A stretch of 64,000 nt of DNA, from contig NZ_FUID01000004.1 of NCBI RefSeq assembly GCF_900163635.1, positions 62,001 through 126,000 of the forward strand, read 5' to 3'. This DNA comes from Leucobacter sp. 7(1). Its GTDB lineage: Bacteria; Actinomycetota; Actinomycetes; Actinomycetales; Microbacteriaceae. Below, piece after piece: positions 1-64,000 of the stretch; the stretch's first letter is position 1; each line of letters opens with the position of its first letter. The notes beneath the pieces are model-generated. The model was not told the DNA's origin. It searched no databases and saw nothing but the letters and a program-made list of their open reading frames with translations. The translations under genes were made by a program, and so were the position numbers.

Positions 1-481
1 TGTCGCCCGGGTCGTCGAGCTCGAATTCATCGATGCAGATGAGGCGGGCACCCTGCAAGACGCCGACGGCACCCGCGTAACCGAGCGCGCCCACGAGTGC
101 CGTGTACTCGATGAACGTTCCGAAGTATTTGCGACCGGCCGTGGCATGCCAGGTCGCCGCGAGGAGGTGGGTCTTGCCCACGCCAAAGCCACCGTCAAGG
201 TAGACGCCAGGCTTGGGTGCCTCCACTGGGGCCGCCTGCTTCTTGCGCCCGAACCCGAAAAGACCACCGCTGCGCGCCGCGGGAGCACCGGATCCGGCAA
301 ACGCCTGCAGGAGGTCCCGCGCTTCCGCTTGAGACGGGTGATCGGGATCCGGTCGGTACGACTCGAAGGAGGCGTGATCGAACTGTCGTGGCGGCACCAG
401 TGTCGCCACGATTTCTGTTCCCGAGATTGTGGGCCGTCGATCGACGAGGCGCGCGGCGCTGTGCTGCTGTTCAGTGGACAT
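1..481 (-). CDS. zapE: ZapE/AFG1-type ATPase (3' end outside window)
   Basis: Only the first 160 residues are present; the rest lies left of base 1. AFG1/ZapE proteins are P-loop ATPases, and bacterial ZapE is linked to the division ring. A Walker A motif (GGFGVGKT, residues 97-104) is followed by HLLAATW, and a Walker B strand LICIDEFE lies at about 147-154, as is usual in this family. The ATG at 481 lies 6 bases after the stop codon of the hydrolase gene upstream on the same strand, so the two are probably co-transcribed. No clear Shine-Dalgarno sequence precedes it; TAGACT lies 8 bases upstream. The family call is firm; the cellular role is inferred from the family. Confidence 0.9.
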   Translation of the reverse strand, partial: MSTEQQHSAARLVDRRPTISGTEIVATLVPPRQFDHASFESYRPDPDHPSQAEARDLLQAFAGSGAPAARSGGLFGFGRKKQAAPVEAPKPGVYLDGGFGVGKTHLLAATWHATAGRKYFGTFIEYTALVGALGYAGAVGVLQGARLICIDEFELDDPGD

Positions 482-487
482 CGCGAA

Positions 488-1696
488 TTAGTCTAGCCGC
501 ACGGGCGGTGTGGGGAGTTCCCCGCGCCAGGCTGGACGCGGCAGGGCACGTACAAACTGTTCGGTGGCCCGCTCCCACGACTCCGGATCCGTATTCCAGA
601 GCCGCACGTGCTCCCCCTCGCGCTGCAGCCGCAGCTGAACAAGTTCTGGCCGGGCCGCAGCCAACTCCTCGGCTCCGGCACTCGGGACAAACGTGTCCCC
701 GCGGCTTGCGTGAATCAGCGTCGGGACCTGCAACGCCTCGGCCACACGCTCGGGGCTCAGACTGGGAAAGTCGATGCCACCGGGCTCCCCGGCCTTCACG
801 AGACCCCGCTGCAGGAGCTCGATCCCAACCTCCGCAAACGGGCGCGGAACCGGCACCCCCGCGGCCTGATGCCGCAGCAACGCAGGCCAATCGACCGCGG
901 GCGAGTCCAAGATGAGTCCGTCAATGAGCGCCGCATACGGACCCGTCGTGGCGGATCGCAGCACCGCGGTTCCGCCCATCGACCACCCGAACAGCGTCAC
1001 ACGTTCGGCCCCGCGACGCCGCACTTCTGCGAGCGCAGCATCGACGTCCCGACTTTCGGCAACCCCGACACCGTAGCGCCCAAACTCGCCCCCTGGGGCT
1101 CCTGGGTCGTTGCGGTAGGAAATGACAAGACTCGAGACGCCCGCTCGGGCCAACGGCGGCACGCCGCGAAGCGTCTCTTCGGGAAGTGCCCCACGTCCGT
1201 GTACGTGCACTGCCCAGCGTCCTCGCTTGGCGCGGCGCGGTCGCAGCACCCAGGCCTCGGCATCGCCCAGCTCGGTGGGGTAGGTGATCCGCTCGCAACT
1301 GAGTCCCAATGCTTCGGGATCCGAGTACCACCACCCTGTCAGTCGGCCGCGCAGTCCCGGTGTGAGGCTCCCCCGATCCACCTGAAGTACTTCTCGCGCC
1401 GTGCCATCGACACCCTGCTGCGCGACCGGACCTAGGCGCGCGTGCCCGTGACCCCTGTCAAAAAGCAAGGAGTACTGCCCGGGGAGTTCCGCGTGGTGCC
1501 CGGTCAGCCACACAAGCACTCGTTCACCGTCCCGGGAAATCCGTGTCACGGTGACGGGCTCGGCTGCCGTGAGTTCAGGCGTGACCACTCGGCGCGCCAG
1601 CGCCGTTCCGCCCGCGAGCAGTCCCGCGGCACCCACCGCCACCGCGCCGACACCGATTCCGATCGCGCGACCCACCGCCCGTTCCCAGTTCCGCAT
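488..1696 (-). CDS. Membrane-anchored alpha/beta hydrolase
   Basis: A 402-residue protein with one N-terminal hydrophobic segment (about 11-33) that could anchor it in the membrane with the catalytic part outside. The nucleophile elbow GWSMGG (Ser239) is preceded by the strand RVTLFG. HVHGRGA near 164-170 may form the oxyanion region, and EGEHVRLW near the C-terminus supplies the likely catalytic His. This is the serine hydrolase fold; the substrate (ester, peptide or lipid) cannot be told. The frame stays open upstream to 1948, but the ATG at 1696 was chosen because GGAAGG lies 7 bases before it and the hydrophobic anchor starts there. It ends 6 bases before zapE, suggesting one transcript. 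Confidence 0.85.
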   Translation of the reverse strand: MRNWERAVGRAIGIGVGAVAVGAAGLLAGGTALARRVVTPELTAAEPVTVTRISRDGERVLVWLTGHHAELPGQYSLLFDRGHGHARLGPVAQQGVDGTAREVLQVDRGSLTPGLRGRLTGWWYSDPEALGLSCERITYPTELGDAEAWVLRPRRAKRGRWAVHVHGRGALPEETLRGVPPLARAGVSSLVISYRNDPGAPGGEFGRYGVGVAESRDVDAALAEVRRRGAERVTLFGWSMGGTAVLRSATTGPYAALIDGLILDSPAVDWPALLRHQAAGVPVPRPFAEVGIELLQRGLVKAGEPGGIDFPSLSPERVAEALQVPTLIHASRGDTFVPSAGAEELAAARPELVQLRLQREGEHVRLWNTDPESWERATEQFVRALPRPAWRGELPTPPVRLD

Positions 1697-1804
1697 ACCG
1701 TCAACCTTCCCCGACCCTGCCCGAGTGGCGCACCCCGACACACCGCCGCCGCGGTGATCCGACGCTCCGCGGCGTGGCTTCGCCCGATGATTCACAGAGA
1801 ACTC

Positions 1805-1810
1805 TAGTCT
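1805..1810 (+). promoter_or_regulatory. -10 box (TAGTCT), leaderless start of DUF3000 gene
   Basis: TAGTCT ends 7 bases before the GTG at 1818, and no Shine-Dalgarno sequence intervenes. A transcript starting 7 bases after the box would begin on the start codon. The same layout recurs at other genes in this window. Confidence 0.5.
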
Positions 1811-1817
1811 CACGAGT

Positions 1818-2450
1818 GTGATGGCAATGATCGGCGGACCCACGCTCGAATTCAGCGTCGCCGCCGAACAGCTGAGGACTGCGCGGCTGCGTAGCGAGCT
1901 CGTGTGCCAGGAGATCGCGCCCCCCGAGCGGGTGGCACCAGACTCCATGGCCCTCGCTGCTGGAGTGGCGCGTGGTCCCCGTCGCGGTCACGCCGCGGAC
2001 ATTGCGTTGGACTCCCCCTATGGCGCGGGCCGGTTGATCCTCATGCATGACCCCGGATCGGTTGAGGAGTGGGGTGGTCCGTTCCGCATTGTGTGTTTCG
2101 CGCACGCACCGCTCGAGCTTGAGATCGGTGTGGATCCCTTCATCTCGGATGTTGCGTGGTCCTGGCTCGTTGACGCGCTGGACACGCGCGAAGCGCGGCA
2201 CACGGCCCTCTCTGGCACCGCGACAAAGACGATTTCAAGCGGATTCGGTACGCTTGAGTCGAGGGGCGATGCCGCTCAAATCGAGCTGCGCGCCTCCTGG
2301 TCGCCGCTCGGCACAGATTTCACCGCACACGCGGAAGCCTGGTCTGAGCTCATTTGCTTGCTCGCCGGACTCCCACACGCGGAGGGAGTCGAATCGATCT
2401 CGGCGCGACGGACGCGCCGGTCACCTGAGGAGCGCAATACCCGTGGTTGA
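1818..2450 (+). CDS. DUF3000 family protein
   Basis: A 210-residue soluble protein of the actinobacterial DUF3000 family, whose biochemical role is unknown. Recognisable parts are the N-terminal helix FSVAAEQLRTARLRSELVCQ, the Arg/Gly stretch near 50-57, and the central segment with WSWLVDALD. The start is taken as GTG at 1818 because a TAGTCT box lies 7 bases upstream; ATGs at 1821 and 1827 are alternatives. Its stop codon overlaps the GTG start of ribonuclease D by several bases, so the two are translationally coupled. This pairing suggests a link to RNA metabolism, but that is inference from position only. Confidence 0.85.
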   Translation: MMAMIGGPTLEFSVAAEQLRTARLRSELVCQEIAPPERVAPDSMALAAGVARGPRRGHAADIALDSPYGAGRLILMHDPGSVEEWGGPFRIVCFAHAPLELEIGVDPFISDVAWSWLVDALDTREARHTALSGTATKTISSGFGTLESRGDAAQIELRASWSPLGTDFTAHAEAWSELICLLAGLPHAEGVESISARRTRRSPEERNTRG

Positions 2451-3630
2451 ACAGTCGGAACTCGAGACCAACTGGTCGCTGATCACCGACGACGAGGGGT
2501 TGCAAGCCGCTGCAGCACTCATTGCCGCGGGAACTGGCCCCGTCGGTGTGGACGCCGAACGAGCTTCGGGCTTCACATACGGCGCTGAAGCGTACCTCGT
2601 GCAGGTGTATCGCCGCGGCACCACGCCCTTCCTCTTCGATCCCGTCGGGATTTCGTCTTTCGCCCCGCTTGCCGAAGTACTCAGCGAGGAGGAATGGATC
2701 CTCCATGCCGCAAGCCAGGACATTCCCTGTCTCGACGAGCTCGGCCTCCACCCCGATCGACTCTTCGACACCGAACTCGCTGCGCGCCTCCTCGGCTACG
2801 ACCGGGTCGGACTCGGAGCCATTGTGGAACAGCTCCTCGGCATCCACCTCGAAAAAGCGCACTCCGCAGCCGATTGGTCCCAGCGTCCGCTGCCCGAATC
2901 CTGGCTGGAATATGCGGCGCTCGACGTGGCCCTCCTGCCGGATCTTCGCGACGCGGTCGCCGCGGACCTCGAGGCTCAGGGGAAAACCGAGTTTGCCCGG
3001 CAGGAGTTCGAGGCCGTACGTACCAAGCCTGCGAAGCCGAAAGCCGCGGAACCCTGGCGCAAGCTCTCCGGTAGCCACGCACTGAAATCGCCCCGGAGCC
3101 TCGCGCTCGCACGCGAGCTGTGGGTGGCCCGCGACGAGCTTGCCCGCGAGCGCGATGTCGCCCCAGGCCGGCTCATCCCTGACTCGTCCGTGGTCTCCGC
3201 GGCCGTCGCGAATCCGCGTTCTAAGAACGATCTATCTCGGCTCGCGACGTTTAAGGGCCGCGCGAGCCGCACCGAGCTGGATCGCTGGTGGCGGGCCGTG
3301 CTCGCTGGGAAGACAACGGAGGATCTCCCGGGCACGAAGCCCCGTGACCCGGACGCGATCCCGCATCACCGAGGCTGGGCGCAGCGCCACCCGGAAGCCG
3401 CGGAGCGTCTCGCGGCCGCACGGGCCGCGGTTGAGGCCGAGGCCGAGCACCAGGGTATCCCGATTGAGAACCTCCTCACCCCGGATCATCTGCGCCGGCT
3501 GGTGTGGCGGCCGCCCGCAGATCCGAGCGCTGAAAATATCGCACTCCGTCTCAGGGAGCTCGGAGCACGGGAGTGGCAAGTTGGAATTGTTGCACCAATT
3601 ATTGCCGGCGCTTTTGTAGACATGCGATAA
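2443..3630 (+). CDS. rnd: Ribonuclease D (DEDD exonuclease with HRDC domain)
   Basis: A 395-residue 3'-5' exoribonuclease of the DEDDy type that trims structured RNAs such as tRNA precursors. ExoI is seen as VGVDAE (Asp37, Glu39), ExoII around Asp93 (SQDIPCLDEL), and ExoIII as YAALD (Tyr157, Asp161). An HRDC nucleic-acid-binding domain follows at about 210-285 (LARELWVARDELARERDVAP). The GTG at 2443 is preceded by GAGGAG at a normal distance and overlaps the end of the DUF3000 gene; the frame is open further upstream inside DUF3000, but that part is its shadow. All acidic residues of the active site are intact. Confidence 0.93.
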   Translation: MVEQSELETNWSLITDDEGLQAAAALIAAGTGPVGVDAERASGFTYGAEAYLVQVYRRGTTPFLFDPVGISSFAPLAEVLSEEEWILHAASQDIPCLDELGLHPDRLFDTELAARLLGYDRVGLGAIVEQLLGIHLEKAHSAADWSQRPLPESWLEYAALDVALLPDLRDAVAADLEAQGKTEFARQEFEAVRTKPAKPKAAEPWRKLSGSHALKSPRSLALARELWVARDELARERDVAPGRLIPDSSVVSAAVANPRSKNDLSRLATFKGRASRTELDRWWRAVLAGKTTEDLPGTKPRDPDAIPHHRGWAQRHPEAAERLAAARAAVEAEAEHQGIPIENLLTPDHLRRLVWRPPADPSAENIALRLRELGAREWQVGIVAPIIAGAFVDMR

Positions 3631-3742
3631 GCAACGCCCCGGTTTTCCGCGAAGTTCCGCCGATCCCTCACGGCATGCCCCAAGAATGAGACTCCGTCCC
3701 TAATATGGAGACAGGCAGATTCACATACCTGATGGAGGCGAA

Positions 3743-4945
3743 GTGGCCGCAATGAGAGATGTCGTGTTCGTGGACGGGGTGCGCACCCCCTTCGGACGCG
3801 CGGGTGACAAAGGCATGTACGCGGGAACGCGCGCCGACGACCTCGCGGTCAAGGCGCTTCAGGGGCTGTTGGCTCGGAATGAGTCGCTCCCCCTCGATCG
3901 CATCGACGATGTCGGGATTGCGGCGACAACCCAGCAGGGCGACCAGGGATTGACACTCGGTCGCACCGTTTCCATGCTCGCGGGCGTGCCGCTGACGGTA
4001 CCGGGTTTCGCCCTGGACCGCATGTGCGCCGGCGCACTGACTGTGGCCTCATTTATGGGTGCCGCAATTGGATCCGGCCAATATGACATTGCTGTTGCCG
4101 GCGGTGTCGAGCACATGGGTCGCCACCCGCTCGGCCTTGACGCGGATCCGAACCCCCGCTTTGTGGCGGAAAAGCTCGTGAGCCCGGATGCACTCAACAT
4201 GGGACTGACGGCTGAGCGTCTCCACGACCGCTTCCCCGCACTCACCAAAGAGCGCGCCGATCGCTTCGGCATGCTGAGCCAGCATAAGGTGCAGGCTGCC
4301 TATGATCGTGGCGACATTCAGGCAGACCTCGTGCCGGTTGCCACCCGCTCAGCCGCAGGCTGGGGCCTCGCTACCGAAGATGAAGGCCGCCGTCCGCAGA
4401 CCACGATGGAGGTACTCGCGGGCCTCAAGACGCCGTTCCGGCCGCACGGCCGCGTCACGGCGGGTACCTCCTCGCCGCTGACCGACGGTGCCACGATGTC
4501 GCTCATGGCCGGCGCTGACACCGCGCGGGAACTGGGACTCAATGCCAAGATGCGCCTCGTTGGATTCGCCTTTGCAGGCGTCGAGCCCGAGGTTATGGGC
4601 CTCGGCCCGGTCCCGTCCACAGAAAAGGCGCTCAAGCGGGCGGGACTGACGATCTCCGACATCGGGCTCTTCGAACTGAACGAGGCCTTCGCCGTGCAGG
4701 TACTCTCCTTCACCGATCACTTCGGCATCGCTGACGAGGATCCCCGCATCAACCCGTGGGGCGGCGCGATCGCGATCGGGCACCCACTCGCGGCATCCGG
4801 CGTCCGGCTGATGATCCAGCTTGCCCGTCAGTTCGCACAGCGCCCCGACGTCCGCTACGGCGTCACCGCGATGTGCGTCGGCCTCGGCCAGGGCGGCACG
4901 GCTATCTGGGAGAACCCCCACTTCGACGGCAAGAAGGGCAAGTAA
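3743..4945 (+). CDS. fadA: Acetyl-CoA C-acyltransferase (beta-ketothiolase)
   Basis: A 400-residue degradative thiolase that cleaves 3-ketoacyl-CoA with CoA to acetyl-CoA and a shortened acyl-CoA, the last step of beta-oxidation. The nucleophile is Cys95 in DRMCAGAL; His347 in GHPLAASG and Cys378 in MCVGLGQG complete the active site, and NEAFA lies near 313-317. The GTG at 3743 follows GGAGG at 4 bases; ATG at 3752 is the alternative. It stands directly before the multifunctional fadB gene (6 bases apart), the two subunits of a trifunctional-type complex. TAATAT at 3701-3706 is a possible -10 element upstream. Confidence 0.95.
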   Translation: MAAMRDVVFVDGVRTPFGRAGDKGMYAGTRADDLAVKALQGLLARNESLPLDRIDDVGIAATTQQGDQGLTLGRTVSMLAGVPLTVPGFALDRMCAGALTVASFMGAAIGSGQYDIAVAGGVEHMGRHPLGLDADPNPRFVAEKLVSPDALNMGLTAERLHDRFPALTKERADRFGMLSQHKVQAAYDRGDIQADLVPVATRSAAGWGLATEDEGRRPQTTMEVLAGLKTPFRPHGRVTAGTSSPLTDGATMSLMAGADTARELGLNAKMRLVGFAFAGVEPEVMGLGPVPSTEKALKRAGLTISDIGLFELNEAFAVQVLSFTDHFGIADEDPRINPWGGAIAIGHPLAASGVRLMIQLARQFAQRPDVRYGVTAMCVGLGQGGTAIWENPHFDGKKGK

Positions 4946-4951
4946 CACAAC

Positions 4952-7087
4952 ATGACTGACTACCGCAGCATCGACTTCGCTCCCCTCCTCGCGGCGTCGG
5001 CCGACGAGGTCATCACCGAGTCCTTCGTGCGAGACGTGGCGCTGCCCTCCGGCGGCACCCTCGCGCTCATCACGCTCGACAACGGCCGCGATCACACACG
5101 GCCCAATACGCTGGGTCCGCGCACGCTCGAAGCGCTCGGACGCGTGCTCGACGAACTCGCGAACCGCGCGTCTGCTGGCGAGATCACCGCCGTTGCAATC
5201 ACCGGCAAGCAGTTTATCTTCGCCGCGGGCGCGGATCTCTCCAAGGTCTCGACGCTCGCGACCGCGGAGAACGCCCGGCTCATGGCACAGTACGGCCACC
5301 ATATCTTGGGCAAACTCAGCACCCTCGGGGTCCCCTCCTTTGCATTCGTCAACGGACTCGCGCTTGGCGGAGCGGTGGAGATCGCGCTGCACTGCAACTA
5401 CCGCACCGTCGATGCCTCGGCCGCTGCCATCGCGTTCCCCGAGGTCTTCCTCGGCATCATCCCGGGTTGGGGCGGTGCAACAATCGTCCCCAACCTGATT
5501 GGGATCGAACAGGCTCTCGAGGTCATTGTCTCCAATCCGCTGAAGAACAACCGCACGCTGAAGCCCAAGCAGGCCACCGAGATGGGGCTCTTCGATGCAA
5601 TGTTTGGCGCAGCGAGCTTCCTCGAGGAGTCGCTTGTGTGGGCGGACGGCGTGCTCACCGGCAAGACCAAGGTCGCCCGCCCGCACGTCCCCGGCAAACT
5701 CGAGCGCCTCACCAAATGGCCGGCAGCAATCAAGATTGCCCGCGACACGCTGAAAGCGCGTATCGGCACCGCGGCGAAGGCCCCCTACCTGGCGCTGGAT
5801 CTGCTGAGCGCCGCGAAGGACAATGACCTTGAGCGCGGTTTTGAGCGCGAGGATGATGCGCTCACCGAGCTCATCGCCGGCGACCAGTTCGTGGCATCGA
5901 TCTACGCCTTCGACCTTGTGCAAAAGCGCGCAAAGCGCCCCGCTGGTGCCCCGGACAAGTCACACGCGAAGCCTGTGCAGAAGGTCGGCGTGATCGGTGC
6001 CGGGCTCATGGCAAGCCAATTCGCCCTGCTCTTCGCACGGAAGCTGCGCGTTCCCGTGGTCATCACCGACCTCGACCAGTCACGCGTCGACAAGGGCCTC
6101 GAATACATCCGAGGCGAGATCGACAAGATGGCAGAGAAGGGCCGACTCAGCTCCGACGATGCAAACCAGGTGAAGGCTCTCGTTAGCGGCACCACCGACA
6201 AGACCCTGTTCGCAGACTGCGACTGGGTCATCGAGGCGGTGTTCGAGGAACTCGGCGTCAAGCAGCAGGTGTTCGCCGAGATCGAGCCCATCATCTCGGA
6301 GACCGCGGTCATCGCAACAAACACCTCCTCGCTCTCAGTTGAGGAGATCGGCGCGAACCTCGCACACCCGGAACGCTTGGTCGGCTTCCACTTCTTCAAC
6401 CCGGTCGCCGTCATGCCGCTCATCGAGGTCGTGAAGACGCCCGCGACGGACGAGGCCACTCTCGCAACGGCTATGGGGGTTGCGCGCAAGCTGGGTAAGA
6501 GCGCCGTGATCACGGCAGATCGCCCGGGCTTCGTGGTGAACCGTCTCCTTGCCAAGGTGATGGGTGAGGCCGCACGCGCGCTCGACGAGGGAACCCCGCT
6601 TCCTGTTGTTGAGCGTTCGCTTGCGCCGATTGGGCTCCCGATGGGGCCGTTCGAGCTCATTGATCTGGTGGGTTGGAAGGTCGCGGCCCACGTGCAGGAC
6701 ACGATGGTTGGCGCGTTCCCGGATCGCTTCTACGCCTCTCCCAATCTGCACGCACTTGCCGACGTCGAGGCGCCCCTCGTGAAGTCGAAGCAGGGCAAGG
6801 TCGAAGATCTCTCCAAGGCCGGGAAAAAGGCGCTGAAGCTCGGCTCCACTGCCGTCACGGAGGCGGAGATCCTGCGCCGCGTCGAAGACGAGCTGGCGGG
6901 CGAGATCAAGATCATGCTCGACGAGGGCGTCGTCGCGGCGGCAGAGGACATTGACCTCTGCCTGATCCTGGGGGCCGGTTGGCCGTTCCAGGCCGGCGGG
7001 GCGACCCCGTATCTCGACAGGGTTGGGGCGAGTGAGCGCGTGTTCGGCGCGACCTTCCACGATCCCAGGATCGCAGCTGCGGGCTAA
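4952..7087 (+). CDS. fadB: Multifunctional enoyl-CoA hydratase / 3-hydroxyacyl-CoA dehydrogenase
   Basis: A 711-residue fusion. The N-terminal third is a crotonase domain: oxyanion segment FAAGADLSK, NGLALGGAVEIAL, and the acid PEVFLGIIPGWGG. The middle is an NAD-binding 3-hydroxyacyl-CoA dehydrogenase Rossmann domain beginning VGVIGAGLMASQFA (about residue 345), with VGFHFFNPVAVMPLIEVV and RPGFVVNRLL. Two C-terminal helical domains follow. It hydrates enoyl-CoA and oxidises the 3-hydroxyacyl-CoA, feeding the thiolase encoded just upstream. The length is typical of FadB/FadJ. Both genes look intact, so the host should degrade fatty acids aerobically; the acyl-CoA dehydrogenase and ligase are not in this window. 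Confidence 0.95.
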   Translation: MTDYRSIDFAPLLAASADEVITESFVRDVALPSGGTLALITLDNGRDHTRPNTLGPRTLEALGRVLDELANRASAGEITAVAITGKQFIFAAGADLSKVSTLATAENARLMAQYGHHILGKLSTLGVPSFAFVNGLALGGAVEIALHCNYRTVDASAAAIAFPEVFLGIIPGWGGATIVPNLIGIEQALEVIVSNPLKNNRTLKPKQATEMGLFDAMFGAASFLEESLVWADGVLTGKTKVARPHVPGKLERLTKWPAAIKIARDTLKARIGTAAKAPYLALDLLSAAKDNDLERGFEREDDALTELIAGDQFVASIYAFDLVQKRAKRPAGAPDKSHAKPVQKVGVIGAGLMASQFALLFARKLRVPVVITDLDQSRVDKGLEYIRGEIDKMAEKGRLSSDDANQVKALVSGTTDKTLFADCDWVIEAVFEELGVKQQVFAEIEPIISETAVIATNTSSLSVEEIGANLAHPERLVGFHFFNPVAVMPLIEVVKTPATDEATLATAMGVARKLGKSAVITADRPGFVVNRLLAKVMGEAARALDEGTPLPVVERSLAPIGLPMGPFELIDLVGWKVAAHVQDTMVGAFPDRFYASPNLHALADVEAPLVKSKQGKVEDLSKAGKKALKLGSTAVTEAEILRRVEDELAGEIKIMLDEGVVAAAEDIDLCLILGAGWPFQAGGATPYLDRVGASERVFGATFHDPRIAAAG

Positions 7088-7107
7088 ACGCTCAACGGCA
7101 TCGGAGT

Positions 7108-7142
7108 GAGGGGTGGTCAGCGCATCGCGCTGGCCGCCCCTC
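7108..7142. terminator. Hairpin terminator between convergent fadB and pentapeptide genes
   Basis: A 16-bp stem (two G-T pairs) with a 3-base loop between the ends of fadB and the pentapeptide-repeat gene. Its right arm reaches into the last codon of the latter. It could stop transcription from both sides; there is no long T run. Confidence 0.6.
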
Positions 7143-7806
7143 AGTCGTCGACGGCGATGCCGAGATGCTGCGCGAACACACGGGTCAGTGACGCCGCCTG
7201 TGTCGAACTGATCGTCGCCCCGCGCAGCGCCTTCGCGTCGCTAATGGTACCGAGAATCGTGAGTCCACGAAGGTCAACGCTACTGAGAGAGGCTGCGTTG
7301 ACCTGTAGGGTCTCGGTGCGGCAATCCTCGAAGGAGACGCCCTCGAGTGTCGCCCCGGTGAGATCGAGCTCTGTGAACACGCAGCCACGGAAGATTACGC
7401 GGGTGAGGCGTGCGGCTCGAAAACCGGCCCAGCCAAACTTGCTCTCCGCGAAGAGCGTCGAGCGGACCTCGCCATCGTGCAGGTCGAGTGCGCCCACCCG
7501 AGATCCGATCAGCTCTACGTCTCGGAGCAGCACGCGCGCACCCCGGATCGTCGGGATATTGAGCCCCTGGAACTGGGTCTCCGTGAAGCGAGAGCCGCGG
7601 AGCGAGAGCGCGTCCCCGGTGAGTCCCCGAAATGAGCACTCGGTGAAGTTCGCTCCGTCAAGGTTGCCCTCACCCAGGTCGAGCTCAGAGAACGCGATAC
7701 CGTCGTGGTCCTCGCGGGCCCCGGGGACCAGCTCACCAGCCGGCTCAAGATGTGGCAGCGTGAGTGGTTCAAGTACCGGAAAACGGGGTGTGCGCCGCGC
7801 GACCAT
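7141..7806 (-). CDS. Pentapeptide-repeat protein
   Basis: A 221-residue protein with tandem A(D/N)LXX-like pentapeptides through its length, for example DLGEGNLDGANFTECSF at about 43-59, ALSLRGSRFTETQF near 66-79, and LDLTGATLEGVSFEDC near 145-160. Such repeats fold into a right-handed quadrilateral beta-helix. Some relatives protect DNA gyrase from quinolones, but most have no known role. The start lies 4 bases after the stop of dxs, suggesting coupled translation. No signal peptide or membrane segment is seen. Function is unknown; family assignment is firm. Confidence 0.85.
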   Translation of the reverse strand: MVARRTPRFPVLEPLTLPHLEPAGELVPGAREDHDGIAFSELDLGEGNLDGANFTECSFRGLTGDALSLRGSRFTETQFQGLNIPTIRGARVLLRDVELIGSRVGALDLHDGEVRSTLFAESKFGWAGFRAARLTRVIFRGCVFTELDLTGATLEGVSFEDCRTETLQVNAASLSSVDLRGLTILGTISDAKALRGATISSTQAASLTRVFAQHLGIAVDD

Positions 7807-7810
7807 AACG

Positions 7811-9745
7811 CTACTCGCTCGCCAGCGGGCGCGGTTCGGGCCGCGCGATCGGGATCTTTACACCGCGGACCTGCGCGGAAGCATCCGCGGCGATCTGGGA
7901 TGCGGTCAATCCCGCGTCAGCGAGGAGCTCTTCGCGGCTCGCGTGTTCGGGGAACTCATCCGGGGTCCCAAGTTCACTGACCGCGGTATCCACTGCCGCG
8001 TCGCGAAGTGCCTGGCGGATCCTGGTGCCGACTCCGCCGACGCGGATCCCATCCTCAATGCTGATGACCAAGCGGTGGGAGCGTGCAAGCTCGACGACAG
8101 AGTCTGCGACCGGGACGACCCAGCGCGGGTCGATCACACTTGAGGAGATCCCCTGGGCTTCGAGCAGCGCGGACGCTTCCAGCGCGATGGCGGCCATGGG
8201 CCCGACGGTCACGAACAGCACGTCGCGCTCCTCGACCTCCGGCGGCACCTCACGCAGCACATCGACGCCGTCTGGGGTGCGTCGGATCGCGGGCATGGGC
8301 TCTCCCACGGACCCCTTCGGGTAGCGCACCACGGTCGGGCCATCGTCAATTTCGGTCGCCTCACCGAGCAGCTCGCGCAGCGTTGCTTCGTCGCGCGGGG
8401 CGGCGATCCGGATCCCGGGAACCACCTGCAGAGTCGCGAGATCCCACACGCCGTTGTGACTTGCACCGTCAGGGCCGGTGAGGCCCGCCCGATCCAGCGC
8501 GAACGTCACACCGGCGCGGTGCAGCGCGACATCCATGAGCAGTTGGTCGAAGGCGCGGTTCATGAACGTGGCGTAGACCGCGACGACGGGGTGCAGTCCA
8601 CCGTAGGCGAGGCCTGCCGCACTCGTCACCGCGTGCTGTTCCGCGATCCCCACGTCATACACCCGCTTCGGATGCTTCTCTGCCATCGCGTCAAGGCCCG
8701 TGGGTGCCAGCATTGCCGCGGTGAGCGCCACAATGCGCTCGTTTTCATCGGCAAGCTCGACCATGCGCTCACGGAACACGCCGGTCCAGCTCCGGCCACG
8801 TGAGACCGCGACGGGTTCACCGTTGCCCGGGTTGATCTGGCCGACCGAGTGGAACTGATCCGCCTCATCGTTTTCTGCCGGCGCGTACCCACGCCCCTTC
8901 TCGGTGATGACGTGGACAAGGGTCGGCCGACCGTAGCCTTTGGCCTGTCGCAACACCTCTTCGACGGCGGCAAGGTCGTGTCCATCGACCGGGCCCAGGT
9001 ACTTAATGTCGAGGTTCGAGTAGAGGTGTTCGTTGTTGCTCGCACGGCTCAGGAAGCCGTGCAGTGCGCCGCGCGCACCACGGTACAACGTCTGCCCAGG
9101 GCGCCCGAATCGCGAGAACAGCTTCTCGCTCCCCTCTTGCAGGTCACGATAGGAATCGCGGGAACGCACCGAGTTCAGGAACCGTGCCATGCCTCCGATA
9201 GTCGGCGCATAGGAGCGGCCGTTATCGTTCACGATGATCACGAGGTTGCGGTCGTTGTCGTCCGTGATGTTGTTCAGTGCTTCCCAGGTCATCCCACCTG
9301 TGAGGGCGCCATCTCCGACAAGCGCGACAACGTGCCGATCGGCCTGTCCCGTGCGATTGAATGCACGGGAGATCCCGTCGGCCCAACTGAGCGAGCTCGA
9401 GGCGTGCGAACTTTCGACGATGTCATGCTCCGACTCGCTGCGCTGCGGGTAGCCCGCCAAACCTCCGCGGCGGCGCAGCATCTCGAAATCGCGCCGTCCG
9501 GTCAAAATCTTGTGCACGTAGCTCTGATGCCCGGTGTCGAAGACAATAGGATCACGCGGCGACTCAAAGACGCGATGCATCGCGATCGTGAGTTCTACGA
9601 CACCCAGGTTCGGCCCGAGATGCCCGCCAGTCTTCGCGACCTCAGCGATCAGGAACTCGCGGATCTCCGCGGCCAGCGACCGGCACTGCTCGGGTGTGAG
9701 GTCGTCGAGATCTCGCGGCCCGTCGATTCCGTCCAGGATCGCCAC
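7811..9745 (-). CDS. dxs: 1-deoxy-D-xylulose-5-phosphate synthase
   Basis: A 644-residue thiamine-diphosphate enzyme that condenses pyruvate and glyceraldehyde 3-phosphate, the entry step of the MEP isoprenoid route. Motifs are FDTGHQSYVHK (69-79), the ThDP/Mg motif GDGALTGGMTWEALNN (144-159), the catalytic EQHAVTSAAGLAYGG, and DRAGLTGPDGASHNG in the second half. The frame is open upstream to 9913, but GTG at 9745 is preferred: it follows GGAGG at 7 bases, it matches the family N-terminus (VAILDGIDGPRDL), and the extension would run through the aconitase terminator hairpin. The pentapeptide gene follows at 4 bases. Confidence 0.95.
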   Translation of the reverse strand: MAILDGIDGPRDLDDLTPEQCRSLAAEIREFLIAEVAKTGGHLGPNLGVVELTIAMHRVFESPRDPIVFDTGHQSYVHKILTGRRDFEMLRRRGGLAGYPQRSESEHDIVESSHASSSLSWADGISRAFNRTGQADRHVVALVGDGALTGGMTWEALNNITDDNDRNLVIIVNDNGRSYAPTIGGMARFLNSVRSRDSYRDLQEGSEKLFSRFGRPGQTLYRGARGALHGFLSRASNNEHLYSNLDIKYLGPVDGHDLAAVEEVLRQAKGYGRPTLVHVITEKGRGYAPAENDEADQFHSVGQINPGNGEPVAVSRGRSWTGVFRERMVELADENERIVALTAAMLAPTGLDAMAEKHPKRVYDVGIAEQHAVTSAAGLAYGGLHPVVAVYATFMNRAFDQLLMDVALHRAGVTFALDRAGLTGPDGASHNGVWDLATLQVVPGIRIAAPRDEATLRELLGEATEIDDGPTVVRYPKGSVGEPMPAIRRTPDGVDVLREVPPEVEERDVLFVTVGPMAAIALEASALLEAQGISSSVIDPRWVVPVADSVVELARSHRLVISIEDGIRVGGVGTRIRQALRDAAVDTAVSELGTPDEFPEHASREELLADAGLTASQIAADASAQVRGVKIPIARPEPRPLASE

Positions 9746-9890
9746 CCGAACACCTCCCCTTCGGCCCCGCACGGTCAGCGCCGGGGCATCCCCACAGTCT
9801 ACCCGCAGGGGCATCCCCTGATCGCCCATCGCGGACAGCCGGACGCCGTGCGGAGCTTCCGCAGGGCTGAAGAGCTGTCTGGAGAAACAG

Positions 9891-9924
9891 CTGAGGCCCG
9901 GGTGCGTCTGCACCCGGGCCTCAG
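9891..9924 (-). terminator. Terminator downstream of acnA
   Basis: A perfect 15-bp inverted repeat (CTGAGGCCCGGGTGC and its complement) with a 4-base loop, located 18 bases after the aconitase stop on its coding strand. A short T-rich stretch (GTTTCT) follows the hairpin. Confidence 0.8.
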
Positions 9925-9941
9925 CCGATCACGCGTGTGAC

Positions 9942-12629
9942 TTACACAAGCGAACGGAGCACGTACTGCAGGATGCCACCGTTGCGGTAGTAGTCGGCCT
10001 CGCCCGGGGTGTCGATGCGCACAATCGCGTCAAAGGCGACGGTGGAGCCGTCGGCCTTGGTTGCGGTCACGGCGACAGTCTTGGGGGTGACGCCCTCGTT
10101 GAGCTTCGTGACACCCGAGATCTCGAAAGTCTCAGTGCCGTCGAGACCGAGCGAGTCGGCGCTCTCGCCCACGGGGAACTGCAGCGGCAGGACACCCATA
10201 CCGATCAGGTTCGAGCGGTGAATGCGCTCGAAGCTCTCCGTGATGACGGCCTTGACGCCCAGCAGGCGCGTGCCCTTGGCAGCCCAGTCGCGCGACGAGC
10301 CGGAGCCGTACTCTTTACCGCCGAGCACAACCAGCGGGATTTCTGCCGCCTGGTAGTTCTGCGAGGCATCGTAAATGTACGACTTGGGGCCGCCCTCGAG
10401 GGTGAAGTCGCGGGTGAAGCCACCCTCGACGCCGGCGCCGTCGTTCTCGCTTGCCAGGAGCTGATTGCGCAGACGGATGTTCGCAAAGGTGCCGCGAATC
10501 ATGACCTCGTGGTTGCCACGACGCGAGCCGTAGGTGTTGAAGTCGCGAACCGCGATACCGTTCTCGATCAGGTACTGACCGGCCGGGGTCTCTGCCCGGA
10601 AGCTACCTGCAGGGCTGATGTGGTCAGTGGTGACCGAATCGCCAAGCTTTGCGAGCACGCGGGCACCCGAAATGTCAGTCACCGGCACGGTCTCGAGGGT
10701 CATGCCGTCGAAGTAGGGTGCCTTGCGGACGTACGTCGACTTCTCGTCCCACGCAAAGGTGTTGCCATCCGGAGTGGGCAGCGAGGTCCAGTGCTCATCG
10801 CCGTCGAACACCGTGGCGTACTTCGAGGTGAACATGTCGGAATCGATCGATGCGTCAGCGATCTGCTGCACCTCGGTCGGGTCCGGCCAGATGTCGCGCA
10901 GGAAGACGTCGTTTCCGTCCTGATCCTGGCCGAGTGCCTGCGTATCGAAATCGAAGTCCATCGTGCCGGCAAGCGAGTACGCGATCACGAGCGGGGGGCT
11001 CGCGAGGTAGTTCATCTTGATGTCCGGGTTGATGCGACCCTCGAAGTTACGGTTGCCCGAGAGGACCGCCGTGACGGCGAGATCGTTCTCGTTGACCGCG
11101 TGCGAGATCTCCTCGTTCAGCGGGCCCGAGTTACCGATGCAGGTGACGCAGCCATAGCCGACCGTGTAGAACCCAAGGGCCTCGAGGTCCTGGTTCAGAC
11201 CGGACTTCTCGTAGTAGTCGGTGACAACCTTGGAGCCGGGAGCCAGCGTCGTCTTCACCCAAGGCTGAGCCTTCAGTCCCTTGGCGACGGCGTTGCGTGC
11301 GAGCACGCCAGCCGCAAGCATCACCGAGGGGTTCGAGGTGTTCGTGCAGGAGGTGATCGAGGCGAGAGTGACCGCGCCGTGATCCAGCTCAAACTCGTTG
11401 CCAGCCTGATCCTTCACCTTGGCGGGGTTGGCCGCTGCGGCGTAGTTCTTCAGGTCAGTCTCGAACTGCGTCTTCGCGGACGTCAGCTCGATACGATCCT
11501 GCGGGCGCTTCGGGCCAGCGATCGAGGAGACCACGGTCCCGAGATCAAGCTCAAGGTACTCGCTGAACTCGGGCTCGACTGCCGGGTTATGCCACATGCC
11601 CTGTGCCTGCGTGTAGGCCTTGATCAGTGCGATCTGCTCTTCGCTGCGGCCCGTGAGACGCAGGTAGTCAAGCGTCACGTCGTCAACCGGGAACATTGCC
11701 GCGGTCGAACCAAACTCGGGGCTCATGTTGCCGATGGTGGCGCGGTTCGCGAGCGGCACGGAGCCGACGCCCTCGCCGTAGAACTCGACAAACTTGCCGA
11801 CCACACCGTGCTGACGCAGCATCTGCGTGATGGTGAGCACCACGTCGGTTGCGGTGACACCCGCGGGGATCTTGCCCGAGAGCTTGAAGCCCACGACGCG
11901 CGGGATCAGCATGGAGATCGGCTGGCCGAGCATTGCTGCCTCAGCCTCGATGCCGCCGACGCCCCAGCCGAGGACGCCGAGGCCGTTTTCCATCGTGGTG
12001 TGCGAGTCGGTGCCGACGCAGGTGTCGGGGTACGCCTGGAGCTGTCCCTCGACGGTGCGGGTGAAAGTAATGCGCGCGAGGTACTCGATGTTGACCTGGT
12101 GCACGATGCCGGTCCCCGGGGGGACCACCTTGAACTCGTCGAAGGCACCCTGGCCCCAACGAAGGAACTGGTACCGCTCACCGTTGCGCTGGTACTCAAT
12201 CTCCACGTTGCGTGCAGCGGCGTCAGAAGAGCCATACACGTCAGAGATCACCGAGTGGTCGATCACCATCTCCGCGGGTGCCAGCGGGTTGATCTGATCC
12301 GGCGAACCACCCAGATCCACGACTGCCTCGCGCATGGTTGCCAGGTCGACCACACACGGCACGCCGGTGAAGTCCTGCATGATCACTCGTGCGGGGGTGA
12401 ACTGAATCTCGGTGTCCGGCTCTGCGGAGGAGTCCCAGCCACCCAGCGCTTCGATGTGCGCCTTCGTGACGTTGGCACCGTCTTCGGTGCGCAGCAGGTT
12501 CTCCAGCAGCACCTTGAGGCTGTAAGGCAGACGCTCATGACCTGGAACTCGGTCGATCCGGTAGATCTCGTAGTCCTGCTCGCCGACGGCGAGGGTGCTC
12601 TTCGCGTCGAAGCTGTTGACGGCTCCCAT
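9942..12629 (-). CDS. acnA: Aconitate hydratase
   Basis: An 895-residue aconitase A/IRP-type enzyme that isomerises citrate to isocitrate in the TCA cycle. The three cysteines that hold the 4Fe-4S cluster are present: Cys428 in [10 protein letters not shown], and Cys494 and Cys497 in [33 protein letters not shown] (208-226) and the C-terminal swivel segment [10 protein letters not shown] are also seen. The ATG at 12629 has a strong GGAGGAG at 4 bases. A 20-bp palindrome lies just upstream and probably takes part in its control. The gene is followed by a strong hairpin before dxs. Confidence 0.97.
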
Positions 12630-12643
12630 GAGGCTCCTCCAAT

Positions 12644-12663
12644 TTATCTCGATGTCAAGATAA
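12644..12663. promoter_or_regulatory. 20-bp palindrome upstream of acnA, putative operator
   Basis: TTATCTCGATGTCAAGATAA reads as a palindrome in 8 of 10 base pairs. It lies 15-34 bases before the aconitase start codon, just upstream of its Shine-Dalgarno sequence. A TAGAGT -10-like box abuts it on the aconitase side of transcription, so a bound dimer would cover the transcription start. The binding protein is not known. Confidence 0.55.
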
Positions 12664-12691
12664 CTCTACACCGAAATTCTGGACACTGCCG

Positions 12692-13501
12692 TCACTCCGG
12701 AGGGGCTGTCTGCCCAATGCTCCCCACACTATCGGGCCGAGAATCATCAGATGATTTCGTCACCCGGCGTACCCCGAACCAGGTCACCACAATGACTGCA
12801 ACAAAGAGCGGCGTTCCCATCACGATCCGGGCTGTGCCAAGCGCCGCGACCTGCTCCGAGAGATACATCGGCAACTGCACGGCGAGTCGCGCGACGAACA
12901 TGGCAAGCCAGAGCAGCGTGAGCAGTGTCCCTGTGCGCTTCAGTCGCAGATCCCGTCGCCACCCCTTCATGTCTCCCCGGAGGAACCCGATGACAAGTCC
13001 GATTGCTGGCCAGCCAATGAGGAGGGAGACAAGCAAGCCGAGCGACCAGGCTGCATTCACTACGAATCCCCAGAGGAAGTAGTCCACGCCGCGGCCGGTC
13101 ACGAGGGTAATCAGGACCGCGATTCCCACCCCGAGCATGCCCGAGAGCGCTGACACTGGCGTTTCCCGGCGTACCAGTCGGATCACGAACAGGATCACCG
13201 CGAGCACCCCCGGGATGATTGCGGCGAGCCGTGCATCCTGAGTCGGGACAAATATTCCCAAGAAGATCAGGCTCGGGAGGAGCGTCTCGGCAACGCCGCG
13301 CCAGCCACCAATCGCTGCGAGTACGCTCTGCGCGTTCAGCTCCTCACCCGAGACACCCGCCTGTACGGCGCGCGCCATGCCCCCCAGGCGTCCCAGCGCC
13401 TCGGCACCGGTCGATTCGGCCGGTCCGTGCGAGCTGGGGTCAGCGTTCGAACCGCCACTCCCCTGTTCCGGCGCCGACTCCTGCGGGGCAGCGGCACTCA
13501 C
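12692..13501 (-). CDS. DUF3159 membrane protein
   Basis: A 269-residue integral membrane protein of the DUF3159 family. The first 50 residues are Ser/Gly/Glu-rich and probably cytoplasmic. About six hydrophobic segments follow (near 72-87, 93-109, 118-136, 143-165, 190-210 and 225-245). QSVLAAIGGWRGVAETLLPSL just before the first segment is typical of the family. Its ATG overlaps the TGA of the DUF3710 gene (ATGA at 13498-13501), so the two are coupled; they are commonly neighbours in actinomycetes. Transport or structural function is unknown. Confidence 0.85.
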   Translation of the reverse strand: MSAAAPQESAPEQGSGGSNADPSSHGPAESTGAEALGRLGGMARAVQAGVSGEELNAQSVLAAIGGWRGVAETLLPSLIFLGIFVPTQDARLAAIIPGVLAVILFVIRLVRRETPVSALSGMLGVGIAVLITLVTGRGVDYFLWGFVVNAAWSLGLLVSLLIGWPAIGLVIGFLRGDMKGWRRDLRLKRTGTLLTLLWLAMFVARLAVQLPMYLSEQVAALGTARIVMGTPLFVAVIVVTWFGVRRVTKSSDDSRPDSVGSIGQTAPPE

Positions 13502-14217
13502 GCGGGCTGCGCCCCGTCCTGAGCCGCGGCTGACGCCTGGCCCGGCTGACGCTGGGCCTGGACGCCCTCCGGCACCCGCAGCGGCAGAAGCTCACTCGGG
13601 GGCATCGGCTGATCGCCGCGCACGACCACGAGTTCACGGAACAGATCCAGCACACGCTCACGCACCGCGGAGTCCGTCGCCGCTTTGCCCATGATCACGC
13701 CGCGCAGCATCCACCGCGGGCCGTCGACAGCGATGAAACGCACCTGGCGCGTGCCGCCCTGCTCCGCCCCCGCGGGCGTCTCAACGAACAGTTCAACCCC
13801 GAGCGGGCCCTCTTCTTCAACAACTGTGCCGCCCTGCGACGTCATCTGCTGCGCAAGATCGGCACGGACACCGTGCCACAGCCCCGTTGTCTTCGGTGCC
13901 GCGAAAGCCTGCACCTGCAGCAACGACTCCTGATATTCAAGGGAAACTGCGACCACGCGATTCGCGCGCTCATCGACCTCGAGGCGAAGCTGCAATCCCT
14001 CACGCGGAGCGACCTTGATGCCGCCCAGGTCGACGTATGGCCGCATCGCCGGGACCTCGGAGACATCGAACGGGCCACGCTCGTCCCGGTCGGCGGGAGC
14101 TGACTTTGCGTCGTCGACCTCATCGGGCCCACCATCGTGCAGCTCGACCGCGTCAGCGGCTCCTGTCGCGGGCGCCTCCTGTTCGGGTGCGTCCTGTTCG
14201 TTCTTGTCGTCGCTCAT
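13498..14217 (-). CDS. DUF3710 family protein
   Basis: A 239-residue soluble protein of the actinobacterial DUF3710 family. An acidic, low-complexity start (about 1-45) is followed by a conserved domain with YVDLGGIKVAPREGLQLRLEV and, later, FIAVDGPRWMLRGVIMGKA, which are typical family wording. No catalytic motif is apparent. The ATG at 14217 is chosen because AAGGAG lies 11 bases upstream; the frame is open to 14277 without a better signal. It is the middle gene of dut-DUF3710-DUF3159, all on the minus strand. Function is unknown. Confidence 0.85.
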   Translation of the reverse strand: MSDDKNEQDAPEQEAPATGAADAVELHDGGPDEVDDAKSAPADRDERGPFDVSEVPAMRPYVDLGGIKVAPREGLQLRLEVDERANRVVAVSLEYQESLLQVQAFAAPKTTGLWHGVRADLAQQMTSQGGTVVEEEGPLGVELFVETPAGAEQGGTRQVRFIAVDGPRWMLRGVIMGKAATDSAVRERVLDLFRELVVVRGDQPMPPSELLPLRVPEGVQAQRQPGQASAAAQDGAQPA

Positions 14218-14295
14218 GCTCTTTTTCACTCCTTGTTTGCGCCCCGTGGGGCTCCATCTCACCGAGCGCGCCGCCACATGGCAGCGTGCCGAAAC

Positions 14296-14733
14296 CTAGC
14301 CCCGCACCCCGGTCGAACCGAAGCCGCCGGTCCCCCGCGCACTGTCAGGAAGCTCATCGACCTGTGTGAACACGGCGCGCGAAACCGGCATGATGATGAC
14401 CTGGGCGATGCGATCGCCCGGCTCAACCTCGAAGGTCGAGTGCTGATCTGTGTTGAGCAGCGTCACCTTGATCTCACCGCGGTAACCTGCGTCAACAGTT
14501 CCCGGGGAGTTCACTACCGTGATGCCGTGTTTCGCGGCGAGACCGCTCCGCGGTACCACGAAGGCGGCGTACCCCTCGGGGAGGGCGATAGACACGCCGG
14601 TCCCGATAAGCGCGCGGGCACCCGGGGCGATCGTCGCCGCCTCAGCCGCCATCAAATCGGCGCCAGCGTCGCCCGGATGGGCATAGCGCGGCGGGGTGTC
14701 GGCAAGGATCGGGATCTCTACTACGTCGGTCAC
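14296..14733 (-). CDS. dut: dUTP diphosphatase
   Basis: A 145-residue trimeric dUTPase that hydrolyses dUTP to dUMP, keeping uracil out of DNA. The five motifs can be followed: HPGDAGADL, PRSGLAAKHGI, the catalytic-Asp region NSPGTVDAGYRGEI, GDRIAQVII, and the C-terminal glycine-rich arm GTGGFGSTG that closes over the active site. The GTG start at 14733 has no separate Shine-Dalgarno sequence but has TAACCT 6 bases upstream, the arrangement expected for a leaderless message. It leads the dut-DUF3710-DUF3159 group. Confidence 0.95.
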   Translation of the reverse strand: MTDVVEIPILADTPPRYAHPGDAGADLMAAEAATIAPGARALIGTGVSIALPEGYAAFVVPRSGLAAKHGITVVNSPGTVDAGYRGEIKVTLLNTDQHSTFEVEPGDRIAQVIIMPVSRAVFTQVDELPDSARGTGGFGSTGVRG

Positions 14734-14739
14734 TCCGCC

Positions 14740-14745
14740 AGGTTA
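14740..14745 (-). promoter_or_regulatory. -10 box (TAACCT), leaderless start of dut
   Basis: TAACCT lies 6 bases before the GTG start of dut, and the intervening bases (GGCGGA) would be too close to act as a normal ribosome binding site. Confidence 0.45.
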
Positions 14746-14820
14746 TCGGATCAACCCAGGCACGGGCCCGCAGATTCGGTCACCACGGCGACACTCAGGG
14801 CTTCTCGGGGTGACACAGAG

Positions 14821-14826
14821 GATAAT
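14821..14826 (+). promoter_or_regulatory. -10 box (GATAAT), leaderless start of DUF3093 gene
   Basis: GATAAT differs by one base from TATAAT and ends 7 bases before the ATG at 14834. This spacing supports the second of two in-frame ATGs (14825, 14834) as the true start. Confidence 0.45.
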
Positions 14827-14833
14827 GGGACAC

Positions 14834-15322
14834 ATGACGAGCGACGTTCCCGCCTCACCGGCGGCCCCCGCATCCCAGGCCCAACAGAGCTACCGGGAAC
14901 GGCTGATTCCAGGACCGGGCATGTTCCTGGCCCTCATGCTCCTTCTCCCCGCGGTGGCACTCGTGTGCACTCCGATCAACGCCTCAATCGCGATCCCCGC
15001 GGGAATCATCGTCTACCTCATCGCGGCCGTGACGCTGCTCCTGCTCGCCCCCACCATCCGTGTCGTGGGCGACCGCCTCATCGCCGGCCACGCCGAAATC
15101 CCCGTCTCACAGCTCGGCGACATCGAACTTCTCGGGGCCGAAGGCCTGCGCGCCGCAATCGGTCCAGGCCTCGACGCCCGCAGCTACCTGCTCGTACGCG
15201 GCTGGATCCACCGCGGTGTTCGCATCACCAACATCGATCCGGCGGATCCGGCACCCTATTGGATTCTCACCACGCGCCACCCGCAGAAGCTTGCGACGGT
15301 AATCCGCGCCGCACAGGGCTAA
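14834..15322 (+). CDS. DUF3093 family membrane protein
   Basis: A 162-residue protein of the DUF3093 family. A short polar start with YRERLIPGPGMF is followed by two hydrophobic segments (about 34-55 and 58-78) and a C-terminal soluble part with WIHRGVRI and DPYW-like DPAPYWILTTRHP, the usual wording of this family. It probably sits in the inner membrane with the C-terminus inside. The gene is divergent from dut and is often next to it in related genomes. Function is unknown. A very large hairpin follows 56 bases after the stop. Confidence 0.8.
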   Translation: MTSDVPASPAAPASQAQQSYRERLIPGPGMFLALMLLLPAVALVCTPINASIAIPAGIIVYLIAAVTLLLLAPTIRVVGDRLIAGHAEIPVSQLGDIELLGAEGLRAAIGPGLDARSYLLVRGWIHRGVRITNIDPADPAPYWILTTRHPQKLATVIRAAQG

Positions 15323-15378
15323 CTCTCCGCCCCCTCGAGGAAGGCACAGCACCGCGGATCACCCAAGACCGCAGAGCA

Positions 15379-15434
15379 CACAGGGCCCGTGTTCGGGAGG
15401 CTGGAAACCAGACCTCCCGAACACGGGCCCTGTG
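15379..15434. terminator. Large bidirectional hairpin between DUF3093 and DUF4193 genes
   Basis: A perfect 22-bp stem (15379-15400 with 15413-15434). The 12-base centre can itself pair (CTGG-AAA-CCAG with one bulged A). It lies between convergent genes and should end DUF3093 transcription; read from the other side it would be the last barrier after the 62-bp repeats. Confidence 0.75.
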
Positions 15435-15464
15435 CTGTCGCACACGCGAGACTCCCCTGCGTTG

Positions 15465-15712
15465 CTCGCGCGGTGGCGCGACCGCAGAATGCGGTCAGAC
15501 GCTTCGCGTCTTCCCTAGGAGCATTCCTCGCGCGGTGGCGCGACCGCAGAATGCGGTCAGACGCTTCGCGTCTTCCCTAGGAGCATTGCTCGCGCGGTGG
15601 CGCGACCGCAGAATGCGGTCAGACGCTTCGCGTCTTCCCTAGGAGCATTCCTCGCGCGGTGGCGCGACCGCAGAATGCGGTCAGACGCTTCGCGTCTTCC
15701 CTAGGAGCATTC
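15465..15712. repeat. 62-bp tandem repeat, four copies
   Basis: Four head-to-tail copies start at 15465, 15527, 15589 and 15651, almost identical (C/G variation at the junction). Each unit holds three small hairpins in a row: CGCGC-GGTG-GCGCG, GACCGCA-GAA-TGCGGTC and AGACGC-TTC-GCGTCT, then CCTAGG. The last copy runs over the final codons and stop of the DUF4193 gene, so the unit looks like that gene's end plus its terminator, amplified. Confidence 0.95.
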
Positions 15713-15988
15713 TGCGCAGATCGGACCGAGATCCGTCTGGTGGTCCATCTGGGACCGGTGCCGCACCAAGAAGCAGTTCACACACGTAAACTCATCATCC
15801 TGCTGCGGGAGGACAACAACGTCCAGTTCAACATCGGACAGGTCCGATCCGCCCAGGTCGAAACTGGGGTTGTCCGCGTCCTCTGAATCAAGGCCAGATG
15901 CGCCCTTTGCGGGGCCGCGCTCTTTCAGAGCCTCAATGGAGTCGGCTTCCTCTTCGGACTTCCTGGGGGCGTCGTAATCAGTGGCCAT
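15701..15988 (-). CDS. DUF4193 family protein
   Basis: A 95-residue acidic protein of the actinobacterial DUF4193 family. It begins MATDYDAPRKSEEEADSIEA and ends with a small zinc-ribbon-like part: FTCVNCFLVRHRSQMD and the closing PICAECS, giving two CxxC pairs. This suggests one bound zinc ion, but the role is unknown. The ATG at 15988 is preceded by AGGAG at 4 bases; the open frame to 16030 is not needed. The stop codon and the 12 bases around it form part of the 62-bp repeat found downstream. Confidence 0.88.
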   Translation of the reverse strand: MATDYDAPRKSEEEADSIEALKERGPAKGASGLDSEDADNPSFDLGGSDLSDVELDVVVLPQQDDEFTCVNCFLVRHRSQMDHQTDLGPICAECS

Positions 15989-16198
15989 TCTCTCCTGCAA
16001 TCTCGTGCCGTGTGTCGGCACCTCAACCATCGAGCGGCCACAGTCTGCCGCAAGAGTGCCCGTTCGCGCAAACTCTAGACCGGGGAGTTCTCTGTACGCG
16101 AACTGTCAGCACGCGAAGTTTCTCCCGCGCCGCGTCAATCCAACGCCGCATGGGAGAGATGTGCCACCCTAGTTCGCGAGCGAGGAAGGGATGCGCCC

Positions 16199-17548
16199 AT
16201 GGATGAATTGCGCTTTGTGCGACGCGAGGATCAGACCCTCATCGTCGCAAACGATGCCGACCAGGAGTTCCGACTCGTCGTCGACGATGCGGTGCTCAGC
16301 GAACTCCGCTCGCTCAGTCGCCGCGAGCGGCCCGCCGGGAAGGTGCGGCCCCGCGAGATTCAGGCGCTGATCCGCGCAGGGAAGACCAGAGCGCAGGTGA
16401 TGGCGGAGACCGGACTCGAAGAGGTCGACGTTGAGCGCTACGAGGAGCCCGTTCTGGCTGAGCGGCGATACATCCTCGAGCGCGCGCAGGCTGTCCCCGT
16501 GCGCACCGAAGCGCACACCGACACCGAGGAACGCTTCGGCGCGGTCATCCAGGAACGCCTCATCACCCTGGGGGCGGACGCGAGCGAGTGGGCCTCCTGG
16601 CGCGACGAAGAGGCCGGCTGGATGGTCAGCTTGGAATTCATCTCCCGGGACGTTGCCCACAGGGCCGTCTGGTCCTTCGAGCATCGCAAGGGCACGCTCT
16701 CCCCGATCACCTCCGACGCGGTCACGCTGTCGAAGCAGGGCGACGTGGGAGACCGTTTGATCCCCAAGCTTCGCGCCGTCGACACCGGCGATGGGTCGAC
16801 CCGCTTCGACTCCGGCGCGTTCGAAACGGAGGAAGCGGCGAGTACGGCCGCCGCCGCGTCCGGTTCACCCGAGCAGCAGGCAGATACCGCCGAAGAACCC
16901 ACTTCTCAGGCCACCGCAGAGCCGACCCCCGAGAGCGCGGATGCGGTCTATGAGCGCCGCCGCGAGATCGATCAGCGTGCGATCAAGACCAACGAGACGC
17001 AGCCTGTTGATCTGAGTCAAACCGCAGACCTGCTCGACGCACTCCGCCGGCGCCGTGGCGAACGCGATCAGGAACACCGTGCCGCCGCACTCGCTGACCT
17101 GACGCCCTCGGACGAGCAGTCCGCAGCCTCACCCATGAGCGACAATGCTTCCACGGCAGCGACTGCCCCGAGCGAGGCTCCGAGCGATTCTCCCGCCGAG
17201 CCGACGCCGGGCGCGCGCGCTCGCAGCATTTGGGGTGCGAGCGGGGTGAGCGGTTCCGCCCCGCCCCTCGGATCGCGGGGGCGAGACACGGCTCCGGTGA
17301 CCCGTGTCCCCCAAGCCCCTTCGGAACAGCTCGGATCGAGCGACACCAAGCCCGTACCAGGCCCCGGCGCCCCTGCGGCTCCAAAGTTTCGGGCGGTTCC
17401 TCCGGCGGATGAGCCATCACCAGCAACCCCGGCGACACCGGCGAACACCGAAGAGCCCGCGGGGAAGCCCACAAAGAAGGGCCGTGCGTCGATCCCCAGC
17501 TGGGACGACATCCTCTTCGGCACCCGCAGCGACGACGACCCGAGTTAG
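16199..17548 (+). CDS. sepH: Septation protein SepH
   Basis: A 449-residue homologue of SepH, the actinobacterial division protein that stimulates FtsZ assembly. The conserved N-terminal DUF3071 domain spans about 1-170, from MDELRFVRREDQTLIVAND to WSFEHRKGTLSPI. It contains a helix-turn-helix-like stretch, RPREIQALIRAGKTRAQVMA (50-69). The remainder is a long Ala/Pro/Ser/Glu-rich linker, and the end has the basic-aromatic tail RASIPSWDDILFGTRSDDD, also usual in this family. The gene is divergent from DUF4193 and converges on the phosphodiesterase gene, overlapping its end by four bases. Confidence 0.92.
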   Translation: MDELRFVRREDQTLIVANDADQEFRLVVDDAVLSELRSLSRRERPAGKVRPREIQALIRAGKTRAQVMAETGLEEVDVERYEEPVLAERRYILERAQAVPVRTEAHTDTEERFGAVIQERLITLGADASEWASWRDEEAGWMVSLEFISRDVAHRAVWSFEHRKGTLSPITSDAVTLSKQGDVGDRLIPKLRAVDTGDGSTRFDSGAFETEEAASTAAAASGSPEQQADTAEEPTSQATAEPTPESADAVYERRREIDQRAIKTNETQPVDLSQTADLLDALRRRRGERDQEHRAAALADLTPSDEQSAASPMSDNASTAATAPSEAPSDSPAEPTPGARARSIWGASGVSGSAPPLGSRGRDTAPVTRVPQAPSEQLGSSDTKPVPGPGAPAAPKFRAVPPADEPSPATPATPANTEEPAGKPTKKGRASIPSWDDILFGTRSDDDPS

Positions 17549-18789
17549 GAGGCCGCCGCGACCGCGGCGACCACGGAGGCGAAACCGCTCCCCGCGAGTG
17601 TGCCGCCGAGTGCCAGCGGCACTCCGCGTTCCTCGTCGCTGAACGAACCGTGCTGGCCGATCATTACGTGCGCGCCCGCATCGTCTGTGCTCAGCGTGTA
17701 GGCCACACGTTTCCGTGCGGCGATCATCACATCGCCGAGACGCTCGGCTACGCCTTCGGACATCGGCCCGAACAGTCCAGCCGCGATCGCGTCGTCCCGC
17801 GTAAAGACCCAGGCGCGCTCCTGTTCCGCTGCGGCCCAGCGGTCCCGAACCGTTGCAGGGTCGATCGCCGGGTCGAGGTAGAGTGAGCGAAATCGCGGTT
17901 CCCCACCCACAAGCGCCACGCCTTCGAGTAGCTCAGGCGCGGAGTCGAGCAGCACGTGCTGAGTGGGAGCAACGTCCACGATGCCGTGATCCGCGGTAAT
18001 CGCGACACCCACGTTCCCTGGCAAGGTCCGCAGGAATCCATCGAGCGCGGAGTCAAACTGTTCGAGCCGCCGCACCCATTCTTGGCTTTCCCAGCCGTAC
18101 TCGTGGGCTGCACGGTCGAGTTCGTCGACGTAGAGATACATCACCGTGGGGTCGCCGGTGCGGAGTGCCTGCGAGGCGAGCGCGAAGCGGTCGTCGATCC
18201 GCTGCCCGGCCAGATACTCAGCACCGCTCAGAATCGCCTCCGTCAGGCCTCCGTGAGCGTGCGCAGGCCGACCAATCGTGATCGTGCGTGCGCCCAGTTT
18301 CCGGGCGAGCGGGAACAACGGCTCCGCGAGCTGCCAGGATCGACGATCCGGGATGTGATCCCACTCGCTCAGCGTCGTCACGAGACCGAGTCGCGGGTGA
18401 CGAATGCGATACCCGACGAGCCCGTGTTCGCCAGGAAGCCGGCCCGTGGTGATCGTGGTGAGCGCGGCCCCGGTTGTGGACGGTGCCACGGTCTCGATCC
18501 GGCGCTGCGGGAGAGACGAGAGGGTGGGGGCGTGCCCCTTGCGTGCGCGGAGGTTCGCGTGCCCCAGCCCGTCAACGACAATCAACACGAATGACTGCAG
18601 CGCCGGGAGTGCATCGTTTGGGAACGTCGCAAAGCGCGCCGGATCCGCGGTGTGCGCGTGAGGGCCACCCGCGAACGCGGCGGCGAGAGTTTCTGAGGGG
18701 TCGTGGCCGAGCCCTTGGGCGACGGCGGCGATGCCGCTTGGCAGAATCGCGGCAAGCCTCGCGCCGTTGTCGGCAGCTGTCGGTAGCAT
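17545..18789 (-). CDS. Alkaline phosphatase superfamily phosphodiesterase (type I NPP-like)
   Basis: A 414-residue enzyme of the nucleotide pyrophosphatase/phosphodiesterase branch of the alkaline phosphatase superfamily. The metal-binding Asp is in [12 protein letters not shown] (Asp73), the likely nucleophile Thr in [11 protein letters not shown] (around 105-106), and further ligands are in [10 protein letters not shown] and ITADHGIVD. It should hydrolyse phosphodiesters or pyrophosphates; the substrate is unknown and no signal peptide is seen. The ATG at 18789 is favoured because CATAAT lies 7 bases before it; ATG at 18798 is the alternative. Its start is only 10 bases from that of divergent parC. 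Confidence 0.85.
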
Positions 18790-18796
18790 GATCTCC

Positions 18797-18802
18797 ATTA
18801 TG
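18797..18802 (-). promoter_or_regulatory. -10 box (CATAAT) of the phosphodiesterase gene
   Basis: CATAAT differs from TATAAT by one base and ends 7 bases before the minus-strand ATG at 18789. It covers the ATG of parC on the other strand. Confidence 0.4.
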
Positions 18803-21250
18803 ACCGAATCGCCCCGTGCACCCCACGAGATCGCCGGTGAACGCATCGAGGACATCGACATCTCCCAAGAGATGGAGGGTTCGTTCCTCGAGTACGCCTA
18901 CTCCGTGATCTACTCGCGCGCCCTGCCCGATGCCCGTGACGGGCTGAAGCCGGTGCAGCGCCGCATCCTCTACATGATGGACGACATGGGTCTGCGACCC
19001 GATAAGGGCCACGTGAAGTCGGCGCGTGTCGTCGGCGAAGTGATGGGAAAGCTACACCCGCACGGCGACTCGTCAATCTACGATGCTCTGGTGCGCATGG
19101 CGCAGAGCTTCAACATGCGCCTGCCACTCGTCGACGGCCACGGCAACTTTGGTTCGCTGGACGACGGCCCCGCCGCCTCCCGGTACACGGAGGCCCGGCT
19201 CGCGGGGTCAGCCCTCGCGATGACCGATTCGCTGCACGAGGACGTCGTCGACTTCGTGCCGAACTACGACAACCAGCTGATGCAGCCCGAAGTCCTCCCT
19301 TCGGCAATACCGAACCTGCTGGTCAACGGCGCGAGTGGAATCGCGGTGGGGATGGCAACAAACCTCGCCCCGCACAACCTCATTGAGGTTGTCGACGGTG
19401 CGAAACATCTGCTGCACAACCCGAAGGCCACTGTCGAGGAGCTCATGGAGTTCATCCCGGGCCCGGATCTGCCCGGCGGCGGAACAATCGTGGGGCTTGA
19501 CGGAGTGAAGGACGCGTACCGGACAGGGCGCGGCGCATTCCGCACCCGCGCCAAGGTTGCCGTTGAACAGTTGGGGCCCCGCCGCACGGGGCTCATTGTC
19601 ACGGAGCTCCCCTACCTCGTGGGCCCCGAGCGTGTGATCGAAAAGATCAAGCAGGGTGTCGAGGCGAAGAAGCTCTCGGGGATCTCCGACGTTGCGGACC
19701 TCACGGACCGCAAGAATGGCCTGCGCCTGGTCATCACGCTCAAGACTGGCTTCGCCCCCGAGGCGGTGCTCGAACAGCTGTACCGGTACACGCCGCTCGA
19801 AGACTCGTTCAGCATCAACTCCGTGGCACTGGTGCAGGGCCAACCGCAGACCCTCGGGCTGCGGGAGATGCTGCGCGTGTTCCTCGATCACCGGATTTCC
19901 GTGATCACGCGCCGTTCGCAGCATCGACTCGCGAAGCGCCGGGATCGCCTCCACCTCGTCGAGGGTCTACTGATCGCGATCCTCGACATCGATGAGGTCA
20001 TCCAGCTGATCCGCACGAGCGACGACTCTGAGACCGCTCGCACTCGCCTCATGCAGGTGTTCGATCTGTCGGAAGCGCAAGCCGAATACATTCTTGAGCT
20101 CCGCCTACGGCGGCTCACGAAGTTCTCGCGGGTCGAGCTCGAATCAGAACGAGACGAGCTCAACGCGGAGATTGCACAACTGCTCGAGATTCTGGGGAGC
20201 GATGCACGGCTCCGGAAGGTAGTCTCTGACGAGCTGGATCAGGCCGCTGTGGCTTGGGGCACGCCCCGACGCACACTGCTCACCGGTGCCGTGATCCGGC
20301 CCACCCGAGCCGCGGCTGCGTCAGCGTCGCTCCAGGTCGCAGATTCGCCGTGCACGGTGCTACTCTCGGCGACCGGCCGCGCGCTCCGCGTGGACCGCGA
20401 CCCCGAAGCGCCGGAGTCCCCGCGTGGAGTCTCTCGGGCGACCAAGCATGGCGCGGTCATGTCGAGTGCGGAGGGAACGGTGCGCGGAGAATTCGGCGCG
20501 GTGCTCTCCGACGGCACGCTCCACCGGTTCACCCCCGTCGACCTCCCGATCGTGCCGGCCGCCAGCATCGCGTTCTCGGCGGGCATGAAGCTGCTCGAGT
20601 ACCTCGGGATCACAGATAAGAAGCTCCGCGTTGTCGGCATCGTGCCCCTCAACAAGGAGCTGCCCATTGGGCTCGCGACGGTGCAGGGAACCGTGAAGCG
20701 CGTCGTGCTGACCGAGCTTCCCGCGAAGCCCTCGTTCGAGGTGATTGGGCTGAAGGCGGGCGACACACTGCTTGCCGCGTTCCCCGCGCCGGACGACACC
20801 GAGTTCGCGATCGTGACGAGCGATGCGCAACTGCTGCGTTTCGACGCTGGATCGGTGCGGCCGCAGGGCCGCCCCGCCGCCGGCATGACCGGGATTCGGC
20901 TGGGCGCGGACGCGCGTGTTGTGTTCGCGGGGGCAGTTCCGGCAGAGGCTGAGGCGCGGGTCGTGACAATCGCCGACAGCTCGATCACGCTCCCCGGCAC
21001 CGACGTGGCAACGGCCAAAATCACCGACTGGGCAGAGATCCCACCGAAGGGTCGCGCAACCGGTGGCGTCAGGATCCAGCGCTTCCTCAAATGGGAAGAC
21101 CAGATCGCTTGTGCCTGGGTGGGCACCGGCGAACCACGCGCGCTGGCGGCAGACGGGACCGCGCGCAAGCTTCCGAGCGAACTCGGCAAGCGCGACGGCT
21201 CCGGGCAGCCCATCGACGGCGCGGCCGCGTACATCGGTGAGGCACCGTAG
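18800..21250 (+). CDS. parC: DNA topoisomerase IV subunit A
   Basis: An 816-residue type IIA topoisomerase A subunit. The catalytic tyrosine is Tyr129 in [10 protein letters not shown]. The quinolone-pocket region reads [15 protein letters not shown] (87-101), with Ser91/Ser92 and an Asp95 where resistance changes usually occur. The C-terminal part carries beta-pinwheel repeats. The matching B subunit is at 22416-24536, separated by a transporter gene; together they decatenate chromosomes, although actinobacterial ParC/ParE assignments rest on family resemblance. The ATG at 18800 lacks a Shine-Dalgarno sequence; TAGCAT at 18784-18789 could be its -10 box with a leader of only a few bases. Confidence 0.93.
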
Positions 21251-21262
21251 TCGATCATCGGG

Positions 21263-21291
21263 CTGGGGTGCGTGCGAGGCACGCACCCCAG
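21263..21291. terminator. Hairpin between convergent parC and the DMT transporter gene
   Basis: A perfect 13-bp stem (CTGGGGTGCGTGC and its complement) with loop GAG, 12 bases after the parC stop. It can serve both strands. Confidence 0.75.
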
Positions 21292-21315
21292 TCAAAACAC
21301 AGCGTCGCCCCAGCG

Positions 21316-22245
21316 CTACAAGCCGATCAGTAGCACGCCAGCCACGACCACAACCGCGGCGAGAATACGCAGTACCGGCCGGGAATCACGGAATCGCCAC
21401 ACCCCGTAGAGCCCCACAAGGATCACGCTGACTTCACGGACGGGGGCAACGAGAGACACGGGGGCGATCGTCACGGCGGTCAACACCAGGATGTAGGACA
21501 GCGGCGACAACACGCCAAACGCCAACAGCGCGCGCCAGTTCCCACGGAGTTCCGGAAGCAGCCTGCTCAGTCCACGGTCCGCTCGACCGTTGTCTCCGCG
21601 CCGGAACAATGCCAGGGTCAAGAAGGGAATCTCGCCCAGCGCACATCCCACCATGAACGCTACGGGGCTCACACCGAACTCAGTCACGACAAAGGTGTCC
21701 CACAACGTATAGGCCGCGATCGCGGTACCCGTGAGCAGGCCGTACCCGATTGAGGGGTCGATCCGGCGCCACCGCCCACGGCGATCCGGGGTTCCGCGCC
21801 CGGCACTCTCCCGCCGCGGCGTACTCCGCCCGATGAGCCCGAACCCCACCACGCCCGCAAGCAGCACACCAATCCCGACAAGCGCAACGGTACCGGGCCG
21901 CTCCCCGAGCACAAGCACCGCCACAAGCACGGCCAGGAGGGGGCCAGAACCGCGCGCGGTCGCGTAGACCGTCGAGAGCTCACCACGCAGGTACCCGCGC
22001 TGGAGCACGAGCATGTAGCCGACGTGCAGCACACTCGACACCGCGATGCCCAGCAGCATTGCCCCGGGGCTCGCGTCCCCGAGCCCACCAGTGAACGGGA
22101 TCAGCCCGGCCCAGAGCGCCGCAGAGCCGAGCGAAGCCCACCACAGGAACGGGACGCCAGATCGGCTTGCGCCGTGAGCGATGATATTCCAGGCCGCGTG
22201 AGCGACGGCGGCGGTCAGGACGAGGAGGAGCGCGGTGAGCGACAT
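21316..22245 (-). CDS. DMT-superfamily (EamA-type) transporter
   Basis: A 309-residue integral membrane protein with about ten hydrophobic segments arranged as two EamA-like halves, split by a polar loop near 145-162 (STPRRESAGRGTPDRRGR). The first half begins LLLVLTAAVAHAAWNIIAHGAS, typical of EamA carriers. Members export or take up small metabolites; the substrate is unknown. The start ATG at 22245 follows AAGG. It lies downstream of parE on the same strand with a 170-base gap. Confidence 0.88.
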   Translation of the reverse strand: MSLTALLLVLTAAVAHAAWNIIAHGASRSGVPFLWWASLGSAALWAGLIPFTGGLGDASPGAMLLGIAVSSVLHVGYMLVLQRGYLRGELSTVYATARGSGPLLAVLVAVLVLGERPGTVALVGIGVLLAGVVGFGLIGRSTPRRESAGRGTPDRRGRWRRIDPSIGYGLLTGTAIAAYTLWDTFVVTEFGVSPVAFMVGCALGEIPFLTLALFRRGDNGRADRGLSRLLPELRGNWRALLAFGVLSPLSYILVLTAVTIAPVSLVAPVREVSVILVGLYGVWRFRDSRPVLRILAAVVVVAGVLLIGL

Positions 22246-22415
22246 GCGGGGAACCTTCTGCTCGCCGCAGGCACGACGAACGGGTTCCTCCAGGCTTTTG
22301 TCCGTTCAGATGACGCCACATCAGGAAATGCGGCGTGGTGTCGCTCGGACCAGTCAGGCACAAAGCCCCGGAACCCTAGACACTGTCAGGACGAGCCTAA
22401 CAGCACACGGCCAAG

Positions 22416-24536
22416 CTAAGCGTCGATGCGCTCGCGATCTAGATCGTCCGCGTTCTCGATGATGAATTCCTTGCGTGGCGCAACTTCGTTGCCCATGAGC
22501 AACTCGAATACCTGGGAGGCGGCGTGAGCGTCCTCAACGCGCACGCGCCGCAGGGTCCGATGCTCGCGATCCATCGTCGTCTCCGCCAGCTGATCCGCGT
22601 CCATCTCACCGAGACCTTTGTAGCGCTGGATCGGTTCCTGATACTTCTTGCCGCGCTTGCGCAGATCAGCAAGCAGTGTGTTCAGCTCGCGCTCACTGTA
22701 GGTGTAGATGACGTCATTCGGCTTACGCCCCGAGTTTTGCACGATCACGCGATGCAGCGGCGGCACCGCAGCGTAGACGCGTCCCGCCTCAAGCATGGGA
22801 CGCATGTACCGGAAGAACAGGGTGAGGAGGAGGGTGCGGATGTGCGCGCCATCGACGTCGGCGTCGCTCATCAGAATCACTTTGCCGTAGCGGGCGGAGT
22901 CCAGGTCGAAATCGCGGCCTGATCCCGCACCGATCACCTTAATGATCGCCCCGCACTCGACGTTGCTCAGCATTTCGGCGACGGAGGCCTTCTGCACGTT
23001 CAGGATTTTTCCTCGGATCGGGAGCAGCGCTTGGAACTCGCTGTCCCGGGCTGGTCTCGCCGTCCCGAGCGCGCTGTCACCCTCGACGATGAAGATTTCG
23101 GTCTCCGCCACGTTCTTTGATCGGCAGTCGATCAGTTTCGCGGGTAGCGAGGAGCTCTCGAGGGAGCTCTTGCGCCGTGCGGTGTCTCGCTGAGCCCGCA
23201 GAGCGATCCGGGCCTTCATCTCCGACACCATCTTTTCGAGCAGGGCACCGGTCTCGGCTTTGTCCTGCTTCTTGGTGGATTCGAAGCGTTCAGTGAGGCC
23301 TGTGGTCAACGCCTTGGAAACAATCTGACGCACGGCCGCGGTGCCGAGCACTTCCTTGGTCTGGCCCTCAAACTGCGGCTCAGGCACGCGCACCGTAACC
23401 ACGGCGGTGAGGCCCGTCAGGATGTCGTCCTTTTCTGGCTTGTCGCTGCCTGCCTTCAACTTGCGGGCGTTTGTCTCAATCTGCTTCCGGAAGAATTTCG
23501 TGAGGCCCTGTTCGAAACCGGTGAGGTGGGTGCCGCCCTTCGGCGTCGCGATGATGTTGACGAAGCTCTGGACGGCGGTGTCGTAGCCGGTCCCCCACCG
23601 AAGGGCAATGTCGACTTCGCACTCGCGTTGCACTTCACGGGACACCAGATGGCCGGTCTCCTCGTCCATGACGGGCACCGTCTCCGTGAAGGTTCCCGAG
23701 TCGGTCACGCGCCAGGTCTCGGTGAGCGGGGCGTCGACCGCGAGGAACTCAACAAACTCCGTGAGGCCACCCTCGTACTCGAAGCGGTGGATCTGCGGTG
23801 CGCCGGTATCGTCGAGCGAGTCCGCCCGCGCATCCGTGATCTCAATGGCGAGCCCCGGAACGAGGAACGCGGTCTGGCGCGCGCGGGCGGTCAATGACTC
23901 CGGCTCGAAGCGCGCGGTTGCGAGGAAGATCTGGGGATCCGCCCAGTAGCGCACTCGAGTGCCGGTGACGCCTTTTTTGACCTTACCGACGACCCGCAGC
24001 TCGGACGAGTCCTCAAACGGTGTGAACGGGCTATCTGGGCCTTCCCCCGCGAAGAGGCCGGGTTCACCGTGACGGAACGACATCGCCCAGGTCTTGCCAT
24101 CGCGGTCCACCTCGACATCAAGCCGGGAGGAGAGCGCGTTCACGACCGAGGCGCCCACGCCGTGCAGGCCGCCAGAGGACGCATATCCCCCACCACCAAA
24201 CTTGCCGCCGGCGTGCAGCTTGGTGAATACAAGCTCCACGCCGGACAGACCGCTCTTCGGCTCAATATCGACAGGGACACCACGCCCGTTGTCGGCAACC
24301 GTCACGCTCCCATCGGCGTGCAGGGTAATGCCGATGTCGGTCCCGTGCCCCGCGAGGGCCTCATCGACCGAGTTGTCGATGATCTCCCACAGACAGTGCA
24401 TCAGGCCACGCGAGTCGGTCGTGCCAATGTACATACCGGGACGCTTCCGCACCGCCTCGAGCCCCTCGAGAACGGTGAGATGACGCGCGGAATAGCTCGA
24501 CTCCGCGGGCTTCCCGGTTGATTTCTGCGTCGCCAC
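22416..24536 (-). CDS. parE: DNA topoisomerase IV subunit B
   Basis: A 706-residue GHKL ATPase subunit. N-terminal landmarks are VLEGLEAVRKRPGMYIG (22-38), the ATP-binding NSVDEAL and VADNGRGVPVD, and GLHGVGASVVNALS. The TOPRIM domain has EIFIVEGDSALG, and DADVDGAHIRTLLLTLFFR holds the metal-binding Asp residues. EGDSALGTA replaces the EGDSAGGSA of classical GyrB, a variant I associate with actinobacterial ParE-like proteins. The GTG at 24536 follows GAGGGG. Its partner parC is 1.2 kb away on the other strand. Confidence 0.93.
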   Translation of the reverse strand: MATQKSTGKPAESSYSARHLTVLEGLEAVRKRPGMYIGTTDSRGLMHCLWEIIDNSVDEALAGHGTDIGITLHADGSVTVADNGRGVPVDIEPKSGLSGVELVFTKLHAGGKFGGGGYASSGGLHGVGASVVNALSSRLDVEVDRDGKTWAMSFRHGEPGLFAGEGPDSPFTPFEDSSELRVVGKVKKGVTGTRVRYWADPQIFLATARFEPESLTARARQTAFLVPGLAIEITDARADSLDDTGAPQIHRFEYEGGLTEFVEFLAVDAPLTETWRVTDSGTFTETVPVMDEETGHLVSREVQRECEVDIALRWGTGYDTAVQSFVNIIATPKGGTHLTGFEQGLTKFFRKQIETNARKLKAGSDKPEKDDILTGLTAVVTVRVPEPQFEGQTKEVLGTAAVRQIVSKALTTGLTERFESTKKQDKAETGALLEKMVSEMKARIALRAQRDTARRKSSLESSSLPAKLIDCRSKNVAETEIFIVEGDSALGTARPARDSEFQALLPIRGKILNVQKASVAEMLSNVECGAIIKVIGAGSGRDFDLDSARYGKVILMSDADVDGAHIRTLLLTLFFRYMRPMLEAGRVYAAVPPLHRVIVQNSGRKPNDVIYTYSERELNTLLADLRKRGKKYQEPIQRYKGLGEMDADQLAETTMDREHRTLRRVRVEDAHAASQVFELLMGNEVAPRKEFIIENADDLDRERIDA

Positions 24537-24744
24537 GTGCTGGGGTCCCCTCTGTTTACTGACCCCCCTACCCTATTCCAGGCCACCGACATTGCCCGCG
24601 TCCCGCACCGTGCAGGCGCAAAGCGTGGCGGGAGTATGCGAAATCGGTACGCGGTGAGCGAACCCGGCACCCCACAATGGGGCATTCCAGAGGAGAACGT
24701 GTTTGGATAGAGGCAACTGAACGAAAGATGGACGGGAGGTCGCC

Positions 24745-24966
24745 ATGACAACTATCGAGCAGGATCAGACCACCACGGTCGCTACCGCGGAACGTCCGCT
24801 CAGCGCACTTGACCGCTGTGATAGCTGCGGCGCACAGGCGTATGTGCGCGCGACGCTGAGCGGAAGCGAATTGCTATTCTGCGCACACCACGCAAACAAG
24901 CACGAGGCCAAGCTTCGCCCCATGGCGGAGTCCTGGCACGACGAGAGCCACCGACTGAACGCGTAG
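24745..24966 (+). CDS. Small zinc-finger-like protein (DUF7455-type)
   Basis: A 73-residue protein. After an acidic, Thr-rich start it reads LDRCDSCGAQAYVRATLSG and then LLFCAHHANKH, giving CxxC and CxxH pairs suited to one zinc ion. Such small proteins commonly sit close to the principal sigma factor gene in actinomycetes, as here. ATG at 24745 follows GGGAGG at 5 bases. A strong terminator hairpin closes the unit. Role unknown; RNA polymerase or nucleic acid binding would be a guess. Confidence 0.8.
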   Translation: MTTIEQDQTTTVATAERPLSALDRCDSCGAQAYVRATLSGSELLFCAHHANKHEAKLRPMAESWHDESHRLNA

Positions 24967-24988
24967 CCTACGCGCACAGCCTATTTCC

Positions 24989-25029
24989 AAGAGAGTCCCT
25001 CTGCCGCGATGCGGTAGAGGGACTCTCTT
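24989..25029 (+). terminator. Terminator after the small zinc-finger-like gene
   Basis: A 19-bp stem with one G-T pair and a 3-base loop, starting 23 bases after the stop codon. It separates this gene from the unrelated membrane protein gene that follows. Confidence 0.8.
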
Positions 25030-25126
25030 CGTTGTGGCCCAAGAAGCACTTCGGGGACCGCAGGAGGCGCTGGCATGAATGCAGATAGAATTGAGAGGTT
25101 TGCATAGGTTAAGTAAAAGGATTTGC

Positions 25127-26188
25127 GTGACTACCACCAAGGAAACAAACCCTCCGGATCCAGAGTCAAACTCGACGGGCACCGAGCCCCCGCGGATCGA
25201 ATCCGAACCGGGACATCCAAGCACGCTCGTGAGCGGAGATGCTCCCGAGGACAAGCTGCCGCTAGCGGGAGAAACCACCACTCCTGCCAAGAGCCAGAAG
25301 AACACTCCGGCTCGACAGAAGCTCTGGGGCATGCCACGTCGCATAGGAATTGCTGTGATAGCAGGACTTGGCGCAGTGCTACTCGCCGCAGGAGCCATCG
25401 TCACCTCGACGACAATTCAACGCGTGCAAGAGGAACGCGCTGAGATCGAAGCGCATCACGCTGAAGCGAGTTCCAGATTCTCGAACGCTTCCGAAGAGTT
25501 CAGCACTACGAAACTTCATGTAGAGCAACTCGTAGAGGAAACATCCCCTAAAGACCTTGGTGCAAGCGAAGCCGACGGAGAGCGCGTCATCGATTCACTC
25601 CAAGGTGCGTTCATTCTTGCGTCCGAGCGGGAGCGGCTTTTGAAAACCGAGCTTCTGGAAGTTGAAGGTTCCTCAAGCGCCGAGCTCCAACGAAACACTA
25701 GCGCCCTCACGTCAGCAGCGGAGAGCCTCGACATGGGTGCCGCGGACCTTCAGACCGCAATCGACACGATCGAGTCAGCACGCGAGGAACAAGCACGCGC
25801 TGTGGCCGAGGCCGAACGGCTCGCTGCGCTCGCCGCTAAGAAGGCGGCAGCCATTCCCACGACGTTCGAGGACCTCTTTCGGGCCGGCGACAGCGTGATG
25901 GGATCGTACTTTCAGTTTGAAGGGAAGATTATCCAAGACGCAGGATCTGGCACGTACCGAGTTTCTATGACCAAGGACCCTGGCTATTCACGGGTCTTCT
26001 GGAAGGATCCGATTCTTGTCAGTGTCACCGGCGAGCCGAACCAGCGTCTCCTCGAAGATGACATCATCACCTTTGTTGGGTCTTCGCTCGGCGTTCAGAG
26101 CTACGAGTCGATCTTCAAACAGTCGATCTCGCTTCCCTTGATTTCAGTTGCAGGCGCCGATATCACCGTGACCGGGCGTGACGGCTAG
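25127..26188 (+). CDS. Unrecognised single-pass membrane protein with coiled coil and beta-rich C-terminal domain
   Basis: A 353-residue protein I cannot assign to a named family. In order: a polar, Pro/Ser/Thr/Glu-rich start (1-65), a basic patch (MPRR), one membrane segment (about 72-95), a long charged helical region likely to be a coiled coil (96-245, Glu/Ala/Leu-rich), and a C-terminal domain (about 250-353) rich in beta strands. In this last part, YFQFEGKIIQ and LEDDIITFVGSSLGVQSYESIF resemble OB-fold-like tRNA_anti-type domains of secreted proteins. The C-terminal side is probably outside. The GTG at 25127 follows AAAGGA. Codon use is less GC-rich than in neighbours, and strong hairpins flank the gene on both sides. 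Confidence 0.75.
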   Translation: MTTTKETNPPDPESNSTGTEPPRIESEPGHPSTLVSGDAPEDKLPLAGETTTPAKSQKNTPARQKLWGMPRRIGIAVIAGLGAVLLAAGAIVTSTTIQRVQEERAEIEAHHAEASSRFSNASEEFSTTKLHVEQLVEETSPKDLGASEADGERVIDSLQGAFILASERERLLKTELLEVEGSSSAELQRNTSALTSAAESLDMGAADLQTAIDTIESAREEQARAVAEAERLAALAAKKAAAIPTTFEDLFRAGDSVMGSYFQFEGKIIQDAGSGTYRVSMTKDPGYSRVFWKDPILVSVTGEPNQRLLEDDIITFVGSSLGVQSYESIFKQSISLPLISVAGADITVTGRDG

Positions 26189-26197
26189 AGTTTCTAA

Positions 26198-26252
26198 CTT
26201 AAACAGTAGGGCCCCCGGACAGCAACACTGTCCGGAGGCCCTACTGTTTAAG
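26198..26252. terminator. Bidirectional terminator between the membrane protein gene and sigA
   Basis: A 25-bp stem with a single mismatch and loop CAACA. The arms start CTTAAAC and end GTTTAAG, so each direction finishes with an A/T-rich base. It lies between convergent genes. Confidence 0.88.
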
Positions 26253-26278
26253 CGCGACTCAAGAGCGTGCGCGACGGC

Positions 26279-27604
<1,326 letters not shown>

Positions 27605-27676
27605 GCAGCCGCCTCTCTCTTTCGAAATGTCGCGCTGTGTCGCCGACGAAACGCCGCCGAGTGCTCACAGCATGAA

Positions 27677-27703
27677 AACCCATGTCAAGCCCGAACGATT
27701 TCC
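27677..27703 (-). promoter_or_regulatory. Possible stress-sigma (SigR/SigH-like) promoter upstream of sigA
   Basis: On the coding strand GGAAAT is followed after 18 bases by GTT, close to the GGAAT-N18-GTT of SigR/SigH promoters. A TTGACA (27683-27688) lies between the two, but a good -10 box for it was not found. In Streptomyces the hrdB gene has a SigR promoter, which makes the site plausible. Confidence 0.3.
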
Positions 27704-27811
27704 CACACGGGGAAATCAACTCGAATTGAATGGGTTGGTCCCTTCTATTATTGCATGATCGGGCGGGGGAACCTGACCATCACCGGCATCCGCGCGCCGC
27801 GAGTGCCTGAT

Positions 27812-28750
27812 CTATGCGCCGGGGAACTCGCCCGATTCCGGTTCTCCGTCAGACTGCTGCTCTGCGAGGAAGCGCTCCAGCTCGCTCGCGATCTGATCTG
27901 CCGTTGGGATAGAGCCGTCCTCACTCATGAGCGGCGACCGCGTGGTCTTATCCTCCATATAGGCGTCGTACCGGTGCTCAAGCGTGCGCACCATCTCGAG
28001 CGACTCAGTGTTTTCCGCGAGCTGGGAGTCGAGCTGCGCATCAAATCGGCGAGCCGCGTCGCGCACCTCGTCCGTCGCAAGGATCAGTCCCGTCGCCGAC
28101 ATAATGCCGTCGAGCGCCACCCGTAGCGCCTCGGGGTACTCGGTGTTCGCAAGGTAATGCGGGATGAGGAGCGCAAAGCCGGCCACTTCCTCGCCCAGAC
28201 TGTGGAGTCGGTACTCCAAGACATGTGCGGCAGAGGCAGAGAGCTTTGTGGTCGGGCGCCACACCGACTTCGCCTCGATCAGATCATCACGAGATCCGCT
28301 CACCGTCACAGACAGCGGCCGCGTGTGTGGCACGGGCATCGGGATGGCGTGCGACCACACAGTGATTGACACCTCGAACTCATGCACCAAGAGCAGCACT
28401 GTGTCGATGAAGTGCTCCCAGCGGAAGTCGGGCTCGTAGCCGCTGAGCAACAGGAACGGCGAGCCGAACTCATCGCGGCCGAGGCTCAAACTGAGCTCCT
28501 CCGGCGAGTAGTCCGTGAAGTGATCCTCTTGGAACGTGATGATCGGGCGGCGAGCACGGTAGTCCAGGAGCATATCCGCGTTGAAGCGGAGGATCTCCTC
28601 CGGCGAGTACCGCCGCCACAGATACTCCTCCAACTGCGAAATCGCGTTTCCGGCATCGGTCAACCCCTGCATCGCGACGATCAGCGGGAGGCCCCGCGGC
28701 ACGGTCGCACGACGCTCGGCGTATTCGGCGGAAAAAATCGATTCAGTCAC
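27812..28750 (-). CDS. PAC2-family protein (proteasome assembly chaperone-like)
   Basis: A 312-residue protein of the PAC2 family, found widely in actinomycetes and named after a eukaryotic proteasome assembly chaperone. Recognisable parts are LPLIVAMQGLTDAGNAISQLEEYL (near 20-43), the phrase ARRPIITFQEDHFTDY, and the ending with ERFLAEQ. Its partner in actinomycetes is not established. GTG at 28750 is chosen because TAGAAT lies 7 bases upstream and GGGAG is too close to serve as a normal ribosome binding site. sigA follows after about 200 bases on the same strand. Confidence 0.87.
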   Translation of the reverse strand: MTESIFSAEYAERRATVPRGLPLIVAMQGLTDAGNAISQLEEYLWRRYSPEEILRFNADMLLDYRARRPIITFQEDHFTDYSPEELSLSLGRDEFGSPFLLLSGYEPDFRWEHFIDTVLLLVHEFEVSITVWSHAIPMPVPHTRPLSVTVSGSRDDLIEAKSVWRPTTKLSASAAHVLEYRLHSLGEEVAGFALLIPHYLANTEYPEALRVALDGIMSATGLILATDEVRDAARRFDAQLDSQLAENTESLEMVRTLEHRYDAYMEDKTTRSPLMSEDGSIPTADQIASELERFLAEQQSDGEPESGEFPGA

Positions 28751-28757
28751 GCTCCCT

Positions 28758-28763
28758 ATTCTA
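28758..28763 (-). promoter_or_regulatory. -10 box (TAGAAT), leaderless start of PAC2 gene
   Basis: TAGAAT ends 7 bases before the GTG at 28750. It overlaps one of three copies of a CCCTATTC element in this intergenic region. Confidence 0.5.
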
Positions 28764-28778
28764 CGAAACCGGGCGCAA

Positions 28779-28820
28779 GAATAGGGGGATCGGGTCACGC
28801 CCGCAGCGAACCCCCTATTC
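28779..28820. repeat. 10-bp inverted repeat in the PAC2/lpdA intergenic region
   Basis: GAATAGGGGG at 28779-28788 is matched exactly by its complement at 28811-28820, 22 bases apart. A third, 8-bp copy (CCCTATTC) sits at 28754-28761 on the PAC2 -10 box. The layout suggests either a regulator site or a hairpin. Confidence 0.6.
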
Positions 28821-28975
28821 CACACCCTGAGCCCCGGGAGTGCCGGATCACCGGGCGCGACGCCCCGTCGCTGGCCCCCTCACTTTCCGACATCGCGGGT
28901 GTAGGGTTGGGAAGGGTACGCCCGCTCATGCGCGGACGGCCATCACCATTGCGCACACACCGAGGGAGACCCCAC

Positions 28976-30349
28976 TTGGCCGAACAGCAGTTTGACATCG
29001 TCGTCCTGGGCGGCGGCAGCGCCGGATACGCCACCGCGATCCGCGCTACGCAGCTTGGGCTCAGCGCCGCAGTGATCGAAAAGGACAAACTCGGCGGCAC
29101 CTGCTTGCACCGCGGTTGCGTCCCAACGAAGGCGCTTCTGCACGCTGCCGAGATCGCAGATGTTGCACGCAGTGGCGAGTCGTACGGCATCCTGTCTTCC
29201 GTTGCCGGCGTTGACATCGCCAAGGTAAATAGTTACCGGGAGAACCTTGTCGCAGGCAAGCATAAGGGCCTGCAGGGCCTACTGAAGGCGAACAAGATCA
29301 CCGTAATCGAGGGCGAAGGCCGCCTGGTTGCGGCGAACACGGTCCAGGTCGGCGAAGACCGGATCGTTGGTCAGCACGTCGTGCTTGCGTCGGGCTCATA
29401 TTCCCGCTCACTTCCGGGCCTCGAGATCGGCGGCCGCGTCATCACGAGCGAGCATGCACTTGAGCTCCAGGAAGTCCCGGGGCGCGTTGCGGTCCTGGGT
29501 GGCGGCGTGATCGGCGTCGAGTTTGCAAGCGTCTGGCGCTCGTTCGGTTCCGAGGTCACGATTATTGAGGGCCTGCCCCACCTCGTCCCGAACGAAGAAG
29601 AATCAATCTCGAAGCAGCTCGAGCGCGCATTCCGCAAGCGCGGGATCGACTACAAGCTTGGCGTTCGTTTCCAGTCGGTCACGCAGGACGCGAACAGCGT
29701 CACCGTGAACCTCGAAGACGGCACCGTCGTGACCGCGGACTACCTGCTCGTCGCTGTGGGCCGCGGCCCGTCGACGCAGGGCCTCGGCTACGAGGAGGTC
29801 GGAATCGAAATGGATCGCGGCTTTGTGCTCACGAACGAGCGGCTCGCGACAAACGTTCCCGGCGTGTACGCCGTGGGAGACATCGTCCCCGGCCTGCAGC
29901 TTGCGCACCGCGGCTACCAGCAGGGTGTCTTCGTGGCCGAAGAGATTGCGGGTCTCGCACCCGTGATCGTTGAGGACGTCAACATTCCGAAGGTCACCTA
30001 CTGCGACCCCGAGATCGCATCCGTCGGCCTCACCGAGGCGAAGGCCAAGGAAAAGTACGGCGACGCGAACGTGACGAGCTACGAGTACAACCTCGCAGGC
30101 AACGCGAAGAGCTCAATCCTCGGCACCGCGGGCACCGTGAAGGCTGTTCGGGTCGTCGACGGTCCCGTCGTGGGAGTGCACATGATTGGCGCACGAGTCG
30201 GCGAGCTCGTCGGCGAGGCGCAGCTGATCGTGAATTGGGAAGCCTACCCGGAGGACGTGGCACCCTTCATCCACGCACACCCGACGCAGAACGAGACCAT
30301 CGGCGAGACCATGCTGAAGCTCGCCGGCAAGCCGCTCCACGCGATCTAG
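28976..30349 (+). CDS. lpdA: Dihydrolipoyl dehydrogenase (E3)
   Basis: A 457-residue flavoprotein that reoxidises dihydrolipoyl groups of 2-oxoacid dehydrogenase E2 proteins with NAD. FAD is bound by VLGGGSAGYA (10-19). The redox-active pair is Cys43/Cys48 in GGTCLHRGCVPTKALL, the NAD motif is VLGGGVIGVEFA, and the C-terminal HAHPTQNETIGE holds the catalytic His/Glu. The TTG at 28976 is preceded by GGGAG at a good distance and matches the family N-terminus; the frame is open far upstream without such a signal. It is 45 bases before the E2 gene and likely shares its transcript. Confidence 0.95.
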   Translation: MAEQQFDIVVLGGGSAGYATAIRATQLGLSAAVIEKDKLGGTCLHRGCVPTKALLHAAEIADVARSGESYGILSSVAGVDIAKVNSYRENLVAGKHKGLQGLLKANKITVIEGEGRLVAANTVQVGEDRIVGQHVVLASGSYSRSLPGLEIGGRVITSEHALELQEVPGRVAVLGGGVIGVEFASVWRSFGSEVTIIEGLPHLVPNEEESISKQLERAFRKRGIDYKLGVRFQSVTQDANSVTVNLEDGTVVTADYLLVAVGRGPSTQGLGYEEVGIEMDRGFVLTNERLATNVPGVYAVGDIVPGLQLAHRGYQQGVFVAEEIAGLAPVIVEDVNIPKVTYCDPEIASVGLTEAKAKEKYGDANVTSYEYNLAGNAKSSILGTAGTVKAVRVVDGPVVGVHMIGARVGELVGEAQLIVNWEAYPEDVAPFIHAHPTQNETIGETMLKLAGKPLHAI

Positions 30350-30394
30350 TCGCAGCGGCACACACAGACACGTAACGAAACGGAGAAATGCACG

Positions 30395-32116
30395 ATGAGT
30401 GAATCGGTGGTCCTCCCCGCACTGGGCGAGAGTGTAACCGAGGGGACGGTGACTCGTTGGCTCAAGAACGTGGGCGACACCGTTGAGGTCGACGAGCCGC
30501 TGCTCGAAGTCTCGACCGACAAGGTCGACACGGAGATCCCCTCCCCCGTTGCTGGCGTAATTCAGGAAATCCTCGTCCCTGAGGACGAGACCGCCGAGGT
30601 CGGCGCGGTTCTGGCGATTGTTGGTGACGGCGCAACTGCGCCCGCTGCCGCGGCGCCCGCTGCGCCCGCGCAGGCCGAAGCCCCCGCCGCCCCGGCTGCT
30701 GCTCCGGCACCCGCCGCCGCCCCGGCTGCTGTACCCGCCGCCGAAGCGCCCGCTGCGGCACCGGCTGGCGGTGGCGAGGATGTGGTTCTCCCGTCGCTCG
30801 GCGAGAGCATCACCGAAGGCACTGTGACGCGCTGGCTCAAGAACATCGGCGACACCGTTGAGGTCGACGAGCCGCTGCTCGAGGTATCGACGGACAAGGT
30901 CGACACCGAGGTGCCGTCGCCTATTGCTGGTGTGCTCCAGGAGATCCTGGTGCAGGAAGACGAAACGGTCGAGGTCGGCGCAGCGCTGGCACGCATCGGC
31001 TCGGGTTCCGCTCCGGCAGCGCCCGCTGCGGCGCCGGCTCCCGCAGCCGCCGCACCGGCTCCAGCAGCCGCGCCCGTCGCTGCACCGGCTCCCGCTGCAC
31101 CGGCTCCCGAAGCCGCACCGGCTCCCGCAGCCGCCCCCGCACCGGCTGCTGCTGCACCTGCACCTGCACCTGCACCTGCTCCTGCTCCTGCTCCTGCTCC
31201 TGCAGCAGCTTCGGTCCCCGGCTACGTCACCCCGATCGTGCGCAAACTTGCTCACGAGCGTGGTGTCGACCTCGCAGGCATCACCGGAACCGGTGTGGGC
31301 GGGCGTATCCGCAAGGAAGACGTGCTTGCCGCGGCTCCCGCCACCGCAGCCACTTCGGCATCGACCCCGGCCGCAGCGGCACCCGTCGCCGAGGTCTCAC
31401 CGCTGCGCGGGACGACGCAGAAGATGAGTCGCCTTCGCAAGGTCATCGCGGAGCGCGCTGTCGCATCACTGCAGGGCACGGCGCAGCTGACCACCGTCGT
31501 CGAGGTTGACGTCACGAAGGTGGCGCAGTTCCGTCAGGCAAAGAAGGACGAGTTCCTCGCCAAGACCGGCTCGAAGCTTTCCTTCCTGCCGTTCTTCGCA
31601 CTGGCCGCCGCCGAGGCGCTTCGCACGTACCCGATCATCAATGCGACGGTAGAGGGCGACCAGATCGTCTACCCCGACACCGAGAACATCAGCATTGCGG
31701 TCGACACTGAGCGTGGACTCCTGACCCCGGTGCTGCGCACCGCAGGTGAGAAGAACCTCGCGCAGATCTCGAACGAGATCGCGGATCTGGCGCAGCGCAC
31801 GCGTGACAACAAGCTCACGCCGGACGAGCTCAGCGGGGGCACCTTCACCCTCACGAACACCGGATCGCGCGGCGCGCTGTTCGACACGCCGCTCGTGTTC
31901 CTCCCGCAGGTTGCCATCCTCGGCACCGGCGCGGTCGTGAAGAAGCCCGTGATCGTTTCCGGCCCGGAAGGCGACGCGATCGCCGTCCGCTCCACCGTGT
32001 ACCTGGCGCTCTCCTACGATCACCGAATCGTCGACGGCGCTGACGCGGCGCGCTTCCTCACCCAGGTGCGCACGCGCCTCGAAGGCGGCGACTTCGCAGG
32101 GAACCTCGGGTACTAA
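30395..32116 (+). CDS. sucB: Dihydrolipoamide acyltransferase E2 with two lipoyl domains (SucB/AceF)
   Basis: A 573-residue E2 subunit. There are two nearly identical lipoyl domains with lipoylated lysines Lys43 and Lys168, each in VSTDKVDTE, joined by Ala/Pro-rich linkers. The second linker (about 206-273) is almost purely Ala and Pro. A peripheral-subunit-binding domain follows ([22 protein letters not shown]), and then the acyltransferase core ending in the catalytic SYDHRIVDG (His543, Asp547). In actinomycetes such a protein often serves both pyruvate and 2-oxoglutarate dehydrogenases. The ATG follows GGAG; lpdA is just upstream and a perfect hairpin follows. Confidence 0.93.
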
Positions 32117-32134
32117 CCCGAACTCCCATTGACC

Positions 32135-32172
32135 GGAGGCCGTGGCTGCTCACTCGAGCAGCCACGGCCTCC
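32135..32172 (+). terminator. Terminator after the E2 gene
   Basis: A perfect 17-bp stem (32135-32151 with 32156-32172) and a 4-base loop, 19 bases after the stop codon of the E2 gene. No T run follows. Confidence 0.8.
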
Positions 32173-32198
32173 GTCGATTCTGGCAGGCACAGCGCCCG

Positions 32199-32609
32199 TC
32201 ACCGGCTTCGCCCGTCCCCCGGCCTGATCCGGCTCCGAATTGCCGCCCGCCAGGCATCTCGCGCACCGTCGGGGAACCAGTCGAACACCCCATCACCGAG
32301 CTCCCCCATCGCTTCGTCAACGGCGTCCTGCAACAGGCTCGCCGCACCCGAATGCCGGGAAGCGCGAAGCTGACGCGAGATTCGTGACAGGGAGACGCCC
32401 AGCGCCGCACATCCCGCGTCGTGCCGGTGCCCCGTATGCCCGCTCACTATTTCCAGACACGCCCCGGCGCTTCGGGCCGCGATCCCATGTTCGCCGAGCT
32501 CTTCAAGTTCCCGGGCGAGCTGCGCCGCGGCGCCAGGGAACACCACTGTGGAACGGGATGGAAATCGTGATCGGGCCCATCGCCTGGGCTCGTTCGTTCG
32601 TGCGTGCAT
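32199..32609 (-). CDS. Hypothetical protein, uncertain
   Basis: A 136-residue reading frame I do not recognise. It fills an otherwise gene-less stretch between the E2 terminator and the DUF4191 gene. The central part has helical, protein-like segments (AAAQLARELEELGEHGIAA; LLQDAVDEAMGELGDGVFDWF), and LGVSLSRISRQLRAS could be a helix-turn-helix. No convincing Shine-Dalgarno sequence or -10 box precedes the chosen ATG at 32609; the frame is open to 32669. It may be a real small regulator or chance. Confidence 0.35.
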   Translation of the reverse strand: MHARTNEPRRWARSRFPSRSTVVFPGAAAQLARELEELGEHGIAARSAGACLEIVSGHTGHRHDAGCAALGVSLSRISRQLRASRHSGAASLLQDAVDEAMGELGDGVFDWFPDGARDAWRAAIRSRIRPGDGRSR

Positions 32610-32777
32610 GCAGCACCGCCTCTCTCTGCAAAGCAGCCTTGCACCGGCGTGCAAAGGTCTCCCGAACACCTCGATCTATCCACAGAGTTCCATCGATTCC
32701 GCGCGAATCACCCCGCTGTGAGCGAACAGCGGCGGGCCCATGTGCACCGGGCGTCCCAGGACACCCGGCAGACGCGA

Positions 32778-32783
32778 TACTCT
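32778..32783 (+). promoter_or_regulatory. -10 box (TACTCT), leaderless start of DUF4191 gene
   Basis: TACTCT ends 7 bases before the ATG at 32791. AGGTGA in between lies too near the start to act as a usual ribosome binding site. Confidence 0.5.
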
Positions 32784-32790
32784 AGGTGAC

Positions 32791-33477
32791 ATGGCAGAGA
32801 AGGTGAAGCGGAACGGCCGCATCAAGCAGATGATTGAGGTCTATCGGACCACGAAGGTCCATGACCGGAATCTCCCCTGGGTGCTGCTGCTCGTGTTCAT
32901 CGCACCCGTCGTGGTCTCGGTGTTGCTCGCGTGGCTGATCCCGGGAAGCTGGTTCGGCTGGGTCCTCTGGCCCTTGACGGGCCTGCTTGTCGGTCTGCTC
33001 CTCGCAATGATCGTGCTCGGTCGCCGCGCGGAGAAGATGGCGTACCAGCAGATTGAGGGTCGACCCGGGGCCGTCGGTGCCGTGGTGCAGGGTGCACTGC
33101 GTCGCTCGTGGCGCGGCTCCGAGGTGCCGATCGCGATCAACAAGAACCAGGACGCGGTGTACCGCGTTGTGGGCCGCGGCGGCGTCGTCCTGATCTCCGA
33201 GGGCTCGCGCAGCCGCACACAGCGCATGGCCGCTGAAGAAGAGCGCAAGCTGAAGCGTGCGCTGCGCAACGTCGAGGTTGTGCACCTGTACGTCGGGCCG
33301 GACGGCGATGGCGTCCCGCTCCCCCAGCTTTCCAAAACACTTGTCAAGCTCAAGCCGAAGCTCAACCGCAACGAGGTCGCGGCGGTCTACAACCGTCTCT
33401 CCTCGCTGCAGGCCACCCCGGTGGGGATCCCGAAGGGCATGGATCCGAACCGCGTCCGCCCGCAGCGCCCCCGCTAG
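32791..33477 (+). CDS. DUF4191 family membrane protein
   Basis: A 228-residue protein of the actinobacterial DUF4191 family. A basic start (MAEKVKRNGRIKQMIEVYRTTKVHD) is followed by two membrane segments (about 30-51 and 57-77) and a cytoplasmic domain with AVYRVVGRGGVVLISEG and LKPKLNRNEVAAVYNRL, both typical of the family. It is followed after 3 bases by an RDD-family gene, so the two are probably translated together. Function unknown. The start is set by the -10 box 7 bases upstream; the frame is open to 32740. Confidence 0.87.
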   Translation: MAEKVKRNGRIKQMIEVYRTTKVHDRNLPWVLLLVFIAPVVVSVLLAWLIPGSWFGWVLWPLTGLLVGLLLAMIVLGRRAEKMAYQQIEGRPGAVGAVVQGALRRSWRGSEVPIAINKNQDAVYRVVGRGGVVLISEGSRSRTQRMAAEEERKLKRALRNVEVVHLYVGPDGDGVPLPQLSKTLVKLKPKLNRNEVAAVYNRLSSLQATPVGIPKGMDPNRVRPQRPR

Positions 33478-33480
33478 GCG

Positions 33481-33909
33481 ATGGCAACTTCCAAGCCGCA
33501 GCGGTTCGGCGATCTCGAACCCAGCGCCTGGCCTGGCGAACGGCTCGGACTCCCAGAGTCCGGGCCGCGCTCGGTTGGGCGGATTGGCCGTCGCTTCCTC
33601 GCCCTGTTTGTGGACTGGGGCCTGGCGGCACTGCCCGCCTTTATGCTCATTGGCGGCCCGAACGCGAGCGTGTGGAATCTCGTGTTCTTCGCGCTGATCC
33701 AGATCATCTTCATCCCCACGATCGGCGGCTCGATCGGCCACCGGCTCCTGGGGCTGCGTGTCGTTCCGATCGCGGGCGGCTGGGTCGGTTTTTGGCGGCC
33801 CATTGTCCGCACGGGACTGCTGTGCCTCGTTATCCCGCTGCTCGTCTGGGACTCCGATCAGCGCGGCTTCCACGACAAGATCGCCGGAACTGTCCTGGTG
33901 CGGGGGTAA
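33481..33909 (+). CDS. RDD-family membrane protein
   Basis: A 142-residue membrane protein with the RDD domain. After a polar start, GRIGRRFLALFVDWGLAAL carries the conserved Arg and Asp. About three hydrophobic segments follow (near 38-58, 65-83 and 107-124), and IGHRLLGLRVVP and the closing DQRGFHDKIAGT are typical of the family. Some RDD proteins are proposed to be transporters, but the role here is unknown. It starts 3 bases after DUF4191, and glnA follows with its own control region. Confidence 0.88.
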   Translation: MATSKPQRFGDLEPSAWPGERLGLPESGPRSVGRIGRRFLALFVDWGLAALPAFMLIGGPNASVWNLVFFALIQIIFIPTIGGSIGHRLLGLRVVPIAGGWVGFWRPIVRTGLLCLVIPLLVWDSDQRGFHDKIAGTVLVRG

Positions 33910-33917
33910 TTCATCCT

Positions 33918-33955
33918 GTAACACTCGTGAAACACGCGAATCACGTTTTTGAAAC
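33918..33955 (+). promoter_or_regulatory. GlnR-type operator upstream of glnA
   Basis: Four 5-mers are spaced by exactly 6 bases: GTAAC (33918), GAAAC (33929), ATCAC (33940) and GAAAC (33951). This is the a-site/b-site layout known for GlnR in actinomycetes (gTnAC-n6-GaAAC, twice). It ends about 65 bases before the glnA start codon. TAGTCT at 33966-33971 may be the -10 box, so the operator would lie at the -35 region and upstream, as for activation by GlnR. Confidence 0.75.
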
Positions 33956-34020
33956 TCAGCACGCATAGTCTTGACGCAAGCGAACGGTGCCGGATCGGCA
34001 CACCAGCAATGAGGAGCAGC

Positions 34021-35445
34021 ATGTTCACCACCCCGCAGGAAGTCATCGATTTCATCAAGGAGACGGACGTCAAGTTCGTCGACATCCGGTTCACCGACCT
34101 GCCCGGGGTGCAGCAGCACTTCAACATCCCTGCGGCCACCGTGGACGATGATTTCTTCGAGGTCGGGCAGATGTTCGACGGTTCCTCGATCCGCGGCTTC
34201 GTGGGCATCGCTGAGTCCGATCTGCAGCTCATCCCCGACGTCACCACCGCATACATCGATCAGTTCCGTATGGAACGCACTCTGATCGTGATCTGCGATA
34301 TCTTCAATCCGCGCACCGGCGAAATCTTCTCGAAGGACCCGCGTCAGGTTGCGAAGAAGGCCGAGCAGTACCTCGCCTCGACCGGAATCGCCGATACCGC
34401 GTTCTTCGCCCCCGAGGCCGAGTTCTACATTCTGGATTCGGTTCGCTACGAAAACAGCCCGCAGCACACCTTCTACGAGATCGACTCCGAAGAGGCGCAC
34501 TGGAACTCGGGCCGCGCCGACGAGGGCGGCAACCTGGGCAACACCACGTCGGAAAAGGGCGGCTACTTCCCGGTTTCCCCCGTCGACAAGCAGGCCGATC
34601 TGCGTGATGATATCTCGCTCCGTCTCATCGAAGCGGGTCTGCACCTCGAGCGTTCGCACCACGAGGTGGGTGCCCCCGGTCAGGCCGAAATCAACTACCG
34701 TTTCGACACGATGGTGAACGCGGCCGATGACGTCCTGAAGTTCAAGTACATCGTGAAGAACACCGCTGAGATGTGGGGCAAGACTGCCACGTTCATGCCG
34801 AAGCCCGTTCTGGGTGACAACGGCTCGGGCATGCACACGCACATGTCACTGTGGGCCGGTGGCGAGCCGCTCTTCTACGACGAGAACGGGTACGCCGGGC
34901 TCTCTGACCTCGCGCGCTGGTACATCGGCGGCATCCTGCACCATGCACCCGCGCTGCTCGCGTTCACGAACCCGACGATCAACAGTTACCGTCGTCTCGT
35001 CAAGGGCTACGAGGCTCCCGTGAACCTCGCCTACTCGGCGGGAAACCGTTCGGCCGCGATCCGTATCCCGCTGACGGGCTCGAACCCGAAGGCAAAGCGC
35101 ATCGAGTTCCGCGCTCCCGACGCGTCCGGGAACCCGTACCTCGCGTTCGCCGCGCAGCTGATGGCTGGCCTCGACGGGATCCGGAACCGGATCGAGCCGA
35201 TGGAGCCCATCGACAAGGACCTCTACGAGCTGCCCCCCGAGGAAGCGAAGAACATCCCCCAGGTGCCGAGCTCGCTCGAAGCAGCACTCGAGGCACTCGA
35301 GGCGGATCACGACTTCCTGCTCGAGGGCGGCGTCTTCACCGAGGAGCTGATCCAGACCTGGATCGACCTCAAGAACGAGACCGAGATCGCTCCGATGGCG
35401 CTGCGCCCGCACCCGTTCGAGTTCCAGCTGTACTACGGCGTTTAA
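34021..35445 (+). CDS. glnA: Glutamine synthetase type I
   Basis: A 474-residue GlnA that makes glutamine from glutamate, ammonia and ATP; the active form is a dodecamer. [10 protein letters not shown] (51-60), the metal ligands in [34 protein letters not shown], and NRSAAIRIP are all present. Tyr402 in [11 protein letters not shown] is the adenylylation target of GlnE, encoded nearby. ATG at 34021 follows GAGGAG at 4 bases. A GlnR-type operator lies upstream and a classic terminator follows. Expected to be the main, covalently regulated enzyme. Confidence 0.97.
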
Positions 35446-35500
35446 TCCCTTGCCCTGAGCGGGATCTCCGCTAAGGACACGGTGCCTATTGCGCCACAGA

Positions 35501-35544
35501 ACGACCCGGCTCCTGCAAATTCTGCAGGAGCCGGGTCGTTTTTT
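35501..35544 (+). terminator. Rho-independent terminator after glnA
   Basis: A perfect 17-bp stem (35501-35517 with 35523-35539), a 5-base loop, and a run of six T residues. It is the only hairpin in the window with a full T tract. Confidence 0.95.
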
Positions 35545-35634
35545 CGTCTTCCTGGCGGCCTGACAACGTGTTGAGGTGGTGCTCCTAGACTCCCGGCAGG
35601 GTGGGCACACAACCACGTACTCGGGAGGTACGCT

Positions 35635-36093
35635 ATGCCAGAAATTGTGACTCCGTTGCTCCGACGCTGGTTCCCGGTCCACGGAATCCTCTGCGTAGCG
35701 GCCTGGCTCACGGGCTGCGTTCCTGCTGGACCCGCCGATCCCCCACAACCAGTCGCGGTTTCTCCGAGCGCAAAAGAGCAGGGGCTCAGCAATCCCGGTT
35801 CTGAGGCCGGCCCCTGGGCGTTTGTTCGGGATACGCAGCTCTATCTCACACTTCCCAGCAGTTCGACGTGCCCAGCGCACCCAGCCAGCATCAGTGCCGG
35901 TCCGGGAGCATCGATCACTGTCGAAGTTCGCGTAGTCCCCAGCGCGGGTGGCCTGTGCACGGCCGACATGGCACTGCTGAGCTACCCGATCCCAAGCTCC
36001 GGGAGTGAGACACGGATCCAACTCACTGGTGTTGCAGACACCCCTCAGTCCATCAGGATCGCCCGCGTGGCGACGCCAGCTTCTGCCCGGTAA
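35635..36093 (+). CDS. Small putative lipoprotein
   Basis: A 152-residue protein with a positively charged start (LLRRWF), a hydrophobic stretch, and the lipobox LTGC with Cys28 as the lipidation site. It should be anchored at the outer face of the membrane. The remainder is Pro/Ser-rich, then beta-rich with two further cysteines (STCPAH and GGLCTAD) that could form a disulfide. No known domain is recognised. ATG at 35635 follows GGGAGG at 7 bases. It is a single-gene unit between the glnA terminator and its own hairpin. Confidence 0.78.
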   Translation: MPEIVTPLLRRWFPVHGILCVAAWLTGCVPAGPADPPQPVAVSPSAKEQGLSNPGSEAGPWAFVRDTQLYLTLPSSSTCPAHPASISAGPGASITVEVRVVPSAGGLCTADMALLSYPIPSSGSETRIQLTGVADTPQSIRIARVATPASAR

Positions 36094-36097
36094 CTGG

Positions 36098-36147
36098 CCG
36101 AGCGGCCCGGCACCTCTCCCTCTCGGGGGTGGTGCCGGGCCGCTCGG
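36098..36147. terminator. Hairpin terminator after the lipoprotein gene
   Basis: A perfect 17-bp stem (36098-36114 with 36131-36147) with a 16-base loop that has C-rich and G-rich parts. It starts 4 bases after the stop codon. Confidence 0.75.
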
Positions 36148-36213
36148 GTGATTCAGACAGCTGGGGCGGTGACCCGCCCGGTGGCAACGTCGCTGTTGCG
36201 GCGCTGGGTGGCG

Positions 36214-36291
36214 CTAGGATTCGAGTTCATCCTCGAACTCAGCCCCGTCTTCTGCGAGCAGGGCCTCCAAGAGTGTTTGTAAGTACTGCAT
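36214..36291 (-). CDS. Possible 25-residue leaderless micro-ORF
   Basis: An acidic 25-residue peptide (MQYLQTLLEALLAEDGAEFE, then DELES) lies between glnE and the lipoprotein gene. It would form an amphipathic helix ending in an acidic tail. There is no Shine-Dalgarno sequence, but TAATCT ends 7 bases before the ATG, the same arrangement seen at several real genes here. The only support is start context and composition; no known family is recognised. Confidence 0.35.
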   Translation of the reverse strand: MQYLQTLLEALLAEDGAEFEDELES

Positions 36292-36298
36292 AACGATC

Positions 36299-36304
36299 AG
36301 ATTA
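36299..36304 (-). promoter_or_regulatory. -10 box (TAATCT) before the micro-ORF
   Basis: TAATCT lies 7 bases before the ATG at 36291 on the minus strand. No good -35 element was found. Confidence 0.35.
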
Positions 36305-36379
36305 CGCTTCGATAACGTATTGCGCTACCCCTCGTGAATGAACGACGGGAAAACAGGCAATGGCCACCAGGAATGGAGA

Positions 36380-39300
36380 CTAGGGCACGTCTCGGTACTC
36401 AGGTTCGTCGGAGTACCCGAAAAAGTCGCGCTCCACCACGGCCCGAGCTCGCCGCGATACCGCAAACCAGCGCTCCTCGAGTTCCGAAGTCTTCCCCCGC
36501 GGCAACCCCAGCACATTTGCGATGCCCTCAAGCTCGCTCCAGTCAGTCGGGAGTGCGTCCGAGGAACGACCATTCCAGAGTTTCAACGCGGAGCGCACCC
36601 GACTCGCGTAGCGCCAGGACTCTTCAAGGTGCCCGGCGTCCTCCGCCTCAATGAAGCCCAACTGAGCGGCGGCGTGGAGCGCAGCAAGGGTGGCGACAGT
36701 GCGCAGTTCGGGGTGTGCGGCACCGTGCCGCAGTTGCAGCAACTGCACGAGCCACTCGACATCGCTCACCCCGCCCGGGCCGAGCTTCAGGTGGCGAGTG
36801 CGGTCACCGCCACGGGGCAGCCGTTCCGCTTCGACACGGGCCTTCATGCGCCGGATCTCGCGCACCTGCTCCTCCCGGAACTCGGCCGGGTATCGGATCT
36901 CATCCGCAAGCGCCACGAAGTCCGCACCCAACTCGGGGTCCCCCGCCACCGGACGCGCGCGCAGCAAAGCTTGTGCCTCCCAGGTCACCGACCACCGTTC
37001 GTAGTACGCGCGAGAAGAATCGAGGCTCCGTGCGAGGGGCCCATTTTTCCCCTCCGGGCGCAAATCAAAATCGAGGTCCACCGGGAACCGAGGATCAGAC
37101 ACCAGTCGGCGCAACTCGGTGACGCGACGGAGTGCCTCGCGGCTCGCATCTTCGGCGCGCACCTCGCCGAGGGGACGATACACGGCGATCACGTCGAGGT
37201 CAGACGCGAAGCCCATCTCTCCCCCGCCGTAGCGACCCATCCCAATCAGCGAGAACGCAATGACAGGCGAACGCCCGGCTGCCGCTTCCTCGCGCCCGAG
37301 CGCAAGCAAGAGTCCGTCAAGTAGGGCGGTGTGCGCCGAGTCGAGCCCCCGCGCTACATCGCCATCCGTGATCACCCCCGTGAGTCGCCCCAGGGCAAGG
37401 CGCAGCACTTCCCGCCGGTGCACCGTGCGGAGTGCCGCGGCTGCCTCGTCAATCGTGGCGCGCCGGGACGCGAGTGCCCGCATCTCTTCGAGCAGCGTCG
37501 TGAGGCCGAGCGGACGCAGCAACTCGTCACGCTCCAGCCAAGCGACCGCATCGGGAATAGTCTCAAGGAGCTCCGCGGCGAACCGGGAGGACGACAGGAC
37601 GCGGGTCAGCCGCTCCGCCGCCTCGGTCCCGTCGCGCAGCAGCCGCAGGTACCACGGCGCGTCGGTGTTCGCCTCGCTCACCCGACGGAAGGCGAGGAGA
37701 CCATAGTCTGGGTCAGTCCCATCAGCGAGCCACTGCAGCAGCACGGGCAGGAGATTACGATGGATCCGTGCCCGCCGAGAGGTGCCGCGCATGAGGGCCG
37801 AGAGGTGCCGCATGGCACCGTCGGGGTCACGGAAGCCGATACTGGCGAGCCGGGCCCTCGCCTCATCACTTCCCAGCACCAACTCCTCGTCGGGAAGGGC
37901 AGCCACAGCGCTCAGAAGTGGCGCGTAGAAAATCTTGAGGTGCAGCTCCCGCACCTCCCGCTGGGTGCGTCGCCAGGCTTCGAGCAGCTCCGGACCTGTC
38001 GGTGCGAGTCCGCTCGCGCGCGCCAGCACTCGCAGCCCCTCGGGATCGAGCGGCATGATCGCGGTACGCCGCAGGCCCTCGAGCTGCAGTCGATGCTCCA
38101 GCACCCGGAGAAACTGGTAGTCGGCAATGAGTCGGTCGCCATCGCTCCGAGCCACATATCCGCCACTCACCAGTGCGCGCAGCGCGGGAATCGTTCCGGC
38201 GACATGGAGGCGGTCATCGTATTGTCCGTGCACCAGCTGCAACAGCTGCGCACTGAACTCGATATCTCGGAGCCCCCCGGGGCCAAGCTTGAGCTGGACG
38301 TCGAGGTCGTCATCGTCGATGTGCTCGGTGACACGCTCGCGCATCCGCTGCACGGAGCCGACAAAGTCCTCACGCGAGGAGGATGCCCAGACAAGTTCCC
38401 GAGTGCCGTCGACAAACGCGGCACCAAGTTCCAGATCTCCCGCCAGCGGACGCGCCTTCAGGAGTGCCTGAAACTCCCAGCCCTTCGCCCACCTGTCGTA
38501 GTAGGCGAGCATCGAGCCGAGGGTCCGGACAAGGGCACCGTGGCGTCCCTCCGGCCGGAGATTCGCGTCAAGCTGCCACAGCGGAGGCTCAATCCCTGGG
38601 TCGTGGATCCCGCGCATTGTCTCGGAGGCGAGCCGGGTGGCGATCCGGATCAGTGCGTCCGTGTCGAGGGCATCGTCATCCGCGCTCTCAGCAATGAACA
38701 CGACGTCCACGTCCGAGACCACGTTCAGTTCCTCCGCACCGCACTTGCCCATCGCGACGATGGCGAGCCGTACCGCGTCCAAGCGCCCCTGTCTGACGGC
38801 AGGACCGCTGAGCCCGGCGGCGAGGGTCGCGCGCGCAACCGTCAACGAGGCTTCGACCGCGGCAGCCGCGAGCACGGAGAGCGATCCCGCGACGTGTTCA
38901 AACGCCTCTTCTGCGAGGCCTTCGGTAGTGCGCTCCATGTCGAAGAGCGCCACGCTGGCGAGGAGCTGCCGGTAGGCCACTCGAAGCGCAGTCCAACCCG
39001 CGTCGCCCGCGAGCGTCTCACCCGTTTCCGGGTGGTGCACCGCGGTCTGCAGCGCCTCGCGCGCTTGCGCGGCGGGTACCAGCGCTCCGCCACCGGAGAG
39101 CAGGTCTACAAGCCCCTCCGGATGCCGGGTAAAGAAATCTCCCAGCGCCGGTGAGGCACCCACCAGCAGGCACAGGCGCCCCAAGCTGGCCGCATCGAGA
39201 CCCTCCAGGAGCGCAGGGTAGCGCTCGCAGAGCTCACGAATACGCGCAAGGGCGGCATCCGGATCCGCTGCCAGGGTAAAGGCCTGCAATAACTCGCCGG

Positions 39301-39433
39301 CCCCCACGGAGAGATCCGGGAGCAGCTCTGCGAGCGCGTCCCGAGACGCGGTGAGCTCCTGGAATCCGACCCGCGCCGCGTCAGCGAGCGAGAATGGGCG
39401 CGGGTTCGGACTCATCAGGTCGCGGGAGCTCAC
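36380..39433 (-). CDS. glnE: Glutamine synthetase adenylyltransferase/deadenylase
   Basis: A 1017-residue bifunctional enzyme that adds AMP to, or removes it from, the regulatory tyrosine of GlnA. It has two nucleotidyltransferase domains. The N-terminal one (deadenylation) has ELNVVSDVDVVFIAES with Asp241/Asp243. The C-terminal one (adenylylation) has GGEMGFASDLDVIAVY. Helical regions between and after them include LKLGPGGLRDIEF and LKLGPGGVSDVEWLVQLLQLRHG. GTG at 39433 overlaps the TGA of the second glutamine synthetase gene (GTGTGA), pointing to coupled translation; ATG at 39415 is an alternative. Confidence 0.95.
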   Translation of the reverse strand: MSSRDLMSPNPRPFSLADAARVGFQELTASRDALAELLPDLSVGAGELLQAFTLAADPDAALARIRELCERYPALLEGLDAASLGRLCLLVGASPALGDFFTRHPEGLVDLLSGGGALVPAAQAREALQTAVHHPETGETLAGDAGWTALRVAYRQLLASVALFDMERTTEGLAEEAFEHVAGSLSVLAAAAVEASLTVARATLAAGLSGPAVRQGRLDAVRLAIVAMGKCGAEELNVVSDVDVVFIAESADDDALDTDALIRIATRLASETMRGIHDPGIEPPLWQLDANLRPEGRHGALVRTLGSMLAYYDRWAKGWEFQALLKARPLAGDLELGAAFVDGTRELVWASSSREDFVGSVQRMRERVTEHIDDDDLDVQLKLGPGGLRDIEFSAQLLQLVHGQYDDRLHVAGTIPALRALVSGGYVARSDGDRLIADYQFLRVLEHRLQLEGLRRTAIMPLDPEGLRVLARASGLAPTGPELLEAWRRTQREVRELHLKIFYAPLLSAVAALPDEELVLGSDEARARLASIGFRDPDGAMRHLSALMRGTSRRARIHRNLLPVLLQWLADGTDPDYGLLAFRRVSEANTDAPWYLRLLRDGTEAAERLTRVLSSSRFAAELLETIPDAVAWLERDELLRPLGLTTLLEEMRALASRRATIDEAAAALRTVHRREVLRLALGRLTGVITDGDVARGLDSAHTALLDGLLLALGREEAAAGRSPVIAFSLIGMGRYGGGEMGFASDLDVIAVYRPLGEVRAEDASREALRRVTELRRLVSDPRFPVDLDFDLRPEGKNGPLARSLDSSRAYYERWSVTWEAQALLRARPVAGDPELGADFVALADEIRYPAEFREEQVREIRRMKARVEAERLPRGGDRTRHLKLGPGGVSDVEWLVQLLQLRHGAAHPELRTVATLAALHAAAQLGFIEAEDAGHLEESWRYASRVRSALKLWNGRSSDALPTDWSELEGIANVLGLPRGKTSELEERWFAVSRRARAVVERDFFGYSDEPEYRDVP

Positions 39434-40767
39434 ACCGTGTCAAGCATCGAGGTGAGCTCGTACGGCGTCACCTGGCTACGATACTCGGCCACCTCGCGGC
39501 GCTTGTCGCGCAGGAAGTAGGCAAACACCTGCTCGCCCAGCGTTTCCGCCACCAGTTCGGAGCGTTCCATCACCGCAAGAGCATGGTCCAGGCTCGTCGG
39601 CAGCGGGTCAAAGCCCATGGCGCGGCGTTCCCCATCGCTCAGCGCCCAGACGTTGTTCTCGGCCTCGGGCGGGAGCTCGTACTCCTCCTGGATTCCCTTG
39701 AGACCGGCCGCGAGCAGCACGGAGAAGCCGAGGTACGGGTTTACGGCGCTGTCCAGAGCGCGGTATTCCACGCGGGCGGCCCCGCCCTTTCCGGGCTTGT
39801 ACATGGGCACCCGCACGAGCGCCGAGCGGTTGTTGTGTCCCCAGCTCACGAACGAGGGGGCCTCATCGCCGCCCCAGAGGCGCTTATAGGAATTGATGTA
39901 CTGATTGGTGACCGCCGTGATCTCGGGTGCGTGCCGCAGGAGACCCGCGACGAAGCGCCGACCTGTCTGCGACAGCTGGTACTTCGCGCCCGGATCGTAG
40001 AACGCGTTCGTGTCACCTTCGAACAGCGAGAGATGCGTGTGCATACCTGAACCGGGGTGCCCTGCAAGCGGCTTCGGCATAAACGTGGCGTGCACGCCCT
40101 GCGCGATCGCAACTTCTTTGACCACGGTGCGGAACGTCATCAGGTTGTCCGCGGTCGTGAGGGCGTCCGCATAGCGCAGGTCGATCTCGTTCTGGCCAGG
40201 GCCTGCCTCGTGATGGCTGAACTCGACCGAAATACCGAGCTCCTCGAGCATCGCTACGCTCTCGCGCCGGAAGTCGTGTGCGGTACCGCCGGGGACATTG
40301 TCGAAGTAGCCTGCCCGGTCCACAGGCACCGGCCCCTTACGACCAAAGACCTTCGACTTCAGGAGGTAAAACTCGATCTCCGGGTGCGTGTAGAACGTGA
40401 AGCCTTGCTCCGCCGCGTTCGCGAGCGTGCGCTTGAGTACGTTCCGCGGGTCCGCAACCGCGGGTTCCCCGTTGGGTGTCCGAATGTCGCAAAACATCCG
40501 GGCCGTCGGGGCCTCTTTGCTGCGCCACGGCAGTAGCTGGAAGGTGCTCGGATCCGGCACTGCGAGCAGATCCGATTCGTAGGCGCGAGTCAGTCCCTCA
40601 ATCGCCGACCCGTCGAATCCAATGCCCTCGCTAAACGCGCCCTCGACCTCGGCCGGGGCCAGGGCCACAGATTTCAACGTCCCCGAAACGTCACTAAACC
40701 AGAGTCGCACGAACCGGACACTACGTTCCTCGATCGTGCGCAGGACGAAATCACGCTGCTTGCTCAC
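39430..40767 (-). CDS. glnA2: Second glutamine synthetase (GlnA2-type)
   Basis: A 445-residue type I glutamine synthetase, shorter than GlnA. FDGSAIEGLTR (51-61), THPEIEFYL, SHHEAGPGQNEID, GSGMHTHLSLF and NRSALVRVP are conserved, so it should be active. It lacks the stretch of about 15 residues before the adenylylation loop, yet keeps Tyr363 in EYELPPEAE. The order glnA / glnE / glnA2 recalls mycobacteria, where glnA2 is not the main assimilatory enzyme. GTG at 40767 follows CGGAG. Whether GlnE modifies it cannot be told. Confidence 0.93.
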   Translation of the reverse strand: MSKQRDFVLRTIEERSVRFVRLWFSDVSGTLKSVALAPAEVEGAFSEGIGFDGSAIEGLTRAYESDLLAVPDPSTFQLLPWRSKEAPTARMFCDIRTPNGEPAVADPRNVLKRTLANAAEQGFTFYTHPEIEFYLLKSKVFGRKGPVPVDRAGYFDNVPGGTAHDFRRESVAMLEELGISVEFSHHEAGPGQNEIDLRYADALTTADNLMTFRTVVKEVAIAQGVHATFMPKPLAGHPGSGMHTHLSLFEGDTNAFYDPGAKYQLSQTGRRFVAGLLRHAPEITAVTNQYINSYKRLWGGDEAPSFVSWGHNNRSALVRVPMYKPGKGGAARVEYRALDSAVNPYLGFSVLLAAGLKGIQEEYELPPEAENNVWALSDGERRAMGFDPLPTSLDHALAVMERSELVAETLGEQVFAYFLRDKRREVAEYRSQVTPYELTSMLDTV

Positions 40768-40880
40768 ACCCGCTCCGTTTCGTTCGGGGTCGCCACCACG
40801 GGGTCCCGCGGTGCCGCTGACCGCTTCAGACTATCGCCCGCTCGTGACGTTCGTGTTACGGCGTCTCGGGTGGGCGCAGA

Positions 40881-41087
40881 CTAGTAGTCTTCTTCCTCGT
40901 CTTCCTCCCGCAGAAGTCGGGCCCGCTCGGCGAGGATCTGCGTGGCGTGCGCTGCCTCTTCACGGGTCCGGAACGGCCCCACGCGGTCGATCGAGAGCGA
41001 CTGCGGCCCCTCCTCAACCTCACCAGTGCGCTGATTGAACCAGTACGTCTCTTCGGGATCGTCGATCCCCCAGTCCCGCTTGCTCAT
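40881..41087 (-). CDS. Small acidic protein, SPOR-like
   Basis: A 68-residue protein: MSKRDWGIDDPEETYWFNQR opens it, followed by VGPFRTREEAAHATQILAERAR and an acidic tail (EEDEEEDY). The phrase GPF..REEA..A resembles the end of a SPOR peptidoglycan-binding repeat, but most of that domain is missing, so binding is doubtful. ATG at 41087 follows GGAGGG. It lies between glnA2 and map. Similar small proteins occur in related genomes, as far as I recall; function unknown. Confidence 0.75.
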   Translation of the reverse strand: MSKRDWGIDDPEETYWFNQRTGEVEEGPQSLSIDRVGPFRTREEAAHATQILAERARLLREEDEEEDY

Positions 41088-41140
41088 GAGCCGTTTCCCT
41101 CCGCGTCGGCCTGTGCCCGGAAATCGCCGGGCTTACTTCA

Positions 41141-41146
41141 TAGACT
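41141..41146 (+). promoter_or_regulatory. -10 box (TAGACT), leaderless start of map
   Basis: TAGACT ends 6 bases before the ATG at 41153, and no Shine-Dalgarno sequence lies between. Confidence 0.5.
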
Positions 41147-41152
41147 AGAGCC

Positions 41153-42022
41153 ATGCCCTTCGATGCACACGGAAATTTGATCCCCGGAACGCGCCCGGCC
41201 CCGCTGACGGTCCCCGCCCAGATTGCACGACCGCCTTACGTCGGGCTCCAGGCTCCGCCAGCGTACACAGGAAACAACACCTACACCGAGGCGGAGATCG
41301 AGTTGATCCGCACCGCCGGGCGTATCGCCTCGCAGGCGCTCGACGCCGTCGGTGCCGCAGTAGCGCCCGGCGTCACGACCGCCGAGCTCGACCGGGTAGC
41401 TCACGATGTTGTCGTTGCCGCCGGGGCCTACCCGTCGACGCTGGGCTACCGCGGCTACCCCGCCTCGTCCTGCACCTCGGTGAACGAGGTCATCTGCCAC
41501 GGCATCCCCGACGACACCGTGCTCCGCGAGGGCGACATCGTCAACGTCGACGTCACTGCCTACCTCGACGGTTTCCACGGCGACACGAACCGCACGTTCC
41601 GGGTGGGTCAGGTGAGCGAAGAAGTCGATCTGCTTATCGAACGCACCCACGAGGCGATGATGCGTGGGATCAAGGCGGCGAAACCTGGTCGCGCCGTGAA
41701 CGTGATTGGTCGCGTCATCGAGACCTACGCGAAGCGCTTCGGCTACGGTGTGGTGCGAGACTTCACCGGGCACGGAGTGGGATCCTCGTTCCATACGGGC
41801 CTCATCATCCCCCACTACGACTCGGCCCCCAGCTATGGTGACCTGATCGTGCCGGGCATGGTGTTCACGGTCGAGCCGATGCTCACCCTCGGTACCCACG
41901 AATGGGATCAGTGGAGCGACGGGTGGACTGTCACCACCCGCGACAAGAGCATTACGGCGCAGTTCGAGCACACGATTGTGGTGCGCGAGGACGGCTTCGA
42001 ACTCCTCACAGTCTCGGAGTAG
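41153..42022 (+). CDS. map: Methionine aminopeptidase type I
   Basis: A 289-residue dinuclear metallopeptidase that removes the initiator methionine from new proteins. His116 (ICHGIPDD), the ligands Asp133 and Asp144 (VDVTAYLDGFHGDTNRTF), His207 (TGHGVGSSFHT), Glu241 (VEPML) and Glu272 (FEHTIVV) are all in place. An N-terminal extension of about 40 residues (Pro-rich, RPPYVGLQAPPAY) is typical of actinobacterial map genes and may contact the ribosome. The start is defined by a -10 box 6 bases upstream, suggesting a leaderless message. Confidence 0.95.
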   Translation: MPFDAHGNLIPGTRPAPLTVPAQIARPPYVGLQAPPAYTGNNTYTEAEIELIRTAGRIASQALDAVGAAVAPGVTTAELDRVAHDVVVAAGAYPSTLGYRGYPASSCTSVNEVICHGIPDDTVLREGDIVNVDVTAYLDGFHGDTNRTFRVGQVSEEVDLLIERTHEAMMRGIKAAKPGRAVNVIGRVIETYAKRFGYGVVRDFTGHGVGSSFHTGLIIPHYDSAPSYGDLIVPGMVFTVEPMLTLGTHEWDQWSDGWTVTTRDKSITAQFEHTIVVREDGFELLTVSE

Positions 42023-42329
42023 CGCGCCGGGCGAGCCCGGCCCCAGGCCGGCCCGGGGTCGTGACCTGCCCCGGCACCATCATCAGTGGGTGTCGCCGAC
42101 AGGAGGACGTGTTCGGCGGGCTAGCTCCGACCGGCGACCGCGTCGACAATGGCGCCGGCCGCGAGCCACGTGACCCAGGTCGAAACTCCGACGCCGAAGA
42201 AGATGCTTCCCGGAGCTTTGGATTGCTTCGAACTGCATCCTGAGCGCGCCCGGAGGCCTCTCAGGGCAATCCGTCAACGGTCGACGTAGCGCAAACAAAA
42301 CCTGATCATGCACCGGAAATGGCGAGGGT
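42023..42329. other. Gene-less stretch between map and rnpB
   Basis: No convincing gene is seen on either strand. Just after map, GC-rich arms at 42026-42056 can form small hairpins (for example CCGGCC-CCA-GGCCGG) that may stop transcription. The right part holds the region downstream of RNase P RNA; no clear rnpB terminator with a T run was found there. Confidence 0.6.
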
Positions 42330-42710
42330 GGAATGGGCCGGATCATACGCCGGGTTCTGTCTCGACGGCCAAAGCCGACTCTGACGGTCATCTCTCTCGG
42401 GGCACTGTTGCCAGTACCCTCTAGCGGCCTACCCGAGGACTCGGCGGGGCGCGTCATCATCCTCTGTCTGGCCTTGCTCCGAACGAGGTTTACCTGGCCG
42501 CCCGTGTTACCACGAACGCCGGTGGTCTCTTACACCACCCTTTCAGCCTTACCGGAGGCGGCAAGCCACCCCTGGCGGTCTACTCTCTGTTGCACTTTCT
42601 CGCGGGTTACCCCGGGTGGGCGTTACCCACCGTTCTCCCCTGCGGAGCCCGGACGTTCCTCGGCGCGTGCACTTGCGTGCCGCGACGCGACCGCCTCACC
42701 GGCCCATTCC
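42330..42710 (-). ncRNA. rnpB: RNase P RNA, bacterial class A
   Basis: The catalytic RNA of RNase P, which makes the 5' ends of tRNAs. Hallmarks on the minus strand are the P4 and core element GAGGAACGTCCGGGCTCCG near the 5' side, then GTAAGAGACCACCG, GCAAGGCCAGACAG, and the 3' part ACAGAACCCGGCGTATGATC. The 5' end GGAATGGGCCGG pairs with the 3' end CCGGCCCATTCC (stem P1), which sets the limits. The length of about 381 bases is normal. A TACGAT box sits 7 bases before the proposed 5' end. The gene follows the zinc-ribbon-like gene by 41 bases. Confidence 0.95.
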
Positions 42711-42717
42711 AACGTCT

Positions 42718-42723
42718 ATCGTA
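42718..42723 (-). promoter_or_regulatory. -10 box (TACGAT) of rnpB
   Basis: TACGAT ends 7 bases before the base that stem P1 marks as the RNA 5' end. This gives an internal measure of the box-to-start distance used by the principal sigma factor here. Confidence 0.6.
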
Positions 42724-42751
42724 CACCGCGAGGAGACCCCGGAAATGCGAA

Positions 42752-43483
42752 CTACGCCTCGTCCTCGACCCGGACCAGGATCGCGCCGGTGCCCGGGCAG
42801 TAGACGAGCTCGTCAGGAGCCGCAGCACGGATCGCGGTCAGTTCGGCCGGCGCGAGCGCGATGTTGCTGGCCTCCGAGACATTGCCCCGGAGGCGAGCGG
42901 CACCGATGCCAATCCGGGCGCGCAGCGCCTCGTACTCTTCGAGGACGTCGCGCTGCACCTCGGCTGCGACGCCTGCGCGCTCTTCGCTGTGCGAGTCGAA
43001 CTCGCGCTTCAACTGTGCTTCGGCTGCGTCGATCGCGGACTGAATCTCGGCGCGGCGTCCGTCAACTCCGCCGAGCACCCGCTCGGCCTCAGTGAACGCT
43101 GCCTGAGCCTGCTCCTGCTGCTCCATCACGGCGAGTTCGCGGTCCTCGAGCTCGCTCATCCGCCGCGCGAGCGTATCTAGCTCAGCCTGCAAGGCCTGCG
43201 CCTCTTTCGCGGCGGTGCTCTGCGCGATCAGTTCCTCGTCGCGTGCCCGACGATCGCGCACCATCTTGACGTCGGCCTCGATCCGGTCGATCTCGGCGGT
43301 GTACGTGTCGAGTTCCCGCTGAGCAGCCATGTACGCCTCGCGGGCACTGGTGATCTCGCCGCTGAGCCCGTCGAGCTCTGCGCGTTCGGGAAGCGTGGCG
43401 TGCTTGCGGCGCACGCGCGCGATCGTGGTGTCGAGGTCTTGCAGGTCAAGCAGGAGTCGCTGCTGGCGGGGGCTGGCCTTCAT
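42752..43483 (-). CDS. Coiled-coil protein of the zinc-ribbon (DUF164/CT398-like) family, ribbon degenerate
   Basis: A 243-residue protein. About 1-190 is a long antiparallel coiled coil (LLLDLQDLDTTIARVRRKH onward, Glu/Ala/Arg-rich). The C-terminal part normally forms a C4 zinc ribbon, with two CxxC pairs around LxPxEL and ILVR. Here the first pair is absent (NVSEASNIALAPAEL) and the second is reduced to one cysteine (VYCPGTGAILVR), so zinc binding is unlikely. TAGAGT lies 6 bases before the ATG at 43483. It lies between a Nif3-like gene and rnpB, a common actinobacterial neighbourhood. Function uncertain. Confidence 0.87.
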   Translation of the reverse strand: MKASPRQQRLLLDLQDLDTTIARVRRKHATLPERAELDGLSGEITSAREAYMAAQRELDTYTAEIDRIEADVKMVRDRRARDEELIAQSTAAKEAQALQAELDTLARRMSELEDRELAVMEQQEQAQAAFTEAERVLGGVDGRRAEIQSAIDAAEAQLKREFDSHSEERAGVAAEVQRDVLEEYEALRARIGIGAARLRGNVSEASNIALAPAELTAIRAAAPDELVYCPGTGAILVRVEDEA

Positions 43484-43489
43484 GCTTCC

Positions 43490-43495
43490 ACTCTA
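43490..43495 (-). promoter_or_regulatory. -10 box (TAGAGT), leaderless start of the coiled-coil gene
   Basis: TAGAGT ends 6 bases before the ATG at 43483, and no Shine-Dalgarno sequence lies between. Confidence 0.45.
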
Positions 43496-43526
43496 CCGTC
43501 GCAGAGCAGCTCACTGTGGCGTCGCG

Positions 43527-44348
43527 CTACGCTCCCACGGCGAAATCCCACGGATCTGTCCGTAGGGTACTCACTCGAAACTCAACCTCCGGGAGCGCGG
43601 CCCGCATCCGCTCGGCGGCACCCTCGAGCCACAGCGACTCACTCGCCCAGTGCGCCACATCGATGAGTGCCGGTCCGTGCGAAGCGGCGGACTGCTCGAG
43701 TGATTCCTGTGCCGGGTGGTGCCGCAGGTCTGAGGTGACGTACACGTCAGCATCACGCACCAATGGGTGATCAAGCAGGCTGTCTCCCGCGCCGCCGAGC
43801 ACGGCAACCGCGCCAATCATCCGTTCCGGGTCCCCCGCAACACGCACGCCTGTGACTGTCGGGGGAAGCACGCGTGAGACAAGCTCGGCGAACGCGCGGA
43901 GCGGCATCGGCTCCGGCAAGAACCCGCGACGACCGATGCCAGCGGCAGGGTCCGCGCCCGGAACAATGGGCACCGCATGAGCGAGCCCAAGCCGCTGCGC
44001 CAAGACGTCCGACACCCCGCCCTCGGGCGCGTCCGCGTTGGTGTGCGCGGCGTAGAGCGCGCATCGGTTGCGGATCAGCTGAGCGAGTAGTGCGCCTTTC
44101 GACGTCTCCTCGTCGAGGGTGTGGATCCCGCGCAACAGCAGCGGGTGGTGCGTGAAAAGCAGATCCGCACCCCATTCGCTCGCCTCTTCGACGGTCGCGG
44201 CCACCGCATCAACCGCGAGCAACACCTTCGTGAGCGGTGCCTGAACATGTCCAGAAACGAGGCCGACCTGATCCCAGCTTTCGGCTGTGGCCGTGGGCCA
44301 GAGCGTCTCCGCAAGGTTGGTGAAGTCGATGAGCGAGCGTTCTGACAC
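43527..44348 (-). CDS. Nif3-like dinuclear metal protein
   Basis: A 273-residue member of the Nif3/YbgI (DUF34) family, which forms toroid hexamers with two metals per subunit. TVEEASEWGADLLFTHHPLLLRG holds the paired His ligands; further ligands come from YAAHTNADAPEGG and the C-terminal LIDVAHWASE. Suggested roles range from GTP cyclohydrolase-like activity to metal handling; none is established. GTG at 44348 follows GGAGG. It starts 3 bases after the stop of metI, so it is probably in the metNI transcript, although a functional link to methionine uptake is not implied. Confidence 0.9.
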   Translation of the reverse strand: MSERSLIDFTNLAETLWPTATAESWDQVGLVSGHVQAPLTKVLLAVDAVAATVEEASEWGADLLFTHHPLLLRGIHTLDEETSKGALLAQLIRNRCALYAAHTNADAPEGGVSDVLAQRLGLAHAVPIVPGADPAAGIGRRGFLPEPMPLRAFAELVSRVLPPTVTGVRVAGDPERMIGAVAVLGGAGDSLLDHPLVRDADVYVTSDLRHHPAQESLEQSAASHGPALIDVAHWASESLWLEGAAERMRAALPEVEFRVSTLRTDPWDFAVGA

Positions 44349-44351
44349 GGT

Positions 44352-45017
44352 TTACCTCCGGAGCAGCTTGCGCGAAATAACGTTGCCGAGCAGCTGGACG
44401 AGCTGCACGATCAGGATGATGATGATCACCGCGGACCAGGTGACCCACGGGTTGAACTGGCGGTAGCCGTACTGCAGGGCGAGGTTGCCGAGCCCGCCGC
44501 CACCCACCACACCGGCCATCGCGGTCATGTCGACGACAGCGATAAAGGCGAAGGTGTAGCCGAGCACCAGCGGTCCGAGCCCCTCGGGAATCAACACCGC
44601 GAAGATCGTGCGGAGCGGCCCCGCCCCCATCGCGCGGGACGCTTCAATGACACCGGGCGACACGGTCAGGAGGTTCTGCTCGACAAGACGGGCGATGCCG
44701 AAGGTCGCGGCGAATACGAGCACGAACATCATGCCGCGGTCCCCGATTGCGGTCCCCATGACCACTCGCGTAAGCGGTGTCAAGGCCGCGATCAGGATGA
44801 CAAACGGGATCGGGCGGAAGAAGTTCACCAAGAAGTTCAAGATGACAAACACGGCACGGTTCTGCAGCAGACCGCCACGCCGAGTCACGGTCAGCGCGAC
44901 TCCCACGGCGAGGCCGAGAATGCCGCCGACGCCCATCGCGACAACGACATACATCAGGGTTTCGAGGGTGGCTTCGAGGAACTTTCCGTTCTCGAGCAGT
45001 TCAATGAGCCGGTCCAT
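44352..45017 (-). CDS. metI: Methionine ABC transporter permease
   Basis: A 221-residue membrane permease with about five membrane segments and the coupling-helix region EASRAMGAGPLRTIFAVLIPEGLGPLVLG, the EAA loop that docks on the ATPase. It forms the channel for D/L-methionine with MetN and MetQ. Its ATG overlaps the TAA of metN (TAATG), giving tight coupling. The late segment MTAMAGVVGGGGLGNLALQYG is typical of MetI. Intact by length. Confidence 0.95.
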   Translation of the reverse strand: MDRLIELLENGKFLEATLETLMYVVVAMGVGGILGLAVGVALTVTRRGGLLQNRAVFVILNFLVNFFRPIPFVILIAALTPLTRVVMGTAIGDRGMMFVLVFAATFGIARLVEQNLLTVSPGVIEASRAMGAGPLRTIFAVLIPEGLGPLVLGYTFAFIAVVDMTAMAGVVGGGGLGNLALQYGYRQFNPWVTWSAVIIIILIVQLVQLLGNVISRKLLRR

Positions 45018-46045
45018 TACGCCAGCACCTCCAGTTCCGTCTCCTGCGCGAGTGCTGCCACTGCATGCTCAACGCGCAGCTCATCCCCGATGAGTTCAAG
45101 GGTCAGCTTGCCGAAGCTGCGGCCCCCCACGTCGGTAATCCCACCGTGCACAATGCTCACGCCCACGCCGCGCTCGGCGAGCGTCCGGAACACGACAGGC
45201 TGGTCCACGTCTCCGTCGCGGAAGGTGAGGCTCACGAGCCGGCCGCGGTGCCGCTCGCGGAGCTGCTCCAGGTGTGCGGCAGCGGGCTCACTCGGCAGCG
45301 CCGTCGCAACGAACTTGCGGGTAGTGTCGCTCTGTGGGGCAGAGAACACGTCAAAGACGCTGCCCTGTTCCACGGCACGGCCCCCGTCCATCACCGTGAC
45401 GCGGTCAGCGATCTCCCGCACAACCTCCATCTCGTGGGTAATGAGGACGATCGTGATTCCGAGCTCGTCGTTGACGCGTTTCAGGAGCGCGAGGACTTCT
45501 CGGGACGTCTCAGGATCAAGCGCACTTGTCGCTTCGTCCGCGAGCAGCACTCCCGGGCTCGTCGCGAGCGCACGAGCGATTCCGACACGCTGCTTTTGAC
45601 CGCCGGAGAGCTGATCGACATACGCGCCTGCGCGATCCTGCAGCCCAACAAAGGCGAGCAGCTCTGCCACGCGGGCGGGGCGTTCCGCCTTGGGGACCCC
45701 CGCAACGACAAGCGGGTATTCAACATTCTTCGCGACTGTTTTCGAGTGGAAGAGGTTGAACTGCTGGAAAATCATGCCGATCTGCGAGCGCACCCGACGG
45801 AGTTCACGCTCGGGCATCTGGCTGAGCTCATCGTCACCGATCTGGATCGTCCCACTGGTGGCGCGCTCGAGGCCGTTGATGAGCCGCAGCAGCGTGCTCT
45901 TCCCGGCGCCCGAGTACCCGATGATGGCGTGAATTTCGCCGGATTCGACGGTGATCGAGACGTCTTCGACGGCAACGATCTCCGGATCCTTCTTACCGCG
46001 GCCGGGGTAGCGCTTCCCGACTCCGCTGAGTTGCACGCGTGTCAC
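45017..46045 (-). CDS. metN: Methionine ABC transporter ATP-binding protein
   Basis: A 342-residue ATPase. Walker A is GYSGAGKS (43-50), the signature is LSGGQKQRVGIARAL, Walker B is GVLLADEATSALDPET, and the H-loop is VLITHEMEVV. A C-terminal NIL domain (about 260-342) binds methionine and inhibits transport when the cell is replete, as known for MetN. GTG at 46045 follows AAAGGA at 8 bases and matches the family start (VTRVQLSGVGKRY); the frame is open to 46150 without a signal. A hairpin separates it from metQ upstream. Confidence 0.95.
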   Translation of the reverse strand: MTRVQLSGVGKRYPGRGKKDPEIVAVEDVSITVESGEIHAIIGYSGAGKSTLLRLINGLERATSGTIQIGDDELSQMPERELRRVRSQIGMIFQQFNLFHSKTVAKNVEYPLVVAGVPKAERPARVAELLAFVGLQDRAGAYVDQLSGGQKQRVGIARALATSPGVLLADEATSALDPETSREVLALLKRVNDELGITIVLITHEMEVVREIADRVTVMDGGRAVEQGSVFDVFSAPQSDTTRKFVATALPSEPAAAHLEQLRERHRGRLVSLTFRDGDVDQPVVFRTLAERGVGVSIVHGGITDVGGRSFGKLTLELIGDELRVEHAVAALAQETELEVLA

Positions 46046-46129
46046 CCTGGGGGTCCTTTCGGTCGGTGTAGCCGCCACCGCGGGTGGGCGCGACGTGAGT
46101 CTATTGTCAGGGTTTGGGCCGGAACCAGA

Positions 46130-46170
46130 CGAATCGGGGCGGCGCGCCACATGCGCACCGCCCCGATTCG
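46130..46170 (-). terminator. Hairpin between metQ and metN
   Basis: A 17-bp stem with one G-T pair and a 7-base loop, 30 bases after the metQ stop. There is no T run, so it may end only part of the transcripts and leave the permease genes expressed at a lower level. Confidence 0.7.
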
Positions 46171-46199
46171 TGAGTTGCTCCGGCTCAGCCGGAACGAAG

Positions 46200-47090
46200 C
46201 TACTTGGTTGCCCGGTAGTCGTCCTCAGCCTGCTTCAGGGTCTTCGCGAGATCCTCGGCAGGCGTGTTCAGCAGCACTGCACCGTCGCCCACGTAGTCCT
46301 TCACGGCCTTCTGGACGTCGGCGTTGTTCTGGTAGATGTCAACGAGCTTGAGGTACGTCTCGTTGTCCTTGTCCTCGGCGCGTGCGGCGAAGATGTTCGT
46401 GTACGGCGCCGCAGCGACGTCGTCTGCACTGTCCGAGCCGAGCGAGTCGGAGAACTTCAGGCCGGAGGGCTCAACGAAGTCGTTGTTCACGACACCCGCG
46501 TCGACGTCGGGCAGCGCGCCCGGGATGCCAGCTGCGTCGAGCTCGGTGACCTTGACCTTAGACTTGTCCGCGAGGATGTCATCGAGCGTGGAGCCGGAGT
46601 TGCCGCCGTCCTTGAGCTCGATGAGGCCGAGCTTCTGGAGCACGAGCAGGGCACGGGCACGGTTGGACTCATCGTTCGGTACTGCGACGGTGCCACCCTC
46701 GGGAATGTCCTCAAGCGACGCGTGCTTCGAGGAAAACACGTTCATCGGGTAGATCACCGTCGAGCCGAGCGCCACGAGGTCATCATCTGCGTCAACATTG
46801 TGCGACGCGAGGAACGCAATGTGCTGGAACTGGTTGAGGTCGAGTTCGCCCTCGCTCAGCAGCGGGTTCGGCTGCGGGTACTCGGCGAAATCAACGATCT
46901 CAACCGTGATGCCTTCGTCGGCAGCCGCATCGATGAAGGTGTCCCAGTACGGCTGTCCACCGGGGACGACACCGATCTTGACGGTCGTGTCCTCGGCTGC
47001 GGGGCTGGCGCACCCGGCCAGGGCCGTGGTCGCGGCCAGTGCGAGCGCGGTCAGTGAAGCGGCGAGGATGCCGCGCTTCCGGATCGTCAT
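46200..47090 (-). CDS. metQ: Methionine-binding lipoprotein
   Basis: A 296-residue NlpA/MetQ substrate-binding protein. A signal peptide with RKR and a hydrophobic core ends at the lipobox LAGC, with Cys27 to be lipidated. The mature part has KIGVVPGGQPYWDTF, FAEYPQPNPLLSEGELDLNQFQH, and VPNDESNRARALLVLQKLGLI, all usual for MetQ. ATG at 47090 follows GAGGA at 5 bases; ATG at 47105 is less likely. It leads metQ-metN-metI. No SAM riboswitch was seen upstream. Confidence 0.95.
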   Translation of the reverse strand: MTIRKRGILAASLTALALAATTALAGCASPAAEDTTVKIGVVPGGQPYWDTFIDAAADEGITVEIVDFAEYPQPNPLLSEGELDLNQFQHIAFLASHNVDADDDLVALGSTVIYPMNVFSSKHASLEDIPEGGTVAVPNDESNRARALLVLQKLGLIELKDGGNSGSTLDDILADKSKVKVTELDAAGIPGALPDVDAGVVNNDFVEPSGLKFSDSLGSDSADDVAAAPYTNIFAARAEDKDNETYLKLVDIYQNNADVQKAVKDYVGDGAVLLNTPAEDLAKTLKQAEDDYRATK

Positions 47091-47289
47091 GAGGTCCTCA
47101 TTCATTCTGCTGGTGCGCGGCGACTGTCGCTGCGCGGAACACCTCTAGCTTCAGGCATGTTCCCCGCCACGCGGTAATCCGCGTGTCATACTCCGTCATC
47201 CTCGTGGGATACTGGGGTGTGACGCTACAGCGTCCCGGCGGGCAGGCCGACACAACTTTCACCACCGTTTGGAAGGACCCTCCGTTCAT

Positions 47290-48729
47290 ATGAACCAGCG
47301 TGCTGATGCTCACCTTGACGATTGGAAGGCGAAGCAGGAACTCGCAGAGCGGATGATCCCGCTCATCGGCCAGCTGTACCGCGACCACGATGTGGTCATG
47401 TCGGTACACGGCCGCAGCCTGGTCGGACGCTCCCCCATCGACATCATCCGCGCGCACAGCTTTGCGCGGAAGATCGACGACGTTGAGCTGCCGCTCGAGG
47501 AGACCTCCGCAATCGTCGAGGCGCTCGCCACGATCCAGCCCGGGCCGGCCTCGGTCGATCTGGCCCTGCTTGCCAATGGCTTCCGCGCCGCAGCTGGTGA
47601 CGACCTGGAGGCGTACCTCCGCGAGGTGCTGGCTCCCGCAATCGGCGCCGAAGCCGGCACCGGCACCGACGTCGTGCTCTACGGCTTTGGCCGGATCGGA
47701 CGTCTGCTCGCTCGCATCATCATCGACCACTCGGGCAGTGGCAACGGCCTGAACCTCCGCGCCATCGTGGTGCGCAAGGGATCGGAAAATGATCTTGTCA
47801 AGCGCGCCAACCTGCTACGCCGCGATTCTGTCCACGGCCCATTCAACGGCACCATCAAGGTACTCGAGGACGAGAACGCGATCGTCGCGAACGGCGTGCG
47901 CATTCAGGTGATCTACTCGAACGATCCGGCGAGCGTTGACTACACGCAGTACGGCATCGAGAACGCCATTCTCGTCGACAACACGGGCAAGTGGCGCGAC
48001 GCCGAGGGCCTCGGCCAGCACCTGCAGAACCAGGGTATTGCCCGCGTTCTACTGACTGCACCGGGCAAGGGCGACATGCTCAACGTCGTGTACGGCGTGA
48101 ACAACGATCAGATCACCGACGCGCAGCAGATCATCAGCGCCGCGTCCTGCACCACGAACGCGATCACCCCCGTGCTCAAGGTGCTGAATGACGAGTTCGG
48201 TGTCAAGCGCGGCCACGTCGAAACTGTGCACTCCTACACAAACGACCAGAACCTGATCGATAACTTCCACAAGGGCGACCGTCGTGGCCGTTCGGCGGCA
48301 CTCAACATGGTGTTGACCGAGACCGGCGCAGCAAAGGCAGTTGCGAAGGCGCTGCCCGAGTTCGAGGGCAAGCTCACAGGCAACGCGATCCGCGTTCCCA
48401 CTCCCAACGTTTCGATGGCTGTGCTGAACCTGCAGCTTGAGCGCGAGACCACGAGCGAAGAGATCAACACGCTGCTCCAGCAGGTCTCGCTGACCGGGGC
48501 GCTGCGCACGCAGATCGACTTCGTAGAGTCCGCAGAGATCGTCTCCAGCGACTTCGTCGGATCGAACCGTGCAGGCATCGTTGACGGCCTCGCCACGATC
48601 GTGACCGAAGACTCGGCCGTTGTGTACGTCTGGTACGACAACGAGTACGGCTACAGCTGCCAGGTTGTTCGCGTGATCGAGCAGCTCGCGGGCAGCCACC
48701 CGGCGCATCTGCCGGCACTCACGGCGTAG
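47290..48729 (+). CDS. gap: Glyceraldehyde-3-phosphate dehydrogenase, long type
   Basis: A 479-residue GAPDH with an N-terminal extension of about 125 residues before the NAD-binding domain (VLYGFGRIGRLLARI, 130-144). The catalytic cysteine is Cys287 in SAASCTTNAITP, with the paired His in VETVHSYTNDQNL. The length and extension match the second actinobacterial type (GapB/Gap2-like), often linked to gluconeogenesis rather than glycolysis, so the direction of use here is open. Asn/Asp after RKG suggests NAD or NADP use cannot be fixed by eye. The ATG at 47290 was preferred over TTG at 47269. It is divergent from metQ. Confidence 0.93.
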   Translation: MNQRADAHLDDWKAKQELAERMIPLIGQLYRDHDVVMSVHGRSLVGRSPIDIIRAHSFARKIDDVELPLEETSAIVEALATIQPGPASVDLALLANGFRAAAGDDLEAYLREVLAPAIGAEAGTGTDVVLYGFGRIGRLLARIIIDHSGSGNGLNLRAIVVRKGSENDLVKRANLLRRDSVHGPFNGTIKVLEDENAIVANGVRIQVIYSNDPASVDYTQYGIENAILVDNTGKWRDAEGLGQHLQNQGIARVLLTAPGKGDMLNVVYGVNNDQITDAQQIISAASCTTNAITPVLKVLNDEFGVKRGHVETVHSYTNDQNLIDNFHKGDRRGRSAALNMVLTETGAAKAVAKALPEFEGKLTGNAIRVPTPNVSMAVLNLQLERETTSEEINTLLQQVSLTGALRTQIDFVESAEIVSSDFVGSNRAGIVDGLATIVTEDSAVVYVWYDNEYGYSCQVVRVIEQLAGSHPAHLPALTA

Positions 48730-48780
48730 TCTCGAACTACCGAACCGAACGCACCACCGCTCGACAGAAAGGAACGCAAG

Positions 48781-49626
48781 ATGTCGGAGAAATACCTCAT
48801 CGGAGTTGACGGATCTGAGCAGAGCCGCGTCGCGCTCGCCTGGGGGCTCGCCCGAGCCACCGAGCGGGGTGCCACCGTGCAGCTGCTCCACGTTGCGGAC
48901 GACTCGTTCCTCTCGGAGAGCGTCGCGTTCCTGTCGGAGGCGCAGAAGGCATCCGAGCAGATGCTCGAGGCCGAGGTGGCGTATGCGCGCACCCTCGGTT
49001 TCACGGGCGAGATCTCCGGGTCCGCGGTTGTGGGGCACCCCATCGCCGAGGTCGAGGAGGCCTCGAAGACCGCCGATCTGCTGATCCTGGGTCAGCACAG
49101 CGGAACGCGGTTTGCCGGGTCGTTCTTCGGCACCCGGGCCGTGAAGGTCGCGGCGACGGCGCACTGCCCCGTCGCCGTGATCCCGAATCTCGACGCGCGC
49201 CCCAACGCGGGTGTTGTTGTCGGGATCGACGGCTCGGAGGCGTCACAGCGGGCCATCGCGTACGCCGCTGAAGAGGCGTCGTTCCGAGGCGTCCCCCTCA
49301 TCGCGGTGTACGCGTGGATGCCGCCGCTCACGCCCGGTCTCGAATACCTCTGGAGCGAGGAGCTTGTTGAATCGCAGCGCTCGGCCGCGGAAGAGGCGAT
49401 TGCGATCGGCGTCGCAGGTCTCGCAGGCCGCTACCCGGATCTCGAGGTCAAGCGTGAGATTGTGCAGTCGCCCCCGGTTGCTGCGCTCGTGCAGGCCGCC
49501 GAGGGGGCCGAGCTCCTTGTTGTGGGCAGCCGTGGCCGCGGCGGGATCTCCCGTCTGCTGCTCGGCTCGGTCAGCCACGGCGTGCTCCAGGCGTTGCCGT
49601 GCCCGGTGATTGTCACCCGCGCATAG
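48781..49626 (+). CDS. Universal stress protein, tandem domains
   Basis: A 281-residue protein made of two UspA domains. The first begins YLIGVDGSEQSRVALAWGLARA, the second GVVVGIDGSEASQRAIAYAAEE. The second has a full ATP-binding motif, GSRGRGGISRLLLGSVSHGV; the first has a partial form (GQHSGTRFAGSFFGTRAVKVA) in which the Gly pattern is less complete. Such proteins are induced under stress or dormancy and bind ATP. ATG at 48781 follows AGGAA. It comes 51 bases after the GAPDH gene on the same strand and may share its transcript. Confidence 0.92.
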   Translation: MSEKYLIGVDGSEQSRVALAWGLARATERGATVQLLHVADDSFLSESVAFLSEAQKASEQMLEAEVAYARTLGFTGEISGSAVVGHPIAEVEEASKTADLLILGQHSGTRFAGSFFGTRAVKVAATAHCPVAVIPNLDARPNAGVVVGIDGSEASQRAIAYAAEEASFRGVPLIAVYAWMPPLTPGLEYLWSEELVESQRSAAEEAIAIGVAGLAGRYPDLEVKREIVQSPPVAALVQAAEGAELLVVGSRGRGGISRLLLGSVSHGVLQALPCPVIVTRA

Positions 49627-49723
49627 CGCGATCTTCTCCGGCGCGAGTGGGGCGGGGTTCGTCGAGAGTTTCGGCGGACCCCGCCCCATTCCGTGTAACG
49701 CCCCCTTACGAAAGGCAGCATCA

Positions 49724-50398
49724 ATGTCGCAGGACACGAACCCTCATCCTGACACCCAGATTCGCATCGAACGGGTGCTCACCGCAGGCACGATCGGTGC
49801 CGGCCGACCGGGGCTCCCCGCTGCGGGAGTCTTCCTGGAAAACAACGTGTGGCTCGTCGGCGATGATGCCCGGGTCCTGGTCATCGATGCCGCGCATGAC
49901 GCCGCAGCCATCGCGGACGCCGTGGGCGATCGTGAGACGCTCGGGATCCTCCTGACCCACGGTCATGAAGACCACGTAAACGCCGCGTTGGATCTGGCGC
50001 AGCGACTCGACACCCACCTGTACCTCCACCCGGCCGATCTGTTCATCTGGGCAGACACCCACGGCGACGCGCTCCCCGATTTCGAGCTCGCCGACGGAGC
50101 CGTGTTTCAGGTTGGCGACGTCGAGCTTGTGACACGCCATACGCCGGGGCACACGCCCGGTTCAGTGTGTTTTGTCGCTCCCGCGCTCGGCACTGTGTTC
50201 TCGGGCGACACGCTGTTTCAGGGCGGTCCGGGGGCGACGCGTTGGGAGTATTCGAGCTTCCCTGAAATCATCGCATCCATCCAGCGCGAACTGTTTACGC
50301 TCCCCTCAGACATGAGCGTGCAACCCGGTCACGGGGCCGGCACCACCGTGGGGAACGAGCAGCCGGCTCTGGACGCCTGGGTGGCGCGGGGGCAGTAG
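49724..50398 (+). CDS. MBL-fold metallohydrolase (glyoxalase II-like)
   Basis: A 224-residue metallo-beta-lactamase-fold enzyme. The dinuclear site is seen as THGHEDHV (His79, His81, Asp83, His84), HTPGHTPGS, FSGDTLF and PGHG, in the order of the glyoxalase II/hydrolase group. The substrate is unknown; thioester hydrolysis is possible. ATG at 49724 lies about 8 bases after AAAGG; the frame is open to 49610 through the intergenic region. It is between the stress protein and an efflux permease. Confidence 0.92.
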   Translation: MSQDTNPHPDTQIRIERVLTAGTIGAGRPGLPAAGVFLENNVWLVGDDARVLVIDAAHDAAAIADAVGDRETLGILLTHGHEDHVNAALDLAQRLDTHLYLHPADLFIWADTHGDALPDFELADGAVFQVGDVELVTRHTPGHTPGSVCFVAPALGTVFSGDTLFQGGPGATRWEYSSFPEIIASIQRELFTLPSDMSVQPGHGAGTTVGNEQPALDAWVARGQ

Positions 50399-50480
50399 CA
50401 CTCAGGTAGTCTTGCCGGGTTGCATCGCCGCGCTCGCTGCCGCGGCTCGCGGGGTGCGCGCCCTCTCCGAAAGGCCGCTC

Positions 50481-51719
50481 ATGCCCCCGCTTTCTCCGCT
50501 GCGCCGCACGCTTGCGTTATTCGCCCTGGCCCTCGGTGGGTTCGGGATCGGCGTGACCGAGTTCGCAACAATGGGACTGCTTCCCGACATCGCGCGGGAT
50601 TTGATCCCCGGCTTCGACGCCGCACCCGAAGCGGGAATTGCGCACGCCGGTATCTTGATCACCGCGTATGCCCTGGGTGTAGTGGTGGGGGCGCCCACCT
50701 TTGCGGTGTTCGCGGCACGCGCATCGCAAAGCACGCTCACGTTCTGGCTCCTGGGCCTATTCATCGTGGGGACCGTAGCGTCGGCGTGCATGCCGAGCTT
50801 TGGCTCACTCGCGCTGTTCCGCTTCATCGCGGCACTGCCACACGGTGCCTACTTTGGCGTGGCGTCCTTGCTCGCGGCCCGAATCATGGGGCCTGGAAAG
50901 CAGGGGCAGGGGATTGCGCTCGCGCTCTCGGGTCTGACGATCGCCAACGTCATTGGGGTCCCGCTCGCGACCTGGCTGGGCCAATTCGCCGGCTGGCGTT
51001 GGGCGTACATCCTTGTCGCCGTGATCTTTTCGGCGACACTCATGCTCGGTCTGGCAGTGCTTCCGCGAGTACCCGGCAATCCGGATCGCCATCCGTCCCG
51101 TGAAATCGCGGCGTTGCGGAATCCGCGGATCTGGATCATGGTTGCCGTTGGGGCGATCGGCTTCGGAGGTTTCTTTGCGGTGTACTCGTACATCGCCGAG
51201 GTCACGACGCGCGTTGCAGGAATGCCCGCGGAATCGGTTCCGTGGGTGCTCGCCTGCCTCGGGGTCGGGATGACACTCGGGAATCTCCTGGGAGGCTGGG
51301 CCAGCGACCGGAATCCGCCCCTGGCCGTGATCGGCGGCTTTGTGGCGCTTGTCATCTCGTTGAGCGCCTACGCTGTTTTCGCCACCGGACCCGCCGCACT
51401 TATCGCACTGGCGTTCACAATTGGGATCACCTCCTCCGTCCTGGTGCCCTCGATCCAGGCGCGACTGATTCGGATCTCGGGTGACGCCGCGCTGCTCGGC
51501 GCCGCGCTGAATCACGCCGCGTTCAACGTGGGCAATAGCCTCGGTGCGTGGCTGGGCGGGCTCGTCATTGCGGCCGGGCTTGGTTATCTGGCCCCGGGGT
51601 GGGTCGGCGCGGGTCTCGCCGCGGGCGGTCTGGTCCTGGCGCTCATCAGCTTCGGGGTGGAGCGGCGCGACAAGGCCCGCAGCCTGGATACCGCGGGCCT
51701 CGCCGTCGTGTCCCGCTAG
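50481..51719 (+). CDS. MFS permease (DHA1, AraJ/CmlR-like)
   Basis: A 412-residue transporter with twelve predicted membrane segments. The start LRRTLALFALALGGFGIGVTEFATMGLLPDIA is characteristic of the DHA1 drug:H+ or sugar efflux branch that includes AraJ and chloramphenicol exporters. RFIAALPHGAYFGVASLLAARIMGP and GGWASDRNPP carry the family's loop motifs. The substrate is unknown. ATG at 50481 follows AAAGG. Its stop overlaps by four bases the stop of the convergent flavin reductase gene. Confidence 0.9.
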   Translation: MPPLSPLRRTLALFALALGGFGIGVTEFATMGLLPDIARDLIPGFDAAPEAGIAHAGILITAYALGVVVGAPTFAVFAARASQSTLTFWLLGLFIVGTVASACMPSFGSLALFRFIAALPHGAYFGVASLLAARIMGPGKQGQGIALALSGLTIANVIGVPLATWLGQFAGWRWAYILVAVIFSATLMLGLAVLPRVPGNPDRHPSREIAALRNPRIWIMVAVGAIGFGGFFAVYSYIAEVTTRVAGMPAESVPWVLACLGVGMTLGNLLGGWASDRNPPLAVIGGFVALVISLSAYAVFATGPAALIALAFTIGITSSVLVPSIQARLIRISGDAALLGAALNHAAFNVGNSLGAWLGGLVIAAGLGYLAPGWVGAGLAAGGLVLALISFGVERRDKARSLDTAGLAVVSR

Positions 51720-52252
51720 TTCGCGACCGCGTCGCCCAGCCCGCGGAACTTCCGGTCAATGTGCACCATGGGCTCGGCGTCCTCACCGAACACGGCACCG
51801 AGAATCTCGGCCACGACGATCACGGAGGATCCAACCTCGAGGGAGTGCAGGGTACGGCAGCGGAGCGCAACCCGAGTGTTCGGGAGGTAGGGTTCGCCCG
51901 TGGTAAGTTCGCGCCACCCCTGTTCTGGGATGAATCGCTCGGTTCCCGAAACCGCGAAGGTGGCTGCGATGCCCGCGTGCCGGGAGTCCAGCAGGTGAAC
52001 CACATAGCTGTCGGCGTGCAGCAGGCCGCCCGCGCTTCCGGTCGCACGGGTGACCGAAAACGACAGCGCGGGCGGATCGATCCCCACCGAGGACACGCTG
52101 GACGCGGTGAGGCCCACCGGACCGTCAGGCGTCTGCGCGGTGATCAGCGATACACCCGCCGGGTGGTGCCGGAACGCCGCTTTGAGCGCGTCGGCACCGG
52201 ACGTTCCTGCCGCATCGAATACGGCTGTTCCCGTCGCGTCAGTCTCGTTCAC
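51716..52252 (-). CDS. Flavin reductase family protein
   Basis: A 178-residue member of the FMN-binding split-barrel flavin reductase family. LKAAFRHHPAGVSLITAQTPDGPVGLTASSVSSVGIDPPALSFSV carries the usual FMN-contacting parts, and LLHADSYVVHLLD and the closing FRGLGDAV also fit. These enzymes reduce flavins with NAD(P)H, often for a partner monooxygenase; none is seen next to it. GTG at 52252 follows GGAG at 7 bases. It is divergent from glutathione peroxidase. Confidence 0.9.
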   Translation of the reverse strand: MNETDATGTAVFDAAGTSGADALKAAFRHHPAGVSLITAQTPDGPVGLTASSVSSVGIDPPALSFSVTRATGSAGGLLHADSYVVHLLDSRHAGIAATFAVSGTERFIPEQGWRELTTGEPYLPNTRVALRCRTLHSLEVGSSVIVVAEILGAVFGEDAEPMVHIDRKFRGLGDAVAN

Positions 52253-52381
52253 TCGTGCACTCCATCTCTGTTCGCGCCGTCCGCGCGCGGGCGGCGAGGG
52301 CTCATGCGGCTTCGGGCCACCTCAGCTGCAACGTGTGGGCTTCCGGGCGCATTCCCCGGTGACGCCACCTCCGATCCAGCG

Positions 52382-52387
52382 TACTCT
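52382..52387 (+). promoter_or_regulatory. -10 box (TACTCT), leaderless start of glutathione peroxidase
   Basis: TACTCT ends 6 bases before the ATG at 52394. GGTGAC, 17 bases upstream of the box, is a possible -35 element. Confidence 0.5.
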
Positions 52388-52393
52388 GGGGGT

Positions 52394-52879
52394 ATGCGTC
52401 TCACTGAAGTGCCCCTCACCACTATCGACGGCACCCGCACCTCCCTCGCCGAATATGGGGACCGGGCGATCCTGATCGTCAACGTCGCCTCGAAGTGCGG
52501 TATGACGCCGCAGTATGCGCAGCTTGAAGAGTTGCAGCAGCGATATGCCGATCGCGGGTTCACAGTGCTCGGCGTGCCCTGCAATCAGTTCATGGGACAA
52601 GAACCGGGAAGTTCGGAGGACATTCAGACGTTCTGCGCGGTGAACTACGGAGTGACGTTTCCCATGCTCGAGAAGACAAAGGTCAACGGGCGGCACTCCC
52701 ATGCGCTCTACCGGATCCTGCGCGAGACCAACGACGCCGCCGGCCGGAGCGGGCGCGTGCGCTGGAACTTCGAAAAGTTTCTCGTGGCCCCCGGCGGCGA
52801 GATCTCCCGCTTCCGCTCCGCAGTCGAGCCTACCGACCCTGCGGTGATTGCAGCGATCGAAGCGGCGCTCCCCCGGTAG
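52394..52879 (+). CDS. Glutathione peroxidase family thiol peroxidase
   Basis: A 161-residue peroxidase of the glutathione peroxidase fold. The catalytic triad is Cys35 (NVASKCGMTPQY), Gln69 (CNQFMGQEPG) and Trp124 (RWNFEKFLV). Cys81 in DIQTFCAVNYG lies where bacterial members have a resolving cysteine, so electrons probably come from thioredoxin rather than glutathione. It reduces hydrogen or lipid peroxides. The start is supported by a -10 box 6 bases upstream. Confidence 0.93.
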   Translation: MRLTEVPLTTIDGTRTSLAEYGDRAILIVNVASKCGMTPQYAQLEELQQRYADRGFTVLGVPCNQFMGQEPGSSEDIQTFCAVNYGVTFPMLEKTKVNGRHSHALYRILRETNDAAGRSGRVRWNFEKFLVAPGGEISRFRSAVEPTDPAVIAAIEAALPR

Positions 52880-52937
52880 TGCTCGGCTGTTCGCTGCGCG
52901 CGGAGTCCGGAGGCGGTGGTTTTTCCGCGTCGGAGCG

Positions 52938-52943
52938 TATTAT
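52938..52943 (+). promoter_or_regulatory. -10 box (TATTAT), leaderless start of DUF4031 gene
   Basis: TATTAT ends 6 bases before the GTG at 52950, with no Shine-Dalgarno sequence between. Confidence 0.5.
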
Positions 52944-52949
52944 CGTGCG

Positions 52950-53228
52950 GTGACCATTCTGATCGATTCGCCGACTTGGCCCGCCCACGACCGACTGTGG
53001 GCACACCTTGTCAGTGACGCGTCGCTCACTGAGCTCCACGAGTTCGCCGCGGCCAACGGAATCCCCGCACGCGGCTTCGACCACGACCACTACGACGTCC
53101 CCGAGGAGCTCCACGCACGCCTGATCGTGGCCGGTGCCGTGTTCGTGACGGGGAACGAACTCGTCCGCAGACTGATCGCGTCCGGGCTGCGCGTCCGCGC
53201 CCGAGATCGTGCCCACGTTCCACGTTGA
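52950..53228 (+). CDS. DUF4031 family protein
   Basis: A 92-residue soluble protein of the DUF4031 family. It begins VTILIDSPTWPAHDRLWAHL and has HEFAAANGIPARGFDHDHYDVPE, both standard family wording with several conserved His/Asp residues that might bind metal. The role is unknown. GTG at 52950 is preferred over the upstream open frame because of the TATTAT box 6 bases before it. It follows glutathione peroxidase and faces the oxidoreductase gene. Confidence 0.88.
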   Translation: MTILIDSPTWPAHDRLWAHLVSDASLTELHEFAAANGIPARGFDHDHYDVPEELHARLIVAGAVFVTGNELVRRLIASGLRVRARDRAHVPR

Positions 53229-53282
53229 GTGGCGCGAGAGATACATCCCACCTCGCGCCGAGTCCCCTGCCGCACCCACCCT

Positions 53283-54194
53283 TTACCGCGAGCTCAGGTC
53301 CGGAACGGCGCCCAGCGGCACCAGATCAGCCATCGTGTGAACGGCCACGTCAGCGTGCCGCATGAGGGCGTCGGCCCCCAGCGCGGCAAGCACCCCGGTG
53401 GCGTGTGATTGCCCGCGTCCGCGCGCGCTGATCTGGGCCCCTGTGCGGCGGTTCACCCCGATGAGGCTCCACCTGTCGTCACCCCAGTGGGGTGCGCGGG
53501 CGAGCAACGGCGCGAGCTTCGGCACGCGCCCCACCCAGCCGAGCGCCCGAGTCGTGGCGCGATCCCCCACGGCAAGGTAGCTGCGAACTGTGATTGCCTG
53601 CGCCGGATCCGCAAGCACGTGGTCCGGGAAGTCTGCGCGCAAGTACCGCCGGATCCCTCGTTCCGCTGGCAACATGCGGTGTTCGCGGAAATTCAAGACG
53701 GGGTGGCCCTCCGGAGGCTGAAACACCGGCTGACCCGCGAGCCCGGCAGTCCAGGTGACCGCTGCTGGGCCGTGCTGTTCGCCGGTTCCCAGAATCACCG
53801 CAAGGTCGACCGAATCTCCTGGGACGGTCGGCAGCGCCGCGATCAGCATCGTACTCAGCCCGGGCACGAGCCCGGCACCGAGCAGGACGCGCTGGCTCGG
53901 TGCCGCCGCCGCACGCATCTCGGCGAGGGCACGACCTGTTGCGGACACGTCAAGATAGGCGGCGGGGGCCGCGGCTTGGATCAGGCGGACATCCTCGACA
54001 CCCGAAGTATTGACGACGAGATCGTGATTCCCAGCGAGTCGATGCACAGCATCGAATCCGGAGGGCCTAGTCAGATCGATGGCCGCGCTGCGACTCCGCC
54101 GGCTCCCCCCGGTGACATCCCACCCCCGGGACCGGAGCTCTGCGCTGACAACCTGGCCCACGGCCCCGGTGGCCCCAACTACCAATGCTCTCAT
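53283..54194 (-). CDS. NAD(P)-binding oxidoreductase (saccharopine dehydrogenase-like)
   Basis: A 303-residue protein with an N-terminal Rossmann motif ALVVGATGAVGQVVSAELR (3-21) and a following strand GWDVTGGSRR. The layout resembles saccharopine dehydrogenase-like or NAD-dependent epimerase-like proteins of unknown substrate: a dinucleotide domain, then a second domain with LGAGLVPGLSTML (around 106-118). ATG at 54194 matches the motif start; the frame is open to 54302. It is divergent from a TetR gene with paired palindromes in between, so the TetR protein probably controls it. Confidence 0.8.
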   Translation of the reverse strand: MRALVVGATGAVGQVVSAELRSRGWDVTGGSRRSRSAAIDLTRPSGFDAVHRLAGNHDLVVNTSGVEDVRLIQAAAPAAYLDVSATGRALAEMRAAAAPSQRVLLGAGLVPGLSTMLIAALPTVPGDSVDLAVILGTGEQHGPAAVTWTAGLAGQPVFQPPEGHPVLNFREHRMLPAERGIRRYLRADFPDHVLADPAQAITVRSYLAVGDRATTRALGWVGRVPKLAPLLARAPHWGDDRWSLIGVNRRTGAQISARGRGQSHATGVLAALGADALMRHADVAVHTMADLVPLGAVPDLSSR

Positions 54195-54305
54195 CGAGTG
54201 TTCCGTTCTGCGTTGACATGCCCCGGTACCAGCAGCCTGCGTTGAGGAATCGAACCCCGGGTGACGAGAATTCTGATCGGCAATACAACGGGTCTCATAC
54301 AATCT

Positions 54306-54321
54306 CCAAACAAGTATTTGG
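54306..54321. promoter_or_regulatory. Putative TetR operator, copy 1
   Basis: CCAAACAAGTATTTGG, with a further flanking T/A pair, is an inverted repeat of CCAAA/TTTGG. It shares sequence and length with a second copy 45 bases to the right. Confidence 0.55.
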
Positions 54322-54350
54322 ATTAAGCGTACGACATGCTCGCGTCATTT

Positions 54351-54366
54351 CCAAACATACAGTTGG
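54351..54366. promoter_or_regulatory. Putative TetR operator, copy 2
   Basis: CCAAACATACAGTTGG, extended on both sides by TT/AA-type bases (TTCCAAAC with GTTGGGAA, one mismatch). It lies 9 bases before the TACGCT box of the TetR gene, so a bound repressor would block its promoter. Confidence 0.55.
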
Positions 54367-54374
54367 GAATGGGA

Positions 54375-54380
54375 TACGCT
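54375..54380 (+). promoter_or_regulatory. -10 box (TACGCT), leaderless start of the TetR gene
   Basis: TACGCT ends 6 bases before the ATG at 54387. It fixes the start among three in-frame ATGs (54336, 54369, 54387). Confidence 0.45.
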
Positions 54381-54386
54381 GAACGC

Positions 54387-54998
54387 ATGGCCTGGGATAC
54401 TGCAGCGACACGACAGCGACTCCTCGATGCCGGGGCACGGCAATTCGCGGCCCACGGCCTCGCCGGCGCCCGCATGGACGCGATCGGGCGCGATGCCGGG
54501 GTCAACAAAGAACGCGTGTACCAGTACTTCGGCAACAAAGACGGGCTCTTCGCTGCGGTATTGGAGGACCGCCTCACGCTCCTCCTCCAGGCAGCCGGAA
54601 CCGTGGGCAACGGTCCGCTCGGGGTCGGCGCGTACGCAGGGGCCCTCTGCGACCACTTCGCAGCGCAGCCTGACCTCGCCCGGCTGCTTGCCTGGGAAAG
54701 CCTCGAATCCTCCGACAGCCAGGAGCGCGAGGGCGGCACCGGGAACCACTCGCGCGCAGCCACCTGCGCCGCACAGTCTCACGCGATCTACTCGGCCCTT
54801 CCCGGAATTACCCGCGACGACGCCACCCAGCTCCTCCTCAGCATCGTGGCACTCTGCGCGAGTTGGTGGACACTCGCGAGGGTGGGGGCCATGATCGCCC
54901 CGGAACTCGGCACCGAGGCCCGCCGCAGCGCGCTTGTCACGCAGGTCACCGCGCTCGCAGCGGACGCGATCGCGCGCACGTCACCCCCGCAGGGTTGA
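54387..54998 (+). CDS. TetR/AcrR family transcriptional regulator
   Basis: A 203-residue regulator. The N-terminal DNA-binding domain reads TRQRLLDAGARQFAAHGLAG, and the recognition part is DAIGRDAGVNKERVYQYFGNKDGLFAAVL (about 30-58), a standard TetR helix-turn-helix. The C-terminal ligand domain is variable, with LLLSIVALCASWWTLARVGAMI near the end. Two similar palindromes lie upstream between it and the divergent oxidoreductase gene, which suggests it represses both genes. The ligand is unknown. Confidence 0.92.
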   Translation: MAWDTAATRQRLLDAGARQFAAHGLAGARMDAIGRDAGVNKERVYQYFGNKDGLFAAVLEDRLTLLLQAAGTVGNGPLGVGAYAGALCDHFAAQPDLARLLAWESLESSDSQEREGGTGNHSRAATCAAQSHAIYSALPGITRDDATQLLLSIVALCASWWTLARVGAMIAPELGTEARRSALVTQVTALAADAIARTSPPQG

Positions 54999-55170
54999 CA
55001 GCACGGAACCACACCGAGCGCCTTGCCGAGATCCGCAGCGCGCGTCGACACCGAACGTGCGCGAGGGCCCGGGACGCAGCGCGGACGTCATCCTGCGCAA
55101 CATGGACGCACAAATCATCCACTGCAAGTACCTTCGGGAGCATTCAGTTCGCCACTCGAAAGGACCCACC

Positions 55171-55533
55171 GTGAGTTTCCATCCGCACATGCAAGGCGCA
55201 ACACTCTCTGACATCACACCGGAGGCCTACGGGCGCATCTCCAAGCGCACTGCCCAGCTCACCGATGTCGACGTCACCCAGGTCACATTCCACGCGGGCG
55301 CGAAGTGGTCGGAGGATCTCCGCGAAGCAGCGCGGACCGAGCTCTGCGAACTCCCGCACGTCGCACTTGTCACCGCGGGCACACTCGGCGTCGTCATGCG
55401 GGACGGCGCCTATCAGGAGTTCTCGGCCGGCGACGCGATGCTGCTGCCGCCCGGCCACGATGCGTGGGCCGTCGGTGAAAGCGATTGCACCTTCGTCGAA
55501 TTCTCCCGCGGAAATGAGTACTACGCACAGTAG
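55171..55533 (+). CDS. Small cupin-type protein
   Basis: A 120-residue single-domain protein with a cupin-like barrel: VTQVTFHAGAKWSEDLRE, then ELPHVALVTAGTLGVVMRDG and FSAGDAMLLPPGHDAWAVG, the second cupin motif with a conserved His. The metal ligands are incomplete compared with enzymatic cupins, so it may be a sensor or have lost catalysis. GTG at 55171 follows GAAAGGA at 7 bases; an in-frame ATG at 55102 is the alternative. It is downstream of the TetR gene. Function unknown. Confidence 0.75.
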   Translation: MSFHPHMQGATLSDITPEAYGRISKRTAQLTDVDVTQVTFHAGAKWSEDLREAARTELCELPHVALVTAGTLGVVMRDGAYQEFSAGDAMLLPPGHDAWAVGESDCTFVEFSRGNEYYAQ

Positions 55534-55563
55534 CAAGCTCGGAGTACACTCCCCGCAGACACC

Positions 55564-55596
55564 ACAGCCCCCACCGAGAGAATCGGTGGGGGCTGT
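55564..55596. terminator. Bidirectional hairpin between the cupin gene and tRNA-Val
   Basis: A perfect 14-bp stem (55564-55577 with 55583-55596) and loop GAGAA, followed by TTCA. It lies between the cupin stop codon and the 3' end of the convergent tRNA gene. Confidence 0.85.
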
Positions 55597-55601
55597 TTCA
55601 G

Positions 55602-55674
55602 TGGGCCCGGCCGGGATCGAACCGACGACATCCACGGTGTAAACGTGGCGCTCTACCAGCTGAGCTACAGGCCC
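55602..55674 (-). tRNA. tRNA-Val (anticodon UAC)
   Basis: A 73-base cloverleaf on the minus strand. The acceptor arm is GGGCCTG with its partner CGGGCCC, the D-arm GCTCAGCTGGTAGAGC, the anticodon arm CCACG-TTTACAC-CGTGG with anticodon TAC, the variable loop ATGTC, and the T-arm GTCGG-TTCGATC-CCGGC. The discriminator is A, and CCA is not encoded. It reads GUA and GUG valine codons. Confidence 0.97.
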
Positions 55675-55724
55675 GTGCGAAGCGGACTTCCCCACTATAG
55701 GGGAAACCGCCCCGCGAACAGAAA

Positions 55725-56186
55725 TTACGCGATCGCCGCGAGTGCCTCGCGGTAGGCGCCGAAGTCCCGAGCCTCGCCCGGAGCGGTCTCGAACGACGCG
55801 AGCACCCGGCGATCCTCACCGATCACGAGCGTTGCGCGCGTCGCGATACCGGCTTCCTCGACGAACACGCCGTACTCCTGGGCCACGGCACCGTGCGGCC
55901 AGAAGTCCGAGAGGATCGGGAACTCATAGCCCTCTGCGTCGGACCACGCCTTGAGTGCGTAGACGGAATCCACGGACACGCCGATAAGGCGCACCTTGCT
56001 GTCCTGGAACACCGCAAGATTGTCGCGGAGCTCGCAGAGCTCACCGGTGCAGATCCCGGAGAAGGCGAGGGGGAAGAAGACGAGCGCAACGGGCCCCTCG
56101 GCCACGAGTTCCGAGAGCGTGAGCTCCTCGCCATTCTGGTCAGACAGGGTGAAATCGGGCGCCTGTGCGCCAACTTCGAGCACCAT
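55725..56186 (-). CDS. Peroxiredoxin (AhpE/Bcp-like)
   Basis: A 153-residue thioredoxin-fold peroxidase. The peroxidatic cysteine is Cys46 in PLAFSGICTGELCELRD; Cys51, five residues on, may resolve the sulfenic acid. The start VLEVGAQAPDFTLSDQNGE and the later VSVDSVYALKAW and WPHGAVAQEYGVF are those of the AhpE/Bcp group. It reduces peroxides and peroxynitrite with thiol donors. ATG at 56186 follows AAAGGAG. It is divergent from aceE. Confidence 0.92.
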   Translation of the reverse strand: MVLEVGAQAPDFTLSDQNGEELTLSELVAEGPVALVFFPLAFSGICTGELCELRDNLAVFQDSKVRLIGVSVDSVYALKAWSDAEGYEFPILSDFWPHGAVAQEYGVFVEEAGIATRATLVIGEDRRVLASFETAPGEARDFGAYREALAAIA

Positions 56187-56461
56187 AGTGTGCTCCTTTC
56201 TCGGTGCAGCGCACCGGGTGAAGACTCAGAGCTTCCCACACTATCTTCCGGGGGCACCGCGCCGCATCTCCCCTGATTGCGCCGAATGAATCCGAATAAA
56301 ATGCAGGTGCATGAGAAATTCGACGTATATTCCGCGGAGAATCTTGAAAATTCGGTAGTGTGGGGGGACACCCGCGAACCAGCGGGCGCCTCTCGTGCTG
56401 CGCGCAGACGCACCAAGCCGCATCGGCTCGCACGCACGCAACTGGTGAATGGAGCACTACT
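56187..56461. other. Divergent control region of peroxiredoxin and aceE
   Basis: About 275 bases without a gene. The middle part (56283-56360) is much more A/T-rich than the surroundings and contains the palindrome ATGCAGGTGCAT and several A/T-rich -10-like stretches. A promoter for aceE with a long leader (around 100 bases or more) is likely, but no single -35/-10 pair stands out. Confidence 0.5.
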
Positions 56462-59188
<2,727 letters not shown>

Positions 59189-59219
59189 TTCAGAGATTGG
59201 CGTGGGGGGCTTCCCGGTG

Positions 59220-60419
59220 AACGATCGGACCAAAGAGCAGGAGCTCGCGTGGCTTCGTACGATTACGGGAGAGCTCTCCACGCTGACCCTGACCCGGCTC
59301 GACGACACGCTGCCGTGGTACGGCAGCATGCCGCCGAGCCGGCGATCCGCGGTCGGGCTTGTGGCTCAGACCGGGATCGCCTCCTTCATCCAGTGGTATG
59401 AGGATCCCACTTCCACCCCCTGGATCGCCTCGGACGTGTTCGGCGCTGCGCCGCGCGAGCTGTTGCGCTCGATCAGCCTGCAGGAGACGCTGCAGCTGAT
59501 CCGTGTCGTAGTGACCGTGGTCGAGGAGCGGGTGGCTCCCCGGAGCGAAGCGCTCCGCGAGGCAATCATGCACTACTCGCGCGATGTCGCCTTCGCTGCC
59601 GCTGACGTGTACGCCCGAGCCGCCGAGGCTCGCGGTTTGTGGGATGCGCGGCTCGAAGCCCTCGTCGTGGATTCGATCTTGACCGGCGAAAGCGACGACG
59701 AGCTTCCCAGCCGCATCGCGGCGCTCGGGTGGCACGGCGACGGCGAGGCTGCGGTGCTCGTCGGTTCGGCCGAACGCACCGTGGATGTTGACCAGCTGCG
59801 CCGCTCCGCGCGACACGCCGGGGCCGATGTCCTCATCGGGCTGCAAGGCACCAGGCTCGTTCTCGTACTGGGCCGGGTGGATCCCGCGCAGCGCGACACC
59901 GTTGACGGGAGCGAGCACACCCCGTTGACGTTCCTCGAAATTGCGCAGCGTCTGGAGGATGGGTTCTCTGACGGCCCGCTGGTCCTCGGCCCGACCGTCG
60001 AGAACCTCATCGACGCCTCCCGGAGCGCCCGCGCTGCGCTCGCAGGGGTGGCGGTTGCGCGGTCGTGGCGGAAGGCCCCTCGCCCCGTCCTCGCCGACGA
60101 TTTGCTCCCCGAGCGCGCGCTCGCCGGCGACGGCCTCGCTCGACGCACGCTGATCGAGCACATTTACGAACCGCTCGCGGCCCACTCGGGCGAACTGCTC
60201 GAGACGCTCTGGTGCTATCTCGACAACGGGCGTTCCCTGGAGGCGACGGCCCGGGAGCTTTTTGTGCACCCCAACACCGTGCGCTACCGCTTGAAGAAGG
60301 TCTCGGAGGTGATCGGGTGGAACGCGACGGGTGCTCGCGAAGCCCTGATCCTGCAGTCCGCGCTCATCGCCGGGTCGATTGCGCAGAGCGGCCGGAAGGC
60401 CTCCAGCGGCCACAAGTAA
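59220..60419 (+). CDS. fasR: PucR-type regulator, FasR-like
   Basis: A 399-residue regulator with a helix-turn-helix of the PucR/CdaR type at its C-terminus: LWCYLDNGRSLEATARELFVHPNTVRYRLKKVSEVIG. The middle carries a GGDEF-like PucR domain region, without catalytic signature. In Streptomyces a protein of this kind (FasR) sits just before fabD and activates the fab operon; the position here is the same, so this role is likely. The start is uncertain: GTG at 59220 or 59202, both in frame. It lies 31 bases after aceE, which may link acetyl-CoA supply to lipid synthesis. Confidence 0.88.
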   Translation, partial: NDRTKEQELAWLRTITGELSTLTLTRLDDTLPWYGSMPPSRRSAVGLVAQTGIASFIQWYEDPTSTPWIASDVFGAAPRELLRSISLQETLQLIRVVVTVVEERVAPRSEALREAIMHYSRDVAFAAADVYARAAEARGLWDARLEALVVDSILTGESDDELPSRIAALGWHGDGEAAVLVGSAERTVDVDQLRRSARHAGADVLIGLQGTRLVLVLGRVDPAQRDTVDGSEHTPLTFLEIAQRLEDGFSDGPLVLGPTVENLIDASRSARAALAGVAVARSWRKAPRPVLADDLLPERALAGDGLARRTLIEHIYEPLAAHSGELLETLWCYLDNGRSLEATARELFVHPNTVRYRLKKVSEVIGWNATGAREALILQSALIAGSIAQSGRKASSGHK

Positions 60420-60530
60420 CCATCAGGCGCGCCGGGTTTCAACAAAAATGGCGCACATCTACAACGATATTTCTCATTTATGGTGGGGAATATGCAGGTC
60501 CAGGCAGCGTGATCTGAGAAACTGGAACAC
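60420..60530 (+). promoter_or_regulatory. A/T-rich control region before fabD
   Basis: 111 bases, clearly richer in A/T than the flanking genes, with runs such as CAACAAAAATGG and ATTTCTCATTTATGG. GAAACT ends 7 bases before the fabD GTG and could be a -10 box. A site for the FasR-like regulator is expected here, but no certain operator was identified. Confidence 0.45.
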
Positions 60531-61448
60531 GTGATTGTCATCGCCTGCCCTGGACAGGGCTCTCAGACCCCGGGATTCCTCGCCGAATGGCTCGAACTTC
60601 CCGGGGCCCCAGAATTCTTGGCCGAGGCCTCAGAACGCTCAGAGGTTGACCTCGTCACCCACGGCACCGTGAGTGACGCCGACACGATTCGGGACACCTC
60701 GGTCGCGCAGCCGCTCATTGTTGCAGCGAGCATTCTCGCCTGGCGCGCACTTGCCGAGCGGGCAGACCTCACCGGAGTGGGTGTCGCGGGCCACTCGGTT
60801 GGTGAGTTCGCCGCAGCCGCGGCCGCGGGAGTCCTCTCTGCGGGCGATGCACTGCATTTGGTGGGCGTTCGCGGCCGGGCCATGGCAGAGTCCGCCGCGC
60901 GTGTGGCGACCGGAATGGCCGCCGTGGTGGGCGGAGTCGAAGCAGATGTACTGGATCGAATCACATCCCACGGGCTGACTCCCGCAAACCGCAACGGGGG
61001 CGGCCAGATCGTCGCCGCGGGCGCGCTTGACGCACTCGCCGCGCTTGCCGAGGACGCTCCGCGTGGTGCCCGCGTGATTCAGCTGCAGGTTGCCGGCGCG
61101 TTCCACACGGACTACATGGCGGACGCAATCCCCGCACTGCGCACAGCCGCAAACGATGTCACACCGGCAGATCCGACACTCCCCTTGTGGACCAACGCGG
61201 ACGGCTCACTCGTGTCGAGCGGATCGACCTTCGTCGAATTGCTCGTCTCCCAGATCGCCCAACCGGTACGGTGGGACGCGTGTATGGCAAGCTTCCAGAA
61301 CGCAGGCATCACCGGGCTCATCGAGCTCACGCCCGCGGGTGCGCTGAGCGGGATCGCGAAGCGGGCGCTCAAGGGAATCCCGAGCGTTGCCATTAAGTCC
61401 CCCGCCGATCTCGACGCAGCAGTCGCACTTCTCGCTGACGCCGCCTGA
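60531..61448 (+). CDS. fabD: Malonyl-CoA:ACP transacylase
   Basis: A 305-residue enzyme that moves the malonyl group from CoA to acyl carrier protein, feeding type II fatty acid synthesis. Catalytic Ser89 lies in AGHSVGEFAA, with His192 in GAFHTDYM; VACPGQGSQTPG-like CPGQGSQTPG marks the start of the fold, and RGRAMAESA is also conserved. The GTG at 60531 has no strong Shine-Dalgarno sequence. It is first in fabD-fabH-acpP-fabF, all on the plus strand with short gaps. Confidence 0.95.
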   Translation: MIVIACPGQGSQTPGFLAEWLELPGAPEFLAEASERSEVDLVTHGTVSDADTIRDTSVAQPLIVAASILAWRALAERADLTGVGVAGHSVGEFAAAAAAGVLSAGDALHLVGVRGRAMAESAARVATGMAAVVGGVEADVLDRITSHGLTPANRNGGGQIVAAGALDALAALAEDAPRGARVIQLQVAGAFHTDYMADAIPALRTAANDVTPADPTLPLWTNADGSLVSSGSTFVELLVSQIAQPVRWDACMASFQNAGITGLIELTPAGALSGIAKRALKGIPSVAIKSPADLDAAVALLADAA

Positions 61449-61465
61449 ACGAAAGATTCTCGAAT

Positions 61466-62470
61466 ATGTCGCCTCTTGTGCAGCCCACTGGCCCCGAGCA
61501 CTCTCGCATTCTCGCCATCGGTGCGGCCCGCGGGAACGTGGACGTCCCGAATGATGACCTGGTGGGACCGATCGACTCCTCCGACGAGTGGATCCGTCAG
61601 CGCACAGGCATTGTCCAGCGCCGCCGCGCGAGCGCCGATGTCGAAGCGGTAGACCTGGCAGTCGCCGCAGCCGAAGAGGCAATCGAGCGCTCCGGACTCG
61701 AGCGGTCGCAGATCGACGGTGTGATCATCTCGACGATCTCAAATGTTGCGGTCACCCCGTCGATGGCGTCCCTGGCGGCCCACAGGCTTGGACTCACGCC
61801 CGCGGCAGCATTCGATATCTCAGCGGCCTGCGCCGGGTACGTCTATGGCGTGGCCCAGGCCGACGCGCTCGTGCGCTCCGGTGTCTGCACCAACGTGCTT
61901 GTCATCGGCGCGGAGAAGCTGTCGGATCTCGTCGATCCGACAGATCGCAGCATTTCGTTCCTGCTCGCAGACGGCGCCGGTGCCGTCATCGTGGGACCCA
62001 GTGACCACGCGGGCATCGGACCGACTGTGTGGGGCTCGGATGGCGAGAAGTGGGATGCGATCCGCATGACGTCCACGTTCGAGGAGTACCGCATGAACCC
62101 GGGCGAGGTCGCGTGGCCGACGCTGCGCCAGGACGGACAAACCGTATTCCGGTGGGCCGTGTGGGAGATGGCAAAGGTTGCGCGTGAGACCCTCGAGCAG
62201 TCAGGTATCGAGCCCGGCGACCTCGCCGCGTTCATCCCACATCAGGCAAACATGCGCATCGTCGACGAGTTCGCAAAACAACTCAAGCTGCCTGAGCACG
62301 TGATTGTTGCGCGCGACATCGAGATGCAGGGCAATACCTCGGCGGCCTCGATTCCGCTCGCGATGCACGCACTGCGCGAAAGCCACCCGGAACTGTCCGG
62401 AGGCCTCGCCCTCACCATCGGCTTTGGCGCCGGTTTGGTCTACGGCGCGCAGGTCGTCGAGATCCCCTAG
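61466..62470 (+). CDS. fabH: Beta-ketoacyl-ACP synthase III
   Basis: A 334-residue condensing enzyme that starts fatty acid chains by joining an acyl-CoA primer with malonyl-ACP. The catalytic triad is Cys122 (ISAACAGYVYG), His259 (FIPHQANMRI) and Asn290 (GNTSAASIPLA). Actinobacterial enzymes commonly use branched primers, giving iso/anteiso acids, which would suit this organism, but the primer pocket cannot be judged by eye. It starts 17 bases after fabD. Confidence 0.96.
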   Translation: MSPLVQPTGPEHSRILAIGAARGNVDVPNDDLVGPIDSSDEWIRQRTGIVQRRRASADVEAVDLAVAAAEEAIERSGLERSQIDGVIISTISNVAVTPSMASLAAHRLGLTPAAAFDISAACAGYVYGVAQADALVRSGVCTNVLVIGAEKLSDLVDPTDRSISFLLADGAGAVIVGPSDHAGIGPTVWGSDGEKWDAIRMTSTFEEYRMNPGEVAWPTLRQDGQTVFRWAVWEMAKVARETLEQSGIEPGDLAAFIPHQANMRIVDEFAKQLKLPEHVIVARDIEMQGNTSAASIPLAMHALRESHPELSGGLALTIGFGAGLVYGAQVVEIP

Positions 62471-62549
62471 CGTGGGCCGCGCGCCATCCAAACACGGCAC
62501 GCGCACCCCGATACACTTCATCAGCCAGCCCAATCTAAGGAGAAACACA

Positions 62550-62798
62550 ATGGCATACACCAACGAAGAGGTCCTCGCAGGCCTTGCAGAGCTCATCAAC
62601 GACGAGACCGGGATCGCGGCTGACGTCGTTGCAGCGGACAAGTCGTTCACCGATGATCTCGACATCGATTCCATCTCGATGATGACGATCGTCGTCAACG
62701 CAGAAGAGAAGTTCGACGTGAAGATCCCCGACGAAGAGGTCAAGAACCTCAAGACTGTGGGCGACGCAGTCGACTTCATCGTGAAGGCTCAGGCCTAA
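62550..62798 (+). CDS. acpP: Acyl carrier protein
   Basis: An 82-residue acidic protein that carries growing acyl chains on a phosphopantetheine arm attached to Ser41, in the motif DLDIDSISMM. The helices LAGLAELINDETG and EKFDVKIPDEEVKNLKTVGDAVDFI follow the usual ACP plan. ATG at 62550 has AAGGAGA at a good distance. The gap to fabH is 79 bases and to fabF 107 bases, so it may also have its own transcript given the large amounts of ACP needed. Confidence 0.96.
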   Translation: MAYTNEEVLAGLAELINDETGIAADVVAADKSFTDDLDIDSISMMTIVVNAEEKFDVKIPDEEVKNLKTVGDAVDFIVKAQA

Positions 62799-62905
62799 GC
62801 GTTCCGGCTGCAGGGAGGCGGGCACTGACCCGCCTCCCGCCCGGGCTTCACGCCCACCCCATCTGCCCAGTCCTTGATTCTGAATCACCACCGGAGCACC
62901 TCACC

Positions 62906-64000
62906 ATGACGAAGAAAATTGTCGTTACCGGCATCGGCGCCACTTCCCCGATCGGCGGCACCGCCGCCGAGAGCTGGGACGCCCTGCTCGCCGGCGCTTC
63001 TGGCACCAAAACCCTCGAACACGACTGGGTAGCGCAGTACGATCTTCCCGTGCAGTTCGCCGCCGAGGCGAAGGTTCGCCCGGAAGAGGTGCTTGAGCGC
63101 CCGGTTGCGAAGCGCCTCGATCCCTCCAGCCAGTTTGCGTTGATCGCCGCAAAAGAGGCCTTTGCCGACGCCGGCAGCCCCGAAATTGACCCCGAGCGCC
63201 TCGGCGTAGACTGGGCCACCGGAATCGGTGGGCTCTGGTCGCTCCTGAACGCGTGGGACGTGCTCCGTGAGAAGGGACCGCGCCGCGTCATGCCGCTGAC
63301 GGTTCCGATGCTGATGCCTAACGCCCCCGCCGCCGCGGTCTCCATGCACTTCACTGCCCGTGCCTACGCGCGCACAGTTGCTTCCGCGTGCGCGTCAAGC
63401 ACCGAGTCCATCGCCGCAGCCTATGAGCATCTGCAGTCGGGGTACGCCGACGTGGTGATCGCGGGCGGATCCGAGTCCGCGATCCACCCCATTACGCTCG
63501 CGTCGTTCTCCTCGATGCAAGCGCTGTCCAAGCGCAACGACTCCCCAGAGACCGCCTCGCGGCCCTACAGCATCGACCGTGATGGCTTTGTCATGGGTGA
63601 GGGAGCTGGCGCGCTGGTTCTGGAAACCGAGGAGCACGCGCTCGCGCGCGGTGCAAAGATCTACGCTGAGATCGCGGGCGGCGGCGTGACCGCCGATTCG
63701 TACCACATCACAGCAAACGACCCCGAGGGCCGGGGCGCGAGCCGGGCGGTTGAGATGGCGCTGACGCAGGCCGGGGCTACCCCCGCGGACGTCACACACA
63801 TCAACGCGCACGCCACGTCCACGCCGGTGGGCGACATCGCCGAATACGCAGCCCTGCGAAACGTCTTCGGGGACCGGATCAACTCGATCCCAGTGTCTGC
63901 GACGAAGGGGGCCACCGGCCACCTGCTCGGCGGGACCGGCGCGCTCGAGGCGATCTTCACGATTCTCGCGGTCCAGAACCGTGTCGCTCCGCCGACAATC
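62906..64000 (+). CDS. fabF: Beta-ketoacyl-ACP synthase II (3' end outside window)
   Basis: The first 365 residues are present; the rest lies right of base 64000. FabF elongates acyl-ACP with malonyl-ACP. The Cys-His-His triad is complete: Cys162 in ASACASSTES, His302 in INAHATSTPVGD and His339 in KGATGHLLGG. The N-terminal KKIVVTGIGATSPIGG and later GFVMGEGAGALVLE are also standard. ATG at 62906 follows CCGGAG. It closes the visible fab group, as in Streptomyces. Confidence 0.95.
   Translation, partial: MTKKIVVTGIGATSPIGGTAAESWDALLAGASGTKTLEHDWVAQYDLPVQFAAEAKVRPEEVLERPVAKRLDPSSQFALIAAKEAFADAGSPEIDPERLGVDWATGIGGLWSLLNAWDVLREKGPRRVMPLTVPMLMPNAPAAAVSMHFTARAYARTVASACASSTESIAAAYEHLQSGYADVVIAGGSESAIHPITLASFSSMQALSKRNDSPETASRPYSIDRDGFVMGEGAGALVLETEEHALARGAKIYAEIAGGGVTADSYHITANDPEGRGASRAVEMALTQAGATPADVTHINAHATSTPVGDIAEYAALRNVFGDRINSIPVSATKGATGHLLGGTGALEAIFTILAVQNRVAPPTI

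Follow-up and report, generated by a model that had tools for sequence, protein, structure and literature searches.

The tandem array in which the DUF4193 gene ends is probably the local amplification of a non-autonomous palindromic element that has spread within Leucobacter and whose outer stem is completed by host sequence, and the best reading of this element is as a new palindromic family of the REP/RPE kind. The array lies in the window, by which we mean the whole stretch of 64,000 nucleotides that was analysed. Whereas a fixed sequence is the usual mark of a palindromic repeat, the constant feature here is pairing with the host: the stem of each copy matches its own host site, a property that is new and that may either be templated from the site or be kept by compensatory change.

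The members share the skeleton T–bulge–HP1–T'–HP2 and a length of approximately 62-66 nt: T comprises 10 nt, often starting with CGC, T' is complementary to T, the spacer is as a rule the longer one on the 5' side, by 4 nt, the HP1 core is ACGC..GCGT-like and HP2 is a hairpin such as CTGGCGCCACTGCGCCAG with a loop of the CACT type. At gene ends, T consists of the last codons of the host gene, and the stop codon falls in the spacer, in HP1 or in the HP1 loop. In the window, the DUF4193 gene runs on the minus strand (15701..15988; ORF list and Pfam PF13834, E 1.2e-30), with coding bases 15988-15704 and a TAG stop codon at 15703-15701. TRF gives a single array at exactly 15465-15712 (minus strand) with a period of 62, 4.0 copies and 98% matches, its score of 489 being the highest of 11 rows in the window, and the repeat search returns spacings of 62, 62 and 62. 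Thus, the four near-identical tandem 62-bp copies described in an earlier note on this DNA are real, as is its reading that the unit holds a copy of the DUF4193 tail together with the stop codon, which is located inside the copy nearest the gene. Unit 1 (15651..15716, minus strand) overlaps DUF4193, the last codons of which are its strand T; covariance model R1 matches it with 67.2 bits (E 6.8e-11 in the window, 4.2e-9 in the whole genome), and it divides into T (15716-15707), the spacer with the stop codon (15706-15698), HP1 (15697-15683), a linker (15682-15679), T' (15678-15669) and HP2 (15668-15651). Unit 2 (15589..15654, 58.7 bits), unit 3 (15527..15592, 52.5 bits) and unit 4, the most distant from DUF4193 (15465..15530, 58.7 bits), lie on the same strand; the R1 search of the window listed two of the four (1 and 4), units 2 and 3 being taken from the whole-genome search, which also returned unit 4, and the window coordinates of unit 2 are contig positions minus 62000. 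The 22-bp hairpin reported beside the array is likewise present, as a perfect inverted repeat with a 12-nt loop (15379..15434; arms 15379-15400/15413-15434) that separates the array from the convergent gene DUF3093 (14696..15322, plus strand, start uncertain; ORF and PF11292, E 1.1e-36), and it is a candidate bidirectional terminator outside the element. Elsewhere in the window, positions 31032-31203 hold GC-rich tandem repeats, including CTGCTC x 9.7.

All three mini-hairpins that the earlier note had assigned to each unit can be made out in the sequence. The middle one of these, GACCGCA/TGCGGTC, is however mismatched in a sister species (L009), and the pairing conserved across the family uses the bases of this hairpin, joining the gene tail CGCAGAATGC with GCATTCTGCG. 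The minus-strand RNA 15740-15465 folds at -152.8 kcal/mol, compared with -116.7 (sd 5.25) for 200 shuffles (z -6.9); its minimum-energy structure pairs the tails over distance and the centroid retains one middle hairpin, so that the predicted fold does not decide between the middle mini-hairpin and T:T' pairing, which share bases. A putative role of the array as a 3' RNA stabiliser is possible. That it acts as a stacked intrinsic terminator, as had also been proposed, is very improbable: strong hairpins are indeed found at the gene end, but they lack a U-tract, no intrinsic-terminator-like site (a GC-rich hairpin plus a T-run) occurs in 15250-15800, sites at the icd gene that carry the element mostly keep a separate hairpin further downstream, and copies of the element are found in frame inside genes. 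Of the description of the unit as gene tail plus terminator, it is therefore the tail that stands. An Rfam scan of the array locus gave 15 matches with E values of 5 or below, none of which reached the gathering score and most of which fell on the 22-bp hairpin, and 0 matches at E<=0.1 were obtained across 10 element loci, so no such family was found there.

DUF4193 is present in 54/54 Leucobacter genomes searched, and the bases 3' of its stop codon were read in these and in 7 other genomes. Of the 53 Leucobacter genomes that could be assessed, 27 have the gene tail once more just 3' of the gene, inverted or direct; the sequence of the units varies between species, and the architecture recurs. 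Twenty-five of the 27 were assigned by thresholds (a direct copy of >=9 nt with p<=0.025 or an inverted copy of >=10 nt with p<=0.005, using 200 shuffles each); G005 and G007 were added because model R1 matches the site, and L056, whose direct copy (9 nt, p 0.02) lies within the threshold, was excluded because no hairpins accompany this copy. Outside the genus, one of the 7 genomes passes the direct-copy threshold, again without hairpins (L069, from G058 of another genus: a direct duplicate of the DUF4193 tail a few bases past the stop codon). In five species (L015, L035, L036, L039 and L053) the unit at DUF4193 is longer and holds one further hairpin; at L238, L239, L260, L035, L036, L039 and L053, HP2 is followed by an extra hairpin of the CCCACGGAGCGAAGCGCGGGGTGG type, which lengthens the unit. 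A general habit of genes to duplicate their tails was rejected as an explanation: amongst 866 Leucobacter gene tails (54 from the window, 349 from its own genome in a sample without icd, 195 from G035, 198 from G024 and 70 from named species), an inverted copy of >=10 nt plus a direct copy of >=11 nt occurred in DUF4193 tails only. In de novo scans for T-T'-T triplets, the 9-mer scan missed the array of the window, and the hairpin scan stayed near its Markov control except at DUF4193.

The wider family was found when a DUF4193-type pattern matched a second gene in G008, and a pattern for HP2 then pointed to others; 52 of the resulting loci were detailed (L271, L272 and L277 are amongst the unconvincing members). 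With one mismatch allowed, a reversed-pattern control for HP2 gave the same order of matches; the choice of sites was therefore based on palindromic arms, with the model as a subsequent check, and the elements studied are hence not a random sample of the 442 model matches. As the stem varies by site, searching the window genome with the 62-bp unit gives no other convincing match, the exact unit occurring at the DUF4193 array only, whereas the covariance model of the structure (24 members) gives 442 matches summed over 44 of the 54 Leucobacter genomes at E<=0.1, the weakest of these genomes being G004 and G014 with one match each (E 0.05-0.07) and the richest G008 with 44 matches, alongside the element-rich G037, G042 and G047. 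The case that the earlier note had named against itself, a REP-type element scattered through the genome, thus holds in part: the exact unit is confined to this locus, but related structures with other stems are scattered through the genome and the genus. Within the window genome, the model matches the four DUF4193 units, the icd tail (C83:46111), a site beside the end of a nusA-like gene (C42:5362) and further copies at C42:51397, 39868 and 39957, together with four weaker matches at chance level. In the family sample, 0/195 non-Leucobacter genomes were matched at E<=0.001 (the sample also held four Leucobacter genomes, three of which matched), and in the order sample 1/247 other genomes was matched at this cut-off, weakly (E 3.1e-4), both searches using stricter filters that lose weak matches.

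A classical GTAG-type REP mobilised by a RAYT would agree with small dispersed palindromes, some of which give stop codons; here it is scarcely credible, given that the Y1 transposase family (PF01797) was found in 0/54 Leucobacter genomes, with 5/14 control genomes positive, and that no GTAG tag is constant in the 24 aligned members or within 8 nt on either side. In the 8-nt flanks of 109 members, GTAG occurs once upstream and 0 times downstream and CTAC 1 and 2 times; as for a CGTC end tag, CGTC was seen 9 times upstream and 0 downstream and GACG 0 and 3 times in the same flanks, and GCGTC occurs inside some HP2 stems. The element also presents a case of REP-like spread for which no Y1 transposase was found in the 54 genomes. 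Reverse transcriptase (PF00078) is encoded in 8/54 genomes, including the richest, G008, but not G037, G042 or G047, and was rejected as mobiliser as it shows no clear fit to copy number.

The structure is supported by covariation. In the alignment of 24 members, 95.0% of cells are paired and 20/25 pairs show changes on both sides, with 0/500 shuffles as high and slid controls reaching 28-47% paired; in 17 aligned units from DUF4193 orthologs, 17/25 pairs are altered on both sides and pairing extends to 96.0% of cells (shuffles 0/500), and in eight icd sequences 9/26 pairs changed on both sides, the pair counts of G032 being lowered because its alignment row is shifted by one base. The base directly before T is G in 94% of 109 family members, and the stem may hence extend one pair beyond the model. 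Over 55 loci, T and T' form 8.8 of 10 pairs within their own locus and 5.5 across loci, and at least 9 pairs are reached in 71% of own-locus and 5% of cross-locus combinations; in this comparison 10/82 instances were dropped for poor HP1, and the offset of T was optimised for the own locus and not for the cross-locus case. Synonymous codon changes in the tails of DUF4193 and icd orthologs are followed by T': for DUF4193, in addition to the pair named above, the inverted copy tracks the codons in CGCGGAATGC with GCATTCCGCG, CCGCGAATGC with GCATTCGCGG and CCGTGAATGC with GCATTCACGG, and for icd in CAGCGCTTGGC with GCCAAGCGCTG, CAGCGCCTGGC with GCCAGGCGCTG, CAGCGTTTGGC with GCCAAACGCTG and CAGCGACTCGC with GCGAGTCGCTG. 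The icd orthologs without the element also have the T-matching codons, and T is therefore host sequence. The match is not always perfect, since the icd copy of the window genome itself leaves 2/11 T:T' positions unpaired; the copy of G028 has one G-U. The match also holds for two mazG-like genes that carry the element in the same position (GGCGGGATTC/GAATCCTGCC at L270 and GGCGAAACTC/GAGTTTCGCC at L289), the family search having named L270 only.

Elements favour gene ends. With one match counted per site (79 of 120 model matches), 25/64 elements outside DUF4193 have, within their first 50 nt, the stop of a long ORF on the same strand, compared with 39/1328 random windows and 3/79 on the opposite strand; the ORF filter is conservative and recognised 6/15 DUF4193 sites. 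These 25 represent 17 genes by our own grouping, with some names taken from domain matches, including icd, sucD, prs, glyS, pheA, ribF, dgt, PPK2 and a YhgE-like gene. At icd, for which 43 genomes had an ortholog, the element is present in 8/30 orthologs read: all 22 empty sites have a stem of 13-31 bp that begins 0-47 nt past the stop codon, whereas in 5/8 filled sites the strongest stem of at least 12 bp begins at +70 to +348, and in 3/8 no stem of at least 12 bp was found within 420 nt. As the hairpin directly follows the stop codon in empty sites and lies further away in most filled ones, the element seems to enter between stop codon and terminator. Other copies lie in frame inside conserved genes, namely pgm, pcrA/uvrD, mazG, hrpA, a FadH-like reductase and an ORF of the FAH family (L259 and L241 were left out as ambiguous, and L256 has a weak HP1). 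Homologs of known structure (PDB) of Pgm and of the FadH-like protein are without about 20 residues at the element site; the alignment for MazG is not clean, and the match for PcrA shows no net extra length. At L234, L296, L264, L265 and L269, the element seemingly supplies the last residues of the protein and the stop codon (for example ..GEGA, ..EENA, ..GRDA), and so it may rewrite C-termini. Some elements are nested in other palindromes, of the GGTTGAG..GTCGAAACC and GTCATCCTGCG..GCAGGATC families (L220, L227, L251, L254, L255; L242, L244, L245, L247, L248, L276), and were perhaps copied together with these as composites.

The suggestion of a variable-number locus holds, with copy number differing between sister species at DUF4193: the window genome (G000) has four units and G015 three, G016 has three and G023 one, and G021 has one unit of the longer type where G018 has none. 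G021 and G018 differ by a single period (about 89 bp) lying between direct gene-tail copies of 28 bp, and a loss is likelier than a gain because the empty site keeps half of HP1; this closest empty/filled pair thus caught no insertion in the act. On a rough three-gene tree, no fewer than 15 changes are needed to explain presence at DUF4193 (200 shuffles of the labels gave a mean of 18.3 and a minimum of 13; G050 was scored as absent although its contig ends just past the DUF4193 stop codon), so clustering on the tree is weak; presence at icd requires at least 6 changes. As its presence is patchy (27/53 assessable genomes), the element is dispensable at DUF4193. That the array is an assembly artefact has a probability close to negligible: the window genome is a draft of 106 contigs in which the array is known from assembly alone, but arrays of two units were also found in the single-contig G035 and of three units in the two-contig G016. 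In G035, an array after tRNA-Val(GAC) (L170:11731-12150) follows the same logic as that at DUF4193, with the tRNA 3' end, a terminator hairpin, the inverted tRNA tail, another hairpin and the tRNA tail in repeated order, and possibly reflects the same process at a tRNA gene; in G024, a decayed-looking piece with hairpin CAAACGCTGGCGCGTTTG is located 3' of the orthologous tRNA-Val (L182:7430-7540).

In the reading that we prefer, a mobile element would arrive close to where a coding sequence ends, in many cases in the interval from stop codon to terminator, the host sequence would close its outer stem, and the complementarity of T' to T would arise or be maintained through template-switch copying at replication, through selection for an RNA hairpin or through both. 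The direct copies of the gene tail that flank the unit could then allow multiplication or loss through tandem-repeat recombination, and in the transcript the stop codon would sit inside a strong hairpin, with probable effects on translation termination and on decay of the 3' end that are for the most part neutral or mild. Mobility is suggested by the same HP1 and HP2 cores at unrelated loci, as sequence must then have moved between loci. The spread in Leucobacter would resemble that of REPs and Rickettsia palindromic elements elsewhere. Tentatively, and with a rather low likelihood, such an element could be self-tailoring: it would bring the HP1/HP2 cores only and copy the host 3' end once reversed and once direct, thus always restoring the ending of the gene; the order gene tail - HP1 - reversed tail - HP2 - gene tail would then result from a double template switch that is hairpin-primed or resembles a dumbbell. 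Double template switching that is purely local to gene ends (duplication-inversion-duplication), with no mobile element involved, is less likely still: the L - L' - L order around two small hairpins is the product expected of it, and template switching is described as able to create and maintain hairpins in the accessible text of PMC8794818, but the cores are alike across unrelated genes and genomes, and one weak match was all that the family and order samples gave outside the genus. A domesticated RNA element, in which selection keeps T:T' and a hairpin at the stop codon stabilises the mRNA or tunes termination, spread being secondary, is possible if somewhat unlikely: it would account for compensatory change over synonymous codons at orthologous tails, for the sense orientation at gene ends and for the G-U intermediates on the sense strand that selection on RNA leads one to expect, where a weak excess was seen (42 versus 23, p 0.025), and E. 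coli REPs within 15 nt of a stop codon are described as lowering translation in the accessible text of PMC12306157. Against this, presence is patchy amongst sister species, and the pairing is equally found inside coding sequences and other palindromes; the orientation and the G-U excess no more than suggest a function at the RNA level. Returning to the mobile element with a host-completed stem, protein coding pins one strand of that stem, and the element is hence a natural test of whether RNA selection or template switching produces compensatory changes in hairpins.

A search of open-access journal papers found no description of such a family, and the host-matched stem distinguishes the element from both REPs and RPEs. 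Rickettsia palindromic elements are described as small palindromic repeats dispersed in one genus and lying in frame inside conserved genes (accessible text of PMC2229807), and by this description the Leucobacter element is alike, being dispersed in one genus and found in frame inside protein genes; it differs in its locus-specific, host-matched outer stem, in its preference for gene ends and in its tandem arrays that include copies of the gene tail. GTAG REPs often supply a TAG stop codon to flanking ORFs, and CGTC REPs are without a dedicated transposase, as far as described in the accessible text of PMC3733652: the element resembles both as short dispersed hairpins, but has a two-hairpin body of about 65 nt, a stem that is not fixed in the family and no constant tetranucleotide tag. 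As in E. coli REPs near stop codons (PMC12306157, accessible text), a hairpin lies close to the stop, although in Leucobacter coding bases form part of the stem and the stop codon lies within the structure. Template switching can make and repair stems (PMC8794818), and perfect inverted repeats occur inside coding sequences of Nematomorpha (PMC6649704), each as given in the accessible text of the source; in contrast to these, the hairpin cores in Leucobacter are conserved and recur at many loci. With regard to MITEs and their terminal inverted repeats, T and T' are inverted but locus-specific, the search for a parent element covering PF01797 and PF00078, and a candidate for a target-site duplication is the direct gene-tail copy after HP2, which is seen at many gene ends and absent at many other sites. 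YPAL/RU-2 of Yersinia has internal inverted repeats, target duplications of 3-26 bp and targets at or beside dyad symmetry, and in the accessible text of its source (PMC2229807) a target-complementary stem, such as that of the Leucobacter element, is not mentioned.
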